Below are positions 1-64,000 of a stretch of 64,000 bases of DNA, piece by piece. The notes beneath the pieces were generated by a model that was not told the origin of the DNA, did no database searches, and worked only from the letters and a program-made list of their open reading frames with translations. The stretch is from Fluviicola chungangensis (GTDB lineage Bacteria > Bacteroidota > Bacteroidia > Flavobacteriales_D > Crocinitomicaceae), in the NCBI RefSeq assembly GCF_007558725.1, contig NZ_VLPL01000001.1:664808-728807 (forward strand), read 5' to 3'. How positions within the stretch are numbered: the stretch's first letter is position 1; the number at the start of each line of letters is the position of its first letter. The translations under genes were made by a program, and so were the position numbers.

Positions 1-431
1 TTTTTAAAAACCAACTGCAATCCCATTCTACCAGATACGTTCAGGGCTTTACCTTTACCCGCCAAACTGTAGCGAATTCCCCATCCTCCGTATTCTGCCA
101 AGGGAGCATATTCCCGAAGATAAACCTCATCCAGATCTTCCCAACGGTAGTTTCTGAACTTCAGCTGGATCGGATAAAATCTGACAGCAATCCCCGCATC
201 TGAAATCCGTGTCTCCAATTTCATGATAAAAAATAAGAAGGAAAGAATGAGCATGAATAAAAACCCGATCAATAACATCGCATTATCAACCATACTGTTT
301 CCTAATGGTGTTCCGAAGAATACTTGCGTGACGATAAAAAATCCCATTATCCCTTTAATACCCGCGAAAAGAAACCACAACCACCATTGCCTGAATTTTT
401 GGGTCTCTGAAAATCGATAATATTCCTTCAT
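1..431 (-). CDS. Small membrane protein, 3'-truncated by window edge
   Basis: Reading the minus strand from an ATG at 429-431 gives an open frame of 143 codons that runs off the left edge without a stop. The product begins MKEYYRFSETQKFRQWWLW and has two hydrophobic stretches (about residues 18-40 and 50-70). A soluble C-terminal part follows, with RISDAGIAVRFYPIQ and NYRWEDLDEVYLREY, which resembles the beta-rich PH-like part of small Bacteroidota membrane proteins (DUF6141-like). The role is unknown. The family assignment is from memory of the pattern; the open frame and topology are directly visible. Confidence 0.75.
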   Translation of the reverse strand, partial: MKEYYRFSETQKFRQWWLWFLFAGIKGIMGFFIVTQVFFGTPLGNSMVDNAMLLIGFLFMLILSFLFFIMKLETRISDAGIAVRFYPIQLKFRNYRWEDLDEVYLREYAPLAEYGGWGIRYSLAGKGKALNVSGRMGLQLVFK

Positions 432-639
432 ACTCTTTTTAATTTGAATTCAATTCAATACGTACATCCTTCCTCAGAAAAGTCCTGAGCAATAAACCAA
501 TCAGAATCCAATCCTTATCCAAGGAATCAATTCATACTGAATGCAAAAAACAGATTAGTAATTTCTTTTCGTAAAAAGCGGTTTCATCGGTAATATCAAT
601 AGCATCGGTGCCATATAATCGTGCTACTCAAATATAACA

Positions 640-1722
640 TTATTTCGATAACTTTTCCAACAAAAGTAAATAAGGATCCAGCATATGGTTCATAAACTTT
701 TCTTTCGGATCCTGTGGAAACCGGGTATAATATTCGACATCCGGATAAAGAATAATGTAGTTCCCACAACGCGTAAAATCTGCTGAATGAGCCAGTTCCG
801 GAGGTTCAAACCCATCCAGGTTTTTGGTCATTAATTTTCCTAACTTATTTCCCAGATACTTTTCAAAACGCCTTTGGGATTTTTTGGAAGGACGATTCAT
901 TTTATTGTACATATTCCGGACAACCAGTCTTGGGAAAAAAGGTAATTTCCTGATTGCTTTTTTGGCATCCTGAAAGGGGTTAATTGCGCTAAAATCATTC
1001 ACGGTCTGAATAGAAAAGGGTGATTCGGGAACCCAGTCCAAGGCGTTTACCGTATTGAATGCCCAACCATTCTGGGTCATTTTCTCATAATAGTAAGCAA
1101 AATACAAGTTCCCTGGTTTAGGTGCAGCACTGCAATACGTTTTGAACTGCACATCTGCCGGAATAATTCCATTTTCTTTCATAATCAACAGGTGAGCCGT
1201 TAGTAAATAAGCCAATGCTCCTCCCTGGCTGTGGCCGGTAATGTAAAATTCCTTCTTCCCCTGGTCTATCTTGGCAAAGAGCAGAGAATCCATGTCCTTC
1301 CAGATACATCCCAATGCTGTAGTCCAGCCAACGTGTACCAAGGCCTTTGGGTCTTTCGATAATTCGTAATAGAACGTGTCTTTTTCACTGATTTTGATCC
1401 ATCCCTTCGCCGGGACCATTCCTGCATAGAAATTCGCTCCCCAACTGGCAAATGTTCCGGTTGTACCGCGCAAAGACAATACACCTACACCAGCCCGATC
1501 TTCCCAATAATCCCATTTATTGTCAAACCCCAGCACATTGGAACGGTACTTGAACTCAAATCGCTTGGGTGCCGGCATGGAATCCCAGAAAGAAGTATCT
1601 GCAAAACGAAAATTGACCTTCAACAATTCTGCGGCTTCTTCTTTATCGTATCCGGGCTGCAGCTGCGAATAAGAATAGGAAATAAGGGCCGGAAAAAGGA
1701 AAACAAGCAGTCTGTTTTTCAT
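640..1722 (-). CDS. Secreted lipase, class 3 (Lipase_3) family
   Basis: This 360-residue protein has an N-terminal signal peptide (residues 1-20, ending SYSYSQ) and an alpha/beta-hydrolase of the fungal lipase type. VLSLRGT (81-87) fits the oxyanion strand and GHSQGGA (163-169) is the nucleophile elbow with Ser165. Asp229 in NALDWVP and His346 in NHMLDPYL are the probable remaining triad members. It would hydrolyse acylglycerols or other esters outside the cytoplasm. It starts 5 nt after the LprI-like gene and is almost certainly co-transcribed with it. The substrate cannot be told from sequence. Confidence 0.85.
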   Translation of the reverse strand: MKNRLLVFLFPALISYSYSQLQPGYDKEEAAELLKVNFRFADTSFWDSMPAPKRFEFKYRSNVLGFDNKWDYWEDRAGVGVLSLRGTTGTFASWGANFYAGMVPAKGWIKISEKDTFYYELSKDPKALVHVGWTTALGCIWKDMDSLLFAKIDQGKKEFYITGHSQGGALAYLLTAHLLIMKENGIIPADVQFKTYCSAAPKPGNLYFAYYYEKMTQNGWAFNTVNALDWVPESPFSIQTVNDFSAINPFQDAKKAIRKLPFFPRLVVRNMYNKMNRPSKKSQRRFEKYLGNKLGKLMTKNLDGFEPPELAHSADFTRCGNYIILYPDVEYYTRFPQDPKEKFMNHMLDPYLLLLEKLSK

Positions 1723-1727
1723 TTATA

Positions 1728-2279
1728 TTAAATTAAATGTATCAGGAAATCTACTAATGCCAACAAGTGGTCTTTTTGTGCTTTCATTAAACGTTGTGTG
1801 TATGTTATGGATTGAATACTTCCGCCACCGCTGTATTCTTCCTGCATCAGTTTTCCGATTAACCTGCGTTCTTCTTCCAGGAGAGACCTACGGGCCCGAT
1901 GCCAGGAAATCACCAATTCTTTGTCTTCTTCTTTCATTTTGGTGAGAAGAACTGCATAATAATTATCTACCAGTTTCTCATATTCGGAGGCACAAGCCAG
2001 GTTGGCCTTATTGATGCCAAGCGTGGTCGGTTCTTTTTGCAATTGCCTGATCAACAAGTTCTCAACTACAAATGTATCTTCCAAAAAGCTCCGCTGAATG
2101 GAATCTGAAAACTCGCTTGCTCCCTCCTCTACGGAATACTTCATGGCCAGTTCGTGTCCTTTCGCTCGGAGATCAACGCGCCATTTAGCCTTTAATGCCG
2201 CCATTTCAGAATCAGAAACCTGAGAAAAGAGCGAAGAAGAATGAAAAACAAACAATAAGCAAATGATTCGGAAGCACAT
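1728..2279 (-). CDS. Secreted LprI/DUF1311-like protein
   Basis: The 183-residue product has a signal peptide (about 1-19, ending SLFSQ). Its helical C-terminal half has a layout like the lysozyme-inhibitor LprI N-terminal family (DUF1311): a YEKLVDNYYAVLL helix, an SWHRARRSLLEEE helix, then GGGSIQSITYTQR. The paired cysteines of classical LprI domains are not obvious, so the function is left open. It is the first gene of a two-gene unit with the downstream lipase (5-nt gap). It is divergent from the SpoIIE phosphatase gene, with 136 bp between the two starts. Confidence 0.6.
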   Translation of the reverse strand: MCFRIICLLFVFHSSSLFSQVSDSEMAALKAKWRVDLRAKGHELAMKYSVEEGASEFSDSIQRSFLEDTFVVENLLIRQLQKEPTTLGINKANLACASEYEKLVDNYYAVLLTKMKEEDKELVISWHRARRSLLEEERRLIGKLMQEEYSGGGSIQSITYTQRLMKAQKDHLLALVDFLIHLI

Positions 2280-2415
2280 GTTTTTAGCTTAAAAGTAAGA
2301 AATATCGCCCATTTAGACTGCTCATAGGAAACTTTCTATCAAAAAAGGAAATGGAAACCCATTGAAGACTATTTTATTAATTTTAGTTCGATTTACTTTA
2401 TAGCATTACCAACTT

Positions 2416-4386
2416 ATGAAACAAGACCGGCTCATTCCTGCGATACTTTTCACGTTATTTCACCTATTCTCCTTTTCACAGACAGAAAACAGACTAGACT
2501 CCCTGCTGAACGTCAGTTCCCAAATGAAGGACGATACCAATAAAGTAATTCTTCAAAACAACATCTTTTGGGATTACAAATATTCTCATCCGAAACAGAT
2601 GGAAAAATTGGTCAAGGAGACCCTCAAGCTTTCAAAGAAACTGAACTATAATCCCGGAACAGCACTCGCATATAAGAACCTAGGCATTTTAATGGACGAA
2701 GCGGGAAACATTTCCAAGTCTGTAGAAAGCTACCAACGCGCTATTCGCTATTACAAAAAGGCTCACGACGAAATGGGAGTTGCAAAAAGTGAGGCCAATA
2801 TCGGAATGCTTTACCGAGATCTGAAACGCAACGACGAAGCCATCGAAAAATTCCGGACTTCCAACAAGGTCTTCATCCAAAATAATTTTCTCCCGGGACA
2901 GCTGCTTATTTACCAAAACATGAGTATCTGCTATGAATTTGAAGATGAGTTGGACTCCGCGACAGTTTATATCAAAAAAGCAATGCAGATCATGAATCAG
3001 CTCGGCACCGTTGATCCGAACGTTTACGGGAATTATGCCAATATTTTCATGAAGCAGAAGAATTATGAAAAAGCAATCGAATATTATGAAAAAGCCATTG
3101 CAATCATGGGATCTTCTTCACGCGGAACTACGTGGACAGATAATTTAGGTCTGGCATATTATCATCAAAAACAATATTCGAAGGCCTTACCTCTTATCGA
3201 AGCAAGTATTAAAAATGCCAACAATATATACAACGCGAACGTGATGGCTACCCACATGCATTTGGCAAACCTGCATCACGCCATGGGGAATGATCTTGCG
3301 GCCTTTGGTATTTTGAAAACGTATATTGATATCAAAGATTCGATTTTTTCCCTGGAAAATGCACATCAACTTTCGGAACTGAGCAAAAAATACGAGAGCG
3401 AAAAGAACCAGATCCGCATAAAAAACCAGGAAGAACAACTCAAAAGTGAAAAAATTCAGAAATATTCTTTCGCAGGAAGCATGATTGTTTTCATAGGACT
3501 TGGATTCCTCTTGTTCCGTTCTTTGAAGCAGAAGAACAAGGCAAATAAGATTATCCTGGAACAAAAAAAACTGGTGGAAGAACAAAAAGACGCACTGGAA
3601 TTCAAAAACCGGGAAATCCTGGATTCGATCACCTATGCAAAGCGCCTGCAGGACGCTATTTTACCGGCCGTAGATTACTGGCACCAAACGCTTCCTGAAA
3701 GTTTCATTCTCTACAAGCCAAAAGACATTGTGGCCGGTGATTTTTACTGGCTGGAGAAACACACCGTTGTAAACGATACCGGAGCGGAAGAATACTTGTT
3801 CTTTGCTGCGGCCGATTGTACCGGACACGGCGTTCCGGGCGCAATGGTCAGCGTGATCTGCTGCAATGCTCTCAATCGGTCAGTTTTGGAATTCAACCTG
3901 GTAGAACCGGGGAAAATCCTCGACAAAACACGTGAACTGGTCATTTCTACCTTCAACAAAAGTGTGGAAAATGTAAAGGACGGAATGGATATCAGCCTAG
4001 GCTGCCTGAATGTTAAAACCAGGGAACTGCTTTGGTCAGGTGCAAACAACCCTTTGTGGATCGTTCCGGCTGGAAGCGATGAAATCGTTGAATGGAAACC
4101 GGACAAGCAGCCGATCGGAACCTATGCAGATGAAAAGCCGTTCAATACGCACTCCATGGTATTAGAGCCAAAAACAACCATTTACCTCTTCACAGATGGC
4201 TATGCCGATCAGTTTGGAGGTCAGAGCGGGAAGAAATTCAAATACAAACAATTCAAGGATTCTATTTTAGCCATCCATGACCGCCCGATGAAAGACCAAA
4301 AAGAATACCTGGAAACAACTTTTGAGAATTGGAAAGGCGAACTGGAACAAGTCGATGATGTGTGTGTGATCGGGATTCGTATTTAA
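2416..4386 (+). CDS. TPR sensor with SpoIIE/PP2C-type phosphatase domain
   Basis: This 656-residue membrane protein begins with a signal sequence (1-22). A run of tetratricopeptide repeats (about 60-310) would lie in the periplasm. A single membrane helix (about 351-371, FAGSMIVFIGLGFLLF) and a coiled coil (about 375-410) follow. The cytoplasmic SpoIIE phosphatase domain (about 430-656) shows its metal-binding motifs: DFYW, AADCTGHGVPGAM, FTDGYADQFGG and the terminal DDVCVIGIRI. Proteins of this design dephosphorylate serine or threonine on partner-switching anti-sigma antagonists. No kinase or STAS partner is encoded nearby, so its target is unknown. Confidence 0.9.
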   Translation: MKQDRLIPAILFTLFHLFSFSQTENRLDSLLNVSSQMKDDTNKVILQNNIFWDYKYSHPKQMEKLVKETLKLSKKLNYNPGTALAYKNLGILMDEAGNISKSVESYQRAIRYYKKAHDEMGVAKSEANIGMLYRDLKRNDEAIEKFRTSNKVFIQNNFLPGQLLIYQNMSICYEFEDELDSATVYIKKAMQIMNQLGTVDPNVYGNYANIFMKQKNYEKAIEYYEKAIAIMGSSSRGTTWTDNLGLAYYHQKQYSKALPLIEASIKNANNIYNANVMATHMHLANLHHAMGNDLAAFGILKTYIDIKDSIFSLENAHQLSELSKKYESEKNQIRIKNQEEQLKSEKIQKYSFAGSMIVFIGLGFLLFRSLKQKNKANKIILEQKKLVEEQKDALEFKNREILDSITYAKRLQDAILPAVDYWHQTLPESFILYKPKDIVAGDFYWLEKHTVVNDTGAEEYLFFAAADCTGHGVPGAMVSVICCNALNRSVLEFNLVEPGKILDKTRELVISTFNKSVENVKDGMDISLGCLNVKTRELLWSGANNPLWIVPAGSDEIVEWKPDKQPIGTYADEKPFNTHSMVLEPKTTIYLFTDGYADQFGGQSGKKFKYKQFKDSILAIHDRPMKDQKEYLETTFENWKGELEQVDDVCVIGIRI

Positions 4387-6468
4387 TCAGTGTTTCCCTC
4401 CTATCACCCATTTCAGATCCACAAAAACTGTTCGTGGTTTCGGCGGTCCGTAAATGAAATTACTATCACGGTATTTGGAAGTGTCAAAATCGCTTTGGTA
4501 ACTGTCGAATAGATTCTGAACTCCAACACCAATTCGAACCGTCTGCTCAAACTTGTGGATATGGATTGCACGTTCCGCTCTTACTCCCACATCCCAAAAT
4601 GACTTCGTATGCAGGATCATATCGTGGTCCAATTCCGGCGCTCCGGCAAAATGGGGTACCAGCATCCTTCCGGTGTAAACACAACTGATTGATCCGGACC
4701 AGCTTCCTTCAGGAAAAATGGAAATTGTAGACGACCCGTACACATTTGGCGTTCGTAAAAAGGCTTTGATCGGTTCTACTTCCAACGACCATTGCTGTGC
4801 TTCCGTAAAACGCGATTCCTGATAAGTGAAATTCAAATCAACCTGCAGGTATTTATCCCAGCGCAAACGGATGGATTCACTCAGTCCACTCACTTCTGCA
4901 TTGGAACCGTTTGTTCGCAGCAATAATGTTTTACCTGGGTCCGGACTTGGAATTTCATTCAGGACAAACGAATGGAGTAATTGCGTGTGGAAAAGGGTCA
5001 GTTCCGAAGAATACAGCATTCTTTTTCTTCTTCTGCTCCAATTTACCTGGGCCGAATACGCATGTGATTTTTCACTTTTCAAATTTTTATCTACGCGAAT
5101 CTGGGAGATTCCACCATTTGCAAATGCGATGTGCATATCGGTTTCAAAAACCTGTGGTGCTTTGAACCCATTTCCGTACGACAGACGAAATTGCCACTGT
5201 CCGTTCGGTTTAAACAAAACTGCTGCTCTTGGTGTTACAATGAGATTGTGAACCTTGGAATGTCCGGTAGTTCGAATTCCTGCTACAAACGACCATTTAT
5301 CTCCCAAATCCAATTGATCCTGCAAAAATCCGGCAACCTGTGTAATATCCTGGTCGATCAAATAATCATAACCGCGGATCTCATCGCGAATGGCGTCGTA
5401 ATAATGTTCTGCACCACCAATTAGCGTGGATTTGTTCTTCTCACCAAATCGTTGGATGAAACTGAACTGAAGACCGGATTGTAAGGTCACATTATTCGTC
5501 TTTCCCCACGCTTCTGCATGATTCAAACCGGTGTAATGGTGTCTGTTCGTTTTTTGATAACCGGTATATGCCTGAATATTCCATTTTTTGTTTCGGGATT
5601 TCCACGATCCTGAAAACTGACCGATGCTGGTAATCTGGTTCCTGAATTCGCTTTGATCTGCCTGTTGCGGATCTTCGTTCCATTGTTGCCCTCCCTGTCG
5701 TTGTTCATGCAACATCCAAAAGTCTGCATGCAATTCGATTGCTCTGCCGATGTTTTGAAATGCATTGATTCCCAATAAAGAATTGTTTACCCTCGGAATT
5801 TCGGTAAAACCATCTCCGTTCCGGTCATACCCATCCCTGATTTTGTTCATCCCGGAGAATAAAAACCCATTTTTCCCGGATTTGGAAACGTATCCACCGT
5901 TTACCTGGATTGCTTGTTCAACAGGCCCTTTCGGGATCAGGGAAACCTTATCGGAGACTTCAATAAAGTTATGCTCCGGCTGTTTGGTAATGATATTGAT
6001 TGTTCCGGCAATTGCGTTTGAACCGTACAGAACAGAACCTCCGCCATTGACAATTTCAATGCGGTCCACGATATTGGTAGGAATTTGTTCCAAACCGTAC
6101 AATCCCATGAGGGAAGAAAACAAGGGTCTTCCATTGATCAGAATCTGGGAATAGGAACCTCCCAAGCCGTTCATTCGAACCTGGGTATAATTGCATGTCT
6201 GACAATTCGTTTCCATACGAATACCCGGGGAAAACTTCAATGCGTCGGAAATAGATGAAGCGGAAATAGCGCGGAAAAGTTTTTGATCCAGCGTTGAAAC
6301 AGAAATAACGCTGTTTTTTTTGGATTGAGCAATCCGGCTTCCTGTAACAGTTACTTCCTCAATTTCTTTTAATGAATCCGGAACCAGCTTCAGGGAATCA
6401 ACCGGTAAACTTTGTCCTATTGTAACAAATGATCCACCTAAAAAACCGAACAAAAAAAGATATCGCAC
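4387..6468 (-). CDS. TonB-dependent outer-membrane receptor
   Basis: A TonB receptor of about 693 residues with a plug domain (ISVSTLDQKLF, then IEIVNGGGSVLYGSNAIAGTINIIT) and a C-terminal barrel. It lacks the carboxypeptidase-regulatory N-terminal domain of SusC proteins, so it resembles FepA/BtuB/CirA receptors. The plug carries a CQTC motif just before the conserved QVRMNGLGG segment. I choose the GTG at 6466-6468. The longer frame to 6486 begins at a TTG that is part of a perfect TATATTTG -7 promoter element and cannot be both. A dyad at 6499-6516 suggests metal-dependent repression, so iron-chelate, haem or another metal complex is a likely cargo. This is inference. Confidence 0.85.
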   Translation of the reverse strand: MRYLFLFGFLGGSFVTIGQSLPVDSLKLVPDSLKEIEEVTVTGSRIAQSKKNSVISVSTLDQKLFRAISASSISDALKFSPGIRMETNCQTCNYTQVRMNGLGGSYSQILINGRPLFSSLMGLYGLEQIPTNIVDRIEIVNGGGSVLYGSNAIAGTINIITKQPEHNFIEVSDKVSLIPKGPVEQAIQVNGGYVSKSGKNGFLFSGMNKIRDGYDRNGDGFTEIPRVNNSLLGINAFQNIGRAIELHADFWMLHEQRQGGQQWNEDPQQADQSEFRNQITSIGQFSGSWKSRNKKWNIQAYTGYQKTNRHHYTGLNHAEAWGKTNNVTLQSGLQFSFIQRFGEKNKSTLIGGAEHYYDAIRDEIRGYDYLIDQDITQVAGFLQDQLDLGDKWSFVAGIRTTGHSKVHNLIVTPRAAVLFKPNGQWQFRLSYGNGFKAPQVFETDMHIAFANGGISQIRVDKNLKSEKSHAYSAQVNWSRRRKRMLYSSELTLFHTQLLHSFVLNEIPSPDPGKTLLLRTNGSNAEVSGLSESIRLRWDKYLQVDLNFTYQESRFTEAQQWSLEVEPIKAFLRTPNVYGSSTISIFPEGSWSGSISCVYTGRMLVPHFAGAPELDHDMILHTKSFWDVGVRAERAIHIHKFEQTVRIGVGVQNLFDSYQSDFDTSKYRDSNFIYGPPKPRTVFVDLKWVIGGKH

Positions 6469-6483
6469 AAAAATTATTTTGTA

Positions 6484-6491
6484 CAAATATA
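6484..6491 (-). promoter_or_regulatory. -7 promoter element TATATTTG of the TonB receptor gene
   Basis: On the minus strand TATATTTG matches the Bacteroidota -7 consensus TAnnTTTG exactly. Transcription would begin about 5 nt downstream, leaving roughly 11 nt before the GTG start at 6468. This argues against the TTG start at 6486. Confidence 0.6.
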
Positions 6492-6498
6492 AAACTAT

Positions 6499-6516
6499 TT
6501 TTAGTCTTGTCTAAAA
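6499..6516. promoter_or_regulatory. Dyad TTTTAG-N6-CTAAAA, candidate DtxR/MntR-type operator
   Basis: An inverted repeat with 6-bp arms and a TCTTGT centre occupies the spacer and -33 side of the TonB receptor promoter, ending 7 bp from the -7 element. Arms of the form TTTAG...CTAAA resemble binding sites of DtxR-family metal-dependent repressors. The regulator is not in this window, so the assignment is inference from the motif and the receptor context. Confidence 0.5.
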
Positions 6517-6694
6517 TTATTTTAAAAACTATCTAAATCAAACACACACACATCCGATTGAAATAAAGCAGAGACAAGGAATAACCATTCAAATCCTTTA
6601 TCCGGTCATGAATCAGTATGTTACAAAAAATGTTCTTGTGTGCTTTTGTTCTCAGTGGTTATTTTAACACTTTCGAACATCACAGGATAACTTA

Positions 6695-8569
6695 TTAAGC
6701 AAATTCGGATAGCTCAATCCAGCGTTCGGTCTTTTCGTCGATTTCCGAAACAATGGCTCCAAGCTTTTCTCCGGCTTCCATCAATTGTTCGGTACTTGCG
6801 GTTGAATCGGAAAGTACGTTAGTCCATTTGATTTTTTCTTCCTCCAGACGCTCCAAATCCTTTTCTATTTGGTCGAATTCGCTCTTTTCTTTGAACGATA
6901 GTTTGCGTTTCTCTTTGGGCGCTTCTTCCGAGATCTGTTTTACCTTAACAATCTCTACAGGTTTATCATCCGCCTGTTTCTCCTTTTTGTAGTCGACTGC
7001 AGTTTGCTTTCTGAACTCGGTGTAGTTCCCGATAATGTCTTTAATAGCTCCCTGGCCTTCAAAAACAAACAAGTGATCGACCATTTTATCCATGAAATAA
7101 CGGTCATGCGAAACCACGATCAAACATCCTTCAAACGTTCTCAAATAATCCTCCAGGACACTCATTACGAAAATATCCAAATCATTCGTCGGCTCATCCA
7201 GGATCAGGAAATTCGGATTGGCCATCAAAACGGTCATCAATTTCAAACGTCTTTTTTCACCACCACTCAGCTTGTGTACGAAATTGTAGTGCATATGGCG
7301 CGGAAACAGGAATTTCTCCAGGAATTGTGCAGCAGAAAGTTGCCGGCCTTTTTCCAAAGGAATAAACTCAGCGATATCACGAATCACATCGATCACTTTT
7401 TTATCCTCATCCACCTTGATCAAGTCCTGGCTGTAGTATCCAAAAACAACCGTTTCGCCTGTTACCACTTTCCCTTTATCGACCTCTTCTCTTCCTTGGA
7501 TCATATTGAGAAAAGTGGATTTTCCTGTTCCATTGTTACCTACGATTCCCAAACGCTCTTTGCGTTGAAAATTGTATGAAAAATTGTCCAATATGATCTT
7601 GTCTCCGTAGGATTTGCCAATCTTGTGCAATTCGAGAATTTTAGACCCCAACCGCTCCATTTTCACCGGGATATCAATCTCGTCCTCATCAATGCGCTGA
7701 CTGGCAACTTTTTTGACGTCCTGGAAGTTTTCAATTCGTGCTTTTTGTTTGGTTCCACGCGCTTTCGGTTGTCTGCGGATCCAATCCAACTCCTTTTTGA
7801 AGGTATTTCTTGCCTTATCGATGGTCGATTGCAACTGTTCCTGGCGTTCTGCTTTTTTCTCCAGGTAATAAGAGAAATTTCCTTTGTATTTGTAGATTGT
7901 TTTGTCTTCCAATTCATAAATCGTATCACACACCACTTCCAGGAAGTAACGGTCGTGTGTCACCATTAAGATCGTAGACTTTGATTTTGAAAGGTATTCC
8001 TCCAGCCATTCGATCATATCCAAATCCAGGTGGTTGGTTGGTTCATCCAGGATCAAAAAGTCTGCTTCCGCGACCAGGACCTGTGCAAGTGCCACCCGTT
8101 TCTTTTGTCCACCTGAAAGGCTTCCCACCAATAAACTTGTATCATTCAGCTTTAGAACGGAAAGGATTTGGTTAACTTTCACTTCCATATCCCAGGCATT
8201 CAATTCAGTCAGTTCTTCATAACAGGCATGAATGGCTTCTTCGTTTCCTTCGCGCAATGCCTGGTTGTATTTCTTTACAATTTGCAGTTCAGGCAAGTCA
8301 TGTGAGAAAACCGCTTCCAGGATTGTATGTGATTCGTCCAACGTTTCTGTTTGCTGCATAAAAGCAACACGCAGGTCATTCCGATAAACAACCCGGCCGG
8401 AATCGATTTGTTCCAGGTTCATCAAACAACGCAACAAAGTCGTCTTTCCGTTCCCGTTTTTTGCCACAATGGCAACTTTATCTCCCTGATCAATTCCGAA
8501 AGTAATGTCTGAAAAGATTACGCGATCTCCAAAGGATTTCGTCAGGTTTTCAACGGAAAGAAAATTCAT
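6695..8569 (-). CDS. ABC-F family ATPase (Uup-like)
   Basis: A soluble 624-residue protein with two ABC cassettes and no membrane segments. The first cassette has a Walker A (AKNGNGKTTL), a signature LSGGQKKR and a Walker B with DEPTNHLD. The second has GNNGTGKST, LSGGEKRR and DEPTNDLD. Each cassette continues to a SHDRYF or THDRYF switch. A linker of charged helices lies between them, and a C-terminal coiled coil (about 540-624) is typical of Uup rather than EttA. ABC-F proteins act on ribosomes; Uup-type members have also been linked to DNA transactions. It lies downstream of the DUF4293 gene in the same direction, but has its own promoter at 8592-8599. Confidence 0.92.
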   Translation of the reverse strand: MNFLSVENLTKSFGDRVIFSDITFGIDQGDKVAIVAKNGNGKTTLLRCLMNLEQIDSGRVVYRNDLRVAFMQQTETLDESHTILEAVFSHDLPELQIVKKYNQALREGNEEAIHACYEELTELNAWDMEVKVNQILSVLKLNDTSLLVGSLSGGQKKRVALAQVLVAEADFLILDEPTNHLDLDMIEWLEEYLSKSKSTILMVTHDRYFLEVVCDTIYELEDKTIYKYKGNFSYYLEKKAERQEQLQSTIDKARNTFKKELDWIRRQPKARGTKQKARIENFQDVKKVASQRIDEDEIDIPVKMERLGSKILELHKIGKSYGDKIILDNFSYNFQRKERLGIVGNNGTGKSTFLNMIQGREEVDKGKVVTGETVVFGYYSQDLIKVDEDKKVIDVIRDIAEFIPLEKGRQLSAAQFLEKFLFPRHMHYNFVHKLSGGEKRRLKLMTVLMANPNFLILDEPTNDLDIFVMSVLEDYLRTFEGCLIVVSHDRYFMDKMVDHLFVFEGQGAIKDIIGNYTEFRKQTAVDYKKEKQADDKPVEIVKVKQISEEAPKEKRKLSFKEKSEFDQIEKDLERLEEEKIKWTNVLSDSTASTEQLMEAGEKLGAIVSEIDEKTERWIELSEFA

Positions 8570-8591
8570 GATAATTGCTTGTTTTGAGCTG

Positions 8592-8599
8592 CAAAGATA
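8592..8599 (-). promoter_or_regulatory. -7 promoter element TATCTTTG of the ABC-F gene
   Basis: An exact TAnnTTTG match on the minus strand, 23 bp from the ATG at 8569. This predicts a leader of about 18 nt. Confidence 0.55.
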
Positions 8600-8620
8600 G
8601 TACTATAATTGCGAATTACG

Positions 8621-8638
8621 TCCCGATAATTATCGGGA
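8621..8638. repeat. 18-bp perfect palindrome, copy 1
   Basis: TCCCGATAATTATCGGGA is its own reverse complement. An identical copy lies at 52124-52141, also intergenic. This suggests a dispersed REP-like palindromic element. Confidence 0.8.
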
Positions 8639-8668
8639 TACCGATTGCGAATGAAAAAATCTGTAAAA

Positions 8669-8698
8669 CGCAGGGGCAAAAATTTTTTCGCTCCTACG
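8669..8698. repeat. Imperfect 30-bp inverted repeat (AGGGGC...GCTCCT type)
   Basis: The stretch from CGCAGGGGC to CGCTCCTACG folds back on itself around an A/T-rich centre, with a few mismatches. It sits next to the palindrome at 8621, between the DUF4293 and ABC-F genes. It may be a terminator-like hairpin for the DUF4293 transcript or a dispersed intergenic repeat. Confidence 0.5.
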
Positions 8699-8710
8699 TG
8701 ATTTAATCAA

Positions 8711-9175
8711 TTATCTAAGTCTATTCAATGAATCAATCGTTTTCTTGTCTTTACGAACTCCGCGGATTCCCAAGAACACAAAAATGAATGCTGCTGCATG
8801 CAGAAAGAATACGATTCCGAATGATAAATCTGTTGCTGCGTCTTTACATGCGGTGCAATTCATTGGTTCTGCATATGCTCCTAAAACGATCCATCCTGAA
8901 CTCAGGATATTTAAGACCAGAAGAATCCAACCCAGGAAAATCTGGCGGTGACGCATCTTGAAGGAAAAAATGATCATAAGCGCAAAAATGATCTGGATCA
9001 GGGAAAGCATCCAAAAGTCTACTTTTTTCACTGCTTCAGTGCCGTGAACTAATTTATACGCAGAAGCATGAAATTCTCCTGCCTGCTGATAAGCAAATAA
9101 ATCGGTACCGAAAAGGGTGCTTGCAACCAACAATGCTGCTACTAAAAAATAAACGGTTTGTATGCGCTGGATCAT
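8711..9175 (-). CDS. DUF4293 family integral membrane protein
   Basis: The 154-residue product begins MIQRIQTVYFL, which is characteristic of DUF4293 proteins of Bacteroidota. Four transmembrane helices are evident at about 5-25, 56-74, 80-100 and 118-138. Two cysteines (NCTACKD) lie in the loop before the last helix, on the same face as the first loop. No biochemical function is established for the family. It precedes the ABC-F gene in the same orientation, with repeats and a promoter in the 141-bp gap. Confidence 0.8.
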   Translation of the reverse strand: MIQRIQTVYFLVAALLVASTLFGTDLFAYQQAGEFHASAYKLVHGTEAVKKVDFWMLSLIQIIFALMIIFSFKMRHRQIFLGWILLVLNILSSGWIVLGAYAEPMNCTACKDAATDLSFGIVFFLHAAAFIFVFLGIRGVRKDKKTIDSLNRLR

Positions 9176-9347
9176 GTTTTCACGAATTTGTTCCCAAAGT
9201 TATCATTTTAGATGCTTTTCAATTCGATTCCTATACATTTTAATCAATGATAACCGAGACTTTAAATCTTTTTATGAACCTGTATGGAAAAAGAGTTTAG
9301 TTTTCATCCTGTTACCGACTTGAAATAGAAATCCAAATGAAGCTGCT

Positions 9348-10235
9348 ATGAAAAAAATTGGAATTGAAAAACCCTGCTCCGAAAACTGGAACAACATGAA
9401 TCCAACGGAAAAAGGAGCTTTTTGTCAGAAATGCGCCAAACAAGTATACGATTTCAGCAATCAATCACTTCAGGAAATCAAACTAACACTACTGGAATTT
9501 CGTGGTCAATCACTTTGTGTACGCATGACTGTGACCCAGGATGAGGAATTAAATGCCGAATTCAAACTCTGGCTTGCCAAAAAAAGACGCAATCCGCAAC
9601 AATTGTTTATCGCTGCTCTGTTGATAGTCTTTGGTTTGACCCTTTTCAGTTGCCAGGATAAACGAGACCAACAAACAATCCAATCCGTGCAGGAAATTGC
9701 CTATAATATTGCTTCTGGTCAGGCCGATAAGTTGGAACCTGTTACTGTGCAAGAGGAATTCATTGCTCCGCTTGCACCGCCCGAACTCATAGAATACGAG
9801 AACTACATCATGGGGGCTTATCCTGCTCCTGTTGTTTATGACATGCCGCCGCAGGTGCCTGAAATAGTAGAACCGGAAGTTCATCTGTTGGGAGATGCTT
9901 CAGAAAACACTTCTGTAATGCGCTTTTTGCAGGAAACGACTGATGTAGAATTGGATGAAAACGGTGTTCCATTCCCAACGGAATTCAAAGCATTGGCATT
10001 TCCTAATCCTGCGGTAGAAAACACCACGTTAGAAATCCAGGCACCGGAAAAAGAACGCATGCAGGTCAATTTATATGATACAAGCGGGAAATTTATCCGC
10101 GAAATCCATTCCGGAAAAGTGGCACGTGGCACGTTCCGTCAACCGATTGATCTGAATGACTTGTCAAGTGGTTTGTACCTGATCATTATCCAATCCAAAG
10201 AATTCAAAGAAACGGTCCGGGTAATCAAAAACTAA
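9348..10235 (+). CDS. Cys-rich N-terminal domain protein with T9SS sorting tail
   Basis: This 295-residue protein has no N-terminal signal. It opens with a compact Cys domain: KPCSENWNNMNPTEKGAFC, then a CQKCAKQVYDF segment (Cys10, Cys26, Cys29), and a further Cys57. A single hydrophobic helix (86-101) follows and runs into LTLFSCQ, which looks like an internal lipobox at Cys102. Residues 110-210 are acidic and proline-rich. The last 75 or so form a T9SS type A sorting domain (FPNPAVENTTLEI ... SSGLYLIII). The Cys domain is recurrent in this phylum but has no known role. How a protein with a cytosolic N-terminus would reach T9SS is unclear. Confidence 0.75.
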   Translation: MKKIGIEKPCSENWNNMNPTEKGAFCQKCAKQVYDFSNQSLQEIKLTLLEFRGQSLCVRMTVTQDEELNAEFKLWLAKKRRNPQQLFIAALLIVFGLTLFSCQDKRDQQTIQSVQEIAYNIASGQADKLEPVTVQEEFIAPLAPPELIEYENYIMGAYPAPVVYDMPPQVPEIVEPEVHLLGDASENTSVMRFLQETTDVELDENGVPFPTEFKALAFPNPAVENTTLEIQAPEKERMQVNLYDTSGKFIREIHSGKVARGTFRQPIDLNDLSSGLYLIIIQSKEFKETVRVIKN

Positions 10236-10302
10236 GAAGCTGTTCAGGTGGCTTCATTTTATAGTTATCTTAGCTGATAAGTTAACTTCTAAATCATTCC
10301 TG

Positions 10303-10914
10303 ATGAGAATCTCTTTATTTTTTCTGCTGTCTTTCGGGTTATTAGTCATTTCCTGCAAAAAGAATAATCCCAAACCGCTTACACAGCAACCAGCCAATTA
10401 CCTGAGGCATTCAGGAACGATTGGTTGGGAAGCTTTCTCACTGAATACAGCAACCATTTCTCCGGAATGGATTGAAATGGAAGAGTTGGATTATATGGAC
10501 TACAAAACGTTCAGGATCCGCACATGGCTGAAGGGACAGAATCTACAGCAAAGTATTTCTAACGGTGAAGAACGTTACACACTGGATCTTTTCTTCCGAA
10601 TACCCTACAGTCCTTCCGACTATGATACCAGCTGTAATTGTTTGCCTACACTTGATGCCACACGACTGGCAAATCATATGAATGCTCCGTCTTTTGAATG
10701 GAATGATTTATCGGTCGATCATAAAAACATATTGGTTCTTTACACGAATGGTCAATTTACAGGAGGCCCGTATCATGCAATAAATCCTCTGATCTTCGCA
10801 CAAGTACAAGGAAATTCCGTTCGGATCCACGGAACAGTTGATTCGCTTGAAACTATTACGGGCAGCTACCTGAAAAATTTAGTGATTGATTACACGATTC
10901 CGATCAATCCATAA
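10303..10914 (+). CDS. Putative lipoprotein of unknown function
   Basis: The 203-residue product has a lipoprotein signal peptide ending VISC at Cys18, followed by KKNNPKP as in many Bacteroidota lipoproteins. The mature part is predicted to be beta-rich, with a Cys pair (SCNCLP) near residue 110. I recognise no family. It is followed by a strong GC-rich hairpin at 10919-10950 and converges on the beta-helix lipoprotein gene. Confidence 0.7.
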   Translation: MRISLFFLLSFGLLVISCKKNNPKPLTQQPANYLRHSGTIGWEAFSLNTATISPEWIEMEELDYMDYKTFRIRTWLKGQNLQQSISNGEERYTLDLFFRIPYSPSDYDTSCNCLPTLDATRLANHMNAPSFEWNDLSVDHKNILVLYTNGQFTGGPYHAINPLIFAQVQGNSVRIHGTVDSLETITGSYLKNLVIDYTIPINP

Positions 10915-10918
10915 AACA

Positions 10919-10950
10919 AACGGCCGGACCACTTACAATAATCCGGCCGC
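10919..10950 (-). terminator. Hairpin terminator for the beta-helix lipoprotein gene
   Basis: CGGCCGGA pairs with TCCGGCCG across a 13-nt loop. On the minus strand the stem is followed by TTTGTTTT, so it best terminates the gene ending at 11000. It may also stop transcripts from the convergent gene. Confidence 0.7.
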
Positions 10951-10999
10951 TCGCTGCTACCTAAACGTGATAAGTTTGATCACTCCCTGTTATAGGCTC

Positions 11000-12121
11000 T
11001 TAATGTGTACTGTAAAAGACATTGGTGGCATACCAACCATCCGATCCCCGATTAAAACCGTTCCAATCTCCGGCTGCGGGGGCAGATAAACTTCCATCTC
11101 CATTGGTGTCACCTCCATGTGCATCGTCTCTGAGTGATGTAAATACGGCTGAAGGATCAATATTAAAATTAGCTGCACTCCATCCGGAAATTCCTCCTCC
11201 GGAACTGAATTTGAGAGTCACACCGGCGCCTACAACGAACAATTCACTACCGGTTGAACTCAAACTATTGTTTCCACCGACATTCAAAACATAAGGCACC
11301 TCTGTTTCACTATAACTTACGGTTGTGCTTGCCATCCCGGAACCATATACCACAATACCATTGTATTTATTTATTTGACTGGCATCGTCCGGATTGTGGT
11401 AACTGTTACTTGCGTCCAATGAATAGTAACCACTTACTAAAATAGGTATTGCGTTATCATAGAAAATATTATTGGTAACAATACTTACGGATGGATCCTT
11501 CATTTGAGCTCCGTCAAAAGCAGCCGTATAATAGCTTGTACCTCCATAGGTATGTGCAAAAGTGCAGTGATCAAAGGTGAAATCATGAATATTCCCGGTG
11601 CCCGAGTCTGCTTTAACTACACGTCCACCGCCATCTCCGCCACCATACAGGAATTTACAGTATCTGAAAAGTGAACCATGTTGATCACCGCGCATATTGA
11701 TGTATCCCCAATCTCCTTTTAGTGCTGTAGTAGCAGTACCGTCTCCGTTATTATCTCCGCAATAGTTATCGTCCTTGTACGACGTAAAAATGATCGGATT
11801 GTTTGCTGGTGCATCTGCCGTGACTTTGGCATAGACTTGTAAACCGGCAACAGGTTTGAATTTGATAATTACACCCGGTTCAATTACCAACGGTGCATCA
11901 ATATCGATCCAGGTTGTAATGACATAGACATTTCCGGAAGTCCAGGTTGTAGGACTTGAGATCGTATTACTCACTTCAACCACATTACAACTTGTAGGTG
12001 TTGGTGTTGGTGTTGGATTTGGAGTCGGTGTTTCCGGTTCGGGATTATTTTTCTTACAGGAAACAAACACCAACGTAAGGGGCAACACAACCCACTTGAT
12101 TACTCTTATCTTTCTCTTCAT
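11000..12121 (-). CDS. Surface lipoprotein with Pro/Thr linker and beta-helix-like repeats
   Basis: The 373-residue product has a lipoprotein signal (LVFVSC, Cys22) and a Pro-Thr-rich spacer (about 28-43, alternating PT) that would hold the domain off the membrane. The body is rich in Gly, Ser, Asn and Tyr, with the turn spacing of a right-handed parallel beta-helix. NNPIIFTSYKDD near 100 and SAVFTSLRDDAHGGDTNGDG near 340 look like two related repeats, each with an Asp-rich, possibly Ca-binding loop. Catalytic residues of a polysaccharide lyase are not evident, so an adhesive or structural role is equally possible. Confidence 0.7.
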   Translation of the reverse strand: MKRKIRVIKWVVLPLTLVFVSCKKNNPEPETPTPNPTPTPTPTSCNVVEVSNTISSPTTWTSGNVYVITTWIDIDAPLVIEPGVIIKFKPVAGLQVYAKVTADAPANNPIIFTSYKDDNYCGDNNGDGTATTALKGDWGYINMRGDQHGSLFRYCKFLYGGGDGGGRVVKADSGTGNIHDFTFDHCTFAHTYGGTSYYTAAFDGAQMKDPSVSIVTNNIFYDNAIPILVSGYYSLDASNSYHNPDDASQINKYNGIVVYGSGMASTTVSYSETEVPYVLNVGGNNSLSSTGSELFVVGAGVTLKFSSGGGISGWSAANFNIDPSAVFTSLRDDAHGGDTNGDGSLSAPAAGDWNGFNRGSDGWYATNVFYSTH

Positions 12122-12258
12122 AAAACTTTGTTTTGAACAAATTTAGGAGGAGTACAGCCGTGTGTCAATCAACCATTCGGCTCATTTTAAAGAAAGTTCA
12201 AGGGTGGAAAAGGTTCAAAAAGTTCCAACAGTTTAAGTGTTCAATTTGAACATTTGAA

Positions 12259-12876
12259 TTATTTCCCGTAAAGCTTATTCACTGCTTCGGTCTTGTTTTG
12301 GACCTGCAATTTTTCGTAGATGTGATTCAAATGACGTTTTACCGTGCTTAATGTAATGTTCAGTTTATCCGCAATTTCTTTATAGAGATAGCCTTTACTC
12401 AATAAATCGAGTACTTCCCGCTCACGTTTGGAAATGAGCTGTAAAACCGGGTTTTCTGTTTTGCTGAACGATTGTAATACTTTCCGGGCTATTTTGGGCG
12501 ACATAGGGCTTCCACCTTCGTGCAATTCAAGAATGGCTTCCACAATTTTTTCCGGAGCAGTGTTTTTGAGTATGTATCCGGTGGCTCCCGCTTTCAGCGC
12601 TTCAAAAACCTGGTCATTGTCTTCGTAGATGGTAAACATGATAAACTGGATTTCCGGATTCAGATTCTTCAGCTCGAATACGCATTCTATCCCGTTTTTA
12701 CCAGGCAGATTGATATCTGTAATGACCACATCCGGTTTCAGTTTCGGAATCCATTCAATCGCTTCTTCTGCTGTTTCAAACGAACGAATCCATTGCAAAC
12801 GTTCATCGCCTTCAATCACTGAACGCAATCCTTGTTGGATATCGACGATGTCTTCTATGATGCAAATTCCAATCAT
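12259..12876 (-). CDS. LuxR/NarL-type response regulator
   Basis: A 205-residue response regulator. The receiver domain (1-120) has acidic IIED at the N-terminus, the phosphoacceptor Asp54 (VVITDINLPGKNG) and a conserved Thr/Lys face (FTIYEDNDQV, YILKNTAP). The C-terminal LuxR HTH (about 145-205) contains ISKREREVLDLLSKGY and STVKRHLNHIYEKL. I start it at the ATG at 12874-12876, where the receiver fold begins. An in-frame ATG at 12957 would add 27 residues unlike any receiver domain. It lies directly after the sensor kinase gene and is its obvious partner. Confidence 0.92.
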   Translation of the reverse strand: MIGICIIEDIVDIQQGLRSVIEGDERLQWIRSFETAEEAIEWIPKLKPDVVITDINLPGKNGIECVFELKNLNPEIQFIMFTIYEDNDQVFEALKAGATGYILKNTAPEKIVEAILELHEGGSPMSPKIARKVLQSFSKTENPVLQLISKREREVLDLLSKGYLYKEIADKLNITLSTVKRHLNHIYEKLQVQNKTEAVNKLYGK

Positions 12877-12959
12877 GTAACTACAAATAACGCATTTTGA
12901 TAACGAAGGAACAATGAAACAAACGGTTGATTTTTTCGGAATTGCCCATTCATCCATTT

Positions 12960-15900
12960 CTAATTTTGAAGCGGGATCTCAAAATTCAATTCCACTCCGT
13001 TTTCGCTGTTCTTCAATTCCATTTTTCCTTTTAGGCGACGCGTGCGTTCCAGCATCGTCTTCATACCGTTTCCGCTCCGGTTTCTTTCTGCTTCGGGTTT
13101 CATTCCTGTTCCGTAATCAATTATCCGAATGGATAATCGCTCTTTTACCCGAATACTGATCAATACACGTTCCGTTTGTGCATGCTTCACAATGTTGTGC
13201 AGCGCCTCTTTAAAAATCAAAAATACCTGCCTGCGAATCTCTCCGGATATCTGCCGGTCTTCCTCGAATTCTTCCAATTCCATTTGAACCGCAATCCGAC
13301 TGGTTTCAAAGTATTCCATTGCGTAATGGCGCAAATAACTCATCAAATCGGCCAACGAATCGTTTTCTACTTTCATGGCCCAGATCAATTCGCTCATATT
13401 TTTCACCAGTTCAACAGATGTTTCATTGATACGATCCAACTCTGCCCGGTTCGCATCTTTCCGTATAGCTTCCTTACTCAGGTAAGAAATTTTCGTCAAA
13501 CCACTTCCCAGGTCATCGTGCATGTCGTATGCAATGCGGTCTCTTTCATTTTGCACAGCTCGCTGCCTTTCCAAAATGGCACGTTGCTTCTCAATCTTTC
13601 GCTGGAAATAAATGCGGGTAACCAGGAAGATCAGAATTGCGCTCACCAAAATAACCACTGCTTTGAACCACCAGGAGCGGAACCAGGGAGTCGCAATCTC
13701 AAAACGGACCGGATCTTTCAGGTAAGACCATTTTTTGGTTCCCGGAATTTTTGCTCTTAAGTGAAATCGATATGTTCCGGAAGGAAGAGTCGGGAAAATA
13801 ACACTGGAATTCGTTCCCAAAGAAATCCATTTCTCATCCGACCCCTCCAATAAATAACTGTATTCAATTTGTTGTTTTCCCAATGGGTTCAAGGTTGAGA
13901 ATGTGAACTGGATTGTGTTTTGATCGGGGCGAAAGTCATACATTTTTTCACTATCCAACACCTGTTTTTGGTTTGAAACCAGGAATTCATCCAGGAAAAT
14001 CTGCAGTTTGCGGTTCTCGGTCTTTAGCAGTTGATCGGGGAAAAAACGCAGCAAATAATTATCCGAAGCGATCCACAGCTTGCCCTCATCTGCATCGAAC
14101 CAGGAACTTTGATCAAAATGTTCCGATGGAAAACCATTCGCTAATCCGAAATACTGAACGGTCTTCCTATCCGTGCCCAGGCATGCAAGTCCTTTTCGGG
14201 TGCCCACCCACAAACGTTGCCGGTCATCAAAAACCAGGTTATACACATAATTGGATGGAATTCCCTGCTTATTGGCATAAAAATCTGTTTTTCCGGATTG
14301 AACATGATAACACACCAGTCCCGTTCCTTCAAATCCGATCCAGATGTTTCCCTGTATATCAGCAGCCAACGATTGAATAATACTTTGATATTGCTTTTCG
14401 AAGATCTTCCCAAAGTCAATTTCTTCAAAGCGATCACTTGCTTTTATCCAATGTGTCAAAACCATTGTTTTATTGCTCGAAAACCAGATATCTCCATTCG
14501 GAGCTTCGGAACAACTGGTAAAATAGGAACCCGAAAATGATTTTTGGTTTCTTGAGAAGTGAACTACCTGCTTGGAAACCGGGTTGTATCTTACCAAACC
14601 GCCCCCCATATTTCCACTGAACCACCAATCTCCTGTACTGCTCACAAATCCCAAGCAAACCAGCTCGGATTGTTTGAAATAGGGTTTTAGAAAAGTCAAG
14701 TCACTTATATGATCTGAACGCAGATTTACCATTTTCAGTACCGTACCTCTTCCACCGTGAACAAGGCGATCTCCGTCTCTGAAAACAAACCAGGAGTCTT
14801 TTAATTCCTTCTCATGAAAAGGTTCAAAATGGGAACTCTTATCTGAAATCCGGTAAACGCCGGTTCCAAATTTCACAGCAAGCAATTCATGTTCAGAAAT
14901 CCTGCACATAGACATCAGGGGGGCATCCGGGCTTGTTTGCAAATCCCATTCATCAATCAGGGTACTGTTCTTATTTAATACACTAACGCCTTTATAAGTT
15001 GTTGCCCATAAATTCTGATCGCGATCTACAAATAAACCGGTTACCGATCCACATGCAAGGGAAAACGGAATGATCGGATCGGGCCTGAATGCCGTTGCCT
15101 GCCTGGAAATTAAATTCAAATGGGCAATTCCATTATTTCCGGAAACCCAAACCATCTGTTTGTTATCGGGATCCGGAATTATCTGATTCAATAACCCGCA
15201 CAAATCTTTCTGAAGCATTTGAGAATTCCAGTTGAACAACTGCTTTCCCTGATAATCGGTTTCGATTAATCCTTTGAAGAAATTCAGGAAATAGATCCGT
15301 TTATGAAGGCGATCCACGTATGACAACTCATATCCTGTATTGAATAATCCGTCTTGTGGCAATTCCGGCTTAAAAGATTGAAAATGACGGGTACGAAAAT
15401 CAAAGATGAAAAACTCTTTAGGTGATGAAACCAAGTACCTGAAATTGTCCAGCATTTCCATGTGAATCCCAAACCCTTTTTGTTTCAGGGGTGGAACGAT
15501 CGACTCCTCTACTTTCAAAGAAGCATCCAGGATAAAAACCGTATCGGTTGAAGAAACCAGGAATTGATTCTGCGGCATCCGTTTAATGTTCATACAGAAA
15601 CGATCCTGTAAGCTTTTTACCGGGACAAACTCCTGTGAAATGCAATTCAGAATAAAAGCTTGTCCGTTACCCAACGTAACAAACATCCGATTCGGAGAAA
15701 TCTCAAAGAAAACCCTGGAATTGTCCAATACTTGCTTGTCCCCGAGTAGTTCACTCGGATAGTAGGATTTAAAATGTGTTCCGTCGAACCGGCTGATCCC
15801 TCCCCGGGTTGAAATCCAGTAAAATCCGCGATTATCCTGGCTAATTCCACTGCAAATGGCTTCGCACAGGCCATCCTCTACTCCGTAGTTCATAAACTGA

Positions 15901-15995
15901 CCAATACCGGATTGTCCGAAAACAATCGGAGGAAGGAACAAGGTAAAAAGAAGTATCCACCCTGGCAGACTTGAAGTACATTTGTTGATCAGCAA
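12960..15995 (-). CDS. reg_prop/Y_Y_Y sensor histidine kinase
   Basis: This 1011-residue sensor has a signal peptide (about 1-27) and a periplasmic two-propeller region of reg_prop repeats to about 690 (recurrent DNRGFYWISTRGG and RQRLWVGTRKGL type units). A Y_Y_Y beta-sandwich (about 695-768) and one membrane helix (772-794) follow. The kinase is of the HisKA_3 type, with H-box YDMHDDLGSGLTK (His about 823) and an HATPase domain (about 905-1010, EALHNIVKHA, DYGTGM). Known relatives sense glycans or other extracellular cues. The frame begins at TTG, and a TAGTTTTG promoter 26 bp upstream supports that start. Confidence 0.9.
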   Translation of the reverse strand: MLINKCTSSLPGWILLFTLFLPPIVFGQSGIGQFMNYGVEDGLCEAICSGISQDNRGFYWISTRGGISRFDGTHFKSYYPSELLGDKQVLDNSRVFFEISPNRMFVTLGNGQAFILNCISQEFVPVKSLQDRFCMNIKRMPQNQFLVSSTDTVFILDASLKVEESIVPPLKQKGFGIHMEMLDNFRYLVSSPKEFFIFDFRTRHFQSFKPELPQDGLFNTGYELSYVDRLHKRIYFLNFFKGLIETDYQGKQLFNWNSQMLQKDLCGLLNQIIPDPDNKQMVWVSGNNGIAHLNLISRQATAFRPDPIIPFSLACGSVTGLFVDRDQNLWATTYKGVSVLNKNSTLIDEWDLQTSPDAPLMSMCRISEHELLAVKFGTGVYRISDKSSHFEPFHEKELKDSWFVFRDGDRLVHGGRGTVLKMVNLRSDHISDLTFLKPYFKQSELVCLGFVSSTGDWWFSGNMGGGLVRYNPVSKQVVHFSRNQKSFSGSYFTSCSEAPNGDIWFSSNKTMVLTHWIKASDRFEEIDFGKIFEKQYQSIIQSLAADIQGNIWIGFEGTGLVCYHVQSGKTDFYANKQGIPSNYVYNLVFDDRQRLWVGTRKGLACLGTDRKTVQYFGLANGFPSEHFDQSSWFDADEGKLWIASDNYLLRFFPDQLLKTENRKLQIFLDEFLVSNQKQVLDSEKMYDFRPDQNTIQFTFSTLNPLGKQQIEYSYLLEGSDEKWISLGTNSSVIFPTLPSGTYRFHLRAKIPGTKKWSYLKDPVRFEIATPWFRSWWFKAVVILVSAILIFLVTRIYFQRKIEKQRAILERQRAVQNERDRIAYDMHDDLGSGLTKISYLSKEAIRKDANRAELDRINETSVELVKNMSELIWAMKVENDSLADLMSYLRHYAMEYFETSRIAVQMELEEFEEDRQISGEIRRQVFLIFKEALHNIVKHAQTERVLISIRVKERLSIRIIDYGTGMKPEAERNRSGNGMKTMLERTRRLKGKMELKNSENGVELNFEIPLQN

Positions 15996-16020
15996 ACCGC
16001 AGCTTTGATTGTGAGTGAAC

Positions 16021-16028
16021 CAAAACTA
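16021..16028 (-). promoter_or_regulatory. -7 promoter element TAGTTTTG of the sensor kinase gene
   Basis: Exact TAnnTTTG on the minus strand, placing transcription about 20 nt before the TTG start at 15995. An AAAAC-CGTA-GTTTT inverted repeat overlaps it. Confidence 0.5.
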
Positions 16029-16064
16029 CGGTTTTAGCCGTTTATTTCAAAAATCTGTTAACAA

Positions 16065-17339
16065 TCAATCGTTTCTCCGGGTCAGTTCCCGATCGCGTTC
16101 GTCCCGCAGGATCAGGCGCAAAGAAGTATCTCCCGTAACATACCTCCAGGCCCAATTGAAAAATACTGCGATTTTATTTCGAATACTTAGAATGAGCATC
16201 AGGTGAAGCACCATCCACACCATCCAGGCAAAATACCCCTGAAACTTAAAGTTCGGCAATTCCACCACTGCTTTGTGCTTTCCAACGGTTGCCATTGTTC
16301 CTTTGTCTTTGTACTCAAAGGGGGTCATTTTTCCTCCCGACCAGCGTGCACGAAGGTTTCTTGCCAGTGTTTTCCCTTGATTGATCGCTACATTTGCCAA
16401 TTGAGGATGCCCTTGCGGATATTTCTCCGTTTCCATATAGGAAATATCTCCAATAGCGTACACATTGTCGTAACCTTTAATCAAAGAGTACCTGTCAACG
16501 GTGTAACGTGCTCTGACCATTGTTGCTTTCTCCAAGCCCGGCAGGACGTTTCCCTGAACACCAGCAGCCCAAATAACTGTTTGGGTTGGAATGACTTCTC
16601 CGTTCTTCAATGTGAGTTTGTGACCATCGTATGAAGAAACAACTGTTGAGGTCCTTACTTCCACGCCCATTTTTTCCAAATATCTCCTCGACCATGTTCT
16701 GGATTTGTCGCTCATAGCATTCAGGGTATTCGGACTTCCTTCCAGCAAGGTGATCTTCAGTTTGGAAAAATCATAGTGCGGATAATCGTGTGGAAGGACT
16801 TTGCTCTTCATTTCTGCAAAAGCACCTGAAAGCTCCACTCCTGTTGGTCCCGCCCCAACGATCACCAGGTTCATCAGTTCCTCTTTTTCCTTTTGACTGT
16901 TGACGAACATGATCTTTTCAAACTTGGCAAGGATGGTATTCCGGATGTGGATGGTTTGCTGGGTTGTTTTCATTGCCAGGGTATACTTTTCCAAATCCGC
17001 ATCTCCGAAAAAATTTGTTTTGCATCCCGTTGCAATGATCAGTTCATCGTAACCGATGTCTCCCATAGAAGTTTCGATGACCTGTTTTTCCGGATGAATG
17101 TGATTTACCGTAGCATACCGGAAATCCACATTTTTCCTGCGCTTGAAAATGGCCCTGAACGGAAACGAAATATTAGAAGGCTCCAGGCGTGCACTTGCCA
17201 CCTGGTAAAATAAGGGTTGAAACATGTGGTGGTTCTGTTTATCCACCAGGACAATTTCACAATCAGACTTTGCCAATTTCCGAGCGAGATTCAATCCCGC
17301 AAAACCACCACCTATGATGACTATTCTTTTGCCTTTCAT
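16065..17339 (-). CDS. ndh: NAD(P)/FAD-dependent oxidoreductase, NDH-2-like
   Basis: A type II NADH:quinone oxidoreductase-like flavoprotein of 424 residues. The N-terminal FAD motif GGGFAG (10-15) and a second dinucleotide motif GAGPTGVELSG (about 160-170) bracket the two Rossmann folds. ATGCKTN and YAIGDISYM further mark the family. The C-terminus has a hydrophobic segment (FAWMVWMVLHLMLILSI) for membrane attachment. It would pass electrons from NADH to menaquinone without pumping protons. I start at the ATG at 17337-17339, where the FAD motif begins. The longer frame to 17357 starts with TTG and adds six residues. Confidence 0.88.
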   Translation of the reverse strand: MKGKRIVIIGGGFAGLNLARKLAKSDCEIVLVDKQNHHMFQPLFYQVASARLEPSNISFPFRAIFKRRKNVDFRYATVNHIHPEKQVIETSMGDIGYDELIIATGCKTNFFGDADLEKYTLAMKTTQQTIHIRNTILAKFEKIMFVNSQKEKEELMNLVIVGAGPTGVELSGAFAEMKSKVLPHDYPHYDFSKLKITLLEGSPNTLNAMSDKSRTWSRRYLEKMGVEVRTSTVVSSYDGHKLTLKNGEVIPTQTVIWAAGVQGNVLPGLEKATMVRARYTVDRYSLIKGYDNVYAIGDISYMETEKYPQGHPQLANVAINQGKTLARNLRARWSGGKMTPFEYKDKGTMATVGKHKAVVELPNFKFQGYFAWMVWMVLHLMLILSIRNKIAVFFNWAWRYVTGDTSLRLILRDERDRELTRRND

Positions 17340-17445
17340 GACATTGAATTTAACCAATTCCAGACAGAAAAGGAGCCTCTTCCCTGCTACTTTTTGTTAA
17401 AAAACAGTCTTTTTCCGACAGGGAAAACGGAACTTTTCAACTCAC

Positions 17446-19266
17446 TTATTCAAGTGGGTCATATTCAAAGAATTGAATTTTCAATTCCCTGAACCGGATA
17501 ACGTTTTTCCCGGTTATCAATCGGCAACTGATTGAATCAATCTCTTTCCAGCGATATTCAGGAACAAAATCTACTTTAATTTTTTCCCATTCACCCACAT
17601 TTTGAGGCCTCCATCCAATCATGGTTCCCCTCTCTCCCAATAAACTGTCGCCTTTGAAATACTGGGTCAGCAAAGTTGGATTTTCATCCGGAGTATTCAA
17701 AAACACGTGCATAGATACCTGGACACCAACGAATGAAAGATCGTCTTTCCTGCTAAATCTTCTGCCCATTTCCGGAAGATTATCCATCGAAACCGGATGT
17801 GTTTTACTTCCATAAATAACAGCAGACGATAAAGGATTCCTGTTCAGTGAAAAACCCAAAGGCGGCGTGATTGCCCGTATATGCTCCGGAAGTGTGTCAA
17901 TTTTGGAATAAAAGACCCAATTAAGCCGTTTGTCCTCTTTTAGGAATATTTTTTTCCAGACCGGATAATTCATGTAATCATAATGCATGATATTGAAATT
18001 ATACTGACGCTCGTACACTTGGTAAACGTGTATACTGAATGCGCTAAAAACCACCAGGAAAATACTCCAAAAAGCAGATGCCCTCTGGATCAGGAATGCA
18101 ATCGGGATAGCAAAAATCCCATAAAAATCGATCATTGAGCGCATTCCCAGTGCACCACCGTACCACCAGCACCACCAGGCAGAAATGACATAAGCAGAGA
18201 TTAACGTAAACAAGAGAATTCCATACACCATCCGTCTTTGCGATTTCAGGAACATCACAATCAATCCCGGAATCATCAAAAGCAAAAAAGGTGCATAAAT
18301 AAACATTCCTTTCCGGAAACCGAACAGAATTTGAAACATATATGGATCTTTCCAGTTGTCAAATCCTTCGTTCGAATACGCGTTCAGAAGCAATTTTCCG
18401 GTTTGTCCGTAACTGGTAAGAAGCTGGACCAAAATAGGAAGACTGAATACAAGGGCTGCAAATACAAGTGTTTTTAAGAACTTTCTATTGAAAACACCCT
18501 TTATAGCAGCAACGAACGCCAAATGATTTTCAAAAAAGAAAGGTAAAATAAACAGAATCAATCCATTGGTCGGACGAATCATCCCACTTAAACCAAATAA
18601 AAAGGCAAAGATCAGGAATGAACGCCCTCTTTTTTCCTGTATCCATTTTAGCCAGAACAAAAGGGCTCCGTTCACAACCGCAAACGAAAATACGTGAGCA
18701 TACGGAATATCGCGATAGACATAAAAACACAGGTTTGTAGCCATTCCCAAACCAATAATGGTGAGGTAAATCGGAAAATAGTCTAATTTCAATCTTCTCA
18801 GCAGCAGGAATAGAAAACCAAATCCCAGCATGACATAAAAAAGCATCCCTACATTTAACCACAATTGATATGGCCAGCTATATCCATCTGCATCCTCTCC
18901 TGCCATTTGTGCGTGTGCATGCCCGATAAGAAAAAAGGGCGTAAGACATTGGGCGGTTCCGGTGTAATATTTATAGTAAAGTTTTCCGTTCTTCAGTGTG
19001 CTAAAATTATCTTTAAAGCCTGTTTTCGGATACTTTTCATTGATTTCTTTTATAAATTCAAAATCGGTCCCTTCGTAAATGAACCAATTGGGAAGAAACG
19101 CGTAATAACCCGCTCCATCGGAAACGATGGGAGTCGCGTCGCGTGATTCTTCATTCGTCCAACCGTATCTCCGGTCAGTCTTGGTTCCGAAAACATAGGT
19201 CAGCGAGGCAAAAAGCAGGAAAATCATCCATTTTTTTGCTAAAAATTTTTCCAGCCCCTGTTTCAT
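17446..19266 (-). CDS. Polytopic membrane protein, GT-C glycosyltransferase-like
   Basis: The 606-residue protein has about eleven membrane helices from residue 13 to about 420 and a soluble C-terminal domain of about 180 residues. The first extracytoplasmic loop contains [13 protein letters not shown]. An acidic residue there followed by Tyr is usual for GT-C enzymes that use lipid-linked sugar donors (PMT/ArnT-like). I cannot name substrate or family. Its ATG overlaps the aroC stop codon (ATGA), so translation is probably coupled to chorismate synthase, although no functional link is evident. Confidence 0.65.
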
Positions 19267-20333
19267 TGACGATAACTGTTTTGGATCAAGTAGTAATCTA
19301 AGATCACCAATGCAGCCATTGCTTCTACAATCGGAACTGCTCTCGGAACAACACAGGGATCATGTCTTCCTTTTCCGCTCAGTGAAACCGGTTCAAATGA
19401 TTCGTTGATCGTTTCCTGGCTTTGCATAATAGTGGCTACCGGTTTAAATGCTACTCTGAAATCAATGGGCATTCCATTTGAAATTCCTCCCTGGATACCA
19501 CCGGAATAATTTGTTTTCGTTTTTCCATCGGATGTAAACAAATCGTTGTGTTCCGATCCTTTCATTGTAATGGAATCGAATCCGGAGCCGATCTCAAAAC
19601 CTTTCACTGCATTAATTGATAGCATTGCTTTTCCTAATTCAGCATGTAATTTATCAAAAACGGGTTCTCCCAATCCAGCAGGAACTCCTTCAATCACGCA
19701 GCGGATCCTTCCACCAATGGTGTCACCTTCTTTTCTTACTTCGCGAATGAGTTCTTCCATTTTTCCTGCAAGTTCTAACGAGGGAACGCGTACAACGGTT
19801 GATTCACTAAGCTCTTTTAGCCCGGAATTCCATTCGCCCGTCCACTGAAGCGAACCGATCTGGTCTACGAACGCATCGATCCTGATTCCTTTCTGAGCTA
19901 AAATTTGTTTTGCGATTGCTCCGGCAACCACTCGTGAAACCGTTTCTCTGGCAGAAGAACGCCCTCCTCCGCGATGATCCCTGGCACCATATTTTTGGTG
20001 GTACGTAAAATCGGCATGTGATGGTCTGAAAGCCTTTTCCAGTTCACTGTAATCTGCTGATCTCTGATCTTCATTTTCAACCAGGAACCCAATGGGTGTC
20101 CCCAGCGTTTTCCCATCGAAAATTCCGGATAGGAATTGGACTTTATCGGATTCTTTTCGCTGAGTTACAATGGCGGATTGTCCTGGTCTTCTTCGATCCA
20201 GGTCTTTCTGTAATTCATCAAAATCAAGTGTAAACCCAGCAGGAATTCCTTCCAGGATGCCTCCGATCGCTTTTCCATGTGATTCTCCAAAGGTGCTTAA
20301 ACGAATTAAAGTTCCAAAACCCGAGCCTGCCAT
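19263..20333 (-). CDS. aroC: Chorismate synthase
   Basis: The 356-residue protein is full length for chorismate synthase, which converts 5-enolpyruvylshikimate-3-phosphate to chorismate using reduced FMN. It begins [20 protein letters not shown], containing the family signature. [16 protein letters not shown] (with the conserved Arg and Ser residues of the active site), [10 protein letters not shown] and [12 protein letters not shown] are further signatures. No other shikimate gene is in the window. The gene overlaps the following membrane-protein gene by 4 nt. Confidence 0.97.
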
Positions 20334-20584
20334 ATTTTATCGTTCCTATTGATGTTATCCAAAAATAGTCAATTCAACAGACACCCCGTCCAAATAAATG
20401 CTTCCCATTTTGAAAAACAAGCGTTCAATTTGAAACAACATTTCAGGTTGATGTGATTCCAAGTGATTGCATTTATAATTCTTAAACAGCCTGTTTCTCG
20501 ATCAAACCCATTACCTGCCATTCCATTTTCACATCGTGGCAAGACTCTTGAACAGACTTTTTTGCAAATCATAAACACTAAGTC

Positions 20585-21103
20585 ATGAAGCATTCAATGA
20601 GAATTACAGCCCGTCTTTTTTCGCTCTGTCTGGTGTTGAGCATCACCGGAAACTTGTATGCTCATCCTATTTTTTCGCAAGCTCCGAAAACACACCGGTA
20701 TTATTATTACCCCAGACAAAATGTTTACTACGATCCTGTTGAAAATATTTATTTTGTTTGGGAACGGACTTATTGGAAGCCCGTATATTATATTCCGGGC
20801 CGATATGTTTCGATCACTTATTCCAATTCACCACGATTTGAATTATGGATTGCTTCGAAACATCCGTACTATTACAATCCGGAACATCGAAGAACTTATT
20901 ACGAATACCGTGTTGTAAAACCGGCGCAGGCAAGAGTGGTGGTTGAAAGCAGACCTAAACCGAATGTCAGTTTTCACCTGGAAATCAACTCCGCTCCCCT
21001 ACCTCAGCCCGTTTATGCTGAAAAGCACGTCGTCCTTGTAAAAGACCATCACGATAACGGCTATCATCACGGCCACGGGCATGGAAGAGAACACAGACAT
21101 TAA
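20585..21103 (+). CDS. Secreted Tyr-rich protein with histidine-rich tail
   Basis: The 172-residue product has a signal peptide (about 1-26, ending LYAH). The body has many Tyr and Pro residues: THRYYYYPRQNVYYDP, WERTYWKPVYYIPGRYV. The final 20 residues are a His-Gly tail (HHDNGYHHGHGHGREHRH) that could bind Ni, Zn or Cu. No family is recognised with confidence; the tail is direct observation, metal binding is inference. It is a single-gene unit ended by a strong terminator shared with the convergent phosphohexomutase gene. Confidence 0.7.
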   Translation: MKHSMRITARLFSLCLVLSITGNLYAHPIFSQAPKTHRYYYYPRQNVYYDPVENIYFVWERTYWKPVYYIPGRYVSITYSNSPRFELWIASKHPYYYNPEHRRTYYEYRVVKPAQARVVVESRPKPNVSFHLEINSAPLPQPVYAEKHVVLVKDHHDNGYHHGHGHGREHRH

Positions 21104-21107
21104 ACGG

Positions 21108-21136
21108 AAAACGTCCGCCAAAAGCGGACGTTTTTT
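21108..21136. terminator. Bidirectional rho-independent terminator
   Basis: AAAACGTCCGC pairs with GCGGACGTTTT around a CAAAA loop, with T-rich tails on both strands. It lies between the His-rich gene (+) and the phosphohexomutase gene (-), whose stop codon overlaps the end of the T run. Confidence 0.88.
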
Positions 21137-22544
21137 AATTACAGATTGTTTGTTCGGTCACTTGGAGAATTTCCCTTACTTCTTCCAATGTGGGGGCTTC
21201 CGCATATGTTCTGAGAACAGGTTCTGTTCCTGATGCACGGATCATCATCCAGCGATCGTCGTCAAAGAAGAATTTCCACCCATCAACAGTTCCGACTTTA
21301 CTTACTTTATATTTCCCGAATGCTTTGTATTCATTGTTGCTGCATTTCGCAATGATCGATTGTTTCAATTCTTCCGTAATGTGCAAATCATTCCGCTCAA
21401 ACTTAAATTTTCCAACGATCGCGTATACTTCTTCTATCAGCTGATCCAATGTCTTACCGGATTTGGCCATGTATTCCCAGATGATCAGGCCCATCCAGAT
21501 TCCATCGCGTTCAGGAATATGTCCTTTTACAGCGATTCCACCGGATTCTTCTCCTCCGATCAACACATCTTCATCCACCATAATACCGGCAATGTATTTG
21601 AATCCGATTTTTACTACCTGGTATTCCAAGCCGTAATATTCCGCCATTTTTTTTACGCGTGGAGTTGTACTGAAAGCCGTAACCACTTTTCCTGTCATTC
21701 TTTTGTTTGAAACCAAGTAATGCAATAGCAGCAAAATGATATGATGCGAGTCGATGAACTCACCCTTCCCATTGTACAATCCAATGCGATCTGCGTCACC
21801 ATCCGTCGCCAGTGCACATTGAATGTTTCCTTTTGAGAGAATGTATTGCTCTAATTCCTGCAAATTTTTTTGAATCGGTTCAGGTGCCTGTCCCATGAAA
21901 GACGGGTTGTAATCGCAATGGAGTAATTGAACATCCGGTAAAATACGTCTGATCACGTTTTGTCCGGCACCGTACATGGCATCATACACCAAATTCAAGC
22001 CCGATTTGCGGATTGCCTCCAGGTCGAAGTTTTTCTCAATATGCTGAACATACCGGGTTTCAAAATCCACTATTTGCAGTTTCCCTGATTTTTCGAATTC
22101 ACTCAAATCAACCGAAACAACATCAAACGGAAGTGAATCCGGGATAATGTCTTCGATTTCCTGAACCAATTCCGGCGTTAAAGGACCGCCGTAATGCGCT
22201 TTCAACTTGTATCCGTTATAAGACGGTGGATTGTGGCTAGCTGTGAGGATAACTCCTAATCCGCAATTCAATTGATTGGCAGCCAGGGAAATCATCGGAG
22301 TAGAAACGAATCCTTTGGACATCAATACCTCGATTCCTTCGTGCAAAAGTACTTTGGCAACCGTTTCGGCAAACAGTTCCCCCGCAAACCGGCAATCGTG
22401 ACCCAATGCAATTTTCGAATTCCAATCGGATTTTTTAAGCCATTGAGCAGTAGCATAAGCTACTCTCGCTACATTCTCTACTGTAAATTCATCTGCGATG
22501 ATTGCTCTCCAACCATCTGTTCCAAATTTTATTTTTGTTGCCAA
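21135..22544 (-). CDS. Phosphoglucomutase/phosphomannomutase family protein
   Basis: A 469-residue alpha-D-phosphohexomutase. The catalytic-serine loop TASHNPPSYNG (about 104-114), the metal loop DGDADR, the sugar loop GGEESGG and the phosphate-binding loop RASGTEPVLRTY are all present. It would interconvert hexose 1- and 6-phosphates, supplying glucose-1-phosphate or mannose-1-phosphate. It is distinct from the glmM homologue at 49437-50822. The first codon is TTG at 22542-22544. The conserved start KIKFGTDGWRAII and the promoter at 22567-22574 support that choice. Confidence 0.9.
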   Translation of the reverse strand: MATKIKFGTDGWRAIIADEFTVENVARVAYATAQWLKKSDWNSKIALGHDCRFAGELFAETVAKVLLHEGIEVLMSKGFVSTPMISLAANQLNCGLGVILTASHNPPSYNGYKLKAHYGGPLTPELVQEIEDIIPDSLPFDVVSVDLSEFEKSGKLQIVDFETRYVQHIEKNFDLEAIRKSGLNLVYDAMYGAGQNVIRRILPDVQLLHCDYNPSFMGQAPEPIQKNLQELEQYILSKGNIQCALATDGDADRIGLYNGKGEFIDSHHIILLLLHYLVSNKRMTGKVVTAFSTTPRVKKMAEYYGLEYQVVKIGFKYIAGIMVDEDVLIGGEESGGIAVKGHIPERDGIWMGLIIWEYMAKSGKTLDQLIEEVYAIVGKFKFERNDLHITEELKQSIIAKCSNNEYKAFGKYKVSKVGTVDGWKFFFDDDRWMMIRASGTEPVLRTYAEAPTLEEVREILQVTEQTICN

Positions 22545-22566
22545 ATCTATTCTGTTTTAATTGCTC

Positions 22567-22574
22567 CAAATATA
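22567..22574 (-). promoter_or_regulatory. -7 promoter element TATATTTG of the phosphohexomutase gene
   Basis: Exact TAnnTTTG on the minus strand, 23 bp upstream of the TTG start codon. The predicted leader is about 18 nt. Confidence 0.55.
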
Positions 22575-22723
22575 GTGAATGCAATGGATTCGGATTAGAA
22601 AATGAAGATATAAAAGTCTTTATCCTAACACTAAAACGATATTAATGACTTCCCTTTCCTCAGTCCTTACAGTTTTCACACTAACGTTTGTCACAGCGGT
22701 TTCTTCACCCGCAAAGCACTTGC

Positions 22724-23704
22724 TTATTCCTTGGTCCAGATCCGGGTATTGAGATTTAAATCTTCAATTATTCCGGTCATCAACTTCATCATATTGATAA
22801 TGATTCTGTAATCTTCTTCTTTCAGCAAGGAACCAAAAACAGCAGGTTCGAATAAGTCCATATTATTGAAAACAGCGATATACACCTGATTGTTCCTGAA
22901 TGAAATAGCTATCTTAAAATTGATTCGCTTACTCATTTCCAATAAGCGTTCCATCATGGAAGGTGTTAAAATATAGCGGCACTCCTGTTCATCGGTACTG
23001 TAAACGGCGAATTTCTTCTCAAACTCGGGGTTTTCCAACTTCACCAGATTTCCCGGTCTGCTTGGATTCCATTGTTGGAATTTACGGCCTAATTTCCCCA
23101 GATAACGTTCCATCGTATCGATATCGACCATTGTTTCGCCATGAAAATTCTTATGAAAATCACTTGCAAACAACATTCCCTTGAAGATTGTATGCCAATG
23201 TTCCTGTCGATTTCCCTTACTATCCGTTGATACGGTTTTATATTCCGTGTGGATTTCACCGAATGCAAAATCAGTTGATTCAAATTTCCCTGAGATCGTA
23301 TCTTCCGCTCTATGACGGTCATATCGTTGTGTGAAAATGCGGCTTTCGGTATATTCCGTCATCAGACTTCTGTTCGGGTCGTAGTCCAAACGTTCATCTA
23401 CGAATTTCACTATCGCGGGAACCACTTTTCCTTTGAATTGGGCTTTAAACTTCTTATAAAAGCGCTGATGTCTGACAATCATGAAGACTAAACCGATAAT
23501 CAAAATCAAACCTCCTGCAATTGCGAAGGGGATAAAATTCCTGGATCCTGAAACAAGCCATGTCCCCAGAACCATTAAAAGCAATCCGAAACAACTAAAA
23601 AACCCGATCCAAAACTTTTTGATGTATGACTTTCTTTCCTGTTCCAAAAAACCTAAATCTCCGGCAATCAGTTCAGCCTGAAGTTGTGCAAAATTGATTT
23701 CCAT
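22724..23704 (-). CDS. DUF3137 domain membrane protein
   Basis: The 326-residue protein has two close membrane helices (about 30-50 and 57-76) after a short N-terminal helix. A soluble domain of about 240 residues follows, with an HWHTIFKGMLFASDFHKNF segment. This is the arrangement of DUF3137 proteins, which are repeatedly encoded beside LemA. No activity is established. It starts 3 nt after the lemA stop, so the pair is surely one transcript and probably one membrane complex. Confidence 0.82.
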   Translation of the reverse strand: MEINFAQLQAELIAGDLGFLEQERKSYIKKFWIGFFSCFGLLLMVLGTWLVSGSRNFIPFAIAGGLILIIGLVFMIVRHQRFYKKFKAQFKGKVVPAIVKFVDERLDYDPNRSLMTEYTESRIFTQRYDRHRAEDTISGKFESTDFAFGEIHTEYKTVSTDSKGNRQEHWHTIFKGMLFASDFHKNFHGETMVDIDTMERYLGKLGRKFQQWNPSRPGNLVKLENPEFEKKFAVYSTDEQECRYILTPSMMERLLEMSKRINFKIAISFRNNQVYIAVFNNMDLFEPAVFGSLLKEEDYRIIINMMKLMTGIIEDLNLNTRIWTKE

Positions 23705-23707
23705 AGC

Positions 23708-24223
23708 TTAATCGTTGAATTTCAGGTATTCTTTTTTAGTCATGTTGTTTCGTTTGGCAATCACAGAAGAAGGAAACTGGAGTACTGCATTATTGAAGAT
23801 CTCGATCGACATGTTGTAGGTTCTCCTGGAAGCTGCCAGCTGCTCTTCCATTTCATTCATACTTCGCTGCAACATCATGAATTGATCACTTGCTTTTAAA
23901 TCCGGATAAGCTTCCGCTTTGATCAAAAACTGACTGAATTGGTTCTTTAATTCATGGTTGCTTTGTGCCAACGCTTCCGTATCCCTGGAACCGGATCTTA
24001 AAGCAGTTAATTTTTCCAGTAGTTCTTTCTCATGGGTCATGTAACCACTCACGCAAGATGTTAATTGAGGAATCAGATCAAACCGTTTTTTCAGCATGAC
24101 ATCAACAGAGGCAAACGCATTTTCAACCTGGTTTTCTTTGGCAACCAGGCCATTCTTAATTACAATTACCGCAATGAGTGGAACCAGGACCAATGCAGCC
24201 ACTAAAATAATGATCAATAGCAT
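23708..24223 (-). CDS. lemA: LemA family protein
   Basis: A LemA protein of about 171 residues: an N-terminal membrane helix (1-24) followed by a helical-bundle domain. Family marks are VAKENQVENAFASVDVMLKKRFDLIPQL and the C-terminal YNMSIEIFNNAVLQFPSSVIA. I start at the ATG at 24221-24223, just before the hydrophobic helix. An upstream in-frame TTG at 24259 would add 12 polar residues. LemA proteins often sit beside TPM-domain or DUF3137 membrane proteins; the second case applies here. Confidence 0.88.
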   Translation of the reverse strand: MLLIIILVAALVLVPLIAVIVIKNGLVAKENQVENAFASVDVMLKKRFDLIPQLTSCVSGYMTHEKELLEKLTALRSGSRDTEALAQSNHELKNQFSQFLIKAEAYPDLKASDQFMMLQRSMNEMEEQLAASRRTYNMSIEIFNNAVLQFPSSVIAKRNNMTKKEYLKFND

Positions 24224-24257
24224 AGAGGTGTTTTTTTGCCGAAGATAATCAGAGTCC

Positions 24258-24291
24258 AAAAAAAATCCCCCGAAATTTCGGAGGATTTTAG
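24258..24291 (-). terminator. Rho-independent terminator of rocD
   Basis: A stem AAAATCC...GGATTTT encloses CCGAAATTTCGG and on the minus strand is followed by eight T residues. It lies about 85 nt after the ornithine aminotransferase stop and just before lemA, isolating the two units. Confidence 0.82.
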
Positions 24292-24373
24292 AATTATTTT
24301 CATTTTTGGTATACCTGCTTCTTGGTCATTTTATTTTAACGGCAACGCGTGGTATACGCAACTTATCCTGTTT

Positions 24374-25615
24374 TTATTTTTGGAAATTCATAATGGTCTT
24401 CTCAATGATCGCAACACATTCCATCAATTGATCTTCGGTCATCACCAAAGGTGGCGCAAAACGGATGATGTTCCCATGTGTCGGTTTGGCCAATAAACCG
24501 TTGTTTTTCAATTCCACACACAGATTCCACGCTGTTTTGCTTTGTTCCGTATCGTTTACAATAATCGCATTCAACAATCCTTTCCCGCGTACTTTTACAA
24601 TCAGGTCTGCCTTTTCGATGATCCGGTTCATTTCCGCACGGAATAATTTCCCTAATCGCTCCGAGTTCTCAGCTAGTTTTTCATCTGTTACGACTTCCAA
24701 AGCGGCAATTGCAACTTTTGCAGCCAACGGATTTCCACCAAAAGTAGATCCATGTTGTCCCGGTTTGATTACCATCATGATGTCGTCGTTTGCAAAAACA
24801 GCAGAAACAGGATATACCCCTCCTGAAATGGCTTTCCCCAGAATTAAAATATCCGGTTTCACATTTTCATGGTCAACTGCCAGTAGTTTTCCGGTCCGTG
24901 CAATTCCTGTCTGGACCTCATCTGCAATAAACAGTATATTATTTTTGGAACACAATTCTTTTGCTCCGGCCAGGTAACCATCATCCGGAACATATACTCC
25001 AGCTTCTCCCTGGATAGGTTCTACCAGGAACCCAATCACATTCGGTTGTTTTGCAGCTTCGGCAAGTGCATCCAGATCATTGTATGGAATACGGATAAAT
25101 CCGGGAGTGAACGGTCCGAAATGTGTATTCGCATCCGGGTCACTTGAGAACGAAATAATAGTGGTTGTTCTACCGTGAAAGTTTTGTTCACACACGATTA
25201 TCTGTGCCTGGTTCTCGGCAACTCCTTTCTTTTCGTATCCCCATTTACGCGCAATCTTAATCGCCGTTTCAACAGCTTCTGCTCCCGAATTCATTGGAAG
25301 TACCTTGTCGAAACCAAAATATTCGGTTACAAACTTTTCATAAACGCCCAAGGTATCGTTATAAAAAGCTCGGGATGTCAGTGTAAGCGTTTGCGCCTGA
25401 TCTGTCAATGCTTTTACGATTTTCGGGTGGCAATGCCCCTGGTTAACAGCCGAATAAGCCGATAAAAAGTCGAAATACTTTTTCCCTTCGACATCCCAAA
25501 CATACACTCCTTCTCCTTTAGCAAGAACAACCGGAAGCGGGTGATAATTGTGTGCTCCATAGCGATCTTCCAATTGCATCAATTCTTCCGATGACAATTT
25601 GTCTAGTGTTACCAT
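24374..25615 (-). CDS. rocD: Ornithine--oxo-acid aminotransferase
   Basis: A 413-residue class III PLP-dependent aminotransferase. The N-terminus [23 protein letters not shown] is specific to ornithine delta-aminotransferases. The PLP-binding lysine lies in [17 protein letters not shown] (about residue 259), with the Asp-bearing [10 protein letters not shown] before it. It converts ornithine and 2-oxoglutarate to glutamate-semialdehyde and glutamate, linking arginine and proline metabolism. The ATG at 25613-25615 is preferred; the longer frame to 25642 starts with GTG. The predicted promoter at 25709 gives a leader of about 90 nt. Confidence 0.94.
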
Positions 25616-25708
25616 AACAATCTTTTTTTTAGCTACTATCACTCGTCGCGGAGAGCAATCATCCTTTCCTCATTTGCAGTCGCAGGAGAGAAATCATCCC
25701 GGGAATTA

Positions 25709-25716
25709 CAAAGATA
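25709..25716 (-). promoter_or_regulatory. -7 promoter element TATCTTTG upstream of rocD
   Basis: Exact TAnnTTTG on the minus strand. The ATG is about 93 bp downstream, a longer leader than for most genes here. Confidence 0.45.
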
Positions 25717-25809
25717 AATAATTATTCAGGTTAAAAAAATAGAAATTGGATTCGAATGTAATTGATTGATCTGTCATTGAATTAATCCGGAACGAACGCT
25801 TTTATTTCG

Positions 25810-25817
25810 TAGCTTTG
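25810..25817 (+). promoter_or_regulatory. -7 promoter element TAGCTTTG of the desaturase gene
   Basis: Exact TAnnTTTG, 25 bp before the TTG start codon at 25842. It supports that start and a leader of about 20 nt. Confidence 0.5.
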
Positions 25818-25841
25818 CTTTGAATTTTAAATAAGTGCCCT

Positions 25842-26909
25842 TTGAAAAAAGTTCAATTTTCCAAACCTCAAGGTGAGTTCTTCTGTACTTTGAGGAAATC
25901 CGTTCAGAATTATTTTGACGAAAATCAATTGGAAACTTCAGGAAACTGGAAATTATACCTGAAAGCGTTTATCATCATTACTACTTACATTGCAATCTAT
26001 TGTTCAATTATAGTCCTTCCCATTCCGGGATACCTGGCATTGATCCTATCTGCATCGCTGGGTTTTGTTCAGGCCCTTGTGGGTTTCAATATTATGCACG
26101 ATGCGTGTCACGAAGCTTTTTCGAAAAACAAGGCAGTAAACTATTTCTTCGGTTTGTCTATGAACGCTTTGGGAAGTGATGCTTTTATGTGGAGACAAAA
26201 ACACAACCTGGTTCACCATACCTATACAAACATTGACGGGATTGATGACGATATTTCAAAGACGCCGTTTCTCCGTATGAGTGAAACTCAACCCCGCTAT
26301 AAAGCACATCGTTTCCAACATATCTACTTACCATTATTATACGGCATCTCTACTATCTACTGGGTGTTGGTTAAGGATTTTGAAGATTACATTTTAGGCT
26401 CCCGGTTTAATGTGGAAGTCGGCAAAATGAAACCATTGGATCATGTGATGTTCTGGACCACCCGAATAATTTATTTCGGACTTTATTTGGTGCTTCCATC
26501 TTTTGTTTGGGGTATCGGATGGACAATCCTGGGTTTCACTCTGATGCACATGATGCTTGGATTGACGATGTCTTTCGTGTTTCAATTGGCGCATGTTGTA
26601 GAAAATGTAGAGTTTGAACATGCTGAGGACGAATCATTGATGATCGAAAATGAATGGGCGGTTCACCAACTGGCAACTACCAGTGATTTTGCTGTGGATA
26701 ACAAAGTTGTCAGCTGGTTAGTCGGTGGATTGAATTTCCAGGTGGAACACCATTTATTCCCTCGGATTTCACATATTCACTATCCTGAAATCCAAAAGAT
26801 CGTAGCAAAGACCTGTAAAGAATTTGATGTAACCTATTATTCTTATGACAGTACGGGAAAAGCACTGGCTTCGCATTTCAGGCATATGAAGCGTTTGGGA
26901 CAAAAATAA
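25842..26909 (+). CDS. Membrane fatty acid (acyl-lipid) desaturase
   Basis: A 355-residue di-iron membrane desaturase with the three histidine boxes: HDACHE (86-91), HNLVHH (121-126) and QVEHH (300-304). The Gln in the last box is typical of front-end (delta-5/6-type) enzymes and linoleoyl-CoA desaturase relatives. No cytochrome b5 domain is fused. Four or so membrane helices flank the boxes. It would introduce a double bond in membrane acyl chains, perhaps for fluidity at low temperature. The start codon is TTG; no ATG is available near the conserved N-terminus. Confidence 0.9.
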   Translation: MKKVQFSKPQGEFFCTLRKSVQNYFDENQLETSGNWKLYLKAFIIITTYIAIYCSIIVLPIPGYLALILSASLGFVQALVGFNIMHDACHEAFSKNKAVNYFFGLSMNALGSDAFMWRQKHNLVHHTYTNIDGIDDDISKTPFLRMSETQPRYKAHRFQHIYLPLLYGISTIYWVLVKDFEDYILGSRFNVEVGKMKPLDHVMFWTTRIIYFGLYLVLPSFVWGIGWTILGFTLMHMMLGLTMSFVFQLAHVVENVEFEHAEDESLMIENEWAVHQLATTSDFAVDNKVVSWLVGGLNFQVEHHLFPRISHIHYPEIQKIVAKTCKEFDVTYYSYDSTGKALASHFRHMKRLGQK

Positions 26910-26951
26910 GTTTTGAGCAATTTTAAACCGAAAACACACCCTGTTTTTCTG

Positions 26952-26974
26952 TTCTAGGGTTTATAACCCTAGAA
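26952..26974. repeat. Perfect inverted repeat, 10-bp arms, 3-nt loop
   Basis: TTCTAGGGTT pairs with AACCCTAGAA around TAT, 43 bp after the desaturase stop and 47 bp before the end of the convergent ATPase gene. There is no strong T run, so it could be a weak bidirectional terminator or a dispersed hairpin element. Confidence 0.7.
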
Positions 26975-27020
26975 GGGTCATTTCTACAGGAATTGTATAT
27001 TGACGCGCGCACGAACTTCC

Positions 27021-28193
27021 TTATTCAGCAACCAGATTCCACAAAACTTGGAAATACTGTTTTCCGAACCACAATTCAAAAGCAGGATCCAAAAATTCAT
27101 ACACCCCCGATTCATCCTTAATGATCATATCACGTCCTTCCAGGATTGAGCGGTTCTTGGATACATTTCTGGGAGTACCCAACGCGTATACCCGCATAAC
27201 CGCTGCAGCCGTTAATTGCTTTTCCTTTTGGTAAATCGCTTTTAACAAATTAATTTGCGTGGTGCTCATTCCTTCAATTTCCCGCTGGTACAATGGCTGA
27301 TTGGCAAACAGGAGCTCCGACAGTGCATTTTGAATAATCTGTTTGTCCACCATACCTCCCGGACGACATTGATTCCAAACGTAATGTGAAAGCTGCTGCA
27401 CGTACCATGAATGGTTTTTCATCAAGCGGGGAATGACGGTTGCTCCTTCCTTTGTAATCTGTTTCCCTGTCTTTCTAAAACTCGACTGGATGAATTTTAC
27501 CCAGGCCCCTTCTTTGATCTTAGGAAGCATCATTAAATCGCCGAACCGGTAAAACGGTTTCGATGGGTTATTGAAAATGGCTTCCAGCATATTGCGCTTA
27601 CTACCAAACAGACAGTAAGAAACCAGTTTCTGTCGTTGCCAGATTGCCCGCATTTTCTTTTCCAGCGGTTCGTATTCCACCAGGTTTGTCAGGTTCTGAA
27701 ATTCGTCCAGACAAATGACCATCCGGATACCCTTTTCCTTGGCAATCCGTTCCGGAAGATTTAAAATTTCATCCGCAAATTCGCGCACTTTTTCGTGTTC
27801 GTATTTGATGGTAAAATCCAGGTGCGGATTCACTCCTACATGCACTGTCGGTACCAGGTGTGACAAAAAACTTTTCGTGTCACGTACCCAATCCTCCCAT
27901 TTAGTTGATGTTGCTTTAATCACTTCACGTGTGAATAATTCGAAGAAATCAACCTCATTGTTCACTGTAAACAAATCGAGAAGGACCGTTTTGCATTTTT
28001 TATCCGATTTATTGATCTCAATCAATACACGCTCAACCAAAGAGGATTTTCCCCAACGGCGCGGTGAGATCAGGATGGTATTGATTCCGCCCAACAAATT
28101 TTGTTTCAGACGATGAGCTTCCTCTTCCCGATTGGTATATCCTTCGGTACTTACCGTATTTCCGAAAATGAATGGCGAATAAATTTCCTGCAT
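27021..28193 (-). CDS. AAA/STAND-like ATPase (ATPase_2 type) with C-terminal winged helix
   Basis: This 390-residue soluble protein has an N-terminal GYTNREEE motif before a P-loop, SPRRWGKSSL (43-52). The usual first Gly of the P-loop is replaced by Ser. Walker B is MVICLDEFQN (about 156-165), followed by a sensor segment YCLFGSKRN. The C-terminal 90 residues look like a winged helix (STTQINLLKAIY ... AAAVMRVYALGTPRNVSKN). Such ATPases (PF01637-like) are found widely in archaea and in Bacteroidota, with no settled role. Two identical dyads immediately upstream of the gene suggest that it, or a partner, binds its own promoter. Confidence 0.8.
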   Translation of the reverse strand: MQEIYSPFIFGNTVSTEGYTNREEEAHRLKQNLLGGINTILISPRRWGKSSLVERVLIEINKSDKKCKTVLLDLFTVNNEVDFFELFTREVIKATSTKWEDWVRDTKSFLSHLVPTVHVGVNPHLDFTIKYEHEKVREFADEILNLPERIAKEKGIRMVICLDEFQNLTNLVEYEPLEKKMRAIWQRQKLVSYCLFGSKRNMLEAIFNNPSKPFYRFGDLMMLPKIKEGAWVKFIQSSFRKTGKQITKEGATVIPRLMKNHSWYVQQLSHYVWNQCRPGGMVDKQIIQNALSELLFANQPLYQREIEGMSTTQINLLKAIYQKEKQLTAAAVMRVYALGTPRNVSKNRSILEGRDMIIKDESGVYEFLDPAFELWFGKQYFQVLWNLVAE

Positions 28194-28213
28194 GTCCTAA
28201 AGATACAAATTTT

Positions 28214-28240
28214 TACCAAAAGGTATAATACCAAAAGGTA
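28214..28240. promoter_or_regulatory. Tandem dyads TACCAAAAGGTA x2
   Basis: Two identical 12-bp elements, each an inverted repeat TACC-AAAA-GGTA, lie at 28214-28225 and 28229-28240, separated by TAA (15-bp period). They begin 21 bp upstream of the ATPase start. This is the layout of a cooperative operator. A TATCTTTA -7-like element lies between the dyads and the start codon. Confidence 0.6.
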
Positions 28241-28257
28241 CAATTCTAAATAATTAA

Positions 28258-28294
28258 TAAAAAAAGAGGGACACGATACATCACGCCCCTCTCA
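28258..28294 (-). terminator. Rho-independent terminator of parC
   Basis: On the minus strand AGAGGG pairs with CCCTCT around a 16-nt loop and is followed by seven T residues. It ends the parE-parC transcript before the ATPase promoter. Confidence 0.8.
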
Positions 28295-28298
28295 TTCG

Positions 28299-31031
28299 TT
28301 AAAACAAGGTCGGTTGATCATCCGGATCGTCCGGATCCTTTGTCAGGTCCCATTCGATAGTCGGGTTATCGTCTCCACTTTCTGAAACCGGGTTGTCAGC
28401 ATCAGCTTCTTCCGATTCATTGTCGATATCCAGTTCCAATGGCTCTTCATCCGGCCAAGGTTCCGAACCTTCTATTTCATGTGTCAGGACTACTTCCTTC
28501 ACTTTCAGTTTGGTCAACTGGTTTCCTTGTGCTTTCATTCCTTTCACGTCAATGAAATCAGCCAGGGCAACCTCATTATCCGGCAGGTTCTTTGTTTCCT
28601 TCAACAACTTATTGTAAACGATTCGCACAACCGGATTGAATGCCGTAGAAACACAATCCAAATAAGATCCTTCTGTTTCTGAAATGTAGGAAACCCGTTT
28701 GTCGGTTGTAATTTCACAGGTAAAACGCTTCACATAATGCAGGTCTTTCTCTCCGTCGTAATAAACGGCTGAAATAGGTCTGTCCGGAACCCATTTTTCT
28801 ATGTGGATCATGTCCTCATCAAAATGAGTAGCCAGGTCAAATGTTGACAAGCGGTAATCTCCGTTTTTATAGAGCGTCAAAATACGGTCTTCTCCTTTGA
28901 AAGATCCCAGGAATTTTCCTCTTCCTTCATCATTCAAGCGTCCGACTACGGTATCGTACCAGATCTTGCGGGCAGCGAGCGTAGAGCCCCCAACTTCCTT
29001 CTGGGTAATCTTCTGAACAATTTCTTTTGTCACGCGGTTTCCTGCCGACTGCCGACCTTTGATCAACAAATCTCCCAAATCGATGTCAAAGCGCAAACGT
29101 TTCAAATGCGGTCTCGGACGAAGCATCACTGTAACCACTTCGCGCTCACCATTCGGATGAACGGAGAAATACAGCAGTTTCGAACCTTTGATCCCACGGG
29201 TCAAATCGTACTCCGTGTCACGCGTTACCGAATTCACGAAGAATCGTTTCATCATCGTTGCACCACCGGCACCATCCTGGTACATCACATGGTAAATCGT
29301 GCGTTTATCGCCCTTCTTCCAAACATCGGCATGCACGATTCCTTTGCCTACAAACTTCTTCTCCGAAACCTTGGTGACAATAAATTTCCCGGTATCGAAG
29401 AACACGATAATGTCATCAATCTCCGAACAATCGTTGACTGCTTCTGTCTTTTTCAATCCCCAGCCAATGAATCCTTCTTCGATGTCTACATATAATTTGC
29501 GATTGGCAATAATTACTTTCGTAGCGGCAATGTTGTCAAAAACTTTCATTTCCGTACGACGTTCTTTCCCCGCACCGAATCGCTTTTTCAAATCTTTGAA
29601 GTACTCTATGGCGTATTCAACCAAGTTCTCCAAATTCTTTTTCACTTCTTCCATTTCAGCTTCCAGCTTCGCAATCAGCTCGTCTGCTTTATCAGAATCG
29701 AAACGCGTAATGCGGATCATTGGAATTTGTGTCAGGCGTTGTAAATCTTCATCTACAATTTCACGGATAAACTGCTTCTTGAATTTCTCAAAACGCTTAT
29801 ACATGTATTGAAATAAGTTCTCTTTGTCGGAGTATAGCTTAAAGTCGATATACATTTCTTCCCGGATGAAGATCTTCTCCAGGGTTGAAAAATGCCATTG
29901 TGCTTCCAGTTCCGACAGGCGAATTTCCAATTCCCTGCGAAGAAGTGTCAGCGTATTATCAGTGTTGACTTTCAGAATTTCAGATACCCCCATAAACCGT
30001 GGTGTATCACCGTCAATCACAGAAGCATTCGGGGAAATGGAAACTTCACAATCTGTAAATGCATACAATGCGTCGATGGTTTTATCCGGTGAAACACCCG
30101 GAGCCAAATGAATGACAATTTCCGCTTCTGCAGCCGTATTGTCCTCAATTTTCTTGACTTTTATCTTTCCCTTGTCGTTTGCCTTTATGATACTTTCAAT
30201 CAATGAACTTGTCGTACATCCAAAAGGAATTTCATTGATCATCAAGGTTTTATTGTCAACCTTTTTAATCTTTGCTCGAACACGGACTTTTCCTCCCCGC
30301 AAACCATCGTTGTAATTGGTGAAATCTGCCATTCCTCCATTGAGGAAATCCGGAAAGATCTCGACCTTTTTTCCACGCAAATGATTAATCGATTGCTCGA
30401 TCAGTTCATTGAAATTATGCGGCAGAATCTTACAAGCCATTCCCACGGCAATACCTTCTGCTCCTTGAGCCAAAAGGATCGGAAATTTAACCGGCAGGTT
30501 ATCCGGCTCCTTGTTTCGTCCATCGTAACTTAAAAGCCAATTCGTAGTCTTCGGATTAAACACTACATGACTGGCAAATTTGGAGAGGCGGGCTTCGATG
30601 TAACGGGGAGCTGCTGCTCCATCACCTGTCAGTGTATTCCCCCAGTTTCCCTGGCAATCAATTAACAGTTCCTTTTGCCCCAGCTGAACCAAGGCATCTC
30701 CAATCGATGCATCTCCATGCGGGTGATATTTCATCGTATTCCCGATCACGTTCGCTACTTTGTTGTAACGACCATCATCCAATTCTTTCATGGAGTGCAG
30801 AATTCTTCGCTGAACCGGTTTAAATCCATCATGCAAAGACGGAACAGCCCGTTCCAGGATCACATAAGATGCATAATCCAGGAACCAATTTTCATACAAT
30901 CCGCTGAGTGGAATAATATTTTCATCTATGTGTTTGTGATCATCCGAACCAAAGGAAGAGCTTTCCTCACCTCCTTCATTCTCCAAATCATCATTTTCCG
31001 GATCTACCGGTCCAATTTCGTCTTCACTCAT
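28299..31031 (-). CDS. parC: DNA topoisomerase IV subunit A (type IIA, GyrA/ParC-like)
   Basis: A 910-residue DNA-cleaving subunit. After an acidic N-terminus (1-38) comes the breakage-reunion domain, with KPVQRRILHSM (71-81), YHPHGDASIGDAL (102-114) and the catalytic Tyr144 in APRYIEARLS. A coiled coil (about 430-490) follows, then a C-terminal DNA-wrapping domain that lacks the canonical GyrA box. The last 60 residues are very acidic (Asp/Glu). It pairs with the ParE-like subunit encoded just upstream to decatenate chromosomes. Bacteroidota usually carry this as a second type IIA enzyme besides gyrase; gyrA and gyrB are not in the window. Confidence 0.9.
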   Translation of the reverse strand: MSEDEIGPVDPENDDLENEGGEESSSFGSDDHKHIDENIIPLSGLYENWFLDYASYVILERAVPSLHDGFKPVQRRILHSMKELDDGRYNKVANVIGNTMKYHPHGDASIGDALVQLGQKELLIDCQGNWGNTLTGDGAAAPRYIEARLSKFASHVVFNPKTTNWLLSYDGRNKEPDNLPVKFPILLAQGAEGIAVGMACKILPHNFNELIEQSINHLRGKKVEIFPDFLNGGMADFTNYNDGLRGGKVRVRAKIKKVDNKTLMINEIPFGCTTSSLIESIIKANDKGKIKVKKIEDNTAAEAEIVIHLAPGVSPDKTIDALYAFTDCEVSISPNASVIDGDTPRFMGVSEILKVNTDNTLTLLRRELEIRLSELEAQWHFSTLEKIFIREEMYIDFKLYSDKENLFQYMYKRFEKFKKQFIREIVDEDLQRLTQIPMIRITRFDSDKADELIAKLEAEMEEVKKNLENLVEYAIEYFKDLKKRFGAGKERRTEMKVFDNIAATKVIIANRKLYVDIEEGFIGWGLKKTEAVNDCSEIDDIIVFFDTGKFIVTKVSEKKFVGKGIVHADVWKKGDKRTIYHVMYQDGAGGATMMKRFFVNSVTRDTEYDLTRGIKGSKLLYFSVHPNGEREVVTVMLRPRPHLKRLRFDIDLGDLLIKGRQSAGNRVTKEIVQKITQKEVGGSTLAARKIWYDTVVGRLNDEGRGKFLGSFKGEDRILTLYKNGDYRLSTFDLATHFDEDMIHIEKWVPDRPISAVYYDGEKDLHYVKRFTCEITTDKRVSYISETEGSYLDCVSTAFNPVVRIVYNKLLKETKNLPDNEVALADFIDVKGMKAQGNQLTKLKVKEVVLTHEIEGSEPWPDEEPLELDIDNESEEADADNPVSESGDDNPTIEWDLTKDPDDPDDQPTLF

Positions 31032-31100
31032 AGTTTGAAGATTAATTTCATTTTAGTTTCCCACATATCAAATTGAGTTTCTGCCCTGTGTTCCCGATAC

Positions 31101-31120
31101 TCCCGACTGAAAAGTCGGGA
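31101..31120. repeat. Perfect hairpin, 8-bp arms with GAAA loop
   Basis: TCCCGACT pairs with AGTCGGGA around GAAA, a stable tetraloop, in the 137-bp gap between parE and parC. Its TCCCGA/TCGGGA ends match those of the 18-bp palindromes at 8621 and 52124, so it may belong to the same repeat family. It could stabilise mRNA ends or tune parC expression. Confidence 0.7.
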
Positions 31121-31168
31121 TACCCGAACTGACATGGCAGAAGTATCAAGATCGACATTATTCATAGC

Positions 31169-33073
31169 TTAAGAAGCTTTTTCTATTGGTTCCGTATTTT
31201 CATCATCCGATTGGGAATCTTCCAGGCTAACACTCTTTTCATCGTCTTTTTCCACACGGAGGTTCTCGATAATAAAATCCTGGCGCTCCGGAGTATTTTT
31301 CCCCATGAAATAAGACAGGATCGAATCGATGGAAGCATTTTTCGTCAGGATAACCGGTTCCAAGCGGATGTCATCCCCGATAAAGTGTTTAAACTCATCG
31401 GGAGAAATCTCTCCTAACCCCTTAAACCGGGTAATTTCCGGGTTTTTTCCCAACTCTGAAATTGCAGCTCTTCGTTCTTCCTCTGAATAACAATAGATCG
31501 TTTTCTTCTTGTTCCGGACGCGAAATAAGGGTGTCTGAAGCACATAAACGTGGTTTCGTTTCACCAGGTCAGGGAAAAACTGCAAAAAGAAGGTGAGCAA
31601 CAACAAACGGATGTGCATTCCGTCAACATCGGCATCGGTTGCGATCACAATGTTGTTGTAACGCAGGTTATCCATGTCTTCTTCGATATCCAAAGCTGCC
31701 TGAATCAGGTTGAATTCTTCGTTTTCGTAAACGACTTTTTTGGTCAGACCATAGCAATTCAACGGTTTACCCCGCAACGAGAACACAGCCTGTGTATTTA
31801 CGTCCCGTGATTTCGTAATCGATCCGCTTGCAGAATCCCCCTCGGTAATGAACAAAGTAGTCATCTCGCGCTTTTCATCCTTGAGATCGGTCAAATGCGT
31901 TCTGCAATCGCGCAGCTTTTTATTGTGCAAACTCGCTTTCTTCGCTCTGTCACGCGCCAACTTCCGGATTCCGGATAATTCTTTTCGTTCGCGTTCGGAC
32001 TGTTTGATCTTTTTCTCAAGCGTATCTGCCACATCCGGGTGACGATGCAGGTAATTATCCAATTTATCTTTCAGGAAATCGTTGATGAATGCGCGCATGG
32101 ATTTTCCATCCGGTTCAATTTCCTGCGAACCCAATTTTGTCTTGGTTTGGGATTCAAATACCGGTTCGATTACTTTTACCGCAATTGCAGCAACGATCGA
32201 TTGGCGAATATCCGAAGCATCGTAATCTTTCTTGTAGAAATCGCGGATCACTTTCGCGATCGATTCCCTGAACGCACTTTGATGTGTTCCTCCCTGAGTA
32301 GTATGTTGACCGTTTACGAAAGAGTAATAATCTTCCCCATACGTTTTCCCATGTGTAAATGCCACTTCAATATCTTCCCCCTCCAAATGGATGATCGGGT
32401 AAAGCGGATCTCCGTCCATGTTGTCTTCCAGCAAATCCTTCAATCCGTCTTTCGACTGGTATTTTTCTCCGTTGAAATAGATTGCTAATCCACGGTTCAA
32501 ATAACAGTAATTCCAAAACATCTTGATCAGGTAAGGCATTTTGAAAGCAAATTTCTTAAAAATCGATTCATCGGGAATAAACTCGAAGTAGGTTCCGTTC
32601 ACTTCCGTCGTTTTTTCCAGGGGTAAATCCTCAACCAATTCTCCTCGGGAAAAAACAGCTTGTTTCTTCTCGCCATCCCTCACGGAATACACCATAAAAT
32701 ACTCGCTCAGAGCATTCACCGCCTTGGTACCAACTCCATTTAATCCGACAGACTTCTTAAATGCTTTGGAATCGTATTTTCCTCCCGTATTGATTTGGGA
32801 AACACAATCAATTACTTTCCCCAAGGGAATTCCACGTCCGAAATCGCGAACAGAAACTTTCCCGTCTTTCACCTTGATATCAATCCGTTTTCCATTCCCC
32901 ATGACAAACTCATCAATGGAATTGTCAACAATTTCCTTCACCAGAATATAGATCCCATCATCTGCGGAAGCCCCATCTCCCAATTTCCCGATATACATAC
33001 CAGGTCGCAGGCGAATATGCTCCTTCCAGTCCAGAGATCGTATATTATCTTCAGTATATTGATTTTCAGCCAT
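31169..33073 (-). CDS. parE: DNA topoisomerase IV subunit B (type IIA, GyrB/ParE-like)
   Basis: The 634-residue ATPase subunit has the GHKL motifs [14 protein letters not shown] (catalytic Glu47, Asn51), [11 protein letters not shown] and [14 protein letters not shown]. The TOPRIM motif is [10 protein letters not shown] (about 404-413), where gyrases have EGDSAGG. The acidic metal motif [15 protein letters not shown] follows, and [17 protein letters not shown] then [10 protein letters not shown] near the end. It is the ATP-driven partner of the downstream ParC-like subunit. A TATCTTTG promoter lies 24 bp upstream of the ATG. Confidence 0.92.
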
Positions 33074-33096
33074 AATATCGGATTCTGATAAGTCCC

Positions 33097-33104
33097 CAAA
33101 GATA
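33097..33104 (-). promoter_or_regulatory. -7 promoter element TATCTTTG of parE-parC
   Basis: Exact TAnnTTTG on the minus strand, 24 bp from the parE ATG. The predicted leader is about 18 nt. Confidence 0.55.
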
Positions 33105-33244
33105 CTAACGGAAAGCTTTATTTAAACCATGATTTGTTACGAGTTATGAACGATGCAAGGTTAATTTCGTTTCCGGGAATTATACCGTTTTTTGGGTATT
33201 GTTCAGAGTCGTTCTAACGAATAATTTTACTCAAAACAAATCGC

Positions 33245-33565
33245 ATGTGTCAATACAAAACAATCAACAACAATTCCTTCGGATGCCTCATTCAATGTAA
33301 AAACTGTGAACAATTTCACCTGGGATTCGGTACGGTTGTCCTCTCCCTTTCTTACGATGAACTCATCCGGTTTTCCGATCGGGTAAACGAGATTCATTCA
33401 ATGCATTACACGGAAAACAAAGAAACCAACGAGAAAATTTACATGCATACAGACCATTCCAAAATGACACTTGCCTTTACCTACAAGGAATGGCTGAAGC
33501 TCTGCCAACTGCTGGAAGAATCACGCTTCATGCTGTATGCCAGCGAATTAATCGGACAGGCTTAA
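33245..33565 (+). CDS. Small Cys-containing protein, DUF6686-like
   Basis: The 106-residue protein has no signal peptide or membrane segment. An N-terminal CLIQCKNCEQFHLGFG segment (three Cys within seven residues) could bind a metal. The C-terminal half is amphipathic helix. The pattern matches small DUF6686-type proteins of Bacteroidota, an assignment from memory. Function unknown. Its TAA stop overlaps the stop of the convergent corA gene within the shared TTAA. Confidence 0.65.
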   Translation: MCQYKTINNNSFGCLIQCKNCEQFHLGFGTVVLSLSYDELIRFSDRVNEIHSMHYTENKETNEKIYMHTDHSKMTLAFTYKEWLKLCQLLEESRFMLYASELIGQA

Positions 33566-34572
33566 TTATTCCGTTTCAACCAGCCTCTTTTCCAAAAAAC
33601 GAACACCAAAAAGGCTGTAATTAAAATCATTATTCCCCACACAATGAAATAGCCGTAATCTGATTTAAGCTCCGGCATATATTCAAAATTCATTCCGTAA
33701 ACCCCAACAATAAACGTTAAAGGGATAAAAATCGCACTGGTTACTGTCAGGACCTTCATGATCTCATTCATGCGCTGCCCCTGAATAGCATAATATAAAT
33801 TCGCAATTCCGTCCAGCATTTGCTTTTGGGACTCGATTTCATCAATGAGACTGTAACAGGTATCTTTTAACTCCCTGAAATAATGAATATTATCCTCGAT
33901 AATCATTTCGTTTTCCACACGATCCAGCTGCCCCATCAATTCTTTCATCGGGAAGACAATTTTACGCAGATCGAGTAATTTCCGCTTTTCCCATTCTACT
34001 TTACGCAATACTTCACTTTTCGGATTCCGCAGTACTATTTTATCCAACTTTTCGATGTTGGTGGAGATTTCCTCCACAACTTCCGTGTAATTATCAATAA
34101 TCGCTTCCAGCATGCGAAACAGTAAAAAATCAGGTCCTTTGTAACGCACCTTTCCCCGCTTGCATTCAATGCGGTCTCGAACGGTCGGAAAGTGGTCCGA
34201 AGGCTTTTCCTGGAAGGAGATCAGGTAATTATCCCCAATAACAAAACTAATGCGTTCTTTTTTCAGATCGTAATGATTCGATCCTTCCTTTGGTAGCGCT
34301 GAGATAATGCTGAAAAACACATAATCGGAGTATTCTTCCAAATGCGTACGTTTTGCTTCTGCAAATAAATCTTCCTGGAGCAGTTTATCGATGCACAACC
34401 TATCACACAACTTCCTGATCGCTTCCTTATTTTCCATCGAGTGGAAATTCAACCAGTAAGTCGAATTCATGTCTTCAAAGGGACTGAACGTTTCTGCAAA
34501 ATGTTTTTCCGAATTCTTCTCAAGTGAAAAGACATCCAGGTTATACTTGTAAAGTTGCGCTACTTGTGACAT
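33562..34572 (-). CDS. corA: CorA-type magnesium/divalent cation transporter
   Basis: A 336-residue CorA family channel. A long cytoplasmic alpha/beta and helical domain is followed by two C-terminal membrane helices (about 272-292 and 308-327). The signature YGMNF (GMN at 293-295) sits at the end of the first helix and forms the selectivity loop, followed by the acidic periplasmic segment EYMPELKSDYG. It forms a pentamer carrying Mg2+ and possibly Co2+ or Ni2+. It is a single-gene unit. No M-box or other Mg riboswitch was recognised upstream. Confidence 0.93.
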   Translation of the reverse strand: MSQVAQLYKYNLDVFSLEKNSEKHFAETFSPFEDMNSTYWLNFHSMENKEAIRKLCDRLCIDKLLQEDLFAEAKRTHLEEYSDYVFFSIISALPKEGSNHYDLKKERISFVIGDNYLISFQEKPSDHFPTVRDRIECKRGKVRYKGPDFLLFRMLEAIIDNYTEVVEEISTNIEKLDKIVLRNPKSEVLRKVEWEKRKLLDLRKIVFPMKELMGQLDRVENEMIIEDNIHYFRELKDTCYSLIDEIESQKQMLDGIANLYYAIQGQRMNEIMKVLTVTSAIFIPLTFIVGVYGMNFEYMPELKSDYGYFIVWGIMILITAFLVFVFWKRGWLKRNN

Positions 34573-34858
34573 GGAACGAAAATAACAATTTTAATTGCGA
34601 ATCACGAATAATTCCATTCGTTAAAAAGTGCATTGCCAAACAGACATCACAGACTTCGTTTCCGAGGGAATATCAGCACCTAAAACCCTTATCAGCAAGA
34701 CCGGTTCGCACTATCGCGAATTCGGAACAAGATCATCCTCAAGAAGAAAAAAAGAACTGAATGAATTGTCAAATCACACCTTTCACTCAATTGATCCGAC
34801 CCCTGAAATTTTCCTTTGAACAGAAACCAACAAGAATTGTATCCTTAATCAAAAAAAC
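34573..34858. other. Intergenic region, nothing recognised
   Basis: The 286 bp between the divergent corA and secreted-protein genes contain only short frames without coding character. I find no TAnnTTTG element, hairpin or known RNA motif here. Confidence 0.5.
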
Positions 34859-35449
34859 ATGAAACCATCAGTCATTTTCCTGTTACTCCTTCCCTTCACT
34901 TGTTTTTGCCAAACAGATACACTTGTTGTTGAAATTATTTACGGCTCAAAACCTATCACCCAAGAAGAGCGTCATTGGTTCGGCGGGAAACTCGGCGGAC
35001 ACATCGGACTGAAAATCGGAGAAGACAGCGTCATGCATTTTGTTCCGGGAGGAAGAGTCGCTGCCACTAACTTCAATTCGGACACCGGGAACTACCTGAT
35101 CTCCAGTAAAAGAAGTTTTTACCGTACCTTTTATTGCGATACCACGAAAACTTGCCGCATTTTCATACCTGTTACCAGAGCTCAAAAACAAAAACTGGTA
35201 AAGGATTCCGCACCTTTCCTGAAAAAAGGACCTTACCCCTATGCTTTTTTCGGAATGCGTTGTGCCGCTGCATGCTATCACCTGCTATCACTTGCAGATG
35301 TCACAAAAGACCGTTCCAGGAGCAGTATGACCTGGAAATTCTTCTACCCACGCAAACTGCGCAAATTCCTTTTCAAGGAAGCAAAATCCAAAGACTGGAC
35401 CATTACACAAACCCCGGGATCGTCGAAACGGAAATGGGACCACGATTAA
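34859..35449 (+). CDS. Secreted protein, possibly permuted papain fold
   Basis: The 196-residue product has a signal peptide (about 1-18, ending TCFCQ). Near the mature N-terminus is GGHIGLKIGEDSVMHFVPGG, and near residue 140 GMRCAAACYHLLS. A GHxG-type His followed much later by a Cys at a helix start is the order seen in circularly permuted NlpC/P60-like enzymes, so a peptidase or amidase is possible. The family is not recognised and the fold is inference. The C-terminus is strongly basic (RKLRKFLFKEAKSKDW, SSKRKWD). Confidence 0.6.
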   Translation: MKPSVIFLLLLPFTCFCQTDTLVVEIIYGSKPITQEERHWFGGKLGGHIGLKIGEDSVMHFVPGGRVAATNFNSDTGNYLISSKRSFYRTFYCDTTKTCRIFIPVTRAQKQKLVKDSAPFLKKGPYPYAFFGMRCAAACYHLLSLADVTKDRSRSSMTWKFFYPRKLRKFLFKEAKSKDWTITQTPGSSKRKWDHD

Positions 35450-35464
35450 TATCAAATGATGAAA

Positions 35465-35512
35465 CGCTTACGCCACCGCTAAAGCTATAGCAACACGCGG
35501 TCAGCGTAGGCG
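35465..35512. repeat. Imperfect GC-rich hairpin between convergent genes
   Basis: CGCTTACGCCACCGC can fold onto GCGGTCAGCGTAGGCG with bulges. It stands out as GC-rich in an AT-rich gap and lies between the convergent secreted-protein and patatin genes. It lacks a T tail, so it is more like a REP element than an intrinsic terminator. Confidence 0.45.
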
Positions 35513-35563
35513 CATGTAAAATTCAAAATCCTCTGAAAACACAAAAATCTTTTGAATTTCAAA

Positions 35564-37804
35564 TTAATTCAAGAGCTTTTGATAACGTGTAAATTCCTTC
35601 ACATTTGAAGAGCGTCTAAGCGCTGCCAAAACCTTCAATTTCTCATGCTCGGTTAAGTGCCAGGAAAGACTAATCCGATCTTTTTGCAGTTCCCGTAAAT
35701 TCAGATTTACCGTTTTAACCGGGACATCGTACTTTTCCAGAATCAAGCGCAGCAATTCATCCTGATCGTAATCCTGGATACGGGGAAAGTTCGTAAACAC
35801 GTTCGAAATCGGCGCGGTAAACTTATCGAAGAGTCCGAAAGAATGCGTTTGTTCATTATACATGATGCGTTTATTGTCCCGAATCTGAAGAATGACAACT
35901 CCCCGTGTATTTTTGCTGATCCAGGATTCCAGCCTCATCAGCCACTGAATAGTGATTTTGGTCCCAAAATTATCCCGCGCACCCGCATCCATTAATTCGA
36001 TCTCGGGAACAGTTGGCAGACTCGTCATCGGAAGCACATAAGGAAAGGATGCATTCATACGCAACGCAGAAGAGAGGCGCAACTTTTCAGATTGCTGCTT
36101 CTTCAACAGTAAATGAATATCGATATTCTCCTGGACATGGTTGGTTTCCGGTGCCGGAGAAGCGGAATCCATCAAAAAACTTAAACCAAGTGATGAAATC
36201 ATAATCCTACGTGCATCATTTACCACTGAAGGAGTTAAAATCAGATTTGGAATGATTCCCTTCTTTTCAAACACCCGAAAATACCTCAAGGGCCTATTGA
36301 GCCGCTGCCCTGTATTTTCATTCAGATCAGACTCAAAAGCCATTGCCCGGTCATAGCTGTATTCCGAATCTTCAAAACTGGATTGGTACCGGAAGAAGAG
36401 GTCATTTGTAGAAGCTGCAAACGACAGCTTGTTTAGCAGATCCTCAGAGATTTCCTCAAAGTACTTCTTATCGTTGAAATTCACTTTTTTTGTTTGGTAG
36501 TTCTCAAGCAAAAGCGAACGGTAATAGGACGCACCGACCGTACCTCCCGAGGCACCTGTTATCATCGCAATGTGTTTGGAAGATTTAAAATCACTCAGCG
36601 AATCGCACACACGCAATACCTGGAAAACCCAGGAAGCACTGCGTGAACCTCCCCCCGAAGTATTCACGATGACCAGTAAAGGCTTTTCCTCCCCTGTTTG
36701 ACTCTTCCAGTTCTCCAAATACGAAATATAATTAGTGTAATCGTCTTCCCGGACTTTCCCGTTTTTGCTCATTTCATAAATCGCAGAATCCGTATAAACA
36801 GCCGGCTGATCATATGACAATCCATAAGCCTGGGTTTGAAATTTGAACATGTCAACCGTTTTGGACAAATAATTCATCAGCAGAAAGCACAAGATAAGAA
36901 CCGGATAAGCCCAGACCCGCAGCCAGGACTGCAAAGCGCTCAGCAACATCAGAATGATCGTCATGAGTAAAACCACACTCATTCCTGCAGGAACATCCAA
37001 AAAGGTTTTTCCTCCGAATAAGCCGATCAGGATAAAGGTGAAAATAGTTGTGATCTCAAAAACAGTCGTAGAAATCCTGTTCTGATCAAAAACGGATTGA
37101 AGCAGAGATTGAGCATAATGTTTGGTAGAACGGCATTGCTGCACCCGCAACCCTCTTCCTATATACCAGTAGAGCCGTTGCCGGTTGGCACTTTTCACCT
37201 TGATCCGGTTCCTTTTCCCAAAGCGCAGCCAGCGGGTAGCCCGCACAGATTTATCTTCATCGTATCGTTTCAATTCAAACAGATTCTTATTGATCGGAAA
37301 GAAATAGAGTAATGAAATTCCGACAAACAGAAAAAACCCAAGTAAAAAACCCGAAACAAACAGAAGTACATTCAACCAGGATTCAAATTCCTCCATCCGC
37401 TGAAAACCAATGATCCGAACCACAAAAAACACAAGAAAAACAGTCGGAATAATACTGTTGTTGATGCAAAATCTCACAAACGGCTTATTCACCATTGCCA
37501 GGAACGGAAAACGGGAAGCCAGACGCATATAGGAATAGGAATGAAAAGCCATGGTCAATCCGCCGAACGAAAACCCGATAAGCAGGAAGGAGAAAAAACT
37601 GGTGCTACCCTGGTATTCCGGAGACAAGAACAGGTATGACAATCCGAACCCATTCCCCACCTTATCCAGGATCAGGAAAAAGAAAAATACCCAATAAAAA
37701 AACGCCAGCAGGTTATGCTTCAAATGATGCGCCAACAGAACAAAAGGAAAAAAGACCCTTATAAATTGGAAAGCATTGCTGGTAATATCTCGGAGTGCAG
37801 CCAC
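35564..37804 (-). CDS. Membrane-anchored patatin-like phospholipase
   Basis: The 746-residue protein combines an N-terminal membrane region with a patatin-like hydrolase. Hydrophobic helices occupy about 1-175 and 250-330, eight to ten in all. The hydrolase spans about 370-740. Its oxyanion loop is NTSGGGSRSA (near 381-390), its nucleophile elbow ITGASGGTVGAS (Ser near 415), and the catalytic Asp is in LMDAGARDNFG (near 606), a DAG form of the patatin DG[AG] dyad. It would cleave phospholipid or acyl-lipid esters at the inner membrane. The start is GTG, 17 nt after the ureohydrolase stop, so the two are likely co-transcribed. Confidence 0.85.
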   Translation of the reverse strand: MAALRDITSNAFQFIRVFFPFVLLAHHLKHNLLAFFYWVFFFFLILDKVGNGFGLSYLFLSPEYQGSTSFFSFLLIGFSFGGLTMAFHSYSYMRLASRFPFLAMVNKPFVRFCINNSIIPTVFLVFFVVRIIGFQRMEEFESWLNVLLFVSGFLLGFFLFVGISLLYFFPINKNLFELKRYDEDKSVRATRWLRFGKRNRIKVKSANRQRLYWYIGRGLRVQQCRSTKHYAQSLLQSVFDQNRISTTVFEITTIFTFILIGLFGGKTFLDVPAGMSVVLLMTIILMLLSALQSWLRVWAYPVLILCFLLMNYLSKTVDMFKFQTQAYGLSYDQPAVYTDSAIYEMSKNGKVREDDYTNYISYLENWKSQTGEEKPLLVIVNTSGGGSRSASWVFQVLRVCDSLSDFKSSKHIAMITGASGGTVGASYYRSLLLENYQTKKVNFNDKKYFEEISEDLLNKLSFAASTNDLFFRYQSSFEDSEYSYDRAMAFESDLNENTGQRLNRPLRYFRVFEKKGIIPNLILTPSVVNDARRIMISSLGLSFLMDSASPAPETNHVQENIDIHLLLKKQQSEKLRLSSALRMNASFPYVLPMTSLPTVPEIELMDAGARDNFGTKITIQWLMRLESWISKNTRGVVILQIRDNKRIMYNEQTHSFGLFDKFTAPISNVFTNFPRIQDYDQDELLRLILEKYDVPVKTVNLNLRELQKDRISLSWHLTEHEKLKVLAALRRSSNVKEFTRYQKLLN

Positions 37805-37821
37805 AATCCCAATATTACGAA

Positions 37822-38805
37822 TTAATGATGGTATTTCTGATACTCTTTCACAAAATCCGTCACCAAATAGCTTAAAGTTTTCCCTACGATAAGCTCTTCC
37901 AATTCATTTTTAGGAGCCGCCTCAGGCAAATGCAGGTAACATACTTTCTCAAGAGTAGCCATTTTACGTATGTAAATTCGAGCCTGATCAACACTAATAC
38001 CCGATGGGGTAAACGCACTCGAAGGCATATATGCTATGGAATCCATGTCCAACTCCACTCCCATCATGGTCTGAAAGTGCGAATCATAAACCTTATCTAT
38101 ATCAGCCTGAAACTTAAACGGTTTTTCCAGCCAGGACTCATAAAACGTAAAAAATGCATTCATCTGATGCAAATGATCCAGTATAAACTGGTTGTTATAG
38201 GATTCATGCAGCCCCAAAACGGAATAATGTCCCAAAAAACCATATTCATATGCATAGGAGAACGGGTTTCCCGAATGCCTCCCTTCCATTGCCCGCACAT
38301 CTGCATGGGGATCCATGTTCACTACCGATATTGCAAGACTTTTTGATTCCGAAACTCCCTTGATAATAGGATATGCATTGTTGTGACCTCCTCCGATAAC
38401 AATCGGGATCCCATTGCAATCCGCTACTTCCTTCACCCAATTGGAAACCAAATAATCCAAATCATCCACATGCATATGGGAAATGGCATCTATCGGGTCT
38501 TTTAGCTCTATAAATCCATGAATACAAATAGAATTCCCGTTTAAGAACTGGTTGGATTGTACGGCAAGAAAACGCAAAATAAAGGCTTCAAAAGCGCCGC
38601 CAGAACCTCCTTTACCAGCATTTAGACGCGGTCCGATATCCTCTTTTATGCCCAGAATATGAAATTTCTTCTCCTTCCAGCTGTCCGACTTGCCTCTGTA
38701 CAATACATTCTGACCGATACGGATTTCACCGTCGCGTTCTGTCAGCCAAGCCTTCAAATGAGCTTCTTCCGGTAATTGCAGCTTAAAAAAAGTCGATTCA
38801 AGCAT
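37822..38805 (-). CDS. Arginase/agmatinase/formimidoylglutamase family hydrolase
   Basis: A 327-residue ureohydrolase. The Mn-binding signature segments are present: GGGHNNAYP (His near 140), NMDPHADVR (Asp-x-His-x-Asp near 164-168) and GVELDMDS (Asp-x-Asp near 252-254). It would hydrolyse a guanidino or formimino group from an arginine-, agmatine- or formimidoylglutamate-like substrate. The substrate is not decidable from sequence. Formimidoylglutamase is my preference from general resemblance, but no hut genes are nearby. Its ATG lies inside the end of the thioesterase gene (8-nt overlap). Confidence 0.88.
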   Translation of the reverse strand: MLESTFFKLQLPEEAHLKAWLTERDGEIRIGQNVLYRGKSDSWKEKKFHILGIKEDIGPRLNAGKGGSGGAFEAFILRFLAVQSNQFLNGNSICIHGFIELKDPIDAISHMHVDDLDYLVSNWVKEVADCNGIPIVIGGGHNNAYPIIKGVSESKSLAISVVNMDPHADVRAMEGRHSGNPFSYAYEYGFLGHYSVLGLHESYNNQFILDHLHQMNAFFTFYESWLEKPFKFQADIDKVYDSHFQTMMGVELDMDSIAYMPSSAFTPSGISVDQARIYIRKMATLEKVCYLHLPEAAPKNELEELIVGKTLSYLVTDFVKEYQKYHH

Positions 38806-39214
38806 GGTGTTTTTCCATTAATTCAACAAATGCAGCAGGAGGCGCTATCGGCTTCATGTTCTCTTTTGAAACAAAAACCAGCGTTGTTTTTGCTTTGCTT
38901 AAACACTCCTGTTTTTCATTATAAAGTGTATACTCAAAAAACAAGCGCGGCCCTTTCAACTCCGTAATTGCCGTAACGATGGTCAGCTCATCATCATACA
39001 AAGCAGGCTTAAAGTAGTCTACTTCAAAATGACTGACAGGCAGCATCACCCCGCTTTCCTCCAATTCACGATAACTCATTCCCAGTGAACGCATCGCTTC
39101 CACTCTTCCCACTTCAAAATACGCCGCATAATTTCCATAATAGCAATACCCCATCTGGTCAGTTTCACCATATCTCACGCGTACTTTTGTGGGGAATTCA
39201 AATGAAGTTTTCAT
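38798..39214 (-). CDS. Acyl-CoA thioesterase, 4HBT hot-dog family (YbgC/FadM-like)
   Basis: A 138-residue single hot-dog domain. The segment RVRYGETDQMGYCYYGNYAAYFE contains the family's catalytic Asp (Asp19) and the conserved aromatic loop; EVGRVEAMRSLG is the central helix. Such enzymes hydrolyse acyl- or hydroxybenzoyl-CoA thioesters in the cytoplasm. It overlaps the ureohydrolase gene by 8 nt, heading a thioesterase-ureohydrolase-patatin unit. The gene start faces the long AT-rich region upstream of dnaA. Confidence 0.9.
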   Translation of the reverse strand: MKTSFEFPTKVRVRYGETDQMGYCYYGNYAAYFEVGRVEAMRSLGMSYRELEESGVMLPVSHFEVDYFKPALYDDELTIVTAITELKGPRLFFEYTLYNEKQECLSKAKTTLVFVSKENMKPIAPPAAFVELMEKHHA

Positions 39215-39343
39215 GAATTTCTAAGTTCTAAATAAAACGTGGTTAAATGTCGTAACTATTTTTCAGATTTTCTGTTAGAAATTAAAAGCGTTAAAAAGTA
39301 TATTTCGGCTACATTAATTCAAGGTTATTGCAATCTAATTTTG

Positions 39344-39351
39344 TACCTTTG
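39344..39351 (+). promoter_or_regulatory. -7 promoter element TACCTTTG upstream of dnaA
   Basis: Exact TAnnTTTG about 296 bp before the dnaA ATG. If used, the dnaA mRNA has a leader of roughly 290 nt, unusually long here. Confidence 0.45.
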
Positions 39352-39564
39352 AGAAAGGGCGATTTTTTCCATTTAAATATTAAAATTTAACATTTAACTA
39401 TAAAATCTGCATACTCATCGAACAATCAATAGGTTTTAAGATAATTCAAAGAAGATGTTAAAGGATTACTTCAATACAAAGCAAAACTTTTCAAATAATC
39501 AACCCCTAAACAACTTTTTTTTTCACTTTTTTATGAGAATATTTGCTCACTAAAAAATTCAGAG

Positions 39565-39579
39565 GCTTAACACTTAAGC
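39565..39579. promoter_or_regulatory. Dyad GCTTAA-CAC-TTAAGC in the dnaA leader
   Basis: A perfect 6-bp-arm inverted repeat about 70 bp before the dnaA start. It could be a protein-binding site or a small mRNA hairpin. No known regulator is suggested by its sequence. Confidence 0.4.
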
Positions 39580-39647
39580 TATGAATCTATTACGCTGATA
39601 TTTTTTTTATTAACATAGTATTATAAACTTTTAAAATACCCTGCTAA

Positions 39648-41078
39648 ATGAGTGCCAACCATGACGCTATTTGGAATTCCTGTCTGAAAGTTATCAAGGA
39701 TAATTTACCGATTCAAGCTTACAAAACTTGGTTTGAACCGATTGTTCCCGTAAAACTTGAAAACAACATTCTGACAATACAAGTTCCATCTCACTTTTTT
39801 TACGAATGGTTGGAAGAGCATTACATTACTTTGTTGAAAAAAGTAATTAAGAAAGAGCTCGGTCAGGAAGGGCATTTGGAATACAGTATTGTGATGGAAA
39901 ATTCTGCCAGTAATTCAAATCCTTACACCGTTAAGCTTCCTGCCTCCAATAAAAAAGCGGTGAAGAATGCGCCTGTTAACATGCCTTTGAATATCAGTGA
40001 CAATCCGATCAAAAATCCGTTTATCATTCCAGGATTGAAGAAGGTGAACGTTGATTCCAACCTGAATCCTGCTTATTCGTTCGAGAATTTTGTAGAAGGT
40101 GATTGCAACCGATTGGCACGTTCTGCCGGTTATGCTGTAGCAAACAAACCGGGAGGAACAGCTTTTAACCCCTTGTTGATTTACGGAGGTGTTGGATTGG
40201 GTAAAACACATTTGGCACATTCGATTGGTATTGGTGTTAAAAACCAATTCCCAAATAAAACTGTATTATACGTCAGTTCTGAAAAGTTTGCCCATCAGTT
40301 CATTGATGCTGTGCGGAATCAAACAACCAATGACTTCATTCACTTCTATCAAATGATCGACGTGCTGATCATTGATGATGTTCAGTTTTTCTCGGGAAAA
40401 GAAAAGACTCAGGACGTGTTCTTCCATATCTTCAACCATTTACACCAAAATGGAAAACAAATCATTTTAACATCGGATAAACCGCCTGTTGAAATGCAGG
40501 GAATGGAGCAGCGCTTGTTATCCCGTTTTAAATGGGGATTGTCTGCAGATCTTTCTACTCCGGATTTAGAAACACGTATTGCAATCATGGAAAAGAAAAT
40601 GTATGGCAGCGGAATCGAACTTCCTCGTGAAGTAGTTGAATACCTGGCATACAGTATCAATACAAACATTCGTGAAATGGAAGGCGCCATGACCTCTCTT
40701 CTTGCTCAAGCTTCATTGAACAAAAAAGCGATCACACTTGATTTGGCAAAACAAATGATCGATAAGTTTGTGAAAAATACTGCCCGCGAAGTTTCGATTG
40801 ATTACATCCAGAAAGTAGTTTGTGATTACTTCGACCTGCCGATTGAGATGCTAAAGTCAAAGACACGTAAGCGTGAAGTGGTTCAGGCTCGTCAAATTTC
40901 AATGTATTTCTCCAAGAAAATGACAAAATCATCCTTAGCCAGTATCGGCGCACATTGCGGAGGAAAAGACCACGCAACAGTACTTCATGCTTGCAGAACG
41001 GTGATTAACCTTTCTGAAACAGACAAACAGTTCCGGGTTTACCTGGAAGATTTGGAAAAGAAATTAACTATTCAATAA
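39648..41078 (+). CDS. dnaA: Chromosomal replication initiator DnaA
   Basis: A complete 476-residue DnaA. Domain I (1-85) is followed by a short linker. The AAA+ domain has Walker A GGVGLGKTHL (about 178-187), Walker B LIIDDVQFF (about 241-249) and the sensor region LTSDKPP. The C-terminal DNA-binding helix-turn-helix carries the DnaA signature GGKDHATVLHACRTV (about 437-451). It binds and melts the origin in its ATP form. It stands alone as a transcription unit, without the dnaN and recF neighbours seen in many phyla. Confidence 0.98.
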   Translation: MSANHDAIWNSCLKVIKDNLPIQAYKTWFEPIVPVKLENNILTIQVPSHFFYEWLEEHYITLLKKVIKKELGQEGHLEYSIVMENSASNSNPYTVKLPASNKKAVKNAPVNMPLNISDNPIKNPFIIPGLKKVNVDSNLNPAYSFENFVEGDCNRLARSAGYAVANKPGGTAFNPLLIYGGVGLGKTHLAHSIGIGVKNQFPNKTVLYVSSEKFAHQFIDAVRNQTTNDFIHFYQMIDVLIIDDVQFFSGKEKTQDVFFHIFNHLHQNGKQIILTSDKPPVEMQGMEQRLLSRFKWGLSADLSTPDLETRIAIMEKKMYGSGIELPREVVEYLAYSINTNIREMEGAMTSLLAQASLNKKAITLDLAKQMIDKFVKNTAREVSIDYIQKVVCDYFDLPIEMLKSKTRKREVVQARQISMYFSKKMTKSSLASIGAHCGGKDHATVLHACRTVINLSETDKQFRVYLEDLEKKLTIQ

Positions 41079-41312
41079 TAGCGGAATGGCTTTCAGAAAT
41101 GGAAGCCATTTTTGTTTTGAGTAAACAATCATTAAAACACTCTTTGATTATTAGCTGTTCATTTTGAAACTTGGGGAATTCGGAAATTCGGGTGTTCCCA
41201 AAGATACGAACAGATTTTAGAATAATTCACTAATTATCAATTGTTTAGAAAACAAACCCTCCGTTATTTCACACGTTATTAATATTCATTTCGCCTTCAC
41301 TCACATTCTTCA

Positions 41313-41320
41313 TACCTTTG
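41313..41320 (+). promoter_or_regulatory. -7 promoter element TACCTTTG of the IMPACT gene
   Basis: Exact TAnnTTTG ending 6 bp before the ATG at 41327. The mRNA would be leaderless or have a leader of only 1-3 nt. Confidence 0.55.
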
Positions 41321-41326
41321 TACCGC

Positions 41327-41959
41327 ATGTCGGAAAGCAAATTCAAAACCATTTCAGAACTCAGTGAAGGATTCTACAAAGAAAAAGGATCTAAGTTCCT
41401 TGCATTTGCCATTCCCTGCAAAACCGAAGACGAAATCAAAGAGCATATTCAGCGTCTTCGGAAGGAACATTACCAGGCCGTTCATGTTTGTTCTGCCTTT
41501 CGATTAGGAAGCGACAAGAAAAAATACCGTGCAAGTGATGACGGAGAACCTTCCAACTCTGCAGGCGCTCCGATTCTTGGACAGATTCAGTCGTTTGATC
41601 TGACAAATATCCTGATTGCTGTTGTCCGTTATTACGGCGGTATAAACCTCGGAGTTGGGGGATTGATCAATGCTTACAGAACGGCTTCAAAAGATGCATT
41701 GGAAAACGCCCAAATCATTGAACAGGAAGATGAAATACTGATCACTTTACAGTATGATTATAGTGAAATGCCACAGGTCATGTCTGTCTTGAAAAATAGT
41801 CCCGCAAAGATTATCGAACAGGATTTTCAACTATCTTGTAAACTAAGTATCCAAGTACCGGTTTCAGAAATGAATTTACTAGAGCAGTTTTCAGAATTAA
41901 ATTTACTCTTACCGGAAGAAAAACATATCAGAATCGAAAATCATGGAATTATCCAATAG
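41327..41959 (+). CDS. IMPACT/YigZ family protein (UPF0029)
   Basis: The 210-residue protein matches the YigZ/IMPACT family. The N-terminal domain carries YRASDDGEPSNSAGAPILGQI and the family block VVRYYGGINLGVGGLINAYRTA. The C-terminal part is a ferredoxin-like DUF1949-type domain. Bacterial members are thought to bind nucleic acid or ribosomes; the exact role is unsettled. The ATG at 41327 is chosen because the in-frame TTG at 41318 lies within the TACCTTTG promoter element. The 3' end overlaps the peptidase gene by 17 nt. Confidence 0.9.
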   Translation: MSESKFKTISELSEGFYKEKGSKFLAFAIPCKTEDEIKEHIQRLRKEHYQAVHVCSAFRLGSDKKKYRASDDGEPSNSAGAPILGQIQSFDLTNILIAVVRYYGGINLGVGGLINAYRTASKDALENAQIIEQEDEILITLQYDYSEMPQVMSVLKNSPAKIIEQDFQLSCKLSIQVPVSEMNLLEQFSELNLLLPEEKHIRIENHGIIQ

Positions 41960-42881
41960 TCAATTACTCCAGGAGATCATCCGTATCCAGGGAGTCGCCA
42001 GCGATGAATCCCGCATCAAATCATTTATCAAAGATTACGTCCTTAAACACCAAGGGTACTGGAAATCAAAACCACACATCATTGACGGAACCGGGTTCCA
42101 GGATGCTTTGATCCTCGTTTTTGGAAATCCGCGAACGGCTGTATATGCACATATGGATACCATTGGTTATTCGGTAGGATACGAAAACGAATTGATTCGT
42201 GTGGGTGGTCCAAAAAATATAGACGGGACCATACTGGTTGGGAACGACTCCCATGGAGTTGTAGAGGGTGAATTGATGATTTTCGAGAACGAGTACAATC
42301 AGCAACGCTTGCAATTATCCTGCGAACGAGCTGTTGACCGGGGTACTTTGCTTTCGTTTAAGCCACATTTCAAAGAAACAAAGGAATATGTGCAATCACC
42401 TTACCTGGATAATCGCCTGGGAGTGTATGTAGCGCTTCAATTGGCTGAAACGATGGAAAACGGGGCAATTGTATTTTCAACTTATGAAGAACACGGAGGG
42501 AATTCCGTCGGTGCCTGTGCAAAATACCTGATGAATAATTACGAAGTATTTCAAGCACTGATCTGTGACATTACCTGGGTTACTTCCGGCGTTGTTCACA
42601 AAGGAGGAGTTGCAATTTCGATGCGCGACAGCATGCTTCCAAGAAGAAAATACCTAAATAAAATCCTGAAGATCGCAAATGATTCAGGGATTAAATTCCA
42701 GTTGGAAGTGGAATCTGCCGGAGGAAGTGACGGTTCTGTACTTCAAAAATCAGATCTGCCGATCGACTGGTGTTTTATCGGAGCTCCGGAAGACAATGTT
42801 CATACTCCGGCAGAAAAGGTTTACAAGAAGGACATCGAATCCATGATTGAATTATACCGTGTATTAATGGATCAGCTGTAA
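41943..42881 (+). CDS. M20/M42-type zinc aminopeptidase
   Basis: A 312-residue co-catalytic metallopeptidase. The metal ligands of the M28/M42/M20 fold are in order: AHMDT (His near 69), YLDNRLG (Asp near 155), the catalytic YEEHGG (Glu-Glu near 182), CDITW (Asp near 209) and VHTPAE (His near 286). It would release N-terminal residues from peptides in the cytoplasm. The gene overlaps the IMPACT gene by 17 nt, so the two are translated from one mRNA. It abuts the convergent lipoprotein gene with no gap. Confidence 0.85.
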   Translation: MELSNSQLLQEIIRIQGVASDESRIKSFIKDYVLKHQGYWKSKPHIIDGTGFQDALILVFGNPRTAVYAHMDTIGYSVGYENELIRVGGPKNIDGTILVGNDSHGVVEGELMIFENEYNQQRLQLSCERAVDRGTLLSFKPHFKETKEYVQSPYLDNRLGVYVALQLAETMENGAIVFSTYEEHGGNSVGACAKYLMNNYEVFQALICDITWVTSGVVHKGGVAISMRDSMLPRRKYLNKILKIANDSGIKFQLEVESAGGSDGSVLQKSDLPIDWCFIGAPEDNVHTPAEKVYKKDIESMIELYRVLMDQL

Positions 42882-43217
42882 TTAGCGGACAGCAAATGCT
42901 TCTTTGATCTCAATGACCTGAAATTCGGAACAAGTGGTCGCCTTTTCATCGAGAACTTTAAACTTTAGTTTCAGGCGCAATTTATCTACCTGGAATTTGG
43001 GATCTAAATTCACAGGAGAGAACTTACGTTTCGATTCACCGGATAAAACCCCGATAACGATTCCGCAATCCAGCATCTGCACTTCCCCCAAATAATACGT
43101 ATCATTGGTTTCACCTGTTGTATGATGAGTTTCTTTGTCCGGGTCGGTCATTTCTTTAGGAGGATGACAAGAAGTCACGAATCCAAGAACGAATATGAAT
43201 AGTATAATTTTAGTCAT
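42882..43217 (-). CDS. Small putative lipoprotein
   Basis: The 111-residue product has a lipoprotein signal ending VTSC (Cys17). A polar, His/Thr-rich spacer (PPKEMTDPDKETHHTTGETND) follows, then a beta-rich domain of about 65 residues. It has two further Cys residues (near 51 and 96) that could pair. No family recognised. It starts 4 nt after the BaiN-like flavoprotein gene, so it shares that transcript. Confidence 0.7.
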   Translation of the reverse strand: MTKIILFIFVLGFVTSCHPPKEMTDPDKETHHTTGETNDTYYLGEVQMLDCGIVIGVLSGESKRKFSPVNLDPKFQVDKLRLKLKFKVLDEKATTCSEFQVIEIKEAFAVR

Positions 43218-43221
43218 TATT

Positions 43222-44445
43222 TTACCTGTTTTCTAATACATTTTTCCCTGCAATGGCAGCAGTTGTCCAGGCAGCCTGGAAATTAAATCCGCCCGTTACT
43301 CCATCAATATCGAGGATTTCTCCCGCAAAAAAGAGTCCCGGAACTTTTTTCGACTCCATTGTTTGTACATTGATCTCGTTCAGGTCAACCCCGCCTGCAG
43401 TTACAAATTCTTCCTTGAAAGTTGTTTTCCCTTCCATGGAATATACATCATTTACCAGTATTTCCAGTAACTTATTCCGGTGTTTCAATGTCAGCTCCGA
43501 ACATTTGAACTGATTTGGAATGCCTGCTTTATCCACAAGATACACCCATAATCTCGATTTGATGGTATAAAGAGGAGTATTTACAACTAATTTATTGGAT
43601 TTTATAAATTCATTGATTACTCCCCGGACCGATTCCTGGTTTTCTTCTCCTGTCCAATTAACTGCTATTTGAGACTGGTATCCTTTCGATTCAAAAATTC
43701 GTGCTCCGAATGCGGATGATTTCAACACGGCCGGGCCACTCATTCCCCAATGGGTGATTAACAATGGTCCATTCGAAGCCCATTTTTCTCCGATTATTTT
43801 CACCAGGGCACTTTCCTGGACAATTCCCATTAACTCCTTAATCGGTTCATTTGGCATATTGAAGGTAAATAGGGATGGAACCGGAGGAACAATCTTTAGG
43901 TTAAATTCCTTCAGCAATTCAAATCCGGAAACCTTGGGTTGTCCACCGGTTGTAACGATTACTGTTTTGGAATAGTAAGTACCATCCGGAGTTTGGACTT
44001 CAAACAACCCGGAGTCTGTTTTCTTGATCAATTCAACGCGTTGGTTCAACAGCAATTGAACCTCCTTTTTCTTCAATTCGTTTAAAAAACAGTCAATGAT
44101 GGTTTGGGAATCATTGCTTACAGGGAAATAACAGCCATCGGGGTATAATTTCAGAGGAACGTCCTTACTTTCCAGCCACGCTTTCATATCCGAACTGGTA
44201 AATTGGTAAAATGCCTTTTTCAAAAATCGCTCACCTCTCGGATAATGGGTTGATAATTCTCCGGGCTCGGAAATCACATTGGTCACATTGCATCTTCCAC
44301 CTCCTGAAATCTTGACTTTCGCCAAAGGTTTGGAACTCCTTTCCAGAATGGCAATTCTTGCCTGTTTAAAGTTTTCAGAAGCTTTAATTGCTGAAAAACA
44401 TCCCGCTGCTCCCGCACCGATCACCAAAACATCCCATTCTTTCAT
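43222..44445 (-). CDS. BaiN/RdsA-like (HI0933-type) flavoprotein
   Basis: A 407-residue NAD(P)/FAD-dependent oxidoreductase of the HI0933/YhiN family. The N-terminal FAD motif is VIGAGAAGCFSA, followed by the family motif KVKISGGGRCNVTN. Near the C-terminus are LFFAGEILDIDGVTGGFNFQAAW and a final FAD-contacting helix. The physiological substrate of most members is unknown; BaiN acts on bile-acid intermediates in gut bacteria, which is not a likely role here. A terminator separates it from the upstream C25 peptidase gene. Confidence 0.9.
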   Translation of the reverse strand: MKEWDVLVIGAGAAGCFSAIKASENFKQARIAILERSSKPLAKVKISGGGRCNVTNVISEPGELSTHYPRGERFLKKAFYQFTSSDMKAWLESKDVPLKLYPDGCYFPVSNDSQTIIDCFLNELKKKEVQLLLNQRVELIKKTDSGLFEVQTPDGTYYSKTVIVTTGGQPKVSGFELLKEFNLKIVPPVPSLFTFNMPNEPIKELMGIVQESALVKIIGEKWASNGPLLITHWGMSGPAVLKSSAFGARIFESKGYQSQIAVNWTGEENQESVRGVINEFIKSNKLVVNTPLYTIKSRLWVYLVDKAGIPNQFKCSELTLKHRNKLLEILVNDVYSMEGKTTFKEEFVTAGGVDLNEINVQTMESKKVPGLFFAGEILDIDGVTGGFNFQAAWTTAAIAGKNVLENR

Positions 44446-44462
44446 GGATCAAAAATAAGCAC

Positions 44463-44496
44463 AAAAAAAGACCCTCCGAAACGGAAGGTCTTTTTA
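44463..44496 (-). terminator. Rho-independent terminator of the C25 peptidase gene
   Basis: On the minus strand a stem AAAGACC...GGTCTTT encloses a CCG-TTT-CGG inner stem with one internal mismatch and is followed by T residues. It lies 20 bp after the peptidase stop. Confidence 0.83.
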
Positions 44497-44516
44497 ATGG
44501 GGATTCCGAACGAGTT

Positions 44517-46742
44517 TCAGTGCATAATTTGAATGTTTTTACGAACACTTTGTCCCTCCGAATAAATCTCAATGATATACGATCCTGCTTTTAACGAAGC
44601 GGTCTGAATTGTTTCGTGATTTCCGTTCAAAAATTGGTTCGTCCACACTACTTTTCCATCCAAACCAATAATCCGGATCGATTCTGCAGTTCCATTTGAA
44701 ACAACAACCTGTAGTTCCTCATTTGCAGGATTCGGATAAACTGAAAACTCCATATTCAGATCCTCTATTCCCAAAGGTCCATTGGCAACCTGAACGGCAT
44801 GCTGATACGTTGCATAATTCTGCTTCGTCGCAGTAACTATCAGGTAATCATTTGTTGTGAGTGTCGGAAAAGTGATCACTGCCTGCCCTCCGGATGAAAT
44901 CGCTGATCCCAGAAGTACATTGTTCTGTGAAACGGCTACCAGGGCCCCATCTACATCACACGTTGCCGTAATTGAGGTGGTATTCATCGGAACATTTCCA
45001 GTGTGTGTCACCGTTATCGGCAGTGTTTGCTTATTCCGGAACATCGCGGAAGGATCTCCGAATAAAACCCAGGTTTGCATCACCTCCACTCCGCTCCCGG
45101 ACGGATACTCTTCCAGCATGGACATTTGTGAATTATAGAATAATCCTCCCAGGGTTGTTTTATGGTTTCCCGGATAGGTTTCACCGATAATTGCCGCCAT
45201 CTCATCCTGTGTTTGCATCGGCTCCGCCCAAGCCATTAAAATAGAAGATCCGGCAGCTCCGATTGCTCCCGAAGGAGTTCCGTTTTTAGTGGCTCGTGTC
45301 CAGGCCTCTGAAATACATGTTCCGGACGTAAAGGTCCCGTTATTGCATGCAACCGATATAACAAAAGGATATTTCCCGTTGTTTGTCGCTTGATTCACAT
45401 GTGTACTTTGAAAATTTCCGGTCACGCACAAATTCACGTCACCATGGCCGGTGTAGTTGAACAAACCGACTCCATTGTTCACAGCCGGCAAAATGATTCC
45501 CGAATTGGGGCTGCCTGTTGCATCTGCTCCACCATGTGAGCCATCGTAAAATTCTGCCACTTCAGAATATCCGTAATCCATCAGGACCGTACGGATATTT
45601 CTCAAATGTTGCCAATCCGGTTCTCCATCGTCACCAATTCCGTCTCCTTCATTCGAGCCCAGGCCGATCGCTTTTTCCATCCAGTCACCAGCCATCGGAT
45701 TCTTTTCATATTCGAGCGTTCGGTCAACCATTGTCGTAATGTTTGTTTCCGTACCGGAAAAACGCCCGACGAACAATTCCGGATAGTAGTCACTGCCTGC
45801 TAATTGTCCGTAGTAAGAATCGGAATACAGGTTTTCACCTCCCGACATTCCATAGGTATGAGCCGGGATATCGTCGTGGTCCCCAACCAATAAAACATAC
45901 ACCAGTTCCGGGTGTATTGAATAGTAGTTTTGAATGTAAGCCTGGATATCTGTATCAGTAGTCCCTGTTGCAGCAGTTGAGACCAAAACAGAACGGATTC
46001 CTTTCTGATTTTTCCAATTCACCAAAGGAGTAATTTCTTCTATCATGGCCGGAGCAGCGATGAAAAGCATACTTCCGCTTTCTTCCATCGGAACATATTT
46101 CTCCGATTTTGGGTTCAGAACAAACTTTTGTTGCACTGGCTGCATAACAGGATCAGTTTGCCCGCTCAATTCATTCACCCCATGGATTCCGGTGTTCTTT
46201 TTCACCTGAATATGAATCCCCTTGTAAACTACCAGTTTCTTAGTAACCGGATTGTATTGGTACGGAGAAACTTCTACAACAACACCTCGCATGGATCTCC
46301 AAATAAATGGAGTTTTCAGATTAACCGGCTCAGCAGGATAAAATGCATTTGAACTATATGCAGCTCCAAATGAATAAGCAACAGAAGATGGCGCTACATT
46401 TCTTTTCATACTCCCTTTTGAAGGTGCAACAAGCACATTGTCATAGATAATCACCTCATCAAAAGTCACTTCAATTTGCGGACTTCCATTATCCGGAAGC
46501 TGAACGGTGGTGTGGAACAAGGGAAGAGCAGGAGCACCTTTCTCTTGTGATAGCACACGAAAAGATTTGGAAAAATCGATCATCATTTGCCCATTAATTT
46601 CCTTGTAATCAAAGGATTTTTCTTCAAACTGCTGTACGAGCCTGATCGATTCCGAATCTTCTGATTTTAGCTGAAAATATTGGGCTTGGGAAATAAATGA
46701 TCCAAGTAAAATGGAACATAATGAGAGGAGAGTTTTTTTCAT
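44517..46742 (-). CDS. Secreted C25 (gingipain-like) cysteine peptidase with T9SS tail
   Basis: The 741-residue protein has a signal peptide (1-20) and a propeptide-like region to about 210. The C25 catalytic domain (about 225-560) follows, then an Ig-like domain and a T9SS type A sorting domain (about 668-741, YPNPANEELQVVV ... GSYIIEIY). The catalytic dyad is His433 in NYTGHGDV and Cys466 in SVACNNGTF. It would be exported by T9SS, cleaved and attached to the surface, where it degrades proteins. A possible attenuator hairpin lies in its leader at 46801-46842. Confidence 0.92.
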   Translation of the reverse strand: MKKTLLSLCSILLGSFISQAQYFQLKSEDSESIRLVQQFEEKSFDYKEINGQMMIDFSKSFRVLSQEKGAPALPLFHTTVQLPDNGSPQIEVTFDEVIIYDNVLVAPSKGSMKRNVAPSSVAYSFGAAYSSNAFYPAEPVNLKTPFIWRSMRGVVVEVSPYQYNPVTKKLVVYKGIHIQVKKNTGIHGVNELSGQTDPVMQPVQQKFVLNPKSEKYVPMEESGSMLFIAAPAMIEEITPLVNWKNQKGIRSVLVSTAATGTTDTDIQAYIQNYYSIHPELVYVLLVGDHDDIPAHTYGMSGGENLYSDSYYGQLAGSDYYPELFVGRFSGTETNITTMVDRTLEYEKNPMAGDWMEKAIGLGSNEGDGIGDDGEPDWQHLRNIRTVLMDYGYSEVAEFYDGSHGGADATGSPNSGIILPAVNNGVGLFNYTGHGDVNLCVTGNFQSTHVNQATNNGKYPFVISVACNNGTFTSGTCISEAWTRATKNGTPSGAIGAAGSSILMAWAEPMQTQDEMAAIIGETYPGNHKTTLGGLFYNSQMSMLEEYPSGSGVEVMQTWVLFGDPSAMFRNKQTLPITVTHTGNVPMNTTSITATCDVDGALVAVSQNNVLLGSAISSGGQAVITFPTLTTNDYLIVTATKQNYATYQHAVQVANGPLGIEDLNMEFSVYPNPANEELQVVVSNGTAESIRIIGLDGKVVWTNQFLNGNHETIQTASLKAGSYIIEIYSEGQSVRKNIQIMH

Positions 46743-46800
46743 TTTTTTGTTTTAGCTCTTCCAAGTTACTGATTCTTATGAAATATGATGAATAATTAAC

Positions 46801-46842
46801 AAAAGAAAAAGGCCACTAGTCAACTGACTGATAGCCTCTTTC
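46801..46842 (-). terminator. Intrinsic terminator-like hairpin in the C25 peptidase leader
   Basis: On the minus strand AAAGAGGCTATCAGTCA folds onto TGACTAGTGGCCTTT with one or two bulges and is followed by TTTTTCTTTT. It sits 60-100 nt upstream of the peptidase ATG at 46742, between divergent genes where no coding region ends. It therefore suggests an attenuator or the end of an unannotated small RNA. Confidence 0.55.
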
Positions 46843-46942
46843 CCTTAACCTGTAGATGTTAATAATTGATCCGTTACATCTTTTAACGCCGGATGCGGGA
46901 AAAGGTTTCAAAAAAACTGAATTTTTATAAAAAGAGTGAAAA

Positions 46943-46956
46943 GTGACTTGAGTCAC
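46943..46956. promoter_or_regulatory. Palindrome GTGACT-TG-AGTCAC upstream of the DUF983 gene
   Basis: A 6-bp-arm dyad with flanking AAAA and TTTT that nearly extends it. It lies 22 bp upstream of the TAACTTTG -7 element, i.e. near -35 to -50. This is a plausible operator; the regulator is unknown. Confidence 0.4.
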
Positions 46957-46978
46957 CTTTTCTTCGGGTTGGTGTTTC

Positions 46979-46986
46979 TAACTTTG
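46979..46986 (+). promoter_or_regulatory. -7 promoter element TAACTTTG of the DUF983 gene
   Basis: Exact TAnnTTTG, 24 bp before the ATG at 47011. The predicted leader is about 20 nt. Confidence 0.5.
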
Positions 46987-47010
46987 TGTATTGTTAAAAA
47001 TGAATGAAGC

Positions 47011-47418
47011 ATGTTGTTTGGTAAAGGGTCAAAGTTGAATAGCATTTTTAAGATGAAATGCCCCAGATGTCAGGAAGGAGATTTTTTCATTTCTCACCCC
47101 TATTCCATGAAAAATATTGGAAAAACGTACACCTATTGCCCCAGTTGCGGCTTGAAGTATGAAAAAGAAATTGGGTTTTACTATGGCGCCATGTATGTTT
47201 CTTATGCCTTAGGAGTTGCGCTTTTCGTTACCTGCTGGGTCAGCATTAATTTGTTTTTTCCGGATTCAAATGTCTTTCTTCAGATCGGGGTCATTTCCGG
47301 GCTTTCTATTTTCCTTAGCCCTTACCTGTATGCCCTTTCAAAGATCATTTGGGCAAACATTTTCTTTTCATACGATCCGGAAGCGATTAGTAAATTCAAA
47401 GAAAGTTCAAAAAGTTAA
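47011..47418 (+). CDS. DUF983 family membrane protein with two CxxC motifs
   Basis: The 135-residue protein has a zinc-ribbon-like N-terminus (CPRCQEGDFF at about 16-25 and CPSCGLKYE at about 45-53), then two membrane helices (about 66-86 and 92-114). This is the DUF983 layout. In alphaproteobacteria such genes sit in cytochrome oxidase clusters, but no such genes are nearby here. Its role is unknown. It has its own promoter and a possible upstream operator. Confidence 0.85.
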   Translation: MLFGKGSKLNSIFKMKCPRCQEGDFFISHPYSMKNIGKTYTYCPSCGLKYEKEIGFYYGAMYVSYALGVALFVTCWVSINLFFPDSNVFLQIGVISGLSIFLSPYLYALSKIIWANIFFSYDPEAISKFKESSKS

Positions 47419-47466
47419 AATGGAAAATGGTTCAATCTATATATTCAAAGTGTTTAAGCTTCATTT

Positions 47467-47506
47467 TGAACATTTGAACATTTGAACATTTGAACATTTG
47501 AACATT
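47467..47506. repeat. Tandem repeat: five units of TGAACATT
   Basis: Five perfect consecutive 8-bp units lie between the DUF983 stop and the terminator of the convergent DUF4139 gene. Related single copies (TTTGAACATTTGAA) occur at about 12243-12256. Tracts like this are prone to slippage and would differ in copy number between strains. Confidence 0.85.
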
Positions 47507-47513
47507 CTATACA

Positions 47514-47548
47514 AACAAAAAATCCCCCAGCCGGCAAACTGAGGGATC
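47514..47548 (-). terminator. Rho-independent terminator of the DUF4139 gene
   Basis: On the minus strand ATCCCTCAG pairs with CTGGGGGAT around an 8-nt loop (one mismatch) and is followed by TTTTTTG. It lies 21 bp after the gene's stop codon. Confidence 0.82.
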
Positions 47549-47568
47549 ACATTCAAACTACAAAACAA

Positions 47569-49242
47569 TTATTGAAGGATGACATTTCGATCTTTCGGAT
47601 ACTTAATCTTAAACGAGTAGGTAAATTTATCCGTGACTTTGGTTTTCAAATCAATTGTCCAGGTTAGTTTTCCCGTCGTTTTGTCATAATTTGCTTTACC
47701 CGTGTTGATCGCTTCTATAACGATTTCCCCATTACTGGTTACAGGGACCTGGTCTTCGATAACCAATTCGACCGTATTCGCTTTCAAATTCTTAACCGAG
47801 ATTTCATATGCATACGTGCGTTCAATGTCATTGCCGATCACTTTTTCCTTGTAATCTTTTTTCAGCAGGATTCGTTTGGCAAGGATATTGGGATCTTTGC
47901 CCAAACTCAATTTCAGGGTATCGTTCATGGTCGTCGGATCAATATAGGTTTCCCCGATATAAGTTCCGTCAAAGAAAATATTTGCATTGGCAGGGACCAA
48001 TTGTAAATCTTCCAGTTTCAATACTTCTGCCACCAGGAACACTCCCGGATCAATTTTAGGAACCGTATAGTAACGATAATTAGCCGTCAGATCCACATTT
48101 CGTACCAAAACCAAATGACTTTCATCGTTACTTTCAATCGTGTACGGCAAATCTATTTTGTATTCTGCTGACAATACCCGGTTGATTACAGTTGTGAAAT
48201 TTGCCGCCGTCTCACTTTCCAAATCCATAGCTCCGACAGCATTACTAGTCGCTTTTTTCTCATAGGAGACGGAAGGCGCCGCAGTAAGACCGTAGCTGTT
48301 CATACGCCCATTAATAGCTTCAAAATTGTAATAATCTACATACCAAGGATGTAAATCAGGCTTGATCTTGTTTTGATACGGATCGTTCGTGGATAAAGTC
48401 AATTGTACATCATTCCATTCTTCACCCGTATTTTGCTGAATATTTGCCTTATACGCCAGGTTCACTTTCCCGGAGGTAATTTCACTTCGAATGTCATATG
48501 TCGGAATCCAGGAAGCGCCGGAAGCCAGGTAAGAAACAGCCAGCCGGCCTGCAACAACTTCTTTGGATTGGAGTGTTACAATGATCCGGTGAATCGGACC
48601 TGCCGGAACTTTTGGCGCGTTGGAAGACTGGTAATTCTGTAAGTCAACCATGCGGGCATTCATTTCCTGTAAAATGCCGTTTTTCGCTTTCAGTCGTTTG
48701 TTCAGCAGTTGTAACTTCTTATTGATCTCGTTCATTTTCAACTGGTAATAATCCATTGCTTGTTTCAACAGTTGAATGGAGTCGTTCACTTTCCCTTGCC
48801 CGCGGATTGCACCGTTATTCGTCAAAATGGTCTTGGAAGTATTCAACACATCGATCTCATCCTGGATTTCTTTGATGTCGAATTGGATAGTACTGATTGA
48901 ATCCTGTAACAAGTTGATATCTTTGCGGATTTTTAATGGAAGCCCTTCCAATTTGATTTTTTCCGGCTCGGGGTAATAAACCTGGTACTTGGAATCAATC
49001 AGGACCACATTCCCGAAAGCTTTCACCTGTAAACTTTTCGGATCGATATTCGGACTCACACCTTCAATGATCAATTCCGTAATGCCGGGTTTTACATTGA
49101 AATTCGCCTTCCGGTAAATTTGTGCACCATTGGTGTAAACAGTTACTTCACTAATGGAAGATTTGATAATCTCTTTGTCGTTGGCTGCAAGTGAACCGAA
49201 ACTTGGGAGAATGGCCAGGAGGACAATAACTACTCTTTTCAT
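47569..49242 (-). CDS. DUF4139 / mucoidy-inhibitor-like secreted protein
   Basis: A 557-residue protein with a signal peptide (about 1-19, ending SLAA). An N-terminal beta domain typical of DUF4140 (ISEVTVYTNGAQIYRKANF) is followed by a coiled coil (about 95-200, an ILQEMNARMVDLQNY end). The C-terminal DUF4139 beta domain contains VSYLASGASWIPTYDIR and the closing FTYSFKIKYPKDRNV. This is the MuiA-like architecture, whose role is unknown beyond envelope effects. The ATG at 49242 is used; the longer frame starts at TTG (49251). Confidence 0.87.
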   Translation of the reverse strand: MKRVVIVLLAILPSFGSLAANDKEIIKSSISEVTVYTNGAQIYRKANFNVKPGITELIIEGVSPNIDPKSLQVKAFGNVVLIDSKYQVYYPEPEKIKLEGLPLKIRKDINLLQDSISTIQFDIKEIQDEIDVLNTSKTILTNNGAIRGQGKVNDSIQLLKQAMDYYQLKMNEINKKLQLLNKRLKAKNGILQEMNARMVDLQNYQSSNAPKVPAGPIHRIIVTLQSKEVVAGRLAVSYLASGASWIPTYDIRSEITSGKVNLAYKANIQQNTGEEWNDVQLTLSTNDPYQNKIKPDLHPWYVDYYNFEAINGRMNSYGLTAAPSVSYEKKATSNAVGAMDLESETAANFTTVINRVLSAEYKIDLPYTIESNDESHLVLVRNVDLTANYRYYTVPKIDPGVFLVAEVLKLEDLQLVPANANIFFDGTYIGETYIDPTTMNDTLKLSLGKDPNILAKRILLKKDYKEKVIGNDIERTYAYEISVKNLKANTVELVIEDQVPVTSNGEIVIEAINTGKANYDKTTGKLTWTIDLKTKVTDKFTYSFKIKYPKDRNVILQ

Positions 49243-49436
49243 AGGAATCAATTTCCCTGCAGTACTTCCGGAAGGATAATTCGTTCAAAGGAATTTTAAC
49301 AAAAAGAAAAGAAGTGGTGTTCAAAATAAATACATCTACTTGATTATCAGATTTATATATTTTTACTGCAAAGAGAAAAAGAAGCAAAGATTCACAACCC
49401 TAATACCTTTGCGATCTTTCATTCTTCGTGGTGAAA

Positions 49437-50822
49437 TTAAATCAACGCCTTTATCTCTGAAATAATCCGGTCCGCCAAATCAGAAGCTGCCTGCGCGTCC
49501 TTGCTTTCCGTATAGACTCGAATGATTGGCTCGGTATTGCTCTTACGCAAATGAACCCATTCTTTCCCGATATAGATCTTCACTCCGTCAACAGTATCCA
49601 CTTCTTCGTTTTTGTATTTGTCGGCCATTTTGAGCAAAATTCCATCCACATCGATCCCGGGAGTCAGGTCGATTTTCTTTTTCGCCATTTCGTAATTGGG
49701 ATAAGAGGCACGAAGTTCGGTCATGCTCACTTTCTTATGTGCCAAATGGGATAAAAACAAGGCAATTCCAACCAATGAATCTCTTCCGTAATGCAATTCC
49801 GGGTAAATGATTCCTCCGTTCCCTTCACCACCGATCACTGCATTGGTTTCTTTCATTTTCACTACCACATTCACTTCTCCAACTGCCGAAGCATGGTAAT
49901 CACAACCAACTTCTTCGGTAATATCTCTCAATGCCCGTGTAGAACTCAAATTGGAAACCGTTGCTCCCTTTCTTTTGGAAAGAATATACTCGGAAACAGC
50001 AACCAGCGTATATTCTTCACCAAACATGGAGCCGTCTTCATTGACCAAGGCCAACCGATCAACGTCCGGATCTACCGTAATTCCCAGATGAGCTCCTTCG
50101 GAAACCACTCGTGCAGATAATTCAACCAAATGTTCCTTTAATGGCTCGGGATTATGCGGAAAATGCCCCGTTGGATCACAATACATTTCAACGATATCGG
50201 TTACTCCTATTTTACGAAGCAATTGCGGAACGGAAATTCCGCCGGTTGAGTTCACTGCATCAACAACCACTTTGAAATTGGCATTTTTAATTGCCGGGAT
50301 ATCCACATCCGAAAGCGCGCAAATTGCGTCAATATGTCGTTCGATAGCCTGAGTATCTGAAGTTACTTTCCCGAGATCATCTACCTCAGCAAAGACAAAA
50401 CTTCCTTCGGTTGCAATTTTCAACAACAATTCACCTTCCGCGCCGGAAATAAATTCCCCCTTGCTGTTTAACAATTTCAAAGCATTCCATTGTTTCGGGT
50501 TGTGAGAAGCCGTTAAAATAATTCCCCCGTTTGCCTGGTGATATGGAACGGCCATTTCAACCGTTGGCGTGGTTGACAAGCCCAGATCAACCACCTCAAC
50601 TCCCAATCCAACCAAGGTCTGAATAACGAGTGCCGAAATCATTTCACCTGAAAGTCGTGCGTCTCTCCCTACAACAACTTTCAACTTTCCGTTATCTGAA
50701 ACGGATTTCAACCAAGTCCCGTAAGCTGCTGCAAACTGCACCGCATCAATAGGTGTTAAATTGTCTCCCGGAAAACCTCCGATGGTTCCTCTGATTCCTG
50801 AAATGGATTTGATTAATGTCAT
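49437..50822 (-). CDS. glmM: Phosphoglucosamine mutase
   Basis: A 461-residue alpha-D-phosphohexomutase of the GlmM type. The catalytic serine loop TASHNPKQWNALK (about 102-114), the metal loop DPDVDRL, the sugar-binding loop GGEGNGG and the phosphate loop RKSNTEPIIRVY are in order. The GEGNGG sugar loop fits GlmM rather than phosphoglucomutase (GEESGG). It makes glucosamine-1-phosphate for UDP-GlcNAc and peptidoglycan. It starts 5 nt after ribH and ends the TPR-ribH-glmM operon. Confidence 0.9.
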   Translation of the reverse strand: MTLIKSISGIRGTIGGFPGDNLTPIDAVQFAAAYGTWLKSVSDNGKLKVVVGRDARLSGEMISALVIQTLVGLGVEVVDLGLSTTPTVEMAVPYHQANGGIILTASHNPKQWNALKLLNSKGEFISGAEGELLLKIATEGSFVFAEVDDLGKVTSDTQAIERHIDAICALSDVDIPAIKNANFKVVVDAVNSTGGISVPQLLRKIGVTDIVEMYCDPTGHFPHNPEPLKEHLVELSARVVSEGAHLGITVDPDVDRLALVNEDGSMFGEEYTLVAVSEYILSKRKGATVSNLSSTRALRDITEEVGCDYHASAVGEVNVVVKMKETNAVIGGEGNGGIIYPELHYGRDSLVGIALFLSHLAHKKVSMTELRASYPNYEMAKKKIDLTPGIDVDGILLKMADKYKNEEVDTVDGVKIYIGKEWVHLRKSNTEPIIRVYTESKDAQAASDLADRIISEIKALI

Positions 50823-50827
50823 GTCAA

Positions 50828-51316
50828 TTAAAAATTCTTTTTAAGTTCGATCATGCGCAAAACAGTCACCGCTGCTTCCACACCCTTGTTTCCGTGTTTT
50901 CCTCCTGCCCTGTCAATGGATTGCTGCTCCGTGTTATCGGTTAACAAACAAAATCCGACCGGTTTGTTGTACTTTAAAGTCACATCAACGATTCCCTGGG
51001 TTGTTCCGGAACAGACAAAATCAAAATGCCTGGTTTCTCCCTGGATCACTACGCCAATGGCAATGACCCCGTCGATTTGGTCATTCTGTGCCAGCCATTG
51101 CGCTCCCAAAGGCAATTCAAATGCTCCCGGCACTTGTTTTACATGAATGTTTGATTGGTTCACTCCTGCATTCAAAAGAGTTTCCATCGCTCCTTCCAGC
51201 AATTTGGAAGTAATATGACCGTTCCATTCAGAAACAACAATGCCGATTGAAAAATCGGCACCGTTTGGAATTGTATCTTGATCGAACGCTGATAAGTTTT
51301 TTAAACTTGTAGCCAC
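50828..51316 (-). CDS. ribH: 6,7-dimethyl-8-ribityllumazine synthase
   Basis: A 162-residue lumazine synthase, the penultimate enzyme of riboflavin synthesis. Characteristic segments are IGIVVSEWNGHIT (substrate-binding aromatic and Asn), VPGAFELPLGAQWL, and AIGVVIQGETRHFDFVC with the conserved catalytic-region His. NKPVGFCLLTDNTEQQ follows. It assembles into a 60-subunit or pentameric shell. The start is GTG at 51314-51316. It lies 9 nt after the TPR gene and 5 nt before glmM. Confidence 0.95.
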   Translation of the reverse strand: MATSLKNLSAFDQDTIPNGADFSIGIVVSEWNGHITSKLLEGAMETLLNAGVNQSNIHVKQVPGAFELPLGAQWLAQNDQIDGVIAIGVVIQGETRHFDFVCSGTTQGIVDVTLKYNKPVGFCLLTDNTEQQSIDRAGGKHGNKGVEAAVTVLRMIELKKNF

Positions 51317-51325
51317 GTTTCTTGT

Positions 51326-51958
51326 TTATTTATTGGATACTCTGGCAATGTATTTGTCAATCGTTTTTTGTTGACCGAACATGTAGTAATCCTGATTTAT
51401 TCTTTCGTAAAGTTCTTTCGCCTTGGCGTAGTCTTTAATTTCTTCCGCAACCTGACCCGCCTTGAACAAATAAGTCGGAGTTGTCCACTCGTTCTCATTT
51501 ACTTCCGCTGCATCAATATACAGTTCCATCGCATCTTTGTACTTACCTAATTCACTGTAACAGTCCCCCTGTAAACCAAGTGCCATTGCAGGACCGTAAG
51601 TATCTTTCAGTTTCACACCTTCCAATAACTTCAAAGCTTTTTGGAAATCTCCTTTCGCCATATACTGACGAGCCAATGTAAATTCGGCAACTTCACCACC
51701 CTGATACCCGTCATTTTTCTTAACGAACGGTTCCAACTCCGCAATGGCTGCATCTACCGAGTCCTTTGCCGCCAGGTTCAACCCGCGGTAGTAACCTTCA
51801 TTTGCTTTCTGGTTATTGGGAGCATAAACAAATTGTTTATAAAGAATGTATCCAAGAATTCCAACGATTAATCCAACCACTGCGAAAGTGATCATACGAA
51901 GTCTTTTATTCTCTTTGAATTGACGTTTAATATCATTAAAACTGGTAGTTCCTGCCAT
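51326..51958 (-). CDS. TPR-containing inner-membrane protein (YfgM-like)
   Basis: A 210-residue protein with a short basic cytosolic N-terminus, one membrane helix (about 23-45, MITFAVVGLIVGILGYILYKQFV) and then tetratricopeptide repeats (about 60-205) outside. This resembles YfgM-type proteins that help secreted proteins fold near the Sec translocon. It heads an operon with ribH and glmM, an arrangement that says little about its function. The promoter at 51981-51988 supports the ATG at 51958. Confidence 0.8.
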   Translation of the reverse strand: MAGTTSFNDIKRQFKENKRLRMITFAVVGLIVGILGYILYKQFVYAPNNQKANEGYYRGLNLAAKDSVDAAIAELEPFVKKNDGYQGGEVAEFTLARQYMAKGDFQKALKLLEGVKLKDTYGPAMALGLQGDCYSELGKYKDAMELYIDAAEVNENEWTTPTYLFKAGQVAEEIKDYAKAKELYERINQDYYMFGQQKTIDKYIARVSNK

Positions 51959-51980
51959 TTGAAAATTTATTTAAGCGTTG

Positions 51981-51988
51981 CAAAAATA
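51981..51988 (-). promoter_or_regulatory. -7 promoter element TATTTTTG of the TPR-ribH-glmM operon
   Basis: Exact TAnnTTTG on the minus strand, 23 bp from the ATG at 51958. The predicted leader is about 18 nt. Confidence 0.5.
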
Positions 51989-52123
51989 ATCTTTTTTTCG
52001 AATTAGAAATTGAAACTTATTAAAAGGTGAAAGTTAATTAGGAATTGAGAATAGAAAATTGAAAGATTTGAGAATGTTCAAAATAGTTCAATTTGAATTA
52101 AAAGGAAAGATCGCTCCTTTTCA

Positions 52124-52141
52124 TCCCGATAATTATCGGGA
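52124..52141. repeat. 18-bp perfect palindrome, copy 2
   Basis: Identical to the palindrome at 8621-8638 (TCCCGATAATTATCGGGA). It lies just upstream of the riboswitch promoter, between two divergent operons. Confidence 0.8.
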
Positions 52142-52172
52142 GTCAATTTTACATTTTCCATTAAAAAAAGTA

Positions 52173-52180
52173 TACCTTTG
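52173..52180 (+). promoter_or_regulatory. -7 promoter element TACCTTTG of the B12 operon
   Basis: Exact TAnnTTTG. Transcription would start about 52185, right at the 5' edge of the cobalamin riboswitch, as expected for a riboswitch leader. Confidence 0.6.
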
Positions 52181-52187
52181 CCCCGTT

Positions 52188-52360
52188 TTAGGTTCGATTG
52201 TAAGTTTGCAAAAGACAATAGGGAATTCGGTGAGAATCCGAAACTGTATCTGCAGCTGTAACTCTTATCAAACGGTCTTCATAATATCCACTGTCAGCCG
52301 CGGTTGATGGGAAGGAGAAGTAACCGGAGAGAAGTCAGAATACCTGCCTGAAACGCGAAT
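52188..52360 (+). ncRNA. Cobalamin (adenosylcobalamin-class) riboswitch
   Basis: The conserved core is clear. It comprises AGGGAATTCGGTGAGAATCC (52219-52238), then GAAACTGTATCTGCAGCTGTAA, a CCACTG segment (52288-52293), GGGAAGGAGAAGTAACCGGAG, and the B12 box AGTCAGAATACCTGCCTG (52334-52350). These are the landmark segments of the cobalamin family in the correct order and spacing. It lies between a perfect promoter and a four-gene operon of B12 uptake type, so ligand binding is expected to shut off that operon when the vitamin is plentiful. Confidence 0.95.
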
Positions 52361-52391
52361 GAATGAAGACTTCAGATTAAAGTCGGGTTCG

Positions 52392-52416
52392 AAATGGGAG
52401 GTTCTTCTCCCAATTT
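52392..52416 (+). terminator. Candidate terminator of the B12 riboswitch expression platform
   Basis: TGGGAG pairs with CTCCCA around GTTCTT, with an A/T-rich extension, followed by a T-rich stretch up to 52457. It lies 30-50 nt after the B12 box and before the first start codon, the usual place for the regulatory terminator. The anti-terminator pairing was not worked out. Confidence 0.5.
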
Positions 52417-52475
52417 GTTCTTATTCTCTGATTTTTTCATTTGCTTTTTTACTCACTTTTAAATGCTTAAAGGCA

Positions 52476-53435
52476 ATGAAAAAAATGTTACTTGCAGTTA
52501 GTGTGTGCTGCATCCAATACACACAAGCCCAAACAGTCGTTACTTTTGACGACTTAACACTTGCTCCCAACACGCATTGGGATGGTTCAGATTCCACTTT
52601 AGGATTTACTTCCGGGGGAGTTTATTTCGAAAACTCGTATGATTTTGATTGGGATTACTGGTCCGGTGGATTCATCTACTCCAGTTCAACGGATGTAACT
52701 ACAGCCGGTTATACCAATGACTTTTCCGCATATACCGGAACAGGTGGAAACAGCAGCCAGAATTATGCGATCAATTACGGTGGAACCGGGATTGATTTCG
52801 GAACGGAAAAAGTACTGAGCAGTATTCAACTAACGAATACGACTTATGCAGCTCTTTCCATGCGCGACGGCGACATGTTCGGAAAACAATTCGGTTCTGT
52901 GAACAATGCACAGGGAAATCCGGATGGTACGAACGGGGAAGACTGGTTTCGTCTTTTAATTATTGGGAAAGATGCTCAAAGTAATGTGACCGATACTGTT
53001 ATTTTCTACCTGGCTGATTATCGTTTTGCCAACAACACGGAGGATTACATCGTAGATACCTGGCAAACTGTGGACTTAACTGCACTTGGTGGAGTCCAGT
53101 TTTTGGAATTCGAATTGGAATCATCCGACCACAACGCACAGGGAATCCTGACTCCAGCTTACTTCGCTTTGGACAATATTGTTTACGGAACAGCCGGAAT
53201 GAACACTTTGAATCGTGTAAACCAGGAAGTTTATCCGAATCCGGGAACTGGTAAATTCACCGTAAAATCTCCAAACGGGCAAATCAATGTATACGCATTG
53301 TCGGGAGAATTGATCTTGTCTCAAACAACAAATGGAATCGGGGAAATTGATCTAAGTTCAGTTCAGTCCGGAACATACATCATTGAAACAAGTACTTCCG
53401 AAGGAATTGCAAGAACACACATCAGTAAGATCTAA
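52476..53435 (+). CDS. DUF4465 (BtuH-like) surface protein with T9SS tail
   Basis: The 319-residue protein has a signal peptide (1-19, ending YTQAQ) and a DUF4465 domain (about 25-235). Marks are TVVTFDDLTLAPNTHW, the NTTYAALSMRDGDMFGKQF block, DWFRLLIIGKD, YLADYRFANN and AYFALDNIVYG. The last 70 residues are a T9SS type A sorting domain (VYPNPGTGKFTV ... SGTYIIET). From memory, DUF4465 proteins occur in Bacteroides B12 loci and include cobalamin-binding BtuH. I start at the ATG at 52476; an ATG at 52359 is inside the riboswitch leader. It is immediately followed by the TonB receptor gene. Confidence 0.85.
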   Translation: MKKMLLAVSVCCIQYTQAQTVVTFDDLTLAPNTHWDGSDSTLGFTSGGVYFENSYDFDWDYWSGGFIYSSSTDVTTAGYTNDFSAYTGTGGNSSQNYAINYGGTGIDFGTEKVLSSIQLTNTTYAALSMRDGDMFGKQFGSVNNAQGNPDGTNGEDWFRLLIIGKDAQSNVTDTVIFYLADYRFANNTEDYIVDTWQTVDLTALGGVQFLEFELESSDHNAQGILTPAYFALDNIVYGTAGMNTLNRVNQEVYPNPGTGKFTVKSPNGQINVYALSGELILSQTTNGIGEIDLSSVQSGTYIIETSTSEGIARTHISKI

Positions 53436-55370
53436 TTGTTCCTCAAACTTTACATACCGACCCTTTTGATTATAACCTCTTGTCCGGTATTCGGACAGGA
53501 GGTTAAACCTATTGAAGAAGTTGTTATTTCACCGGTTAACGAGAAGGAAAACAGTATCCGGATTGACTTGTCAAAGGACAAGATCCAAAACAAACTGGCC
53601 AATGACCTGGGGCAAATTCTCAGCTTGCTTCCTGGTCTTCAGGTCAAAAACTACGGAGATGTCGGCGGACTAAAAACCGTCAGTTTTCGAAGCTTGGGTG
53701 CAGCTCATACTGCATTGGTCCAGGATTACTCGCTGGTTTCAACCACGCAAAGCGGTCAGGCAGACCTCAGTTCATTTCCGGTCGATTTCATTGAAAAACT
53801 GGAACTAATCACACTTTCCCCTACCCGAACTGAAATTCCAATCCATGCCAAGCTGGCAGGTGTGGTTGTCAATGTGGAATCCGTTCATTCCTATGTGGGA
53901 ACCAATCAGCGAAACCTCATCCTGGGCGCCCAGGCAGGTTCATTTGATCAATACGAGGGGTATTTGATGCTTCAGAAAAGATCGAAGAAATGGGCGGGAA
54001 CTTTAACCGGTAAGATCCGGTCGTATGGAGGTGCTTATCCATATACGTACCTGAATGGAAATACAACGATTAAAGACCGGAGAGAAAATAATAGCTTGCA
54101 GGAATACTTCGGGACCGCATCGGTGCAGTTTTCACCCAGTCAAAACCACCGGTTTCAACTTCGAATCTCCGGGAATGACTACAAAAAAGACCTGGCAGGG
54201 GCTGTTATTTTCTATAACAGTAATGCTGCACAATATTTAAACGGTTACGGACTGAATGGAACGATAAATCATCAGTTCAAAAAAAATCGCTGGAATGTCT
54301 TCTCTTCACTGAATTATCAAAAAAACAACCTACAGTACCTGGATTCCACCTACCTGAACACACTTGGCTACCTCGATTCGCGTTATTATTCCCGGCAATT
54401 CGATCTGCAGTCACAAGCAGCTTATTCTATTACAGAAAAATGGGGCATCCTGATCGGAAGCTCACTGATATCGGAAGAATTGAAAGGAAAACTACTCGTT
54501 GGAAATCCCTATCGGAACACTTCAGAAAGTGTACTCGGAATCGAATGGAAAGCAATCGGGAAAATTTTGGCCCAAGTTGGCTTACAGGGCGTTTTCGAGA
54601 AACGCGATACTGTACTTAACAGCCAGTGGAACATACTGCCGGCTGTTTCCTGGAGTTTTGACCTTGGAAGCCGGAACAAAATAGGAATGGTATACCGCTA
54701 TACCTGCAGGCAGCCTTCTTTCAATGAATTGTACTATCAACAAATCGGGAATACCAAACTCAAATCGGAAAAGGCACACATCGCTTCCGTGCGTTACGAT
54801 CTGACACTTCCATTTAAAAGAGGAATCTTGCAAACAATGATCCAGCCGTTTTATGCATATGTTTACGATAAGATCCTCGCAATTCCAACCAAAAACCTGT
54901 TCATCTGGAGCATCCAAAACATTGGAATATCCGACGCAGCGGGAGTTGAATTTACGGAATTGATCCAAAAAAAAATGAAGCAGCATACGCTTGGAATGCG
55001 AATCAATTATACTTTCCAATACACGCAAGATATCAGTGATCCAAAAAGTCCGACTTACCGTCACATCTTAAGTTACGCTCCCTTACATTCAGGGAGTGTT
55101 GAACTGGATTACACCTGGAAAAAACTGAGTTTTTTCATTCTGACATCATACCTGGGGGAACGCTACGCATTGAATCAAAACATCCCTGCTAATTTACTGG
55201 AAGACTATTTGTTACTGGATGCAGGTGCTTCATACACTCAAAAATTAAATCAAAGCGAACTGACACTTCGTTTGACGGTCAATAACATAACCAACAAGCA
55301 ATACAATTACATCAATTACTTTGTAATGCCGGGAACTCATTTCAATATCAGACTTCAATATGCGCTATAA
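53436..55370 (+). CDS. btuB: BtuB-like TonB-dependent cobalamin receptor
   Basis: A 644-residue TonB receptor with a signal peptide (about 1-21, ending CPVFGQ). The plug domain contains LGQILSLLPGLQVKNYGDVGGLKTVSFRSLGAAHTALVQDYSL, and an outer-membrane barrel ends in an aromatic/hydrophobic strand (FNIRLQYAL). It has no N-terminal carboxypeptidase-like extension. The cobalamin riboswitch makes corrinoid the likely cargo. The start codon is TTG directly after the DUF4465 stop codon (TAATTG), so translation is probably coupled. The inner-membrane BtuCDF importer is not in this window. Confidence 0.85.
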   Translation: MFLKLYIPTLLIITSCPVFGQEVKPIEEVVISPVNEKENSIRIDLSKDKIQNKLANDLGQILSLLPGLQVKNYGDVGGLKTVSFRSLGAAHTALVQDYSLVSTTQSGQADLSSFPVDFIEKLELITLSPTRTEIPIHAKLAGVVVNVESVHSYVGTNQRNLILGAQAGSFDQYEGYLMLQKRSKKWAGTLTGKIRSYGGAYPYTYLNGNTTIKDRRENNSLQEYFGTASVQFSPSQNHRFQLRISGNDYKKDLAGAVIFYNSNAAQYLNGYGLNGTINHQFKKNRWNVFSSLNYQKNNLQYLDSTYLNTLGYLDSRYYSRQFDLQSQAAYSITEKWGILIGSSLISEELKGKLLVGNPYRNTSESVLGIEWKAIGKILAQVGLQGVFEKRDTVLNSQWNILPAVSWSFDLGSRNKIGMVYRYTCRQPSFNELYYQQIGNTKLKSEKAHIASVRYDLTLPFKRGILQTMIQPFYAYVYDKILAIPTKNLFIWSIQNIGISDAAGVEFTELIQKKMKQHTLGMRINYTFQYTQDISDPKSPTYRHILSYAPLHSGSVELDYTWKKLSFFILTSYLGERYALNQNIPANLLEDYLLLDAGASYTQKLNQSELTLRLTVNNITNKQYNYINYFVMPGTHFNIRLQYAL

Positions 55371-56421
55371 AATTCTTCCCATCGTATTCATCGCTATCCT
55401 CGTTTTTTCCTGCAAAAAGAAAAAAGCAGGCGAACCGGATGCGCCGCAAACCCTTCATCATGGAATACTCGTTTTAAATGAAGGGCTTTTCCAGCAGAAC
55501 AATGCCTCAATGGGATGGTTTAGTTTTTCGGATAATTCCTATACCGGTAATTTCTTTGAACAAAAAACAAACCGCTCATTGGGAGATACCGGCAATGACA
55601 TGAAGAAGTACGGTGGAAAGATCTACGTTATCGTAAATGTTTCCAGCACAATTGAAGTATTGGATGCTTCAACCGGAAACAGCATCACTCAAATTTCGAT
55701 GGTGGCCAATGGAACTCCGAAACAACCGCGCTACGTTGCATTTTACGGACCGAAGGCGTTTATCACTTGCTATGACGGTTACGTCGATGTACTGGATACC
55801 CTCTCTTTGAACATTACAAACCGCATTCCGGTCGGAGCAAATCCGGAAGGACTGGCAATAAGCAATGGAAAACTATTTGTAGCGAACTCGGGAGGTCTGA
55901 ACTCCCCGAATGTTGACAGCACCGTATCCGTCATTGACCTGGGAAATTTGCAAGAGATTACGCGAATTACCGTGGGTAAAAACCCGGGATCCGTCCAAAC
56001 GGATTTGAACGGTGATGTATATGTGATTTCGCGCGGTGATTACGCTTCTGTCCCGTCCCGTATGCACCGCATTGATGCCATCACGAATACATTGGTGCAA
56101 TCCTTTCCATTCGATGCAAGCGGAATCTCCCCCTTCAATTCCAACTTCCTGATCTCGTATCATGATTTCAGTTCGGGAAGCAACCAAATTGCACTATTTG
56201 ATCCCAATACCGAAACAATAATTGATCCTCAATACATTCCGACTTCAGGAATTCAAACGTTATACGGTGTCCAATATTCTGATATGACCAACAGGATCTA
56301 CTGCCTGGATGCAAAAAATTATACCGTAACCGGGCAGGTTCATGTTTTTTCTCCAAACGGTGTTTTTGAAACAAGTTATAACGTAGGGTTAAACCCGGCA
56401 AGTATTTTAATTTATGAATAA
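55360..56421 (+). CDS. BtuG-like YncE/beta-propeller surface lipoprotein
   Basis: A 353-residue lipoprotein with signal ending VFSC (Cys18) followed by KKKKAGEPD. The rest is a YncE/DUF5074-type beta-propeller, with repeated blades such as IEVLDASTGNSITQI, VDVLDTLSLNITNRIPVGANPEGLAI and VSVIDLGNLQEITRITVGKNPGSV. In Bacteroides the homologous BtuG caps BtuB and captures B12 with very high affinity; that is established for the family, while function here is inferred from the riboswitch and neighbours. It overlaps the receptor gene by 11 nt and the next gene by 8 nt. Confidence 0.85.
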   Translation: MRYKILPIVFIAILVFSCKKKKAGEPDAPQTLHHGILVLNEGLFQQNNASMGWFSFSDNSYTGNFFEQKTNRSLGDTGNDMKKYGGKIYVIVNVSSTIEVLDASTGNSITQISMVANGTPKQPRYVAFYGPKAFITCYDGYVDVLDTLSLNITNRIPVGANPEGLAISNGKLFVANSGGLNSPNVDSTVSVIDLGNLQEITRITVGKNPGSVQTDLNGDVYVISRGDYASVPSRMHRIDAITNTLVQSFPFDASGISPFNSNFLISYHDFSSGSNQIALFDPNTETIIDPQYIPTSGIQTLYGVQYSDMTNRIYCLDAKNYTVTGQVHVFSPNGVFETSYNVGLNPASILIYE

Positions 56422-57391
56422 GTTCATCCTCATCCTGGTTTTCGTTCCCGGATTTTTACATGCTCAAAGCTTTCATCCTGCTCCCGGAAATCCCGGTACC
56501 AATGCCATTGGAAAAGACAGTTCCTGTTTTGTTTCCTGGGCAAGCGGCGGAACTGTAACAAGGGGTTATCTCAATATTGCCGATACAACTATCGTGGCAA
56601 GTGGATCCAACAAGGCCAGTTACGGAAACCTGAATTTGGCATTGGGTCCAGCAACAGGATCTATTACCGATGTGCTTTCTTTGGGCGACAGTGGAGTTGC
56701 AACCTTGAGTTTCGATCAGTTTATTATGGATGGACCCGGGTATGATTTTGCGGTTTTTGAAAACGGATTTACGGATGATTATCTTGAAATGGCACACGTA
56801 GAAGTCAGTTCTGATGGAATTCACTTTTTCCGGTTTCCTTCCACCACTGAAATTCCGCTTACACCCCAATCATCCAATGCAAGCTATACCGATTGCAGAA
56901 TGATCGATAACCTGGCAGGGAAATTCCGCCTGGGTTATGGAACTCCTTTTGATTTGAGCGATTTGCCAAACGATCCGGACCTGAATAAATCAGCAGTGAC
57001 GCTGGTTCGCATTATTGACGTAATCGGCTCTATTTCAGGACACGTAACGACGGATCAGTACGGAACCGTAATCAATGATCCGTATCCGACCGCTTTCGAA
57101 TCCGGAGGGTTCGACCTGGAAGCAATCGGGATCATCAATGGAACACTCGGATTAACCGAATTGGAATTATTGGAAGTACATGCATTTCCAAATCCCACAA
57201 CCGATCAACTGCAGGTTACACTTGCCGGCCGGGCTTACTTAAATTTCTATTCTCCGGAAGGAAGACTGCTTCTTGCACTGGAACACACAGATTCAAGCCA
57301 CATTTCCTTACACGAATTTGCTGCCGGTGTGTACCATTTACTGGTAACCCAAAACGGTAAGCAACGGCATTTGGACATTTTAAAGAAGTAG
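56414..57391 (+). CDS. T9SS-exported surface protein of the B12 operon
   Basis: The 325-residue protein has a signal peptide (1-18, ending FLHAQ). A beta-sandwich-like domain (about 30-240) contains SLGDSGVATLSFDQFIMDGPGYDFAVFENGF and VTLVRIIDVIG. A T9SS type A sorting domain closes the protein (FPNPTTDQLQVTL ... AAGVYHLLV). The first domain resembles cell-surface proteins found beside DUF4465 in B12-regulated loci. It may be a second B12-binding or accessory surface protein; no function is demonstrated. It is the last gene of the operon and overlaps the BtuG-like gene by 8 nt. Confidence 0.8.
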   Translation: MNKFILILVFVPGFLHAQSFHPAPGNPGTNAIGKDSSCFVSWASGGTVTRGYLNIADTTIVASGSNKASYGNLNLALGPATGSITDVLSLGDSGVATLSFDQFIMDGPGYDFAVFENGFTDDYLEMAHVEVSSDGIHFFRFPSTTEIPLTPQSSNASYTDCRMIDNLAGKFRLGYGTPFDLSDLPNDPDLNKSAVTLVRIIDVIGSISGHVTTDQYGTVINDPYPTAFESGGFDLEAIGIINGTLGLTELELLEVHAFPNPTTDQLQVTLAGRAYLNFYSPEGRLLLALEHTDSSHISLHEFAAGVYHLLVTQNGKQRHLDILKK

Positions 57392-57450
57392 AAATCGGTA
57401 GCAGATTGACGGAAGAATCTGGAAATGAGTGGATCAACAAAAAAATATGT

Positions 57451-57472
57451 ATTTTCAATTATTATTGAAAAT
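57451..57472. promoter_or_regulatory. Dyad ATTTTCAAT-TATT-ATTGAAAAT, candidate GbsR operator (site 1)
   Basis: A perfect inverted repeat with 9-bp arms that contains TTTCAA-N6-TTGAAA. It covers about -40 to -20 of the GbsR-type gene's promoter (-7 element at 57479-57486). The same core recurs at 58020-58037 in front of the next gene. Autoregulation by the encoded regulator is inferred. Confidence 0.6.
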
Positions 57473-57478
57473 ATTGTA

Positions 57479-57486
57479 TATATTTG
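57479..57486 (+). promoter_or_regulatory. -7 promoter element TATATTTG of the GbsR gene
   Basis: Exact TAnnTTTG ending 4 bp before the ATG at 57491. By the usual spacing the A of ATG is the first transcribed base, so the mRNA is predicted leaderless. Confidence 0.6.
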
Positions 57487-57490
57487 ATTC

Positions 57491-57988
57491 ATGGAATTAG
57501 AGCAAGCCAAACAGCAATTCATTCAAACCTGGGGAAATTTTGGGACACAATGGGGGATCAACCGTTCCATGGCGCAGGTCCATGCACTGCTAATCGTGAG
57601 TGACAGTCCGCTTTGTACGGAAGACATTATGGAACGGTTATCTATTTCGAGAGGAAATGCCAATATGAATATTCGCGAACTGACAAACTGGAATTTAATT
57701 TACAAGGAAAGTATTGCCGGTGACCGAAAGGAATACTTCCGTGCAGAAAAAGATATGTGGGAAGTTGCAAAGCGCATTGTAAAAGAACGCAAACGAAGAG
57801 AGTTGGAACCTCTGCAGCAACATCTGGCAGAACTCAAAAAAGTGGAACAATCCTACGAATCAATTTCTTTCGTTGCAACCATTGAGAACATTGAACGTTT
57901 GGTCAGCAGACTGGATTCATTGTCGGGTACTTTAATGAAAGCAGACGAACACGTGTTCTTTGGAAAAATATTGAATTTATTCAAATAG
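57491..57988 (+). CDS. GbsR/MarR-type transcriptional regulator
   Basis: A 165-residue winged-helix regulator of the GbsR branch of the MarR superfamily. It opens with an FIQTWGNFGTQWGINRSMAQVHALL segment, followed by helix-turn-helix DIMERLSISRGNANMNIRELTNWNLIYKES and wing GDRKEYFRAEKDMWEV. A C-terminal coiled coil (about 95-130) would form the dimer. A dyad overlaps its promoter and a second precedes the following DCC gene, so it probably controls both. The effector is unknown; glycine betaine is only the B. subtilis precedent. Confidence 0.88.
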   Translation: MELEQAKQQFIQTWGNFGTQWGINRSMAQVHALLIVSDSPLCTEDIMERLSISRGNANMNIRELTNWNLIYKESIAGDRKEYFRAEKDMWEVAKRIVKERKRRELEPLQQHLAELKKVEQSYESISFVATIENIERLVSRLDSLSGTLMKADEHVFFGKILNLFK

Positions 57989-58019
57989 AAGGAGCCAATT
58001 CCTTTTTTTTGAATCAAAT

Positions 58020-58037
58020 TTTCAAAATATATTGAAA
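58020..58037. promoter_or_regulatory. Dyad TTTCAA-N6-TTGAAA, candidate GbsR operator (site 2)
   Basis: It has the same core and spacing as the dyad at 57451-57472, 30 bp upstream of the DCC-protein ATG. A shared 6-bp arm with identical 6-nt spacing in two consecutive intergenic regions supports common control by the GbsR-type protein. Confidence 0.55.
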
Positions 58038-58066
58038 CTTTTGAATTAACAATAAATAAAAACATC

Positions 58067-58894
58067 ATGGAAAACATCTCTCTTCTTTACGACGAAGATT
58101 GCCCACTCTGCCGCTGGTATACCCGCATCTTCGTAAAATACAAACTCCTGGATGAAAATGGCAGAATTCCTTACGTAGAGTATATCTTACAGCACCCCGG
58201 AGAAGTAAACACAGACATCGCTCAAACAAAAATTGCCTGTGTAAATCACCAAAGTCATGAAATCCGTTACGGGATAGACGGATTACTCATGCTCCTTGGT
58301 CATCATTCACGGATTATAAAAGTTTTGGGGAATTTCAAACCCATTAACTTATTCTTAAAAGTTCTTTACCTGCTTTTTAGTTATAACCGGAGAATATTTG
58401 CTCCCGTCATGAGAAAAAGTGAATTTGAATGTAATTGTGAACCTCCCAGATCCATTTTATGGAGAACCAACTTTATTCTGCTGATGAGTTTTATCACTTA
58501 TATAATTGTTAACTGGTATTTCCATCAATTCCTCAATGGGCACCTGACCAATACAGCACCAAACGATCTAATCCTGCTTGCAGCACAAATCGGGTTCCAA
58601 TGGCTGGCCTTTCTTCTTCTCCATCAAAAAAACAGTTATGATTACATCGGACACTTGGTCTTTGTTTCTTTTTTAGGCGCTCTGCTGCTGCTTTTTTTCG
58701 GAATAGGAATCCAATTCGTAAATCTCTTCGGAATTGAAACCCATTTCCTCGCTGTTGCCTGTTACGGAATTACCCTTGCATTCATGTTCTTTGAACATAA
58801 GAGGCGTGTTGCACTGAAAGGATGGACCCGGACATTAAGCATCAGCTGGATCCTTTTCAGAGTTTGTATTTATCCGCTCGTTTTCCAACTTTAA
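58067..58894 (+). CDS. DCC-family thiol-disulfide protein with C-terminal membrane domain
   Basis: A 275-residue protein. The N-terminal DCC domain (1-115) has LLYDEDCPLC (Cys12 and Cys15 in a DxDCPLC motif), the thioredoxin-like signature of the DUF393/DCC family. A Cys-rich link (FECNCEP) leads to a membrane domain with about five helices (130-275). DCC proteins are thought to act in thiol-disulfide exchange. A fused membrane part is less common. It lies between the regulator and the TIGR01777 epimerase (11-nt gap to the latter). Confidence 0.8.
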   Translation: MENISLLYDEDCPLCRWYTRIFVKYKLLDENGRIPYVEYILQHPGEVNTDIAQTKIACVNHQSHEIRYGIDGLLMLLGHHSRIIKVLGNFKPINLFLKVLYLLFSYNRRIFAPVMRKSEFECNCEPPRSILWRTNFILLMSFITYIIVNWYFHQFLNGHLTNTAPNDLILLAAQIGFQWLAFLLLHQKNSYDYIGHLVFVSFLGALLLLFFGIGIQFVNLFGIETHFLAVACYGITLAFMFFEHKRRVALKGWTRTLSISWILFRVCIYPLVFQL

Positions 58895-58905
58895 CGCTTC
58901 ATATC

Positions 58906-59826
58906 ATGAAAAAAATCATCCTCTTTGCTGCCAATGGATTTATCGGAGAATCTATTATTGATTATACAAAAACGAATCAAAAAGACTATCAAATCATTGC
59001 TGTTTCCCGAAAACCAATACCTCAATTACCCGAAGGATATAAACAGGTTCGATGGGACGGGAAAACATGCGGTCCCTGGACAAAAGAACTTGAAGGCGCT
59101 GATCTTGTAATCAATCTTGCCGGAAAATCAGTCAATTGTCGCTATACGAAAAAAAACAAAGCAGAAATTTTTGCTTCCAGGCTGGACAGCACACGGATTA
59201 TCGGGGAAGCAATCCAGGATTGTAAGCAGAAACCAATCTGTTGGATCAATATAGCCAGTGCGACAATTTACGAGCATTCGCTGGAACGCCCCAACACCGA
59301 AGAGACGGGTCTGATCGGAAAAGGGTTCTCCGTCCATGTTTGCAGAGCCTGGGAAAAAGCTTTTTTTGCATTCAGAGATCTTCCTACCAAACAAATTCTT
59401 TTGCGGTCCACCATTGTTCTGGGCAAAAACGGTGGTGTTTATCCGGTATTAAAAAAACTCGCCCGGTTGGGTTTGGGAGGAAAAATGGGAAAAGGAAACC
59501 AACTGATCAGCTGGATCCATATTCACGATTTTTGCAGAGCACTCTTTTTTGTCTCCGAAAGTACTTCAAGTTCGTCCATTTACAATATCGGATCTCCCAA
59601 TCCGGTCCGGAATGAGCTTTTTCAAAAAGAGTTGCGCAAAAGTCTTCATATCCCCTATTTTATCAATCAAACGCATTGGATGTTAAAAACCGGAGCACTT
59701 CTCATTGGGACAGAAACTGAGTTGATCTTAAAAAGCAGGTATGTTTTCCCACAGAATTTCATTGATCAGGGATTTCTGTTCAGGTTTCCCACTATTCAAT
59801 CCTGTCTGGATGATCTAAATCATTAA
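58906..59826 (+). CDS. TIGR01777 family NAD(P)-binding epimerase-like protein
   Basis: A 306-residue atypical SDR. The N-terminal nucleotide loop is FAANGFIGE, where the first Gly of GxxGxxG is Ala. A following VRWDGKTCGPW motif and the block LVINLAGKSVNCRYTKKNKAEI with ILLRSTIVLGKNGG and GNQLISWIHIHD match TIGR01777 (YfcH/SULA-like). The substrate is unknown; relatives occur in cell-division and carotenoid contexts. The ATG at 58906 is used; a longer frame beginning inside the DCC gene (58822) adds unrelated residues. Confidence 0.87.
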   Translation: MKKIILFAANGFIGESIIDYTKTNQKDYQIIAVSRKPIPQLPEGYKQVRWDGKTCGPWTKELEGADLVINLAGKSVNCRYTKKNKAEIFASRLDSTRIIGEAIQDCKQKPICWINIASATIYEHSLERPNTEETGLIGKGFSVHVCRAWEKAFFAFRDLPTKQILLRSTIVLGKNGGVYPVLKKLARLGLGGKMGKGNQLISWIHIHDFCRALFFVSESTSSSSIYNIGSPNPVRNELFQKELRKSLHIPYFINQTHWMLKTGALLIGTETELILKSRYVFPQNFIDQGFLFRFPTIQSCLDDLNH

Positions 59827-60004
59827 TGCTTAAACACGTGTTATTTCAATAGATTTTTTTAGACATCTAACAGCTTGAATCAAATTCATGATATTTTAAC
59901 AGAAACACTTTGTTAAAACAATCATTTTTTCAAATTATGCATACCTTCACGCAACGATTGAATTAGTTATTTCGTTTTAAAAGCAACGAATCAAAATTGA
60001 GATT

Positions 60005-60466
60005 ATGAGTAAAAAGAATGTTTTAGGTAAACTGACCCTGTTTTTTGTTGGGATAATGTTTTGTATGAGTACTGCATTCTCCCAGGAAAAGCTTCCAGTA
60101 GAATCGATTAAATCTGATTGGGTTTTGTTTAAAGAAGCCAAAGGAATTAAATTCTACGCAAAACAAGAAGTTATTGAAACAAATGACGGTAGAAAACCTG
60201 TAAGCTATGCAGTTGTTAAGCTGGAAAACACAACCAATAAAGAAGTGAAGCTTTTGTATAACCTGGAAGTGCATTACAATTTGGGATGTAATAACTGCAA
60301 TCCTAATTCGGAAGCAAGACAACTGGTTACAATAGCTCCAAATAAAAGCATTGAAGGAAAATATACTGACGGAAACACGCCGTTATCGGTATTGCTTTTG
60401 AATGCAAACCTGAACAATGGTTGGATTCCTGAATATCTGATGATTGGTAACTTAATCATTAATTAA
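60005..60466 (+). CDS. Small secreted protein of unknown function
   Basis: The 153-residue protein has a signal peptide (about 1-26, ending STAFSQ). The mature protein is beta-rich (KGIKFYAKQEVIETNDGRKPVSYAVVKLEN), with a CNNC motif in LGCNNCNPNSEARQ near residue 96. No family is recognised. It is followed after 11 nt by the T9SS type B adhesin gene, so the two are likely co-transcribed and may work together on the surface. Confidence 0.7.
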   Translation: MSKKNVLGKLTLFFVGIMFCMSTAFSQEKLPVESIKSDWVLFKEAKGIKFYAKQEVIETNDGRKPVSYAVVKLENTTNKEVKLLYNLEVHYNLGCNNCNPNSEARQLVTIAPNKSIEGKYTDGNTPLSVLLLNANLNNGWIPEYLMIGNLIIN

Positions 60467-60477
60467 AACTACAGACT

Positions 60478-62427
60478 ATGAAAAAGATTTTATCCTTTGT
60501 TTTAGTCGGGTTTTCTTCGGCTTTCAGTTATGGTCAAGGTAACTTTTGTACCATCAACGTTTCACCTTACGATACGACCATCTGTCCGGGATCACCGGTA
60601 ACAATCGTTGCCAGTGCATCATTATTAAATGGTAACCAGGCATTTGATTTCAACAGTGCAACCTTTCCTTCCGGATGGTCAAGTAGCGGTACAACAGCTT
60701 TCTCATCCCCTTGCTTGCCAAGTTTGGACAATACACCCTATTATTGGGCAGGAACTTCCGGAACATCCGGATTCCCGAACATTACTACGGCTTCATTAGA
60801 CGTGAGCTGTGGTGGTTTTATCACTTTTGAAATGATTTACTCCATCCAGGGAGGTGCGGTTCCTTGCGAAGGTCCGGATCAGGCAAATGAAGGAGTTGCA
60901 TTGCAATACAGTACGGATGGCGGGGTAACATGGATTACCATCAATTACTACCAGCCGGACGGACAAATTTTGCCTACAATTACCACGTCAACAACTCCCG
61001 GAGTTACCGGTAACACACCATTTACAACCTGGAATACGTTCAACGTTCCTTTACCTTCCGGTGCTGTAACTACAAACACACAGTTCAGATGGATCCAGTT
61101 AAACTCATCCAGTTCTTGTTGTGATAACTGGGGATTAGATAACATTATCATTAATGCAATGGGTGGTAACTGTGCTGCTGCTGCAGACCTTGTTTGGAGC
61201 AACGGACTTACAGGTTCAACACAAACTTTATATCCTACGGCTGATTCCACATTCATCATCGATGTATACGATAGTCTTGGAGTATATCAGTGTAGCTCAT
61301 CTCCTATTACCATTCAGGTATACGATGACAATTTAACTTACAACCTTCAGGATTATGCTTATTCTTACTGTCCAACTACCAATCCATCAGTTGCAGTAAC
61401 AAATATTTCGGGGTCAATTCCTCCCTATACGGTAAACTGGACAGATATTCCAAGTACGAATAATCCGCAGACTCTGTCGACCGGTGGTGCCGAGCACGAT
61501 TCGATTACCTACCATGTCACGATAACCGATGGATGTGGCTTTTTCAGGAACGACAGTGTGATACTTGTCGTCAATAAGAAACTCAACATTGACTCACTCG
61601 TTGCTTATAATGCCAGCGCATGTATTAACGATGGGGCTGTTGTAGCTTACGTTTCAGGACTTACAGCTGTTGTGAATCAACCGGTGTATAACTGGCATGG
61701 TCCGGGGGCAACAAATCCAAGCTTTATTAATTCGACTGTTTGGACAAACCGCTCTCCGGGATGGTATTATTTCACGGTTACCGATGATGTGTGTACGGAT
61801 TCAGACAGTGTTCAGGTTGAAATTAAGAACCCTCCTGTTGCCATTATCGATGCTGATCCGTTAGCAGGTTGTGTACCATTTAACGTGACTTTCTCGAACA
61901 ACAGCCAGAATGCAACACATTACCTGTGGGATTTCGGTGACGGTACTGTGATCAATGTAAACGACATGAACGATCAATACCATACTTATTCAGGTAATGC
62001 AGACATTATGTTGGTTGCTTATGATGCCAGTAACTGCTCGGATACCGCTTATGTAAGCGTTTCAGTTCAAACTTGCGGATGTACTGATCCGTTAGCTGTT
62101 AACTACGATCCGACTGCTGTTGCAAATGATGGATCATGTAGCTACCCTGAACCGATCTTTACTGTTCCGAATATCTTTACTCCAAACGGAGACGGAGACA
62201 ATGACTTCTTTGAGTTTGTAGTAACAAACTACTCAAACGTTGATTTCCAAGTTGTCAATCGTTGGGGGAATCCGATCTTCCAGGGTTCAGGTTTGAATCC
62301 GAAATGGGACGGAAAAGTAGACGGGGCACTTTCAGCTGACGGTGTGTATTTCGTGACTTATAAAATTACAAGTGTGAAAGGAGATAAAGTCATCGAAGGA
62401 CAAACCTTTGTCCATTTGATTCGCTAA
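60478..62427 (+). CDS. Large secreted protein with PKD domain and T9SS type B tail
   Basis: A 649-residue surface protein with a signal peptide (1-20). A jelly-roll-like N-terminal region (about 25-230) is rich in Ser/Thr/Gly, with WGLDNIIINA. Ig/PKD-like modules follow, including PVAIIDADPLAGCVPFNVTFSNNS ... HYLWDFGDG (about 450-500). A Cys-containing TSP3-like link (CTDPLAVNYDPTAVANDGSC) leads to a gliding-motility-associated C-terminal domain (FTPNGDGDNDFFEF ... NRWGNPIFQG ... DGVYFVTYKI). That last domain is the T9SS type B sorting signal. The protein is probably an adhesin. Confidence 0.9.
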   Translation: MKKILSFVLVGFSSAFSYGQGNFCTINVSPYDTTICPGSPVTIVASASLLNGNQAFDFNSATFPSGWSSSGTTAFSSPCLPSLDNTPYYWAGTSGTSGFPNITTASLDVSCGGFITFEMIYSIQGGAVPCEGPDQANEGVALQYSTDGGVTWITINYYQPDGQILPTITTSTTPGVTGNTPFTTWNTFNVPLPSGAVTTNTQFRWIQLNSSSSCCDNWGLDNIIINAMGGNCAAAADLVWSNGLTGSTQTLYPTADSTFIIDVYDSLGVYQCSSSPITIQVYDDNLTYNLQDYAYSYCPTTNPSVAVTNISGSIPPYTVNWTDIPSTNNPQTLSTGGAEHDSITYHVTITDGCGFFRNDSVILVVNKKLNIDSLVAYNASACINDGAVVAYVSGLTAVVNQPVYNWHGPGATNPSFINSTVWTNRSPGWYYFTVTDDVCTDSDSVQVEIKNPPVAIIDADPLAGCVPFNVTFSNNSQNATHYLWDFGDGTVINVNDMNDQYHTYSGNADIMLVAYDASNCSDTAYVSVSVQTCGCTDPLAVNYDPTAVANDGSCSYPEPIFTVPNIFTPNGDGDNDFFEFVVTNYSNVDFQVVNRWGNPIFQGSGLNPKWDGKVDGALSADGVYFVTYKITSVKGDKVIEGQTFVHLIR

Positions 62428-62445
62428 TAAAAACAATTTGTTTGG

Positions 62446-62476
62446 AAAGCCCCGGCATGTATGTCGGGGCTTTTTT
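62446..62476 (+). terminator. Rho-independent terminator after the T9SS type B gene
   Basis: AAAGCCCCG pairs with CGGGGCTTT around a GCATGTATGT loop and is followed by TTTT. It lies 20 bp after the stop codon. Confidence 0.92.
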
Positions 62477-62511
62477 CATATTTTTGATTATCCGAATTCA
62501 TATCCAAAACG

Positions 62512-63279
62512 ATGTTTTTTATTCTTTCAAAAATATTGCTCTTTACTATCAGCCCTTATACCTGGTTACTGATCGCTTTGTATTTTTCCTTCTTCTCCAA
62601 AAAACCCGTCAGGGTAAAAAGAGCAAAATACAGTGCTGTTTTTATTGCACTTTTTTTCAGCAATACATTTGTCTTTAAGGAGGTTTGCAGGCAATGGGAA
62701 GTATTCGGTACTCCTCCTGCATCTATTAAACATTATGATGTTGCCGTTGTCTTAACAGGAATGGCAGAATACAATAACGACCTGAAAGTGCTCAGTGCAA
62801 GAAGGGGAATTGATCGGATTTGGCAAACCATTTCACTTTATAAATCCGGGAAGATCGACCGCATTCTCATTACCGGAGACCATGGTTATCTTATTGACAA
62901 AGGGCTGCATGAGGCTTCTCAACTAAAAGAGGTACTGGTGCATTGGGGAATTCCTGAACATGTCATCATGACCGAAACAAAATCAAAGAACACTTACGAA
63001 AACGCAGTTGAATCGAAAAAAATACTGGACCGTTCATTCCCGAATTCAAAAGCAATCCTTTTAGTCACTTCGGGAAAACACATGCGTCGTGCAAAGGCCT
63101 GTTTCAGTAAAGTCGGTGTTCAATGTGATCCCTACTCAACCGATCTGTATACCGGCCCCAAACGCGCTTATTCCTTCGATGAAATGCTTATTCCTGATGT
63201 AAGCACAATGAACGACTGGCATGGTTTATTGAAAGAAATGTTCGGTTATCTTGCTTACGATATAACCGGGAAGATCTGA
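62512..63279 (+). CDS. YdcF/SanA-like DUF218 membrane protein
   Basis: A 255-residue protein with two N-terminal membrane helices (about 5-27 and 37-55) and a DUF218 domain (about 75-235). VVLTGMAEYN, an ILITGDHGYLI segment, MTETKSKNTYENAVESKKIL and LVTSGKHMRRAKACF are the family blocks, with the Asn-Thr-x-Glu-Asn box typical of ElyC/SanA/YdcF proteins. These are envelope proteins affecting peptidoglycan or lipid-carrier metabolism. It stops 2 nt from the convergent HExxH-type gene. Confidence 0.88.
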   Translation: MFFILSKILLFTISPYTWLLIALYFSFFSKKPVRVKRAKYSAVFIALFFSNTFVFKEVCRQWEVFGTPPASIKHYDVAVVLTGMAEYNNDLKVLSARRGIDRIWQTISLYKSGKIDRILITGDHGYLIDKGLHEASQLKEVLVHWGIPEHVIMTETKSKNTYENAVESKKILDRSFPNSKAILLVTSGKHMRRAKACFSKVGVQCDPYSTDLYTGPKRAYSFDEMLIPDVSTMNDWHGLLKEMFGYLAYDITGKI

Positions 63280-63280
63280 T

Positions 63281-64000
63281 CTACCTGGGAATTGTCGGTG
63301 TCGAATCCAGGGCATTCAGCATTTCCCTCTGTTTCAATTGCACCTTATTGTATTTGGCTGCATTACACACTCCGATAATTGCGGGAGAAGGAAATACCAG
63401 CCACCCCGCATAATCGTACCATTTGGCCTTTACCTTCAGCGATTCAATTCGTTGCCTGTCAAGTGAATCACGGAAGTTCAGGTATTGGAATGTATTTTTA
63501 CCGCTGATCTTTTTCACACCGATCGAATCCGGAAATGGATTGTATAAAAAATCCCATCCTTTTTTGTCATAGTATGCGGAATCGTTTTGAAATGCCGGAT
63601 TGATCCGATTAAAATATAGAAAACCTTCGCGGTTACAATCTACTTCCACCGGATGCGCATCGTGGTCTCCTTTGCTCATAATGGCAGGAAGCCCAACGCG
63701 GATCAGATAAGCAAATCCCATGCGCTTGCTTTGAAGGTAATGTCCGTATTCGTGCTGAAAAATGCGATTATCGGGACTGGGAGTACAATTCTTTTTCGCC
63801 AGAATATAATTCCCGAAACAAATCCCCGTCCAACCCACATTCATATTTAGCAAAGTACTTCCATTCGGATAACTGACCGTATTTACTTTACAAAGAACCG
63901 TATTATAGAAATGTGCCATAAAAAATCCTATTCCTGTTTGCGGCCCCTGGTACGTCCATCTCGAAGTAACTTCCAGAAATCGCTTACCCGAACTGGAATT
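63281..64000 (-). CDS. HEYGH-motif protein, 5'-truncated by window edge
   Basis: The minus-strand frame is open from the stop at 63281 to position 64000. The region 63920-64000 codes for SSSGKRFLEVTSRWTYQGPQ-like sequence with no stop, so the ATG at 63919 is probably internal and the gene begins outside the window. The visible part (about 239 residues) carries FQHEYGHYLQSKRMGFAYL, a HExxH-like metal motif (His-Glu-x-x-His) in an amphipathic helix, then GDHDAHPVEVDCNREG. Zn-binding is likely but no peptidase family is recognised. Membrane proximity is suggested by a hydrophobic helix near the C-terminus. Confidence 0.75.
   Translation of the reverse strand, partial: NSSSGKRFLEVTSRWTYQGPQTGIGFFMAHFYNTVLCKVNTVSYPNGSTLLNMNVGWTGICFGNYILAKKNCTPSPDNRIFQHEYGHYLQSKRMGFAYLIRVGLPAIMSKGDHDAHPVEVDCNREGFLYFNRINPAFQNDSAYYDKKGWDFLYNPFPDSIGVKKISGKNTFQYLNFRDSLDRQRIESLKVKAKWYDYAGWLVFPSPAIIGVCNAAKYNKVQLKQREMLNALDSTPTIPR

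Follow-up and report, generated by a model that had tools for sequence, protein, structure and literature searches.

A cobalamin riboswitch operon of Fluviicola chungangensis with two T9SS-tailed accessory proteins, one of them a probable distant relative of BtuH

Vitamin B12 shapes microbial communities, and most of what is established about its capture at the bacterial surface comes from gut Bacteroides, which use lipoproteins for it. A locus of Fluviicola chungangensis (positions 52173-57391, plus strand, of the 64,000-nucleotide stretch analysed here, ‘the window’) raises the question of how such capture might be arranged when the accessory proteins bear sorting tails of the type IX secretion system (T9SS). 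An initial annotation, made from the sequence, had read it as a riboswitch-controlled operon for surface cobalamin capture in a non-gut lineage, and the family and tail matches described below support that reading; the organism looks free-living, and relatives that carry the last gene include Fluviicola MAGs. To our knowledge, gut Bacteroides have no T9SS. Four tightly packed genes follow a cobalamin riboswitch, and the operon probably (at a rough probability of 0.78) serves to capture cobamides on the cell surface or further out, with T9SS-exported binders encoded by genes 1 and 4 feeding BtuG and BtuB. The features are as follows.

52173..52180 (+): TAnnTTTG box TACCTTTG, likely -7 promoter element, read directly from the sequence
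52173..52365 (+): cobalamin riboswitch aptamer (RF00174, 93.1 bits)
52395..52412 (+): terminator-like hairpin TGGGAG..CTCCCA, then T-rich; a possible, weak expression platform (terminator scan)
52476..53435 (+): gene 1, DUF4465 (BtuJ-type) protein with T9SS type A tail (PF14717 168.1 bits, TIGR04183 40.9 bits)
53151..53165 (+): TPAYF of the HI loop, with the B12-contacting tyrosine of the DUF4465 family (alignment to BtuJ1)
53229..53423 (+): T9SS type A sorting domain of gene 1 (TIGR04183, residues 291-355 of the 358-aa ORF)
53436..55370 (+): gene 2, BtuB, TonB-dependent B12 receptor, TTG start (8blw_A, E 5.4e-56)
55360..56421 (+): gene 3, BtuG, beta-propeller lipoprotein (8blw_B, E 1e-67; lipobox; DUF5074)
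56414..57391 (+): gene 4, BtuH-like domain with T9SS type A tail (profile searches, structure model, fold search)
56762..56770 (+): N117-x-F119 of gene 4, aligned with the BtuH2 B12 contacts Asn399 and Phe401 (alignment)
57185..57385 (+): T9SS type A sorting domain of gene 4 (TIGR04183 24.9 bits, residues 258-324; fold match 8qb1)

Comparisons of sequence and structure establish the riboswitch, the identities of the genes, the tails and the conserved gene order. The RF00174 match is full-length (1-189 of 189; E 7.8e-22, against a gathering score of 31.5 bits) and is the sole Rfam match in the window at the gathering threshold. The promoter of the initial annotation probably corresponds to a TAnnTTTG box, which we take to be the Bacteroidota -7 consensus; among 20 loci examined, 15 have this box no more than 2 nt away from that position. 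The expression platform is a weak assignment, because terminator-like sites were no more frequent than chance would give (four in the scan, 6.1 in shuffles) and a separate search found a hairpin in only 6/20 loci (at a comparable position in four). Repression of the operon by cobalamin would act through this riboswitch. The three junctions have the sizes first reported (0, 11 and 8 nt); the first is a 0-nt gap between genes 1 and 2, and the 11 nt (genes 2 and 3) and 8 nt (genes 3 and 4) are overlaps, not spacers. The same contiguous four-gene order recurs in relatives, at 51 of 80 loci of the family (the window included).

The assignment of the two central genes as BtuB and BtuG held. The best solved relative of gene 2 is BtuB1 of B. 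theta (its score against the TIGR01779 equivalog model, 62.7 bits, is below the cut-off of 599.7), and that of gene 3, which adjoins it, is BtuG1; the lipobox of gene 3 (LVFSC) was recognised by eye.

Gene 1 is a DUF4465 protein (the PF14717 cut-off is 25 bits) with a T9SS type A tail (the TIGR04183 cut-off is 23), as had been proposed. The listed 358-aa ORF begins at ATG 52359, which lies inside the riboswitch, and a signal-peptide-like stretch (by eye) follows ATG 52476, so the latter is the likelier start. BtuH lipoproteins had been named as the Bacteroides precedent, but DUF4465 is the family of BtuJ, not of BtuH (PMC12751083, PMC13398666), and the nearest solved chains are 9qpm and 9fct (BtuJ1), followed by 9hmu. 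A tyrosine of the DUF4465 HI loop contacts B12, and B12 binding has been demonstrated for a Fluviicola taffensis DUF4465 protein (both PMC13398666). The window protein retains both the TPAYF loop and a TNTTY stretch when aligned to BtuJ1; among 58 DUF4465 loci, TPxY occurs in 57 and a TNTTY-like pattern in 39. The lipid anchor of the B. theta BtuJ type is absent, and the T9SS tail stands in its place. The ‘variant architecture’ first proposed thus survives only in part: the tails are real, and a T9SS-tailed DUF4465 protein is not new as such, since the available text of PMC12751083 already counts IPR026444 (the T9SS-type tail) in 229 of 824 family members and describes several anchor types across the family. 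In one genus, the DUF4465 protein is a lipoprotein and the other operon genes are unchanged. (The lipobox pattern used is loose and also flags some tailed gene-4 proteins; it was relied upon only for DUF4465 proteins that have no tail.)

The second tail, that of gene 4, likewise stood up: its NCBIfam score passes the cut-off of 23, its Pfam score (24.1 bits) just misses the cut-off of 27, and the C-terminal part superposes on the solved T9SS CTD 8qb1 at an rmsd of 1.3. That slight Pfam shortfall might be taken to mean that the tails do not function as T9SS signals and that the proteins are periplasmic. This is very improbable, given the fold match, the presence of a gene for the T9SS translocon SprA in the genome (2393 bits) and TIGR04183 matches at E <=0.001 in 21 of 22 gene-4 proteins and 16 of 19 DUF4465 proteins, the remaining three of which are short lipoproteins. 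TIGR04183 is the independent check here, as a T9SS-tail profile built from the same families is circular; the anchor labels on the tree rest on that profile. Genes 1 and 4 each combine a signal peptide (by eye) with a type A CTD. The same genome has a B12-dependent methionine synthase domain and methylmalonyl-CoA mutase.

Whether the two proteins, if exported, stay on the surface is a separate matter. According to the available portions of PMC12618676 and PMC10202324, T9SS substrates may be either released or surface-attached, and those of PMC12751083 describe B. theta BtuJ on vesicles delivering B12; the tailed binders might therefore be set free as diffusible scavengers that return to BtuG. 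The sequence does not distinguish between release and attachment. However, released binders would presumably be a costly loss to neighbours, and BtuG remains a lipoprotein, so that release instead of surface retention is rather unlikely.

The protein encoded by gene 4 had been left without a role. Profile comparisons and a structure model now identify its domain as remotely related to the part of BtuH that binds B12; it occupies the BtuH slot, and a likely role can be assigned. A full-length profile (A1) run over 395 genomes was swamped by T9SS tails and was for that reason replaced by a profile of the N-domain (A2). In the PDB, A2 matches one chain only, 8blw_B at residues 410-497 (inside the BtuH domain, E 1e-4), and the relation is recovered in both directions: four weak A2 matches in genomes turned out to be BtuH lipoproteins (three of them located after BtuB-BtuG in the same locus), and a BtuH profile run over the 395 genomes found 11 BtuH genomes plus five in which the match is the gene-4 homologue. 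Direct alignment with hhalign gave E 1.3e-7 for 10 deep members, 1.9e-6 for all 44 and 8.3e-5 for near-family members alone, against 0.05-0.8 in 10 control comparisons; a global alignment of the near-family members gave no significance (E 0.88), and the alignable stretch spans only ~50-100 residues. A model of the N-domain (pLDDT 89.3, pTM 0.90) found BtuH chains (8blw_B, 7biz_B and 7biz_A) as its three best Foldseek matches among 350,542 PDB chains, at E 1.2e-3 to 2.5e-3, TM 0.40-0.45 and rmsd 10-12. The N-domain alone was the informative query, unlike the whole chain, for which long glycosidase matches were rejected (TM ~0.2) and only the T9SS tail was convincing.

A jelly roll in this position need not bind B12, and gene 4 might instead be a passenger in the operon, as a structural partner or a glycan-binding or adhesin-like protein. 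The fold matches that come next after BtuH prominently feature discoidin and CBM-type domains, and the model of the Leptospira LIC_13355 lipoprotein (NF033170), for which binding to laminin and plasminogen is reported in the available text of PMC11891782, is matched by 29 of the 44 domains of the gene-4 family; the domain of the window protein falls short of E 0.01. Yet the closest folds are B12-binding BtuH chains, and the asparagine of the N-x-F motif, at a B12-contact position of BtuH, is present in all 44 aligned members (the phenylalanine in 42/44; loci from a peptide-pattern scan of a one-genome-per-species collection were left out of the motif count, the pattern having contained FEN). 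The third BtuH2 contact within reach of the alignment, Gln333, is not conserved, falling on a variable position in the deep set and on Q/N/E/S/T in the near family (by eye), and the contacts His476, Tyr510, Trp511, Trp577 and Leu578 lie beyond the locally aligned part. The Leptospira protein was moreover made insoluble and then refolded, as far as the available account goes, and the main text of PMC11891782 nowhere mentions B12, cobalamin or TonB.

Genomic context also argues against a passenger, as gene 4 is persistently linked to BtuB/BtuG, to cobalamin riboswitches and to DUF4465. Of 120 family genomes, 96 have it, and it extends to other Bacteroidota (45 strong carriers by A2 among 395 genomes sampled across the phylum); most copies bear a T9SS tail and are linked to BtuB/BtuG or to a cobalamin riboswitch. 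Named relatives with the locus include Brumimicrobium oceani, Lishizhenia tianjinensis and a free-living Flavobacterium. Among 49 distinct gene-4 loci scanned with Rfam, 41 have such a riboswitch (17/17, 9/9, 10/10 and 5/13 by subset, the last having been chosen to include distant relatives and loci without BtuB/BtuG). In this tally a duplicate locus, L255 (= L048), was counted once; some of the 80 loci from the one-genome-per-species scan (for example, L230 and L255) belong to genomes already in the family set. In five loci the gene-4 domain and DUF4465 are fused ahead of a single T9SS tail, and in two same-genus genomes gene 4 has moved out of the operon into a different cobalamin-riboswitch operon. 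Some genomes have gene 4 alone, with no Rfam riboswitch (L200, L223, L225, L228), and A2 also weakly matches an OmpA-like lipoprotein (by eye) at L116, where the surrounding stretch gave no BtuB/BtuG match. The slot after BtuG is where other Bacteroidota can have a lipid-anchored BtuH. A strong gene 4 and a true BtuH never occur together in the 395 genomes; this was not used as evidence because only ~1.3 co-occurrences are expected by chance. On balance, a role for gene 4 other than B12 binding appears unlikely, and the domain probably binds B12.

Under the favoured reading, scarcity of B12 would lead the riboswitch to permit expression of the four genes; the products of genes 1 and 4 would take the Sec route followed by the T9SS, for which their C-terminal type A tails would serve as signals, and would end up either on the surface or free. 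The two tailed proteins most probably catch cobamides extracellularly and hand them on to BtuG, the lipoprotein lid on BtuB, and BtuB would import them with TonB energy. Bacteroidota other than gut Bacteroides have the same B12-capture parts, with binders sorted by the T9SS, and a domain that has no Pfam entry (at least 561 relatives in the one-genome-per-species collection) gains a testable role. Open-licence literature, outside which most subscription journals lie, yielded no description of gene 4 and nothing on BtuH together with T9SS. A broader proposal is more tentative and should be regarded as somewhat doubtful: that gene 4 represents a previously unrecognised family of B12 binders, related to BtuH and carried by the T9SS, across Bacteroidota, that the T9SS form is general and perhaps older, with the lipid-anchored BtuH and BtuJ of gut Bacteroides derived by an anchor switch, and that LIC_13355-like proteins are B12-uptake accessories too.

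Set beside known systems, the gene-1 architecture is the same as that of the DUF4465 proteins with IPR026444, which the available text of PMC12751083 treats as a count, describing no such operon or gene 4. Gene 4 has its nearest model in the LIC_13355 family, named for a Leptospira lipoprotein that has been investigated as an adhesin, and the NCBI name may indicate the wrong function. BtuJ1/BtuJ2 of Bacteroides thetaiotaomicron share with gene 1 the domain, the TPxY loop and a riboswitch operon with BtuB/BtuG, and differ in having a lipid anchor in place of a T9SS tail; here, moreover, the DUF4465 gene heads the operon. The genus in which that protein is a lipoprotein provides a ready-made contrast between these two ways of anchoring. 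BtuH2 and the BtuGH fusion of B. theta (7biz, 8blw) share with gene 4 a related jelly-roll domain, the N-x-F contact motif and the slot after BtuB-BtuG; in contrast, the similarity is remote, Gln333 is unconserved, the C-terminal corrin contacts are not alignable, Pfam finds no PKD domain in gene 4, and a T9SS tail is present where no lipobox was seen. Finally, BtuB1-BtuG1 of B. theta (8blw) resembles the window pair in having both partners, adjacent to one another, with a propeller lipoprotein, and differs in that its BtuG carries a fused BtuH domain.

The B12 operon proposed in the initial annotation is real and conserved, and its last gene, previously left without a role, can be identified as a distant BtuH relative through profile searches in both directions, hhalign comparisons and an AlphaFold2 model of its N-terminal domain. 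The components are as follows:

52173-52365, + strand: full-length cobalamin riboswitch (Rfam, 93.1 bits)
from ATG 52476, + strand: gene 1, DUF4465 domain (168.1 bits) and T9SS type A tail
+ strand: gene 2, the TonB receptor, BtuB (8blw_A, E 5.4e-56)
+ strand: gene 3, the propeller lipoprotein, BtuG (8blw_B, E 1e-67)
56414-57391, + strand: gene 4, a BtuH relative with a T9SS tail

Apart from the BtuH relation of gene 4, these elements had been read from the sequence, and the searches recovered them. The riboswitch is the sole Rfam match at or above the gathering threshold across the 64-kb window, and the four genes lie 3' of it on one strand; the junction sizes first reported (0, 11 and 8 nt) hold, the first as a gap and the other two as overlaps. 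The start of gene 1 is best placed at ATG 52476; the longer open reading frame begins within the riboswitch. The genes immediately upstream lie on the opposite strand, and a MarR-type regulator follows downstream on the same strand. In gene 4, Pfam recognizes no domain apart from a near-miss to the T9SS tail, which passes the NCBI cut-off (24.9 versus 23). The 4.27 Mb genome (19 contigs) contains one DUF4465 gene and two cobalamin riboswitches; it also encodes FecCD-type permeases, for which no tie to B12 is made here. As it encodes a B12-dependent methionine synthase domain, methylmalonyl-CoA mutase and the T9SS translocon SprA (2393 bits), F. chungangensis probably uses B12, and a T9SS gene is present.

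Within the family Crocinitomicaceae, 96 of 120 genomes carry gene 4 and 82 carry DUF4465. Genomic context was retrieved for 79 of the other 95 genomes with gene 4, and the order DUF4465-BtuB-BtuG-gene 4 is contiguous in 51 of the resulting 80 loci (window included); another four have the full set but a distance of more than 400 nt between BtuG and gene 4, and the remainder are without some operon part, a contig end accounting for some. By our own profile, built from these same families, the tail is seen in 78 of the 79 loci with a recognized gene 4. Named genomes, which partly overlap the family set in species, hold at least 561 gene-4 relatives; in the best 80, BtuB and/or BtuG lie on the same strand in 60 stretches (Lentimicrobium, Flavobacterium, Winogradskyella, Aequorivita and Chitinophagales among them), and neither was found in the other 20. 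A cobalamin riboswitch is present at 41 of 49 distinct Rfam-scanned loci with gene 4; among the eight that lack it, both BtuB and BtuG occur in L132, and neither was seen in the stretches of the other seven. In three genomes of genus g18 (L223, L225, L228) and in L200, gene 4 stands by itself and Rfam detects no riboswitch in the surrounding stretch, which counts against the operon link.

Several of these loci show further arrangements. A second T9SS-tailed, BtuG-like propeller (428-431 aa) lies between BtuG and gene 4 in L251, L254, L268, L269 and L277. At L126:2319-2891 and L126:2978-3100, a DUF6580 membrane protein, possibly part of a B12-related transporter, sits under a cobalamin riboswitch of low score (37.3 bits) and precedes gene 4. 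The record named Glaciecola amylolytica (L230, CP034120.1) looks mislabelled, since it holds the entire operon and its gene-4 domain shares 79% identity with that of the window; some MAG labels among the named genomes (Chryseobacterium gleum, Chitinophaga pinensis) look doubtful too.

When a profile of 26 gene-4 N-domains is run against the PDB, its one hit is 8blw_B, a BtuGH fusion, where the match (E 1e-4) spans residues 410-497 and falls within the BtuH part. The same profile gives 45 strong and seven weak carriers among 395 genomes from the phylum. Four of the weak carriers encode lipoproteins that a profile built jointly from them identifies as BtuH (8blw_B E 8.3e-85, 7biz_A E 6.4e-59), three of them behind BtuB-BtuG, and the rest are one OmpA-like lipoprotein (judged by eye) and two unclear cases. 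The reverse BtuH profile recovers 11 BtuH genomes from the same 395, plus five in which it matches the gene-4 homologue instead. Aligned by hhalign, gene 4 and BtuH give E 1.3e-7 (ten deep members), 1.9e-6 (all 44) and 8.3e-5 (34 near members), versus 0.05 to 0.8 in ten control comparisons with the other operon families. The N-domain model (pLDDT 89.3, pTM 0.90) has 8blw_B, 7biz_B and 7biz_A as its top three among 350,542 PDB chains (probability 1.00, E 1.2e-3 to 2.5e-3, TM 0.40-0.45, rmsd 10-12), with discoidin and CBM folds prominent beneath them.

The B12 contacts described in 2022 for BtuH2 are Gln333, Asn399, Phe401, His476, Tyr510, Trp511, Trp577 and Leu578 (PMC8941943). Counted in the 7biz chain, Asn399 and Phe401 fall in a GNAF motif aligned with FENGF of gene 4, where N is found in 44 of 44 aligned members and F in 42; of 113 distinct proteins in a broader set, the pattern caught 108, and 107 of these have the motif N. 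Gln333 aligns to a variable position in the deep set and, by eye, to one occupied by Q, N, E, S or T among near family members, and the remaining five contacts fall past the locally aligned part. Separately, the NCBIfam model of LIC_13355, a Leptospira lipoprotein investigated for its binding of laminin and plasminogen (PMC11891782), is matched by 29 of the 44 gene-4 domains (best E 2.7e-13). Lipid-anchored BtuH genes in L117, L119 and L120 adjoin a T9SS-tailed protein of 757-759 aa, which in L117 (5592-7871) includes a complete DUF5074 propeller (E 1.6e-120).

Gene 4 can also be relocated or fused. Two genomes of the window's genus have a DUF4465-BtuB-BtuG operon without it (L319, L320; own riboswitches of 91.5 and 84.5 bits) and carry it elsewhere under a separate cobalamin riboswitch (33.6 and 43.0 bits; threshold 31.5), 3' of a CWC-like gene and a presumably thioesterase-like gene in L040 and of the latter in L041. 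The second riboswitch of the window's genome (67.2 bits; G000:C5:56848-56988, minus strand; L034:16849-16989) heads a Cys-rich CWC gene (PF14375), a gene that we likewise take to be thioesterase-like and a small gene without a Pfam match; a like operon houses gene 4 in two relatives. In L283 (5195-6487), a CWC-like protein continues in one open frame into gene 4 and its tail, through either a genuine fusion or a stop codon that is missing. One protein 5' of a BtuB combines a gene-4 domain with DUF4465 and a single T9SS tail in five loci, two of them nearly identical.

The first slot varies as well. In genus g2, its DUF4465 protein is a short, tailless lipoprotein (L052, L222, L224, L226; open frames of 247-268 aa in nine of the ten g2 genomes with DUF4465), and gene 4 retains its tail. 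A tree of 89 DUF4465 domains, with long branches and unsettled bootstrap, nests these lipoproteins among tailed proteins and requires three switches of anchor type, tail or lipid (two are forced by the starred branches), a number reached in none of 500 shuffles. Nine loci (L053, L177, L210, L212, L213, L215, L216, L218, L220) have, in place of DUF4465, another T9SS-tailed protein with WVG/YVG repeats; in L053 the tail is its only Pfam match. These proteins (508-579 aa; L053:10099-11649, L212:2228-3904 and seven more loci) have repeats around YYVGxGPDTAV, a type also fused to gene 4 in L282 and L285.

Gene 1 itself, judged from its sequence, appears to be a BtuJ-type binder, its closest solved structures being BtuJ1 (9qpm, 9fct, E 1e-19) and also D5EK51 (9hmu). 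Its HI-loop motif reads TPAYF; TPxY is present in 57 of 58 family DUF4465 loci and a TNTTY-like stretch in 39. We take IPR026444 to be the T9SS tail. The HI-loop motif with its B12-contacting tyrosine was defined for DUF4465 proteins, and B12 binding demonstrated for a Fluviicola taffensis member (PMC13398666). IPR026444 and IPR013424, termed C-terminal extracellular targeting motifs, are found on 229 of 824 and on 88 DUF4465 proteins, respectively (PMC12751083), so that a T9SS-tailed DUF4465 protein is already known. Half of the novelty claimed for the operon is in print; in the open-licence articles searched, no description of gene 4 was found.

The BtuBG model (PMC10404256) and the BtuJ work suggest a mechanism by analogy. 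Low B12 would relieve the riboswitch, and the products of genes 1 and 4 would exit via Sec and then T9SS, where the PorV shuttle serves type A tails (PMC12618676), to end either attached or free outside the cell. There, both would bind cobamides and hand them over to BtuG, and closure of the BtuG lid, as in the BtuBG model, would deliver B12 to BtuB.
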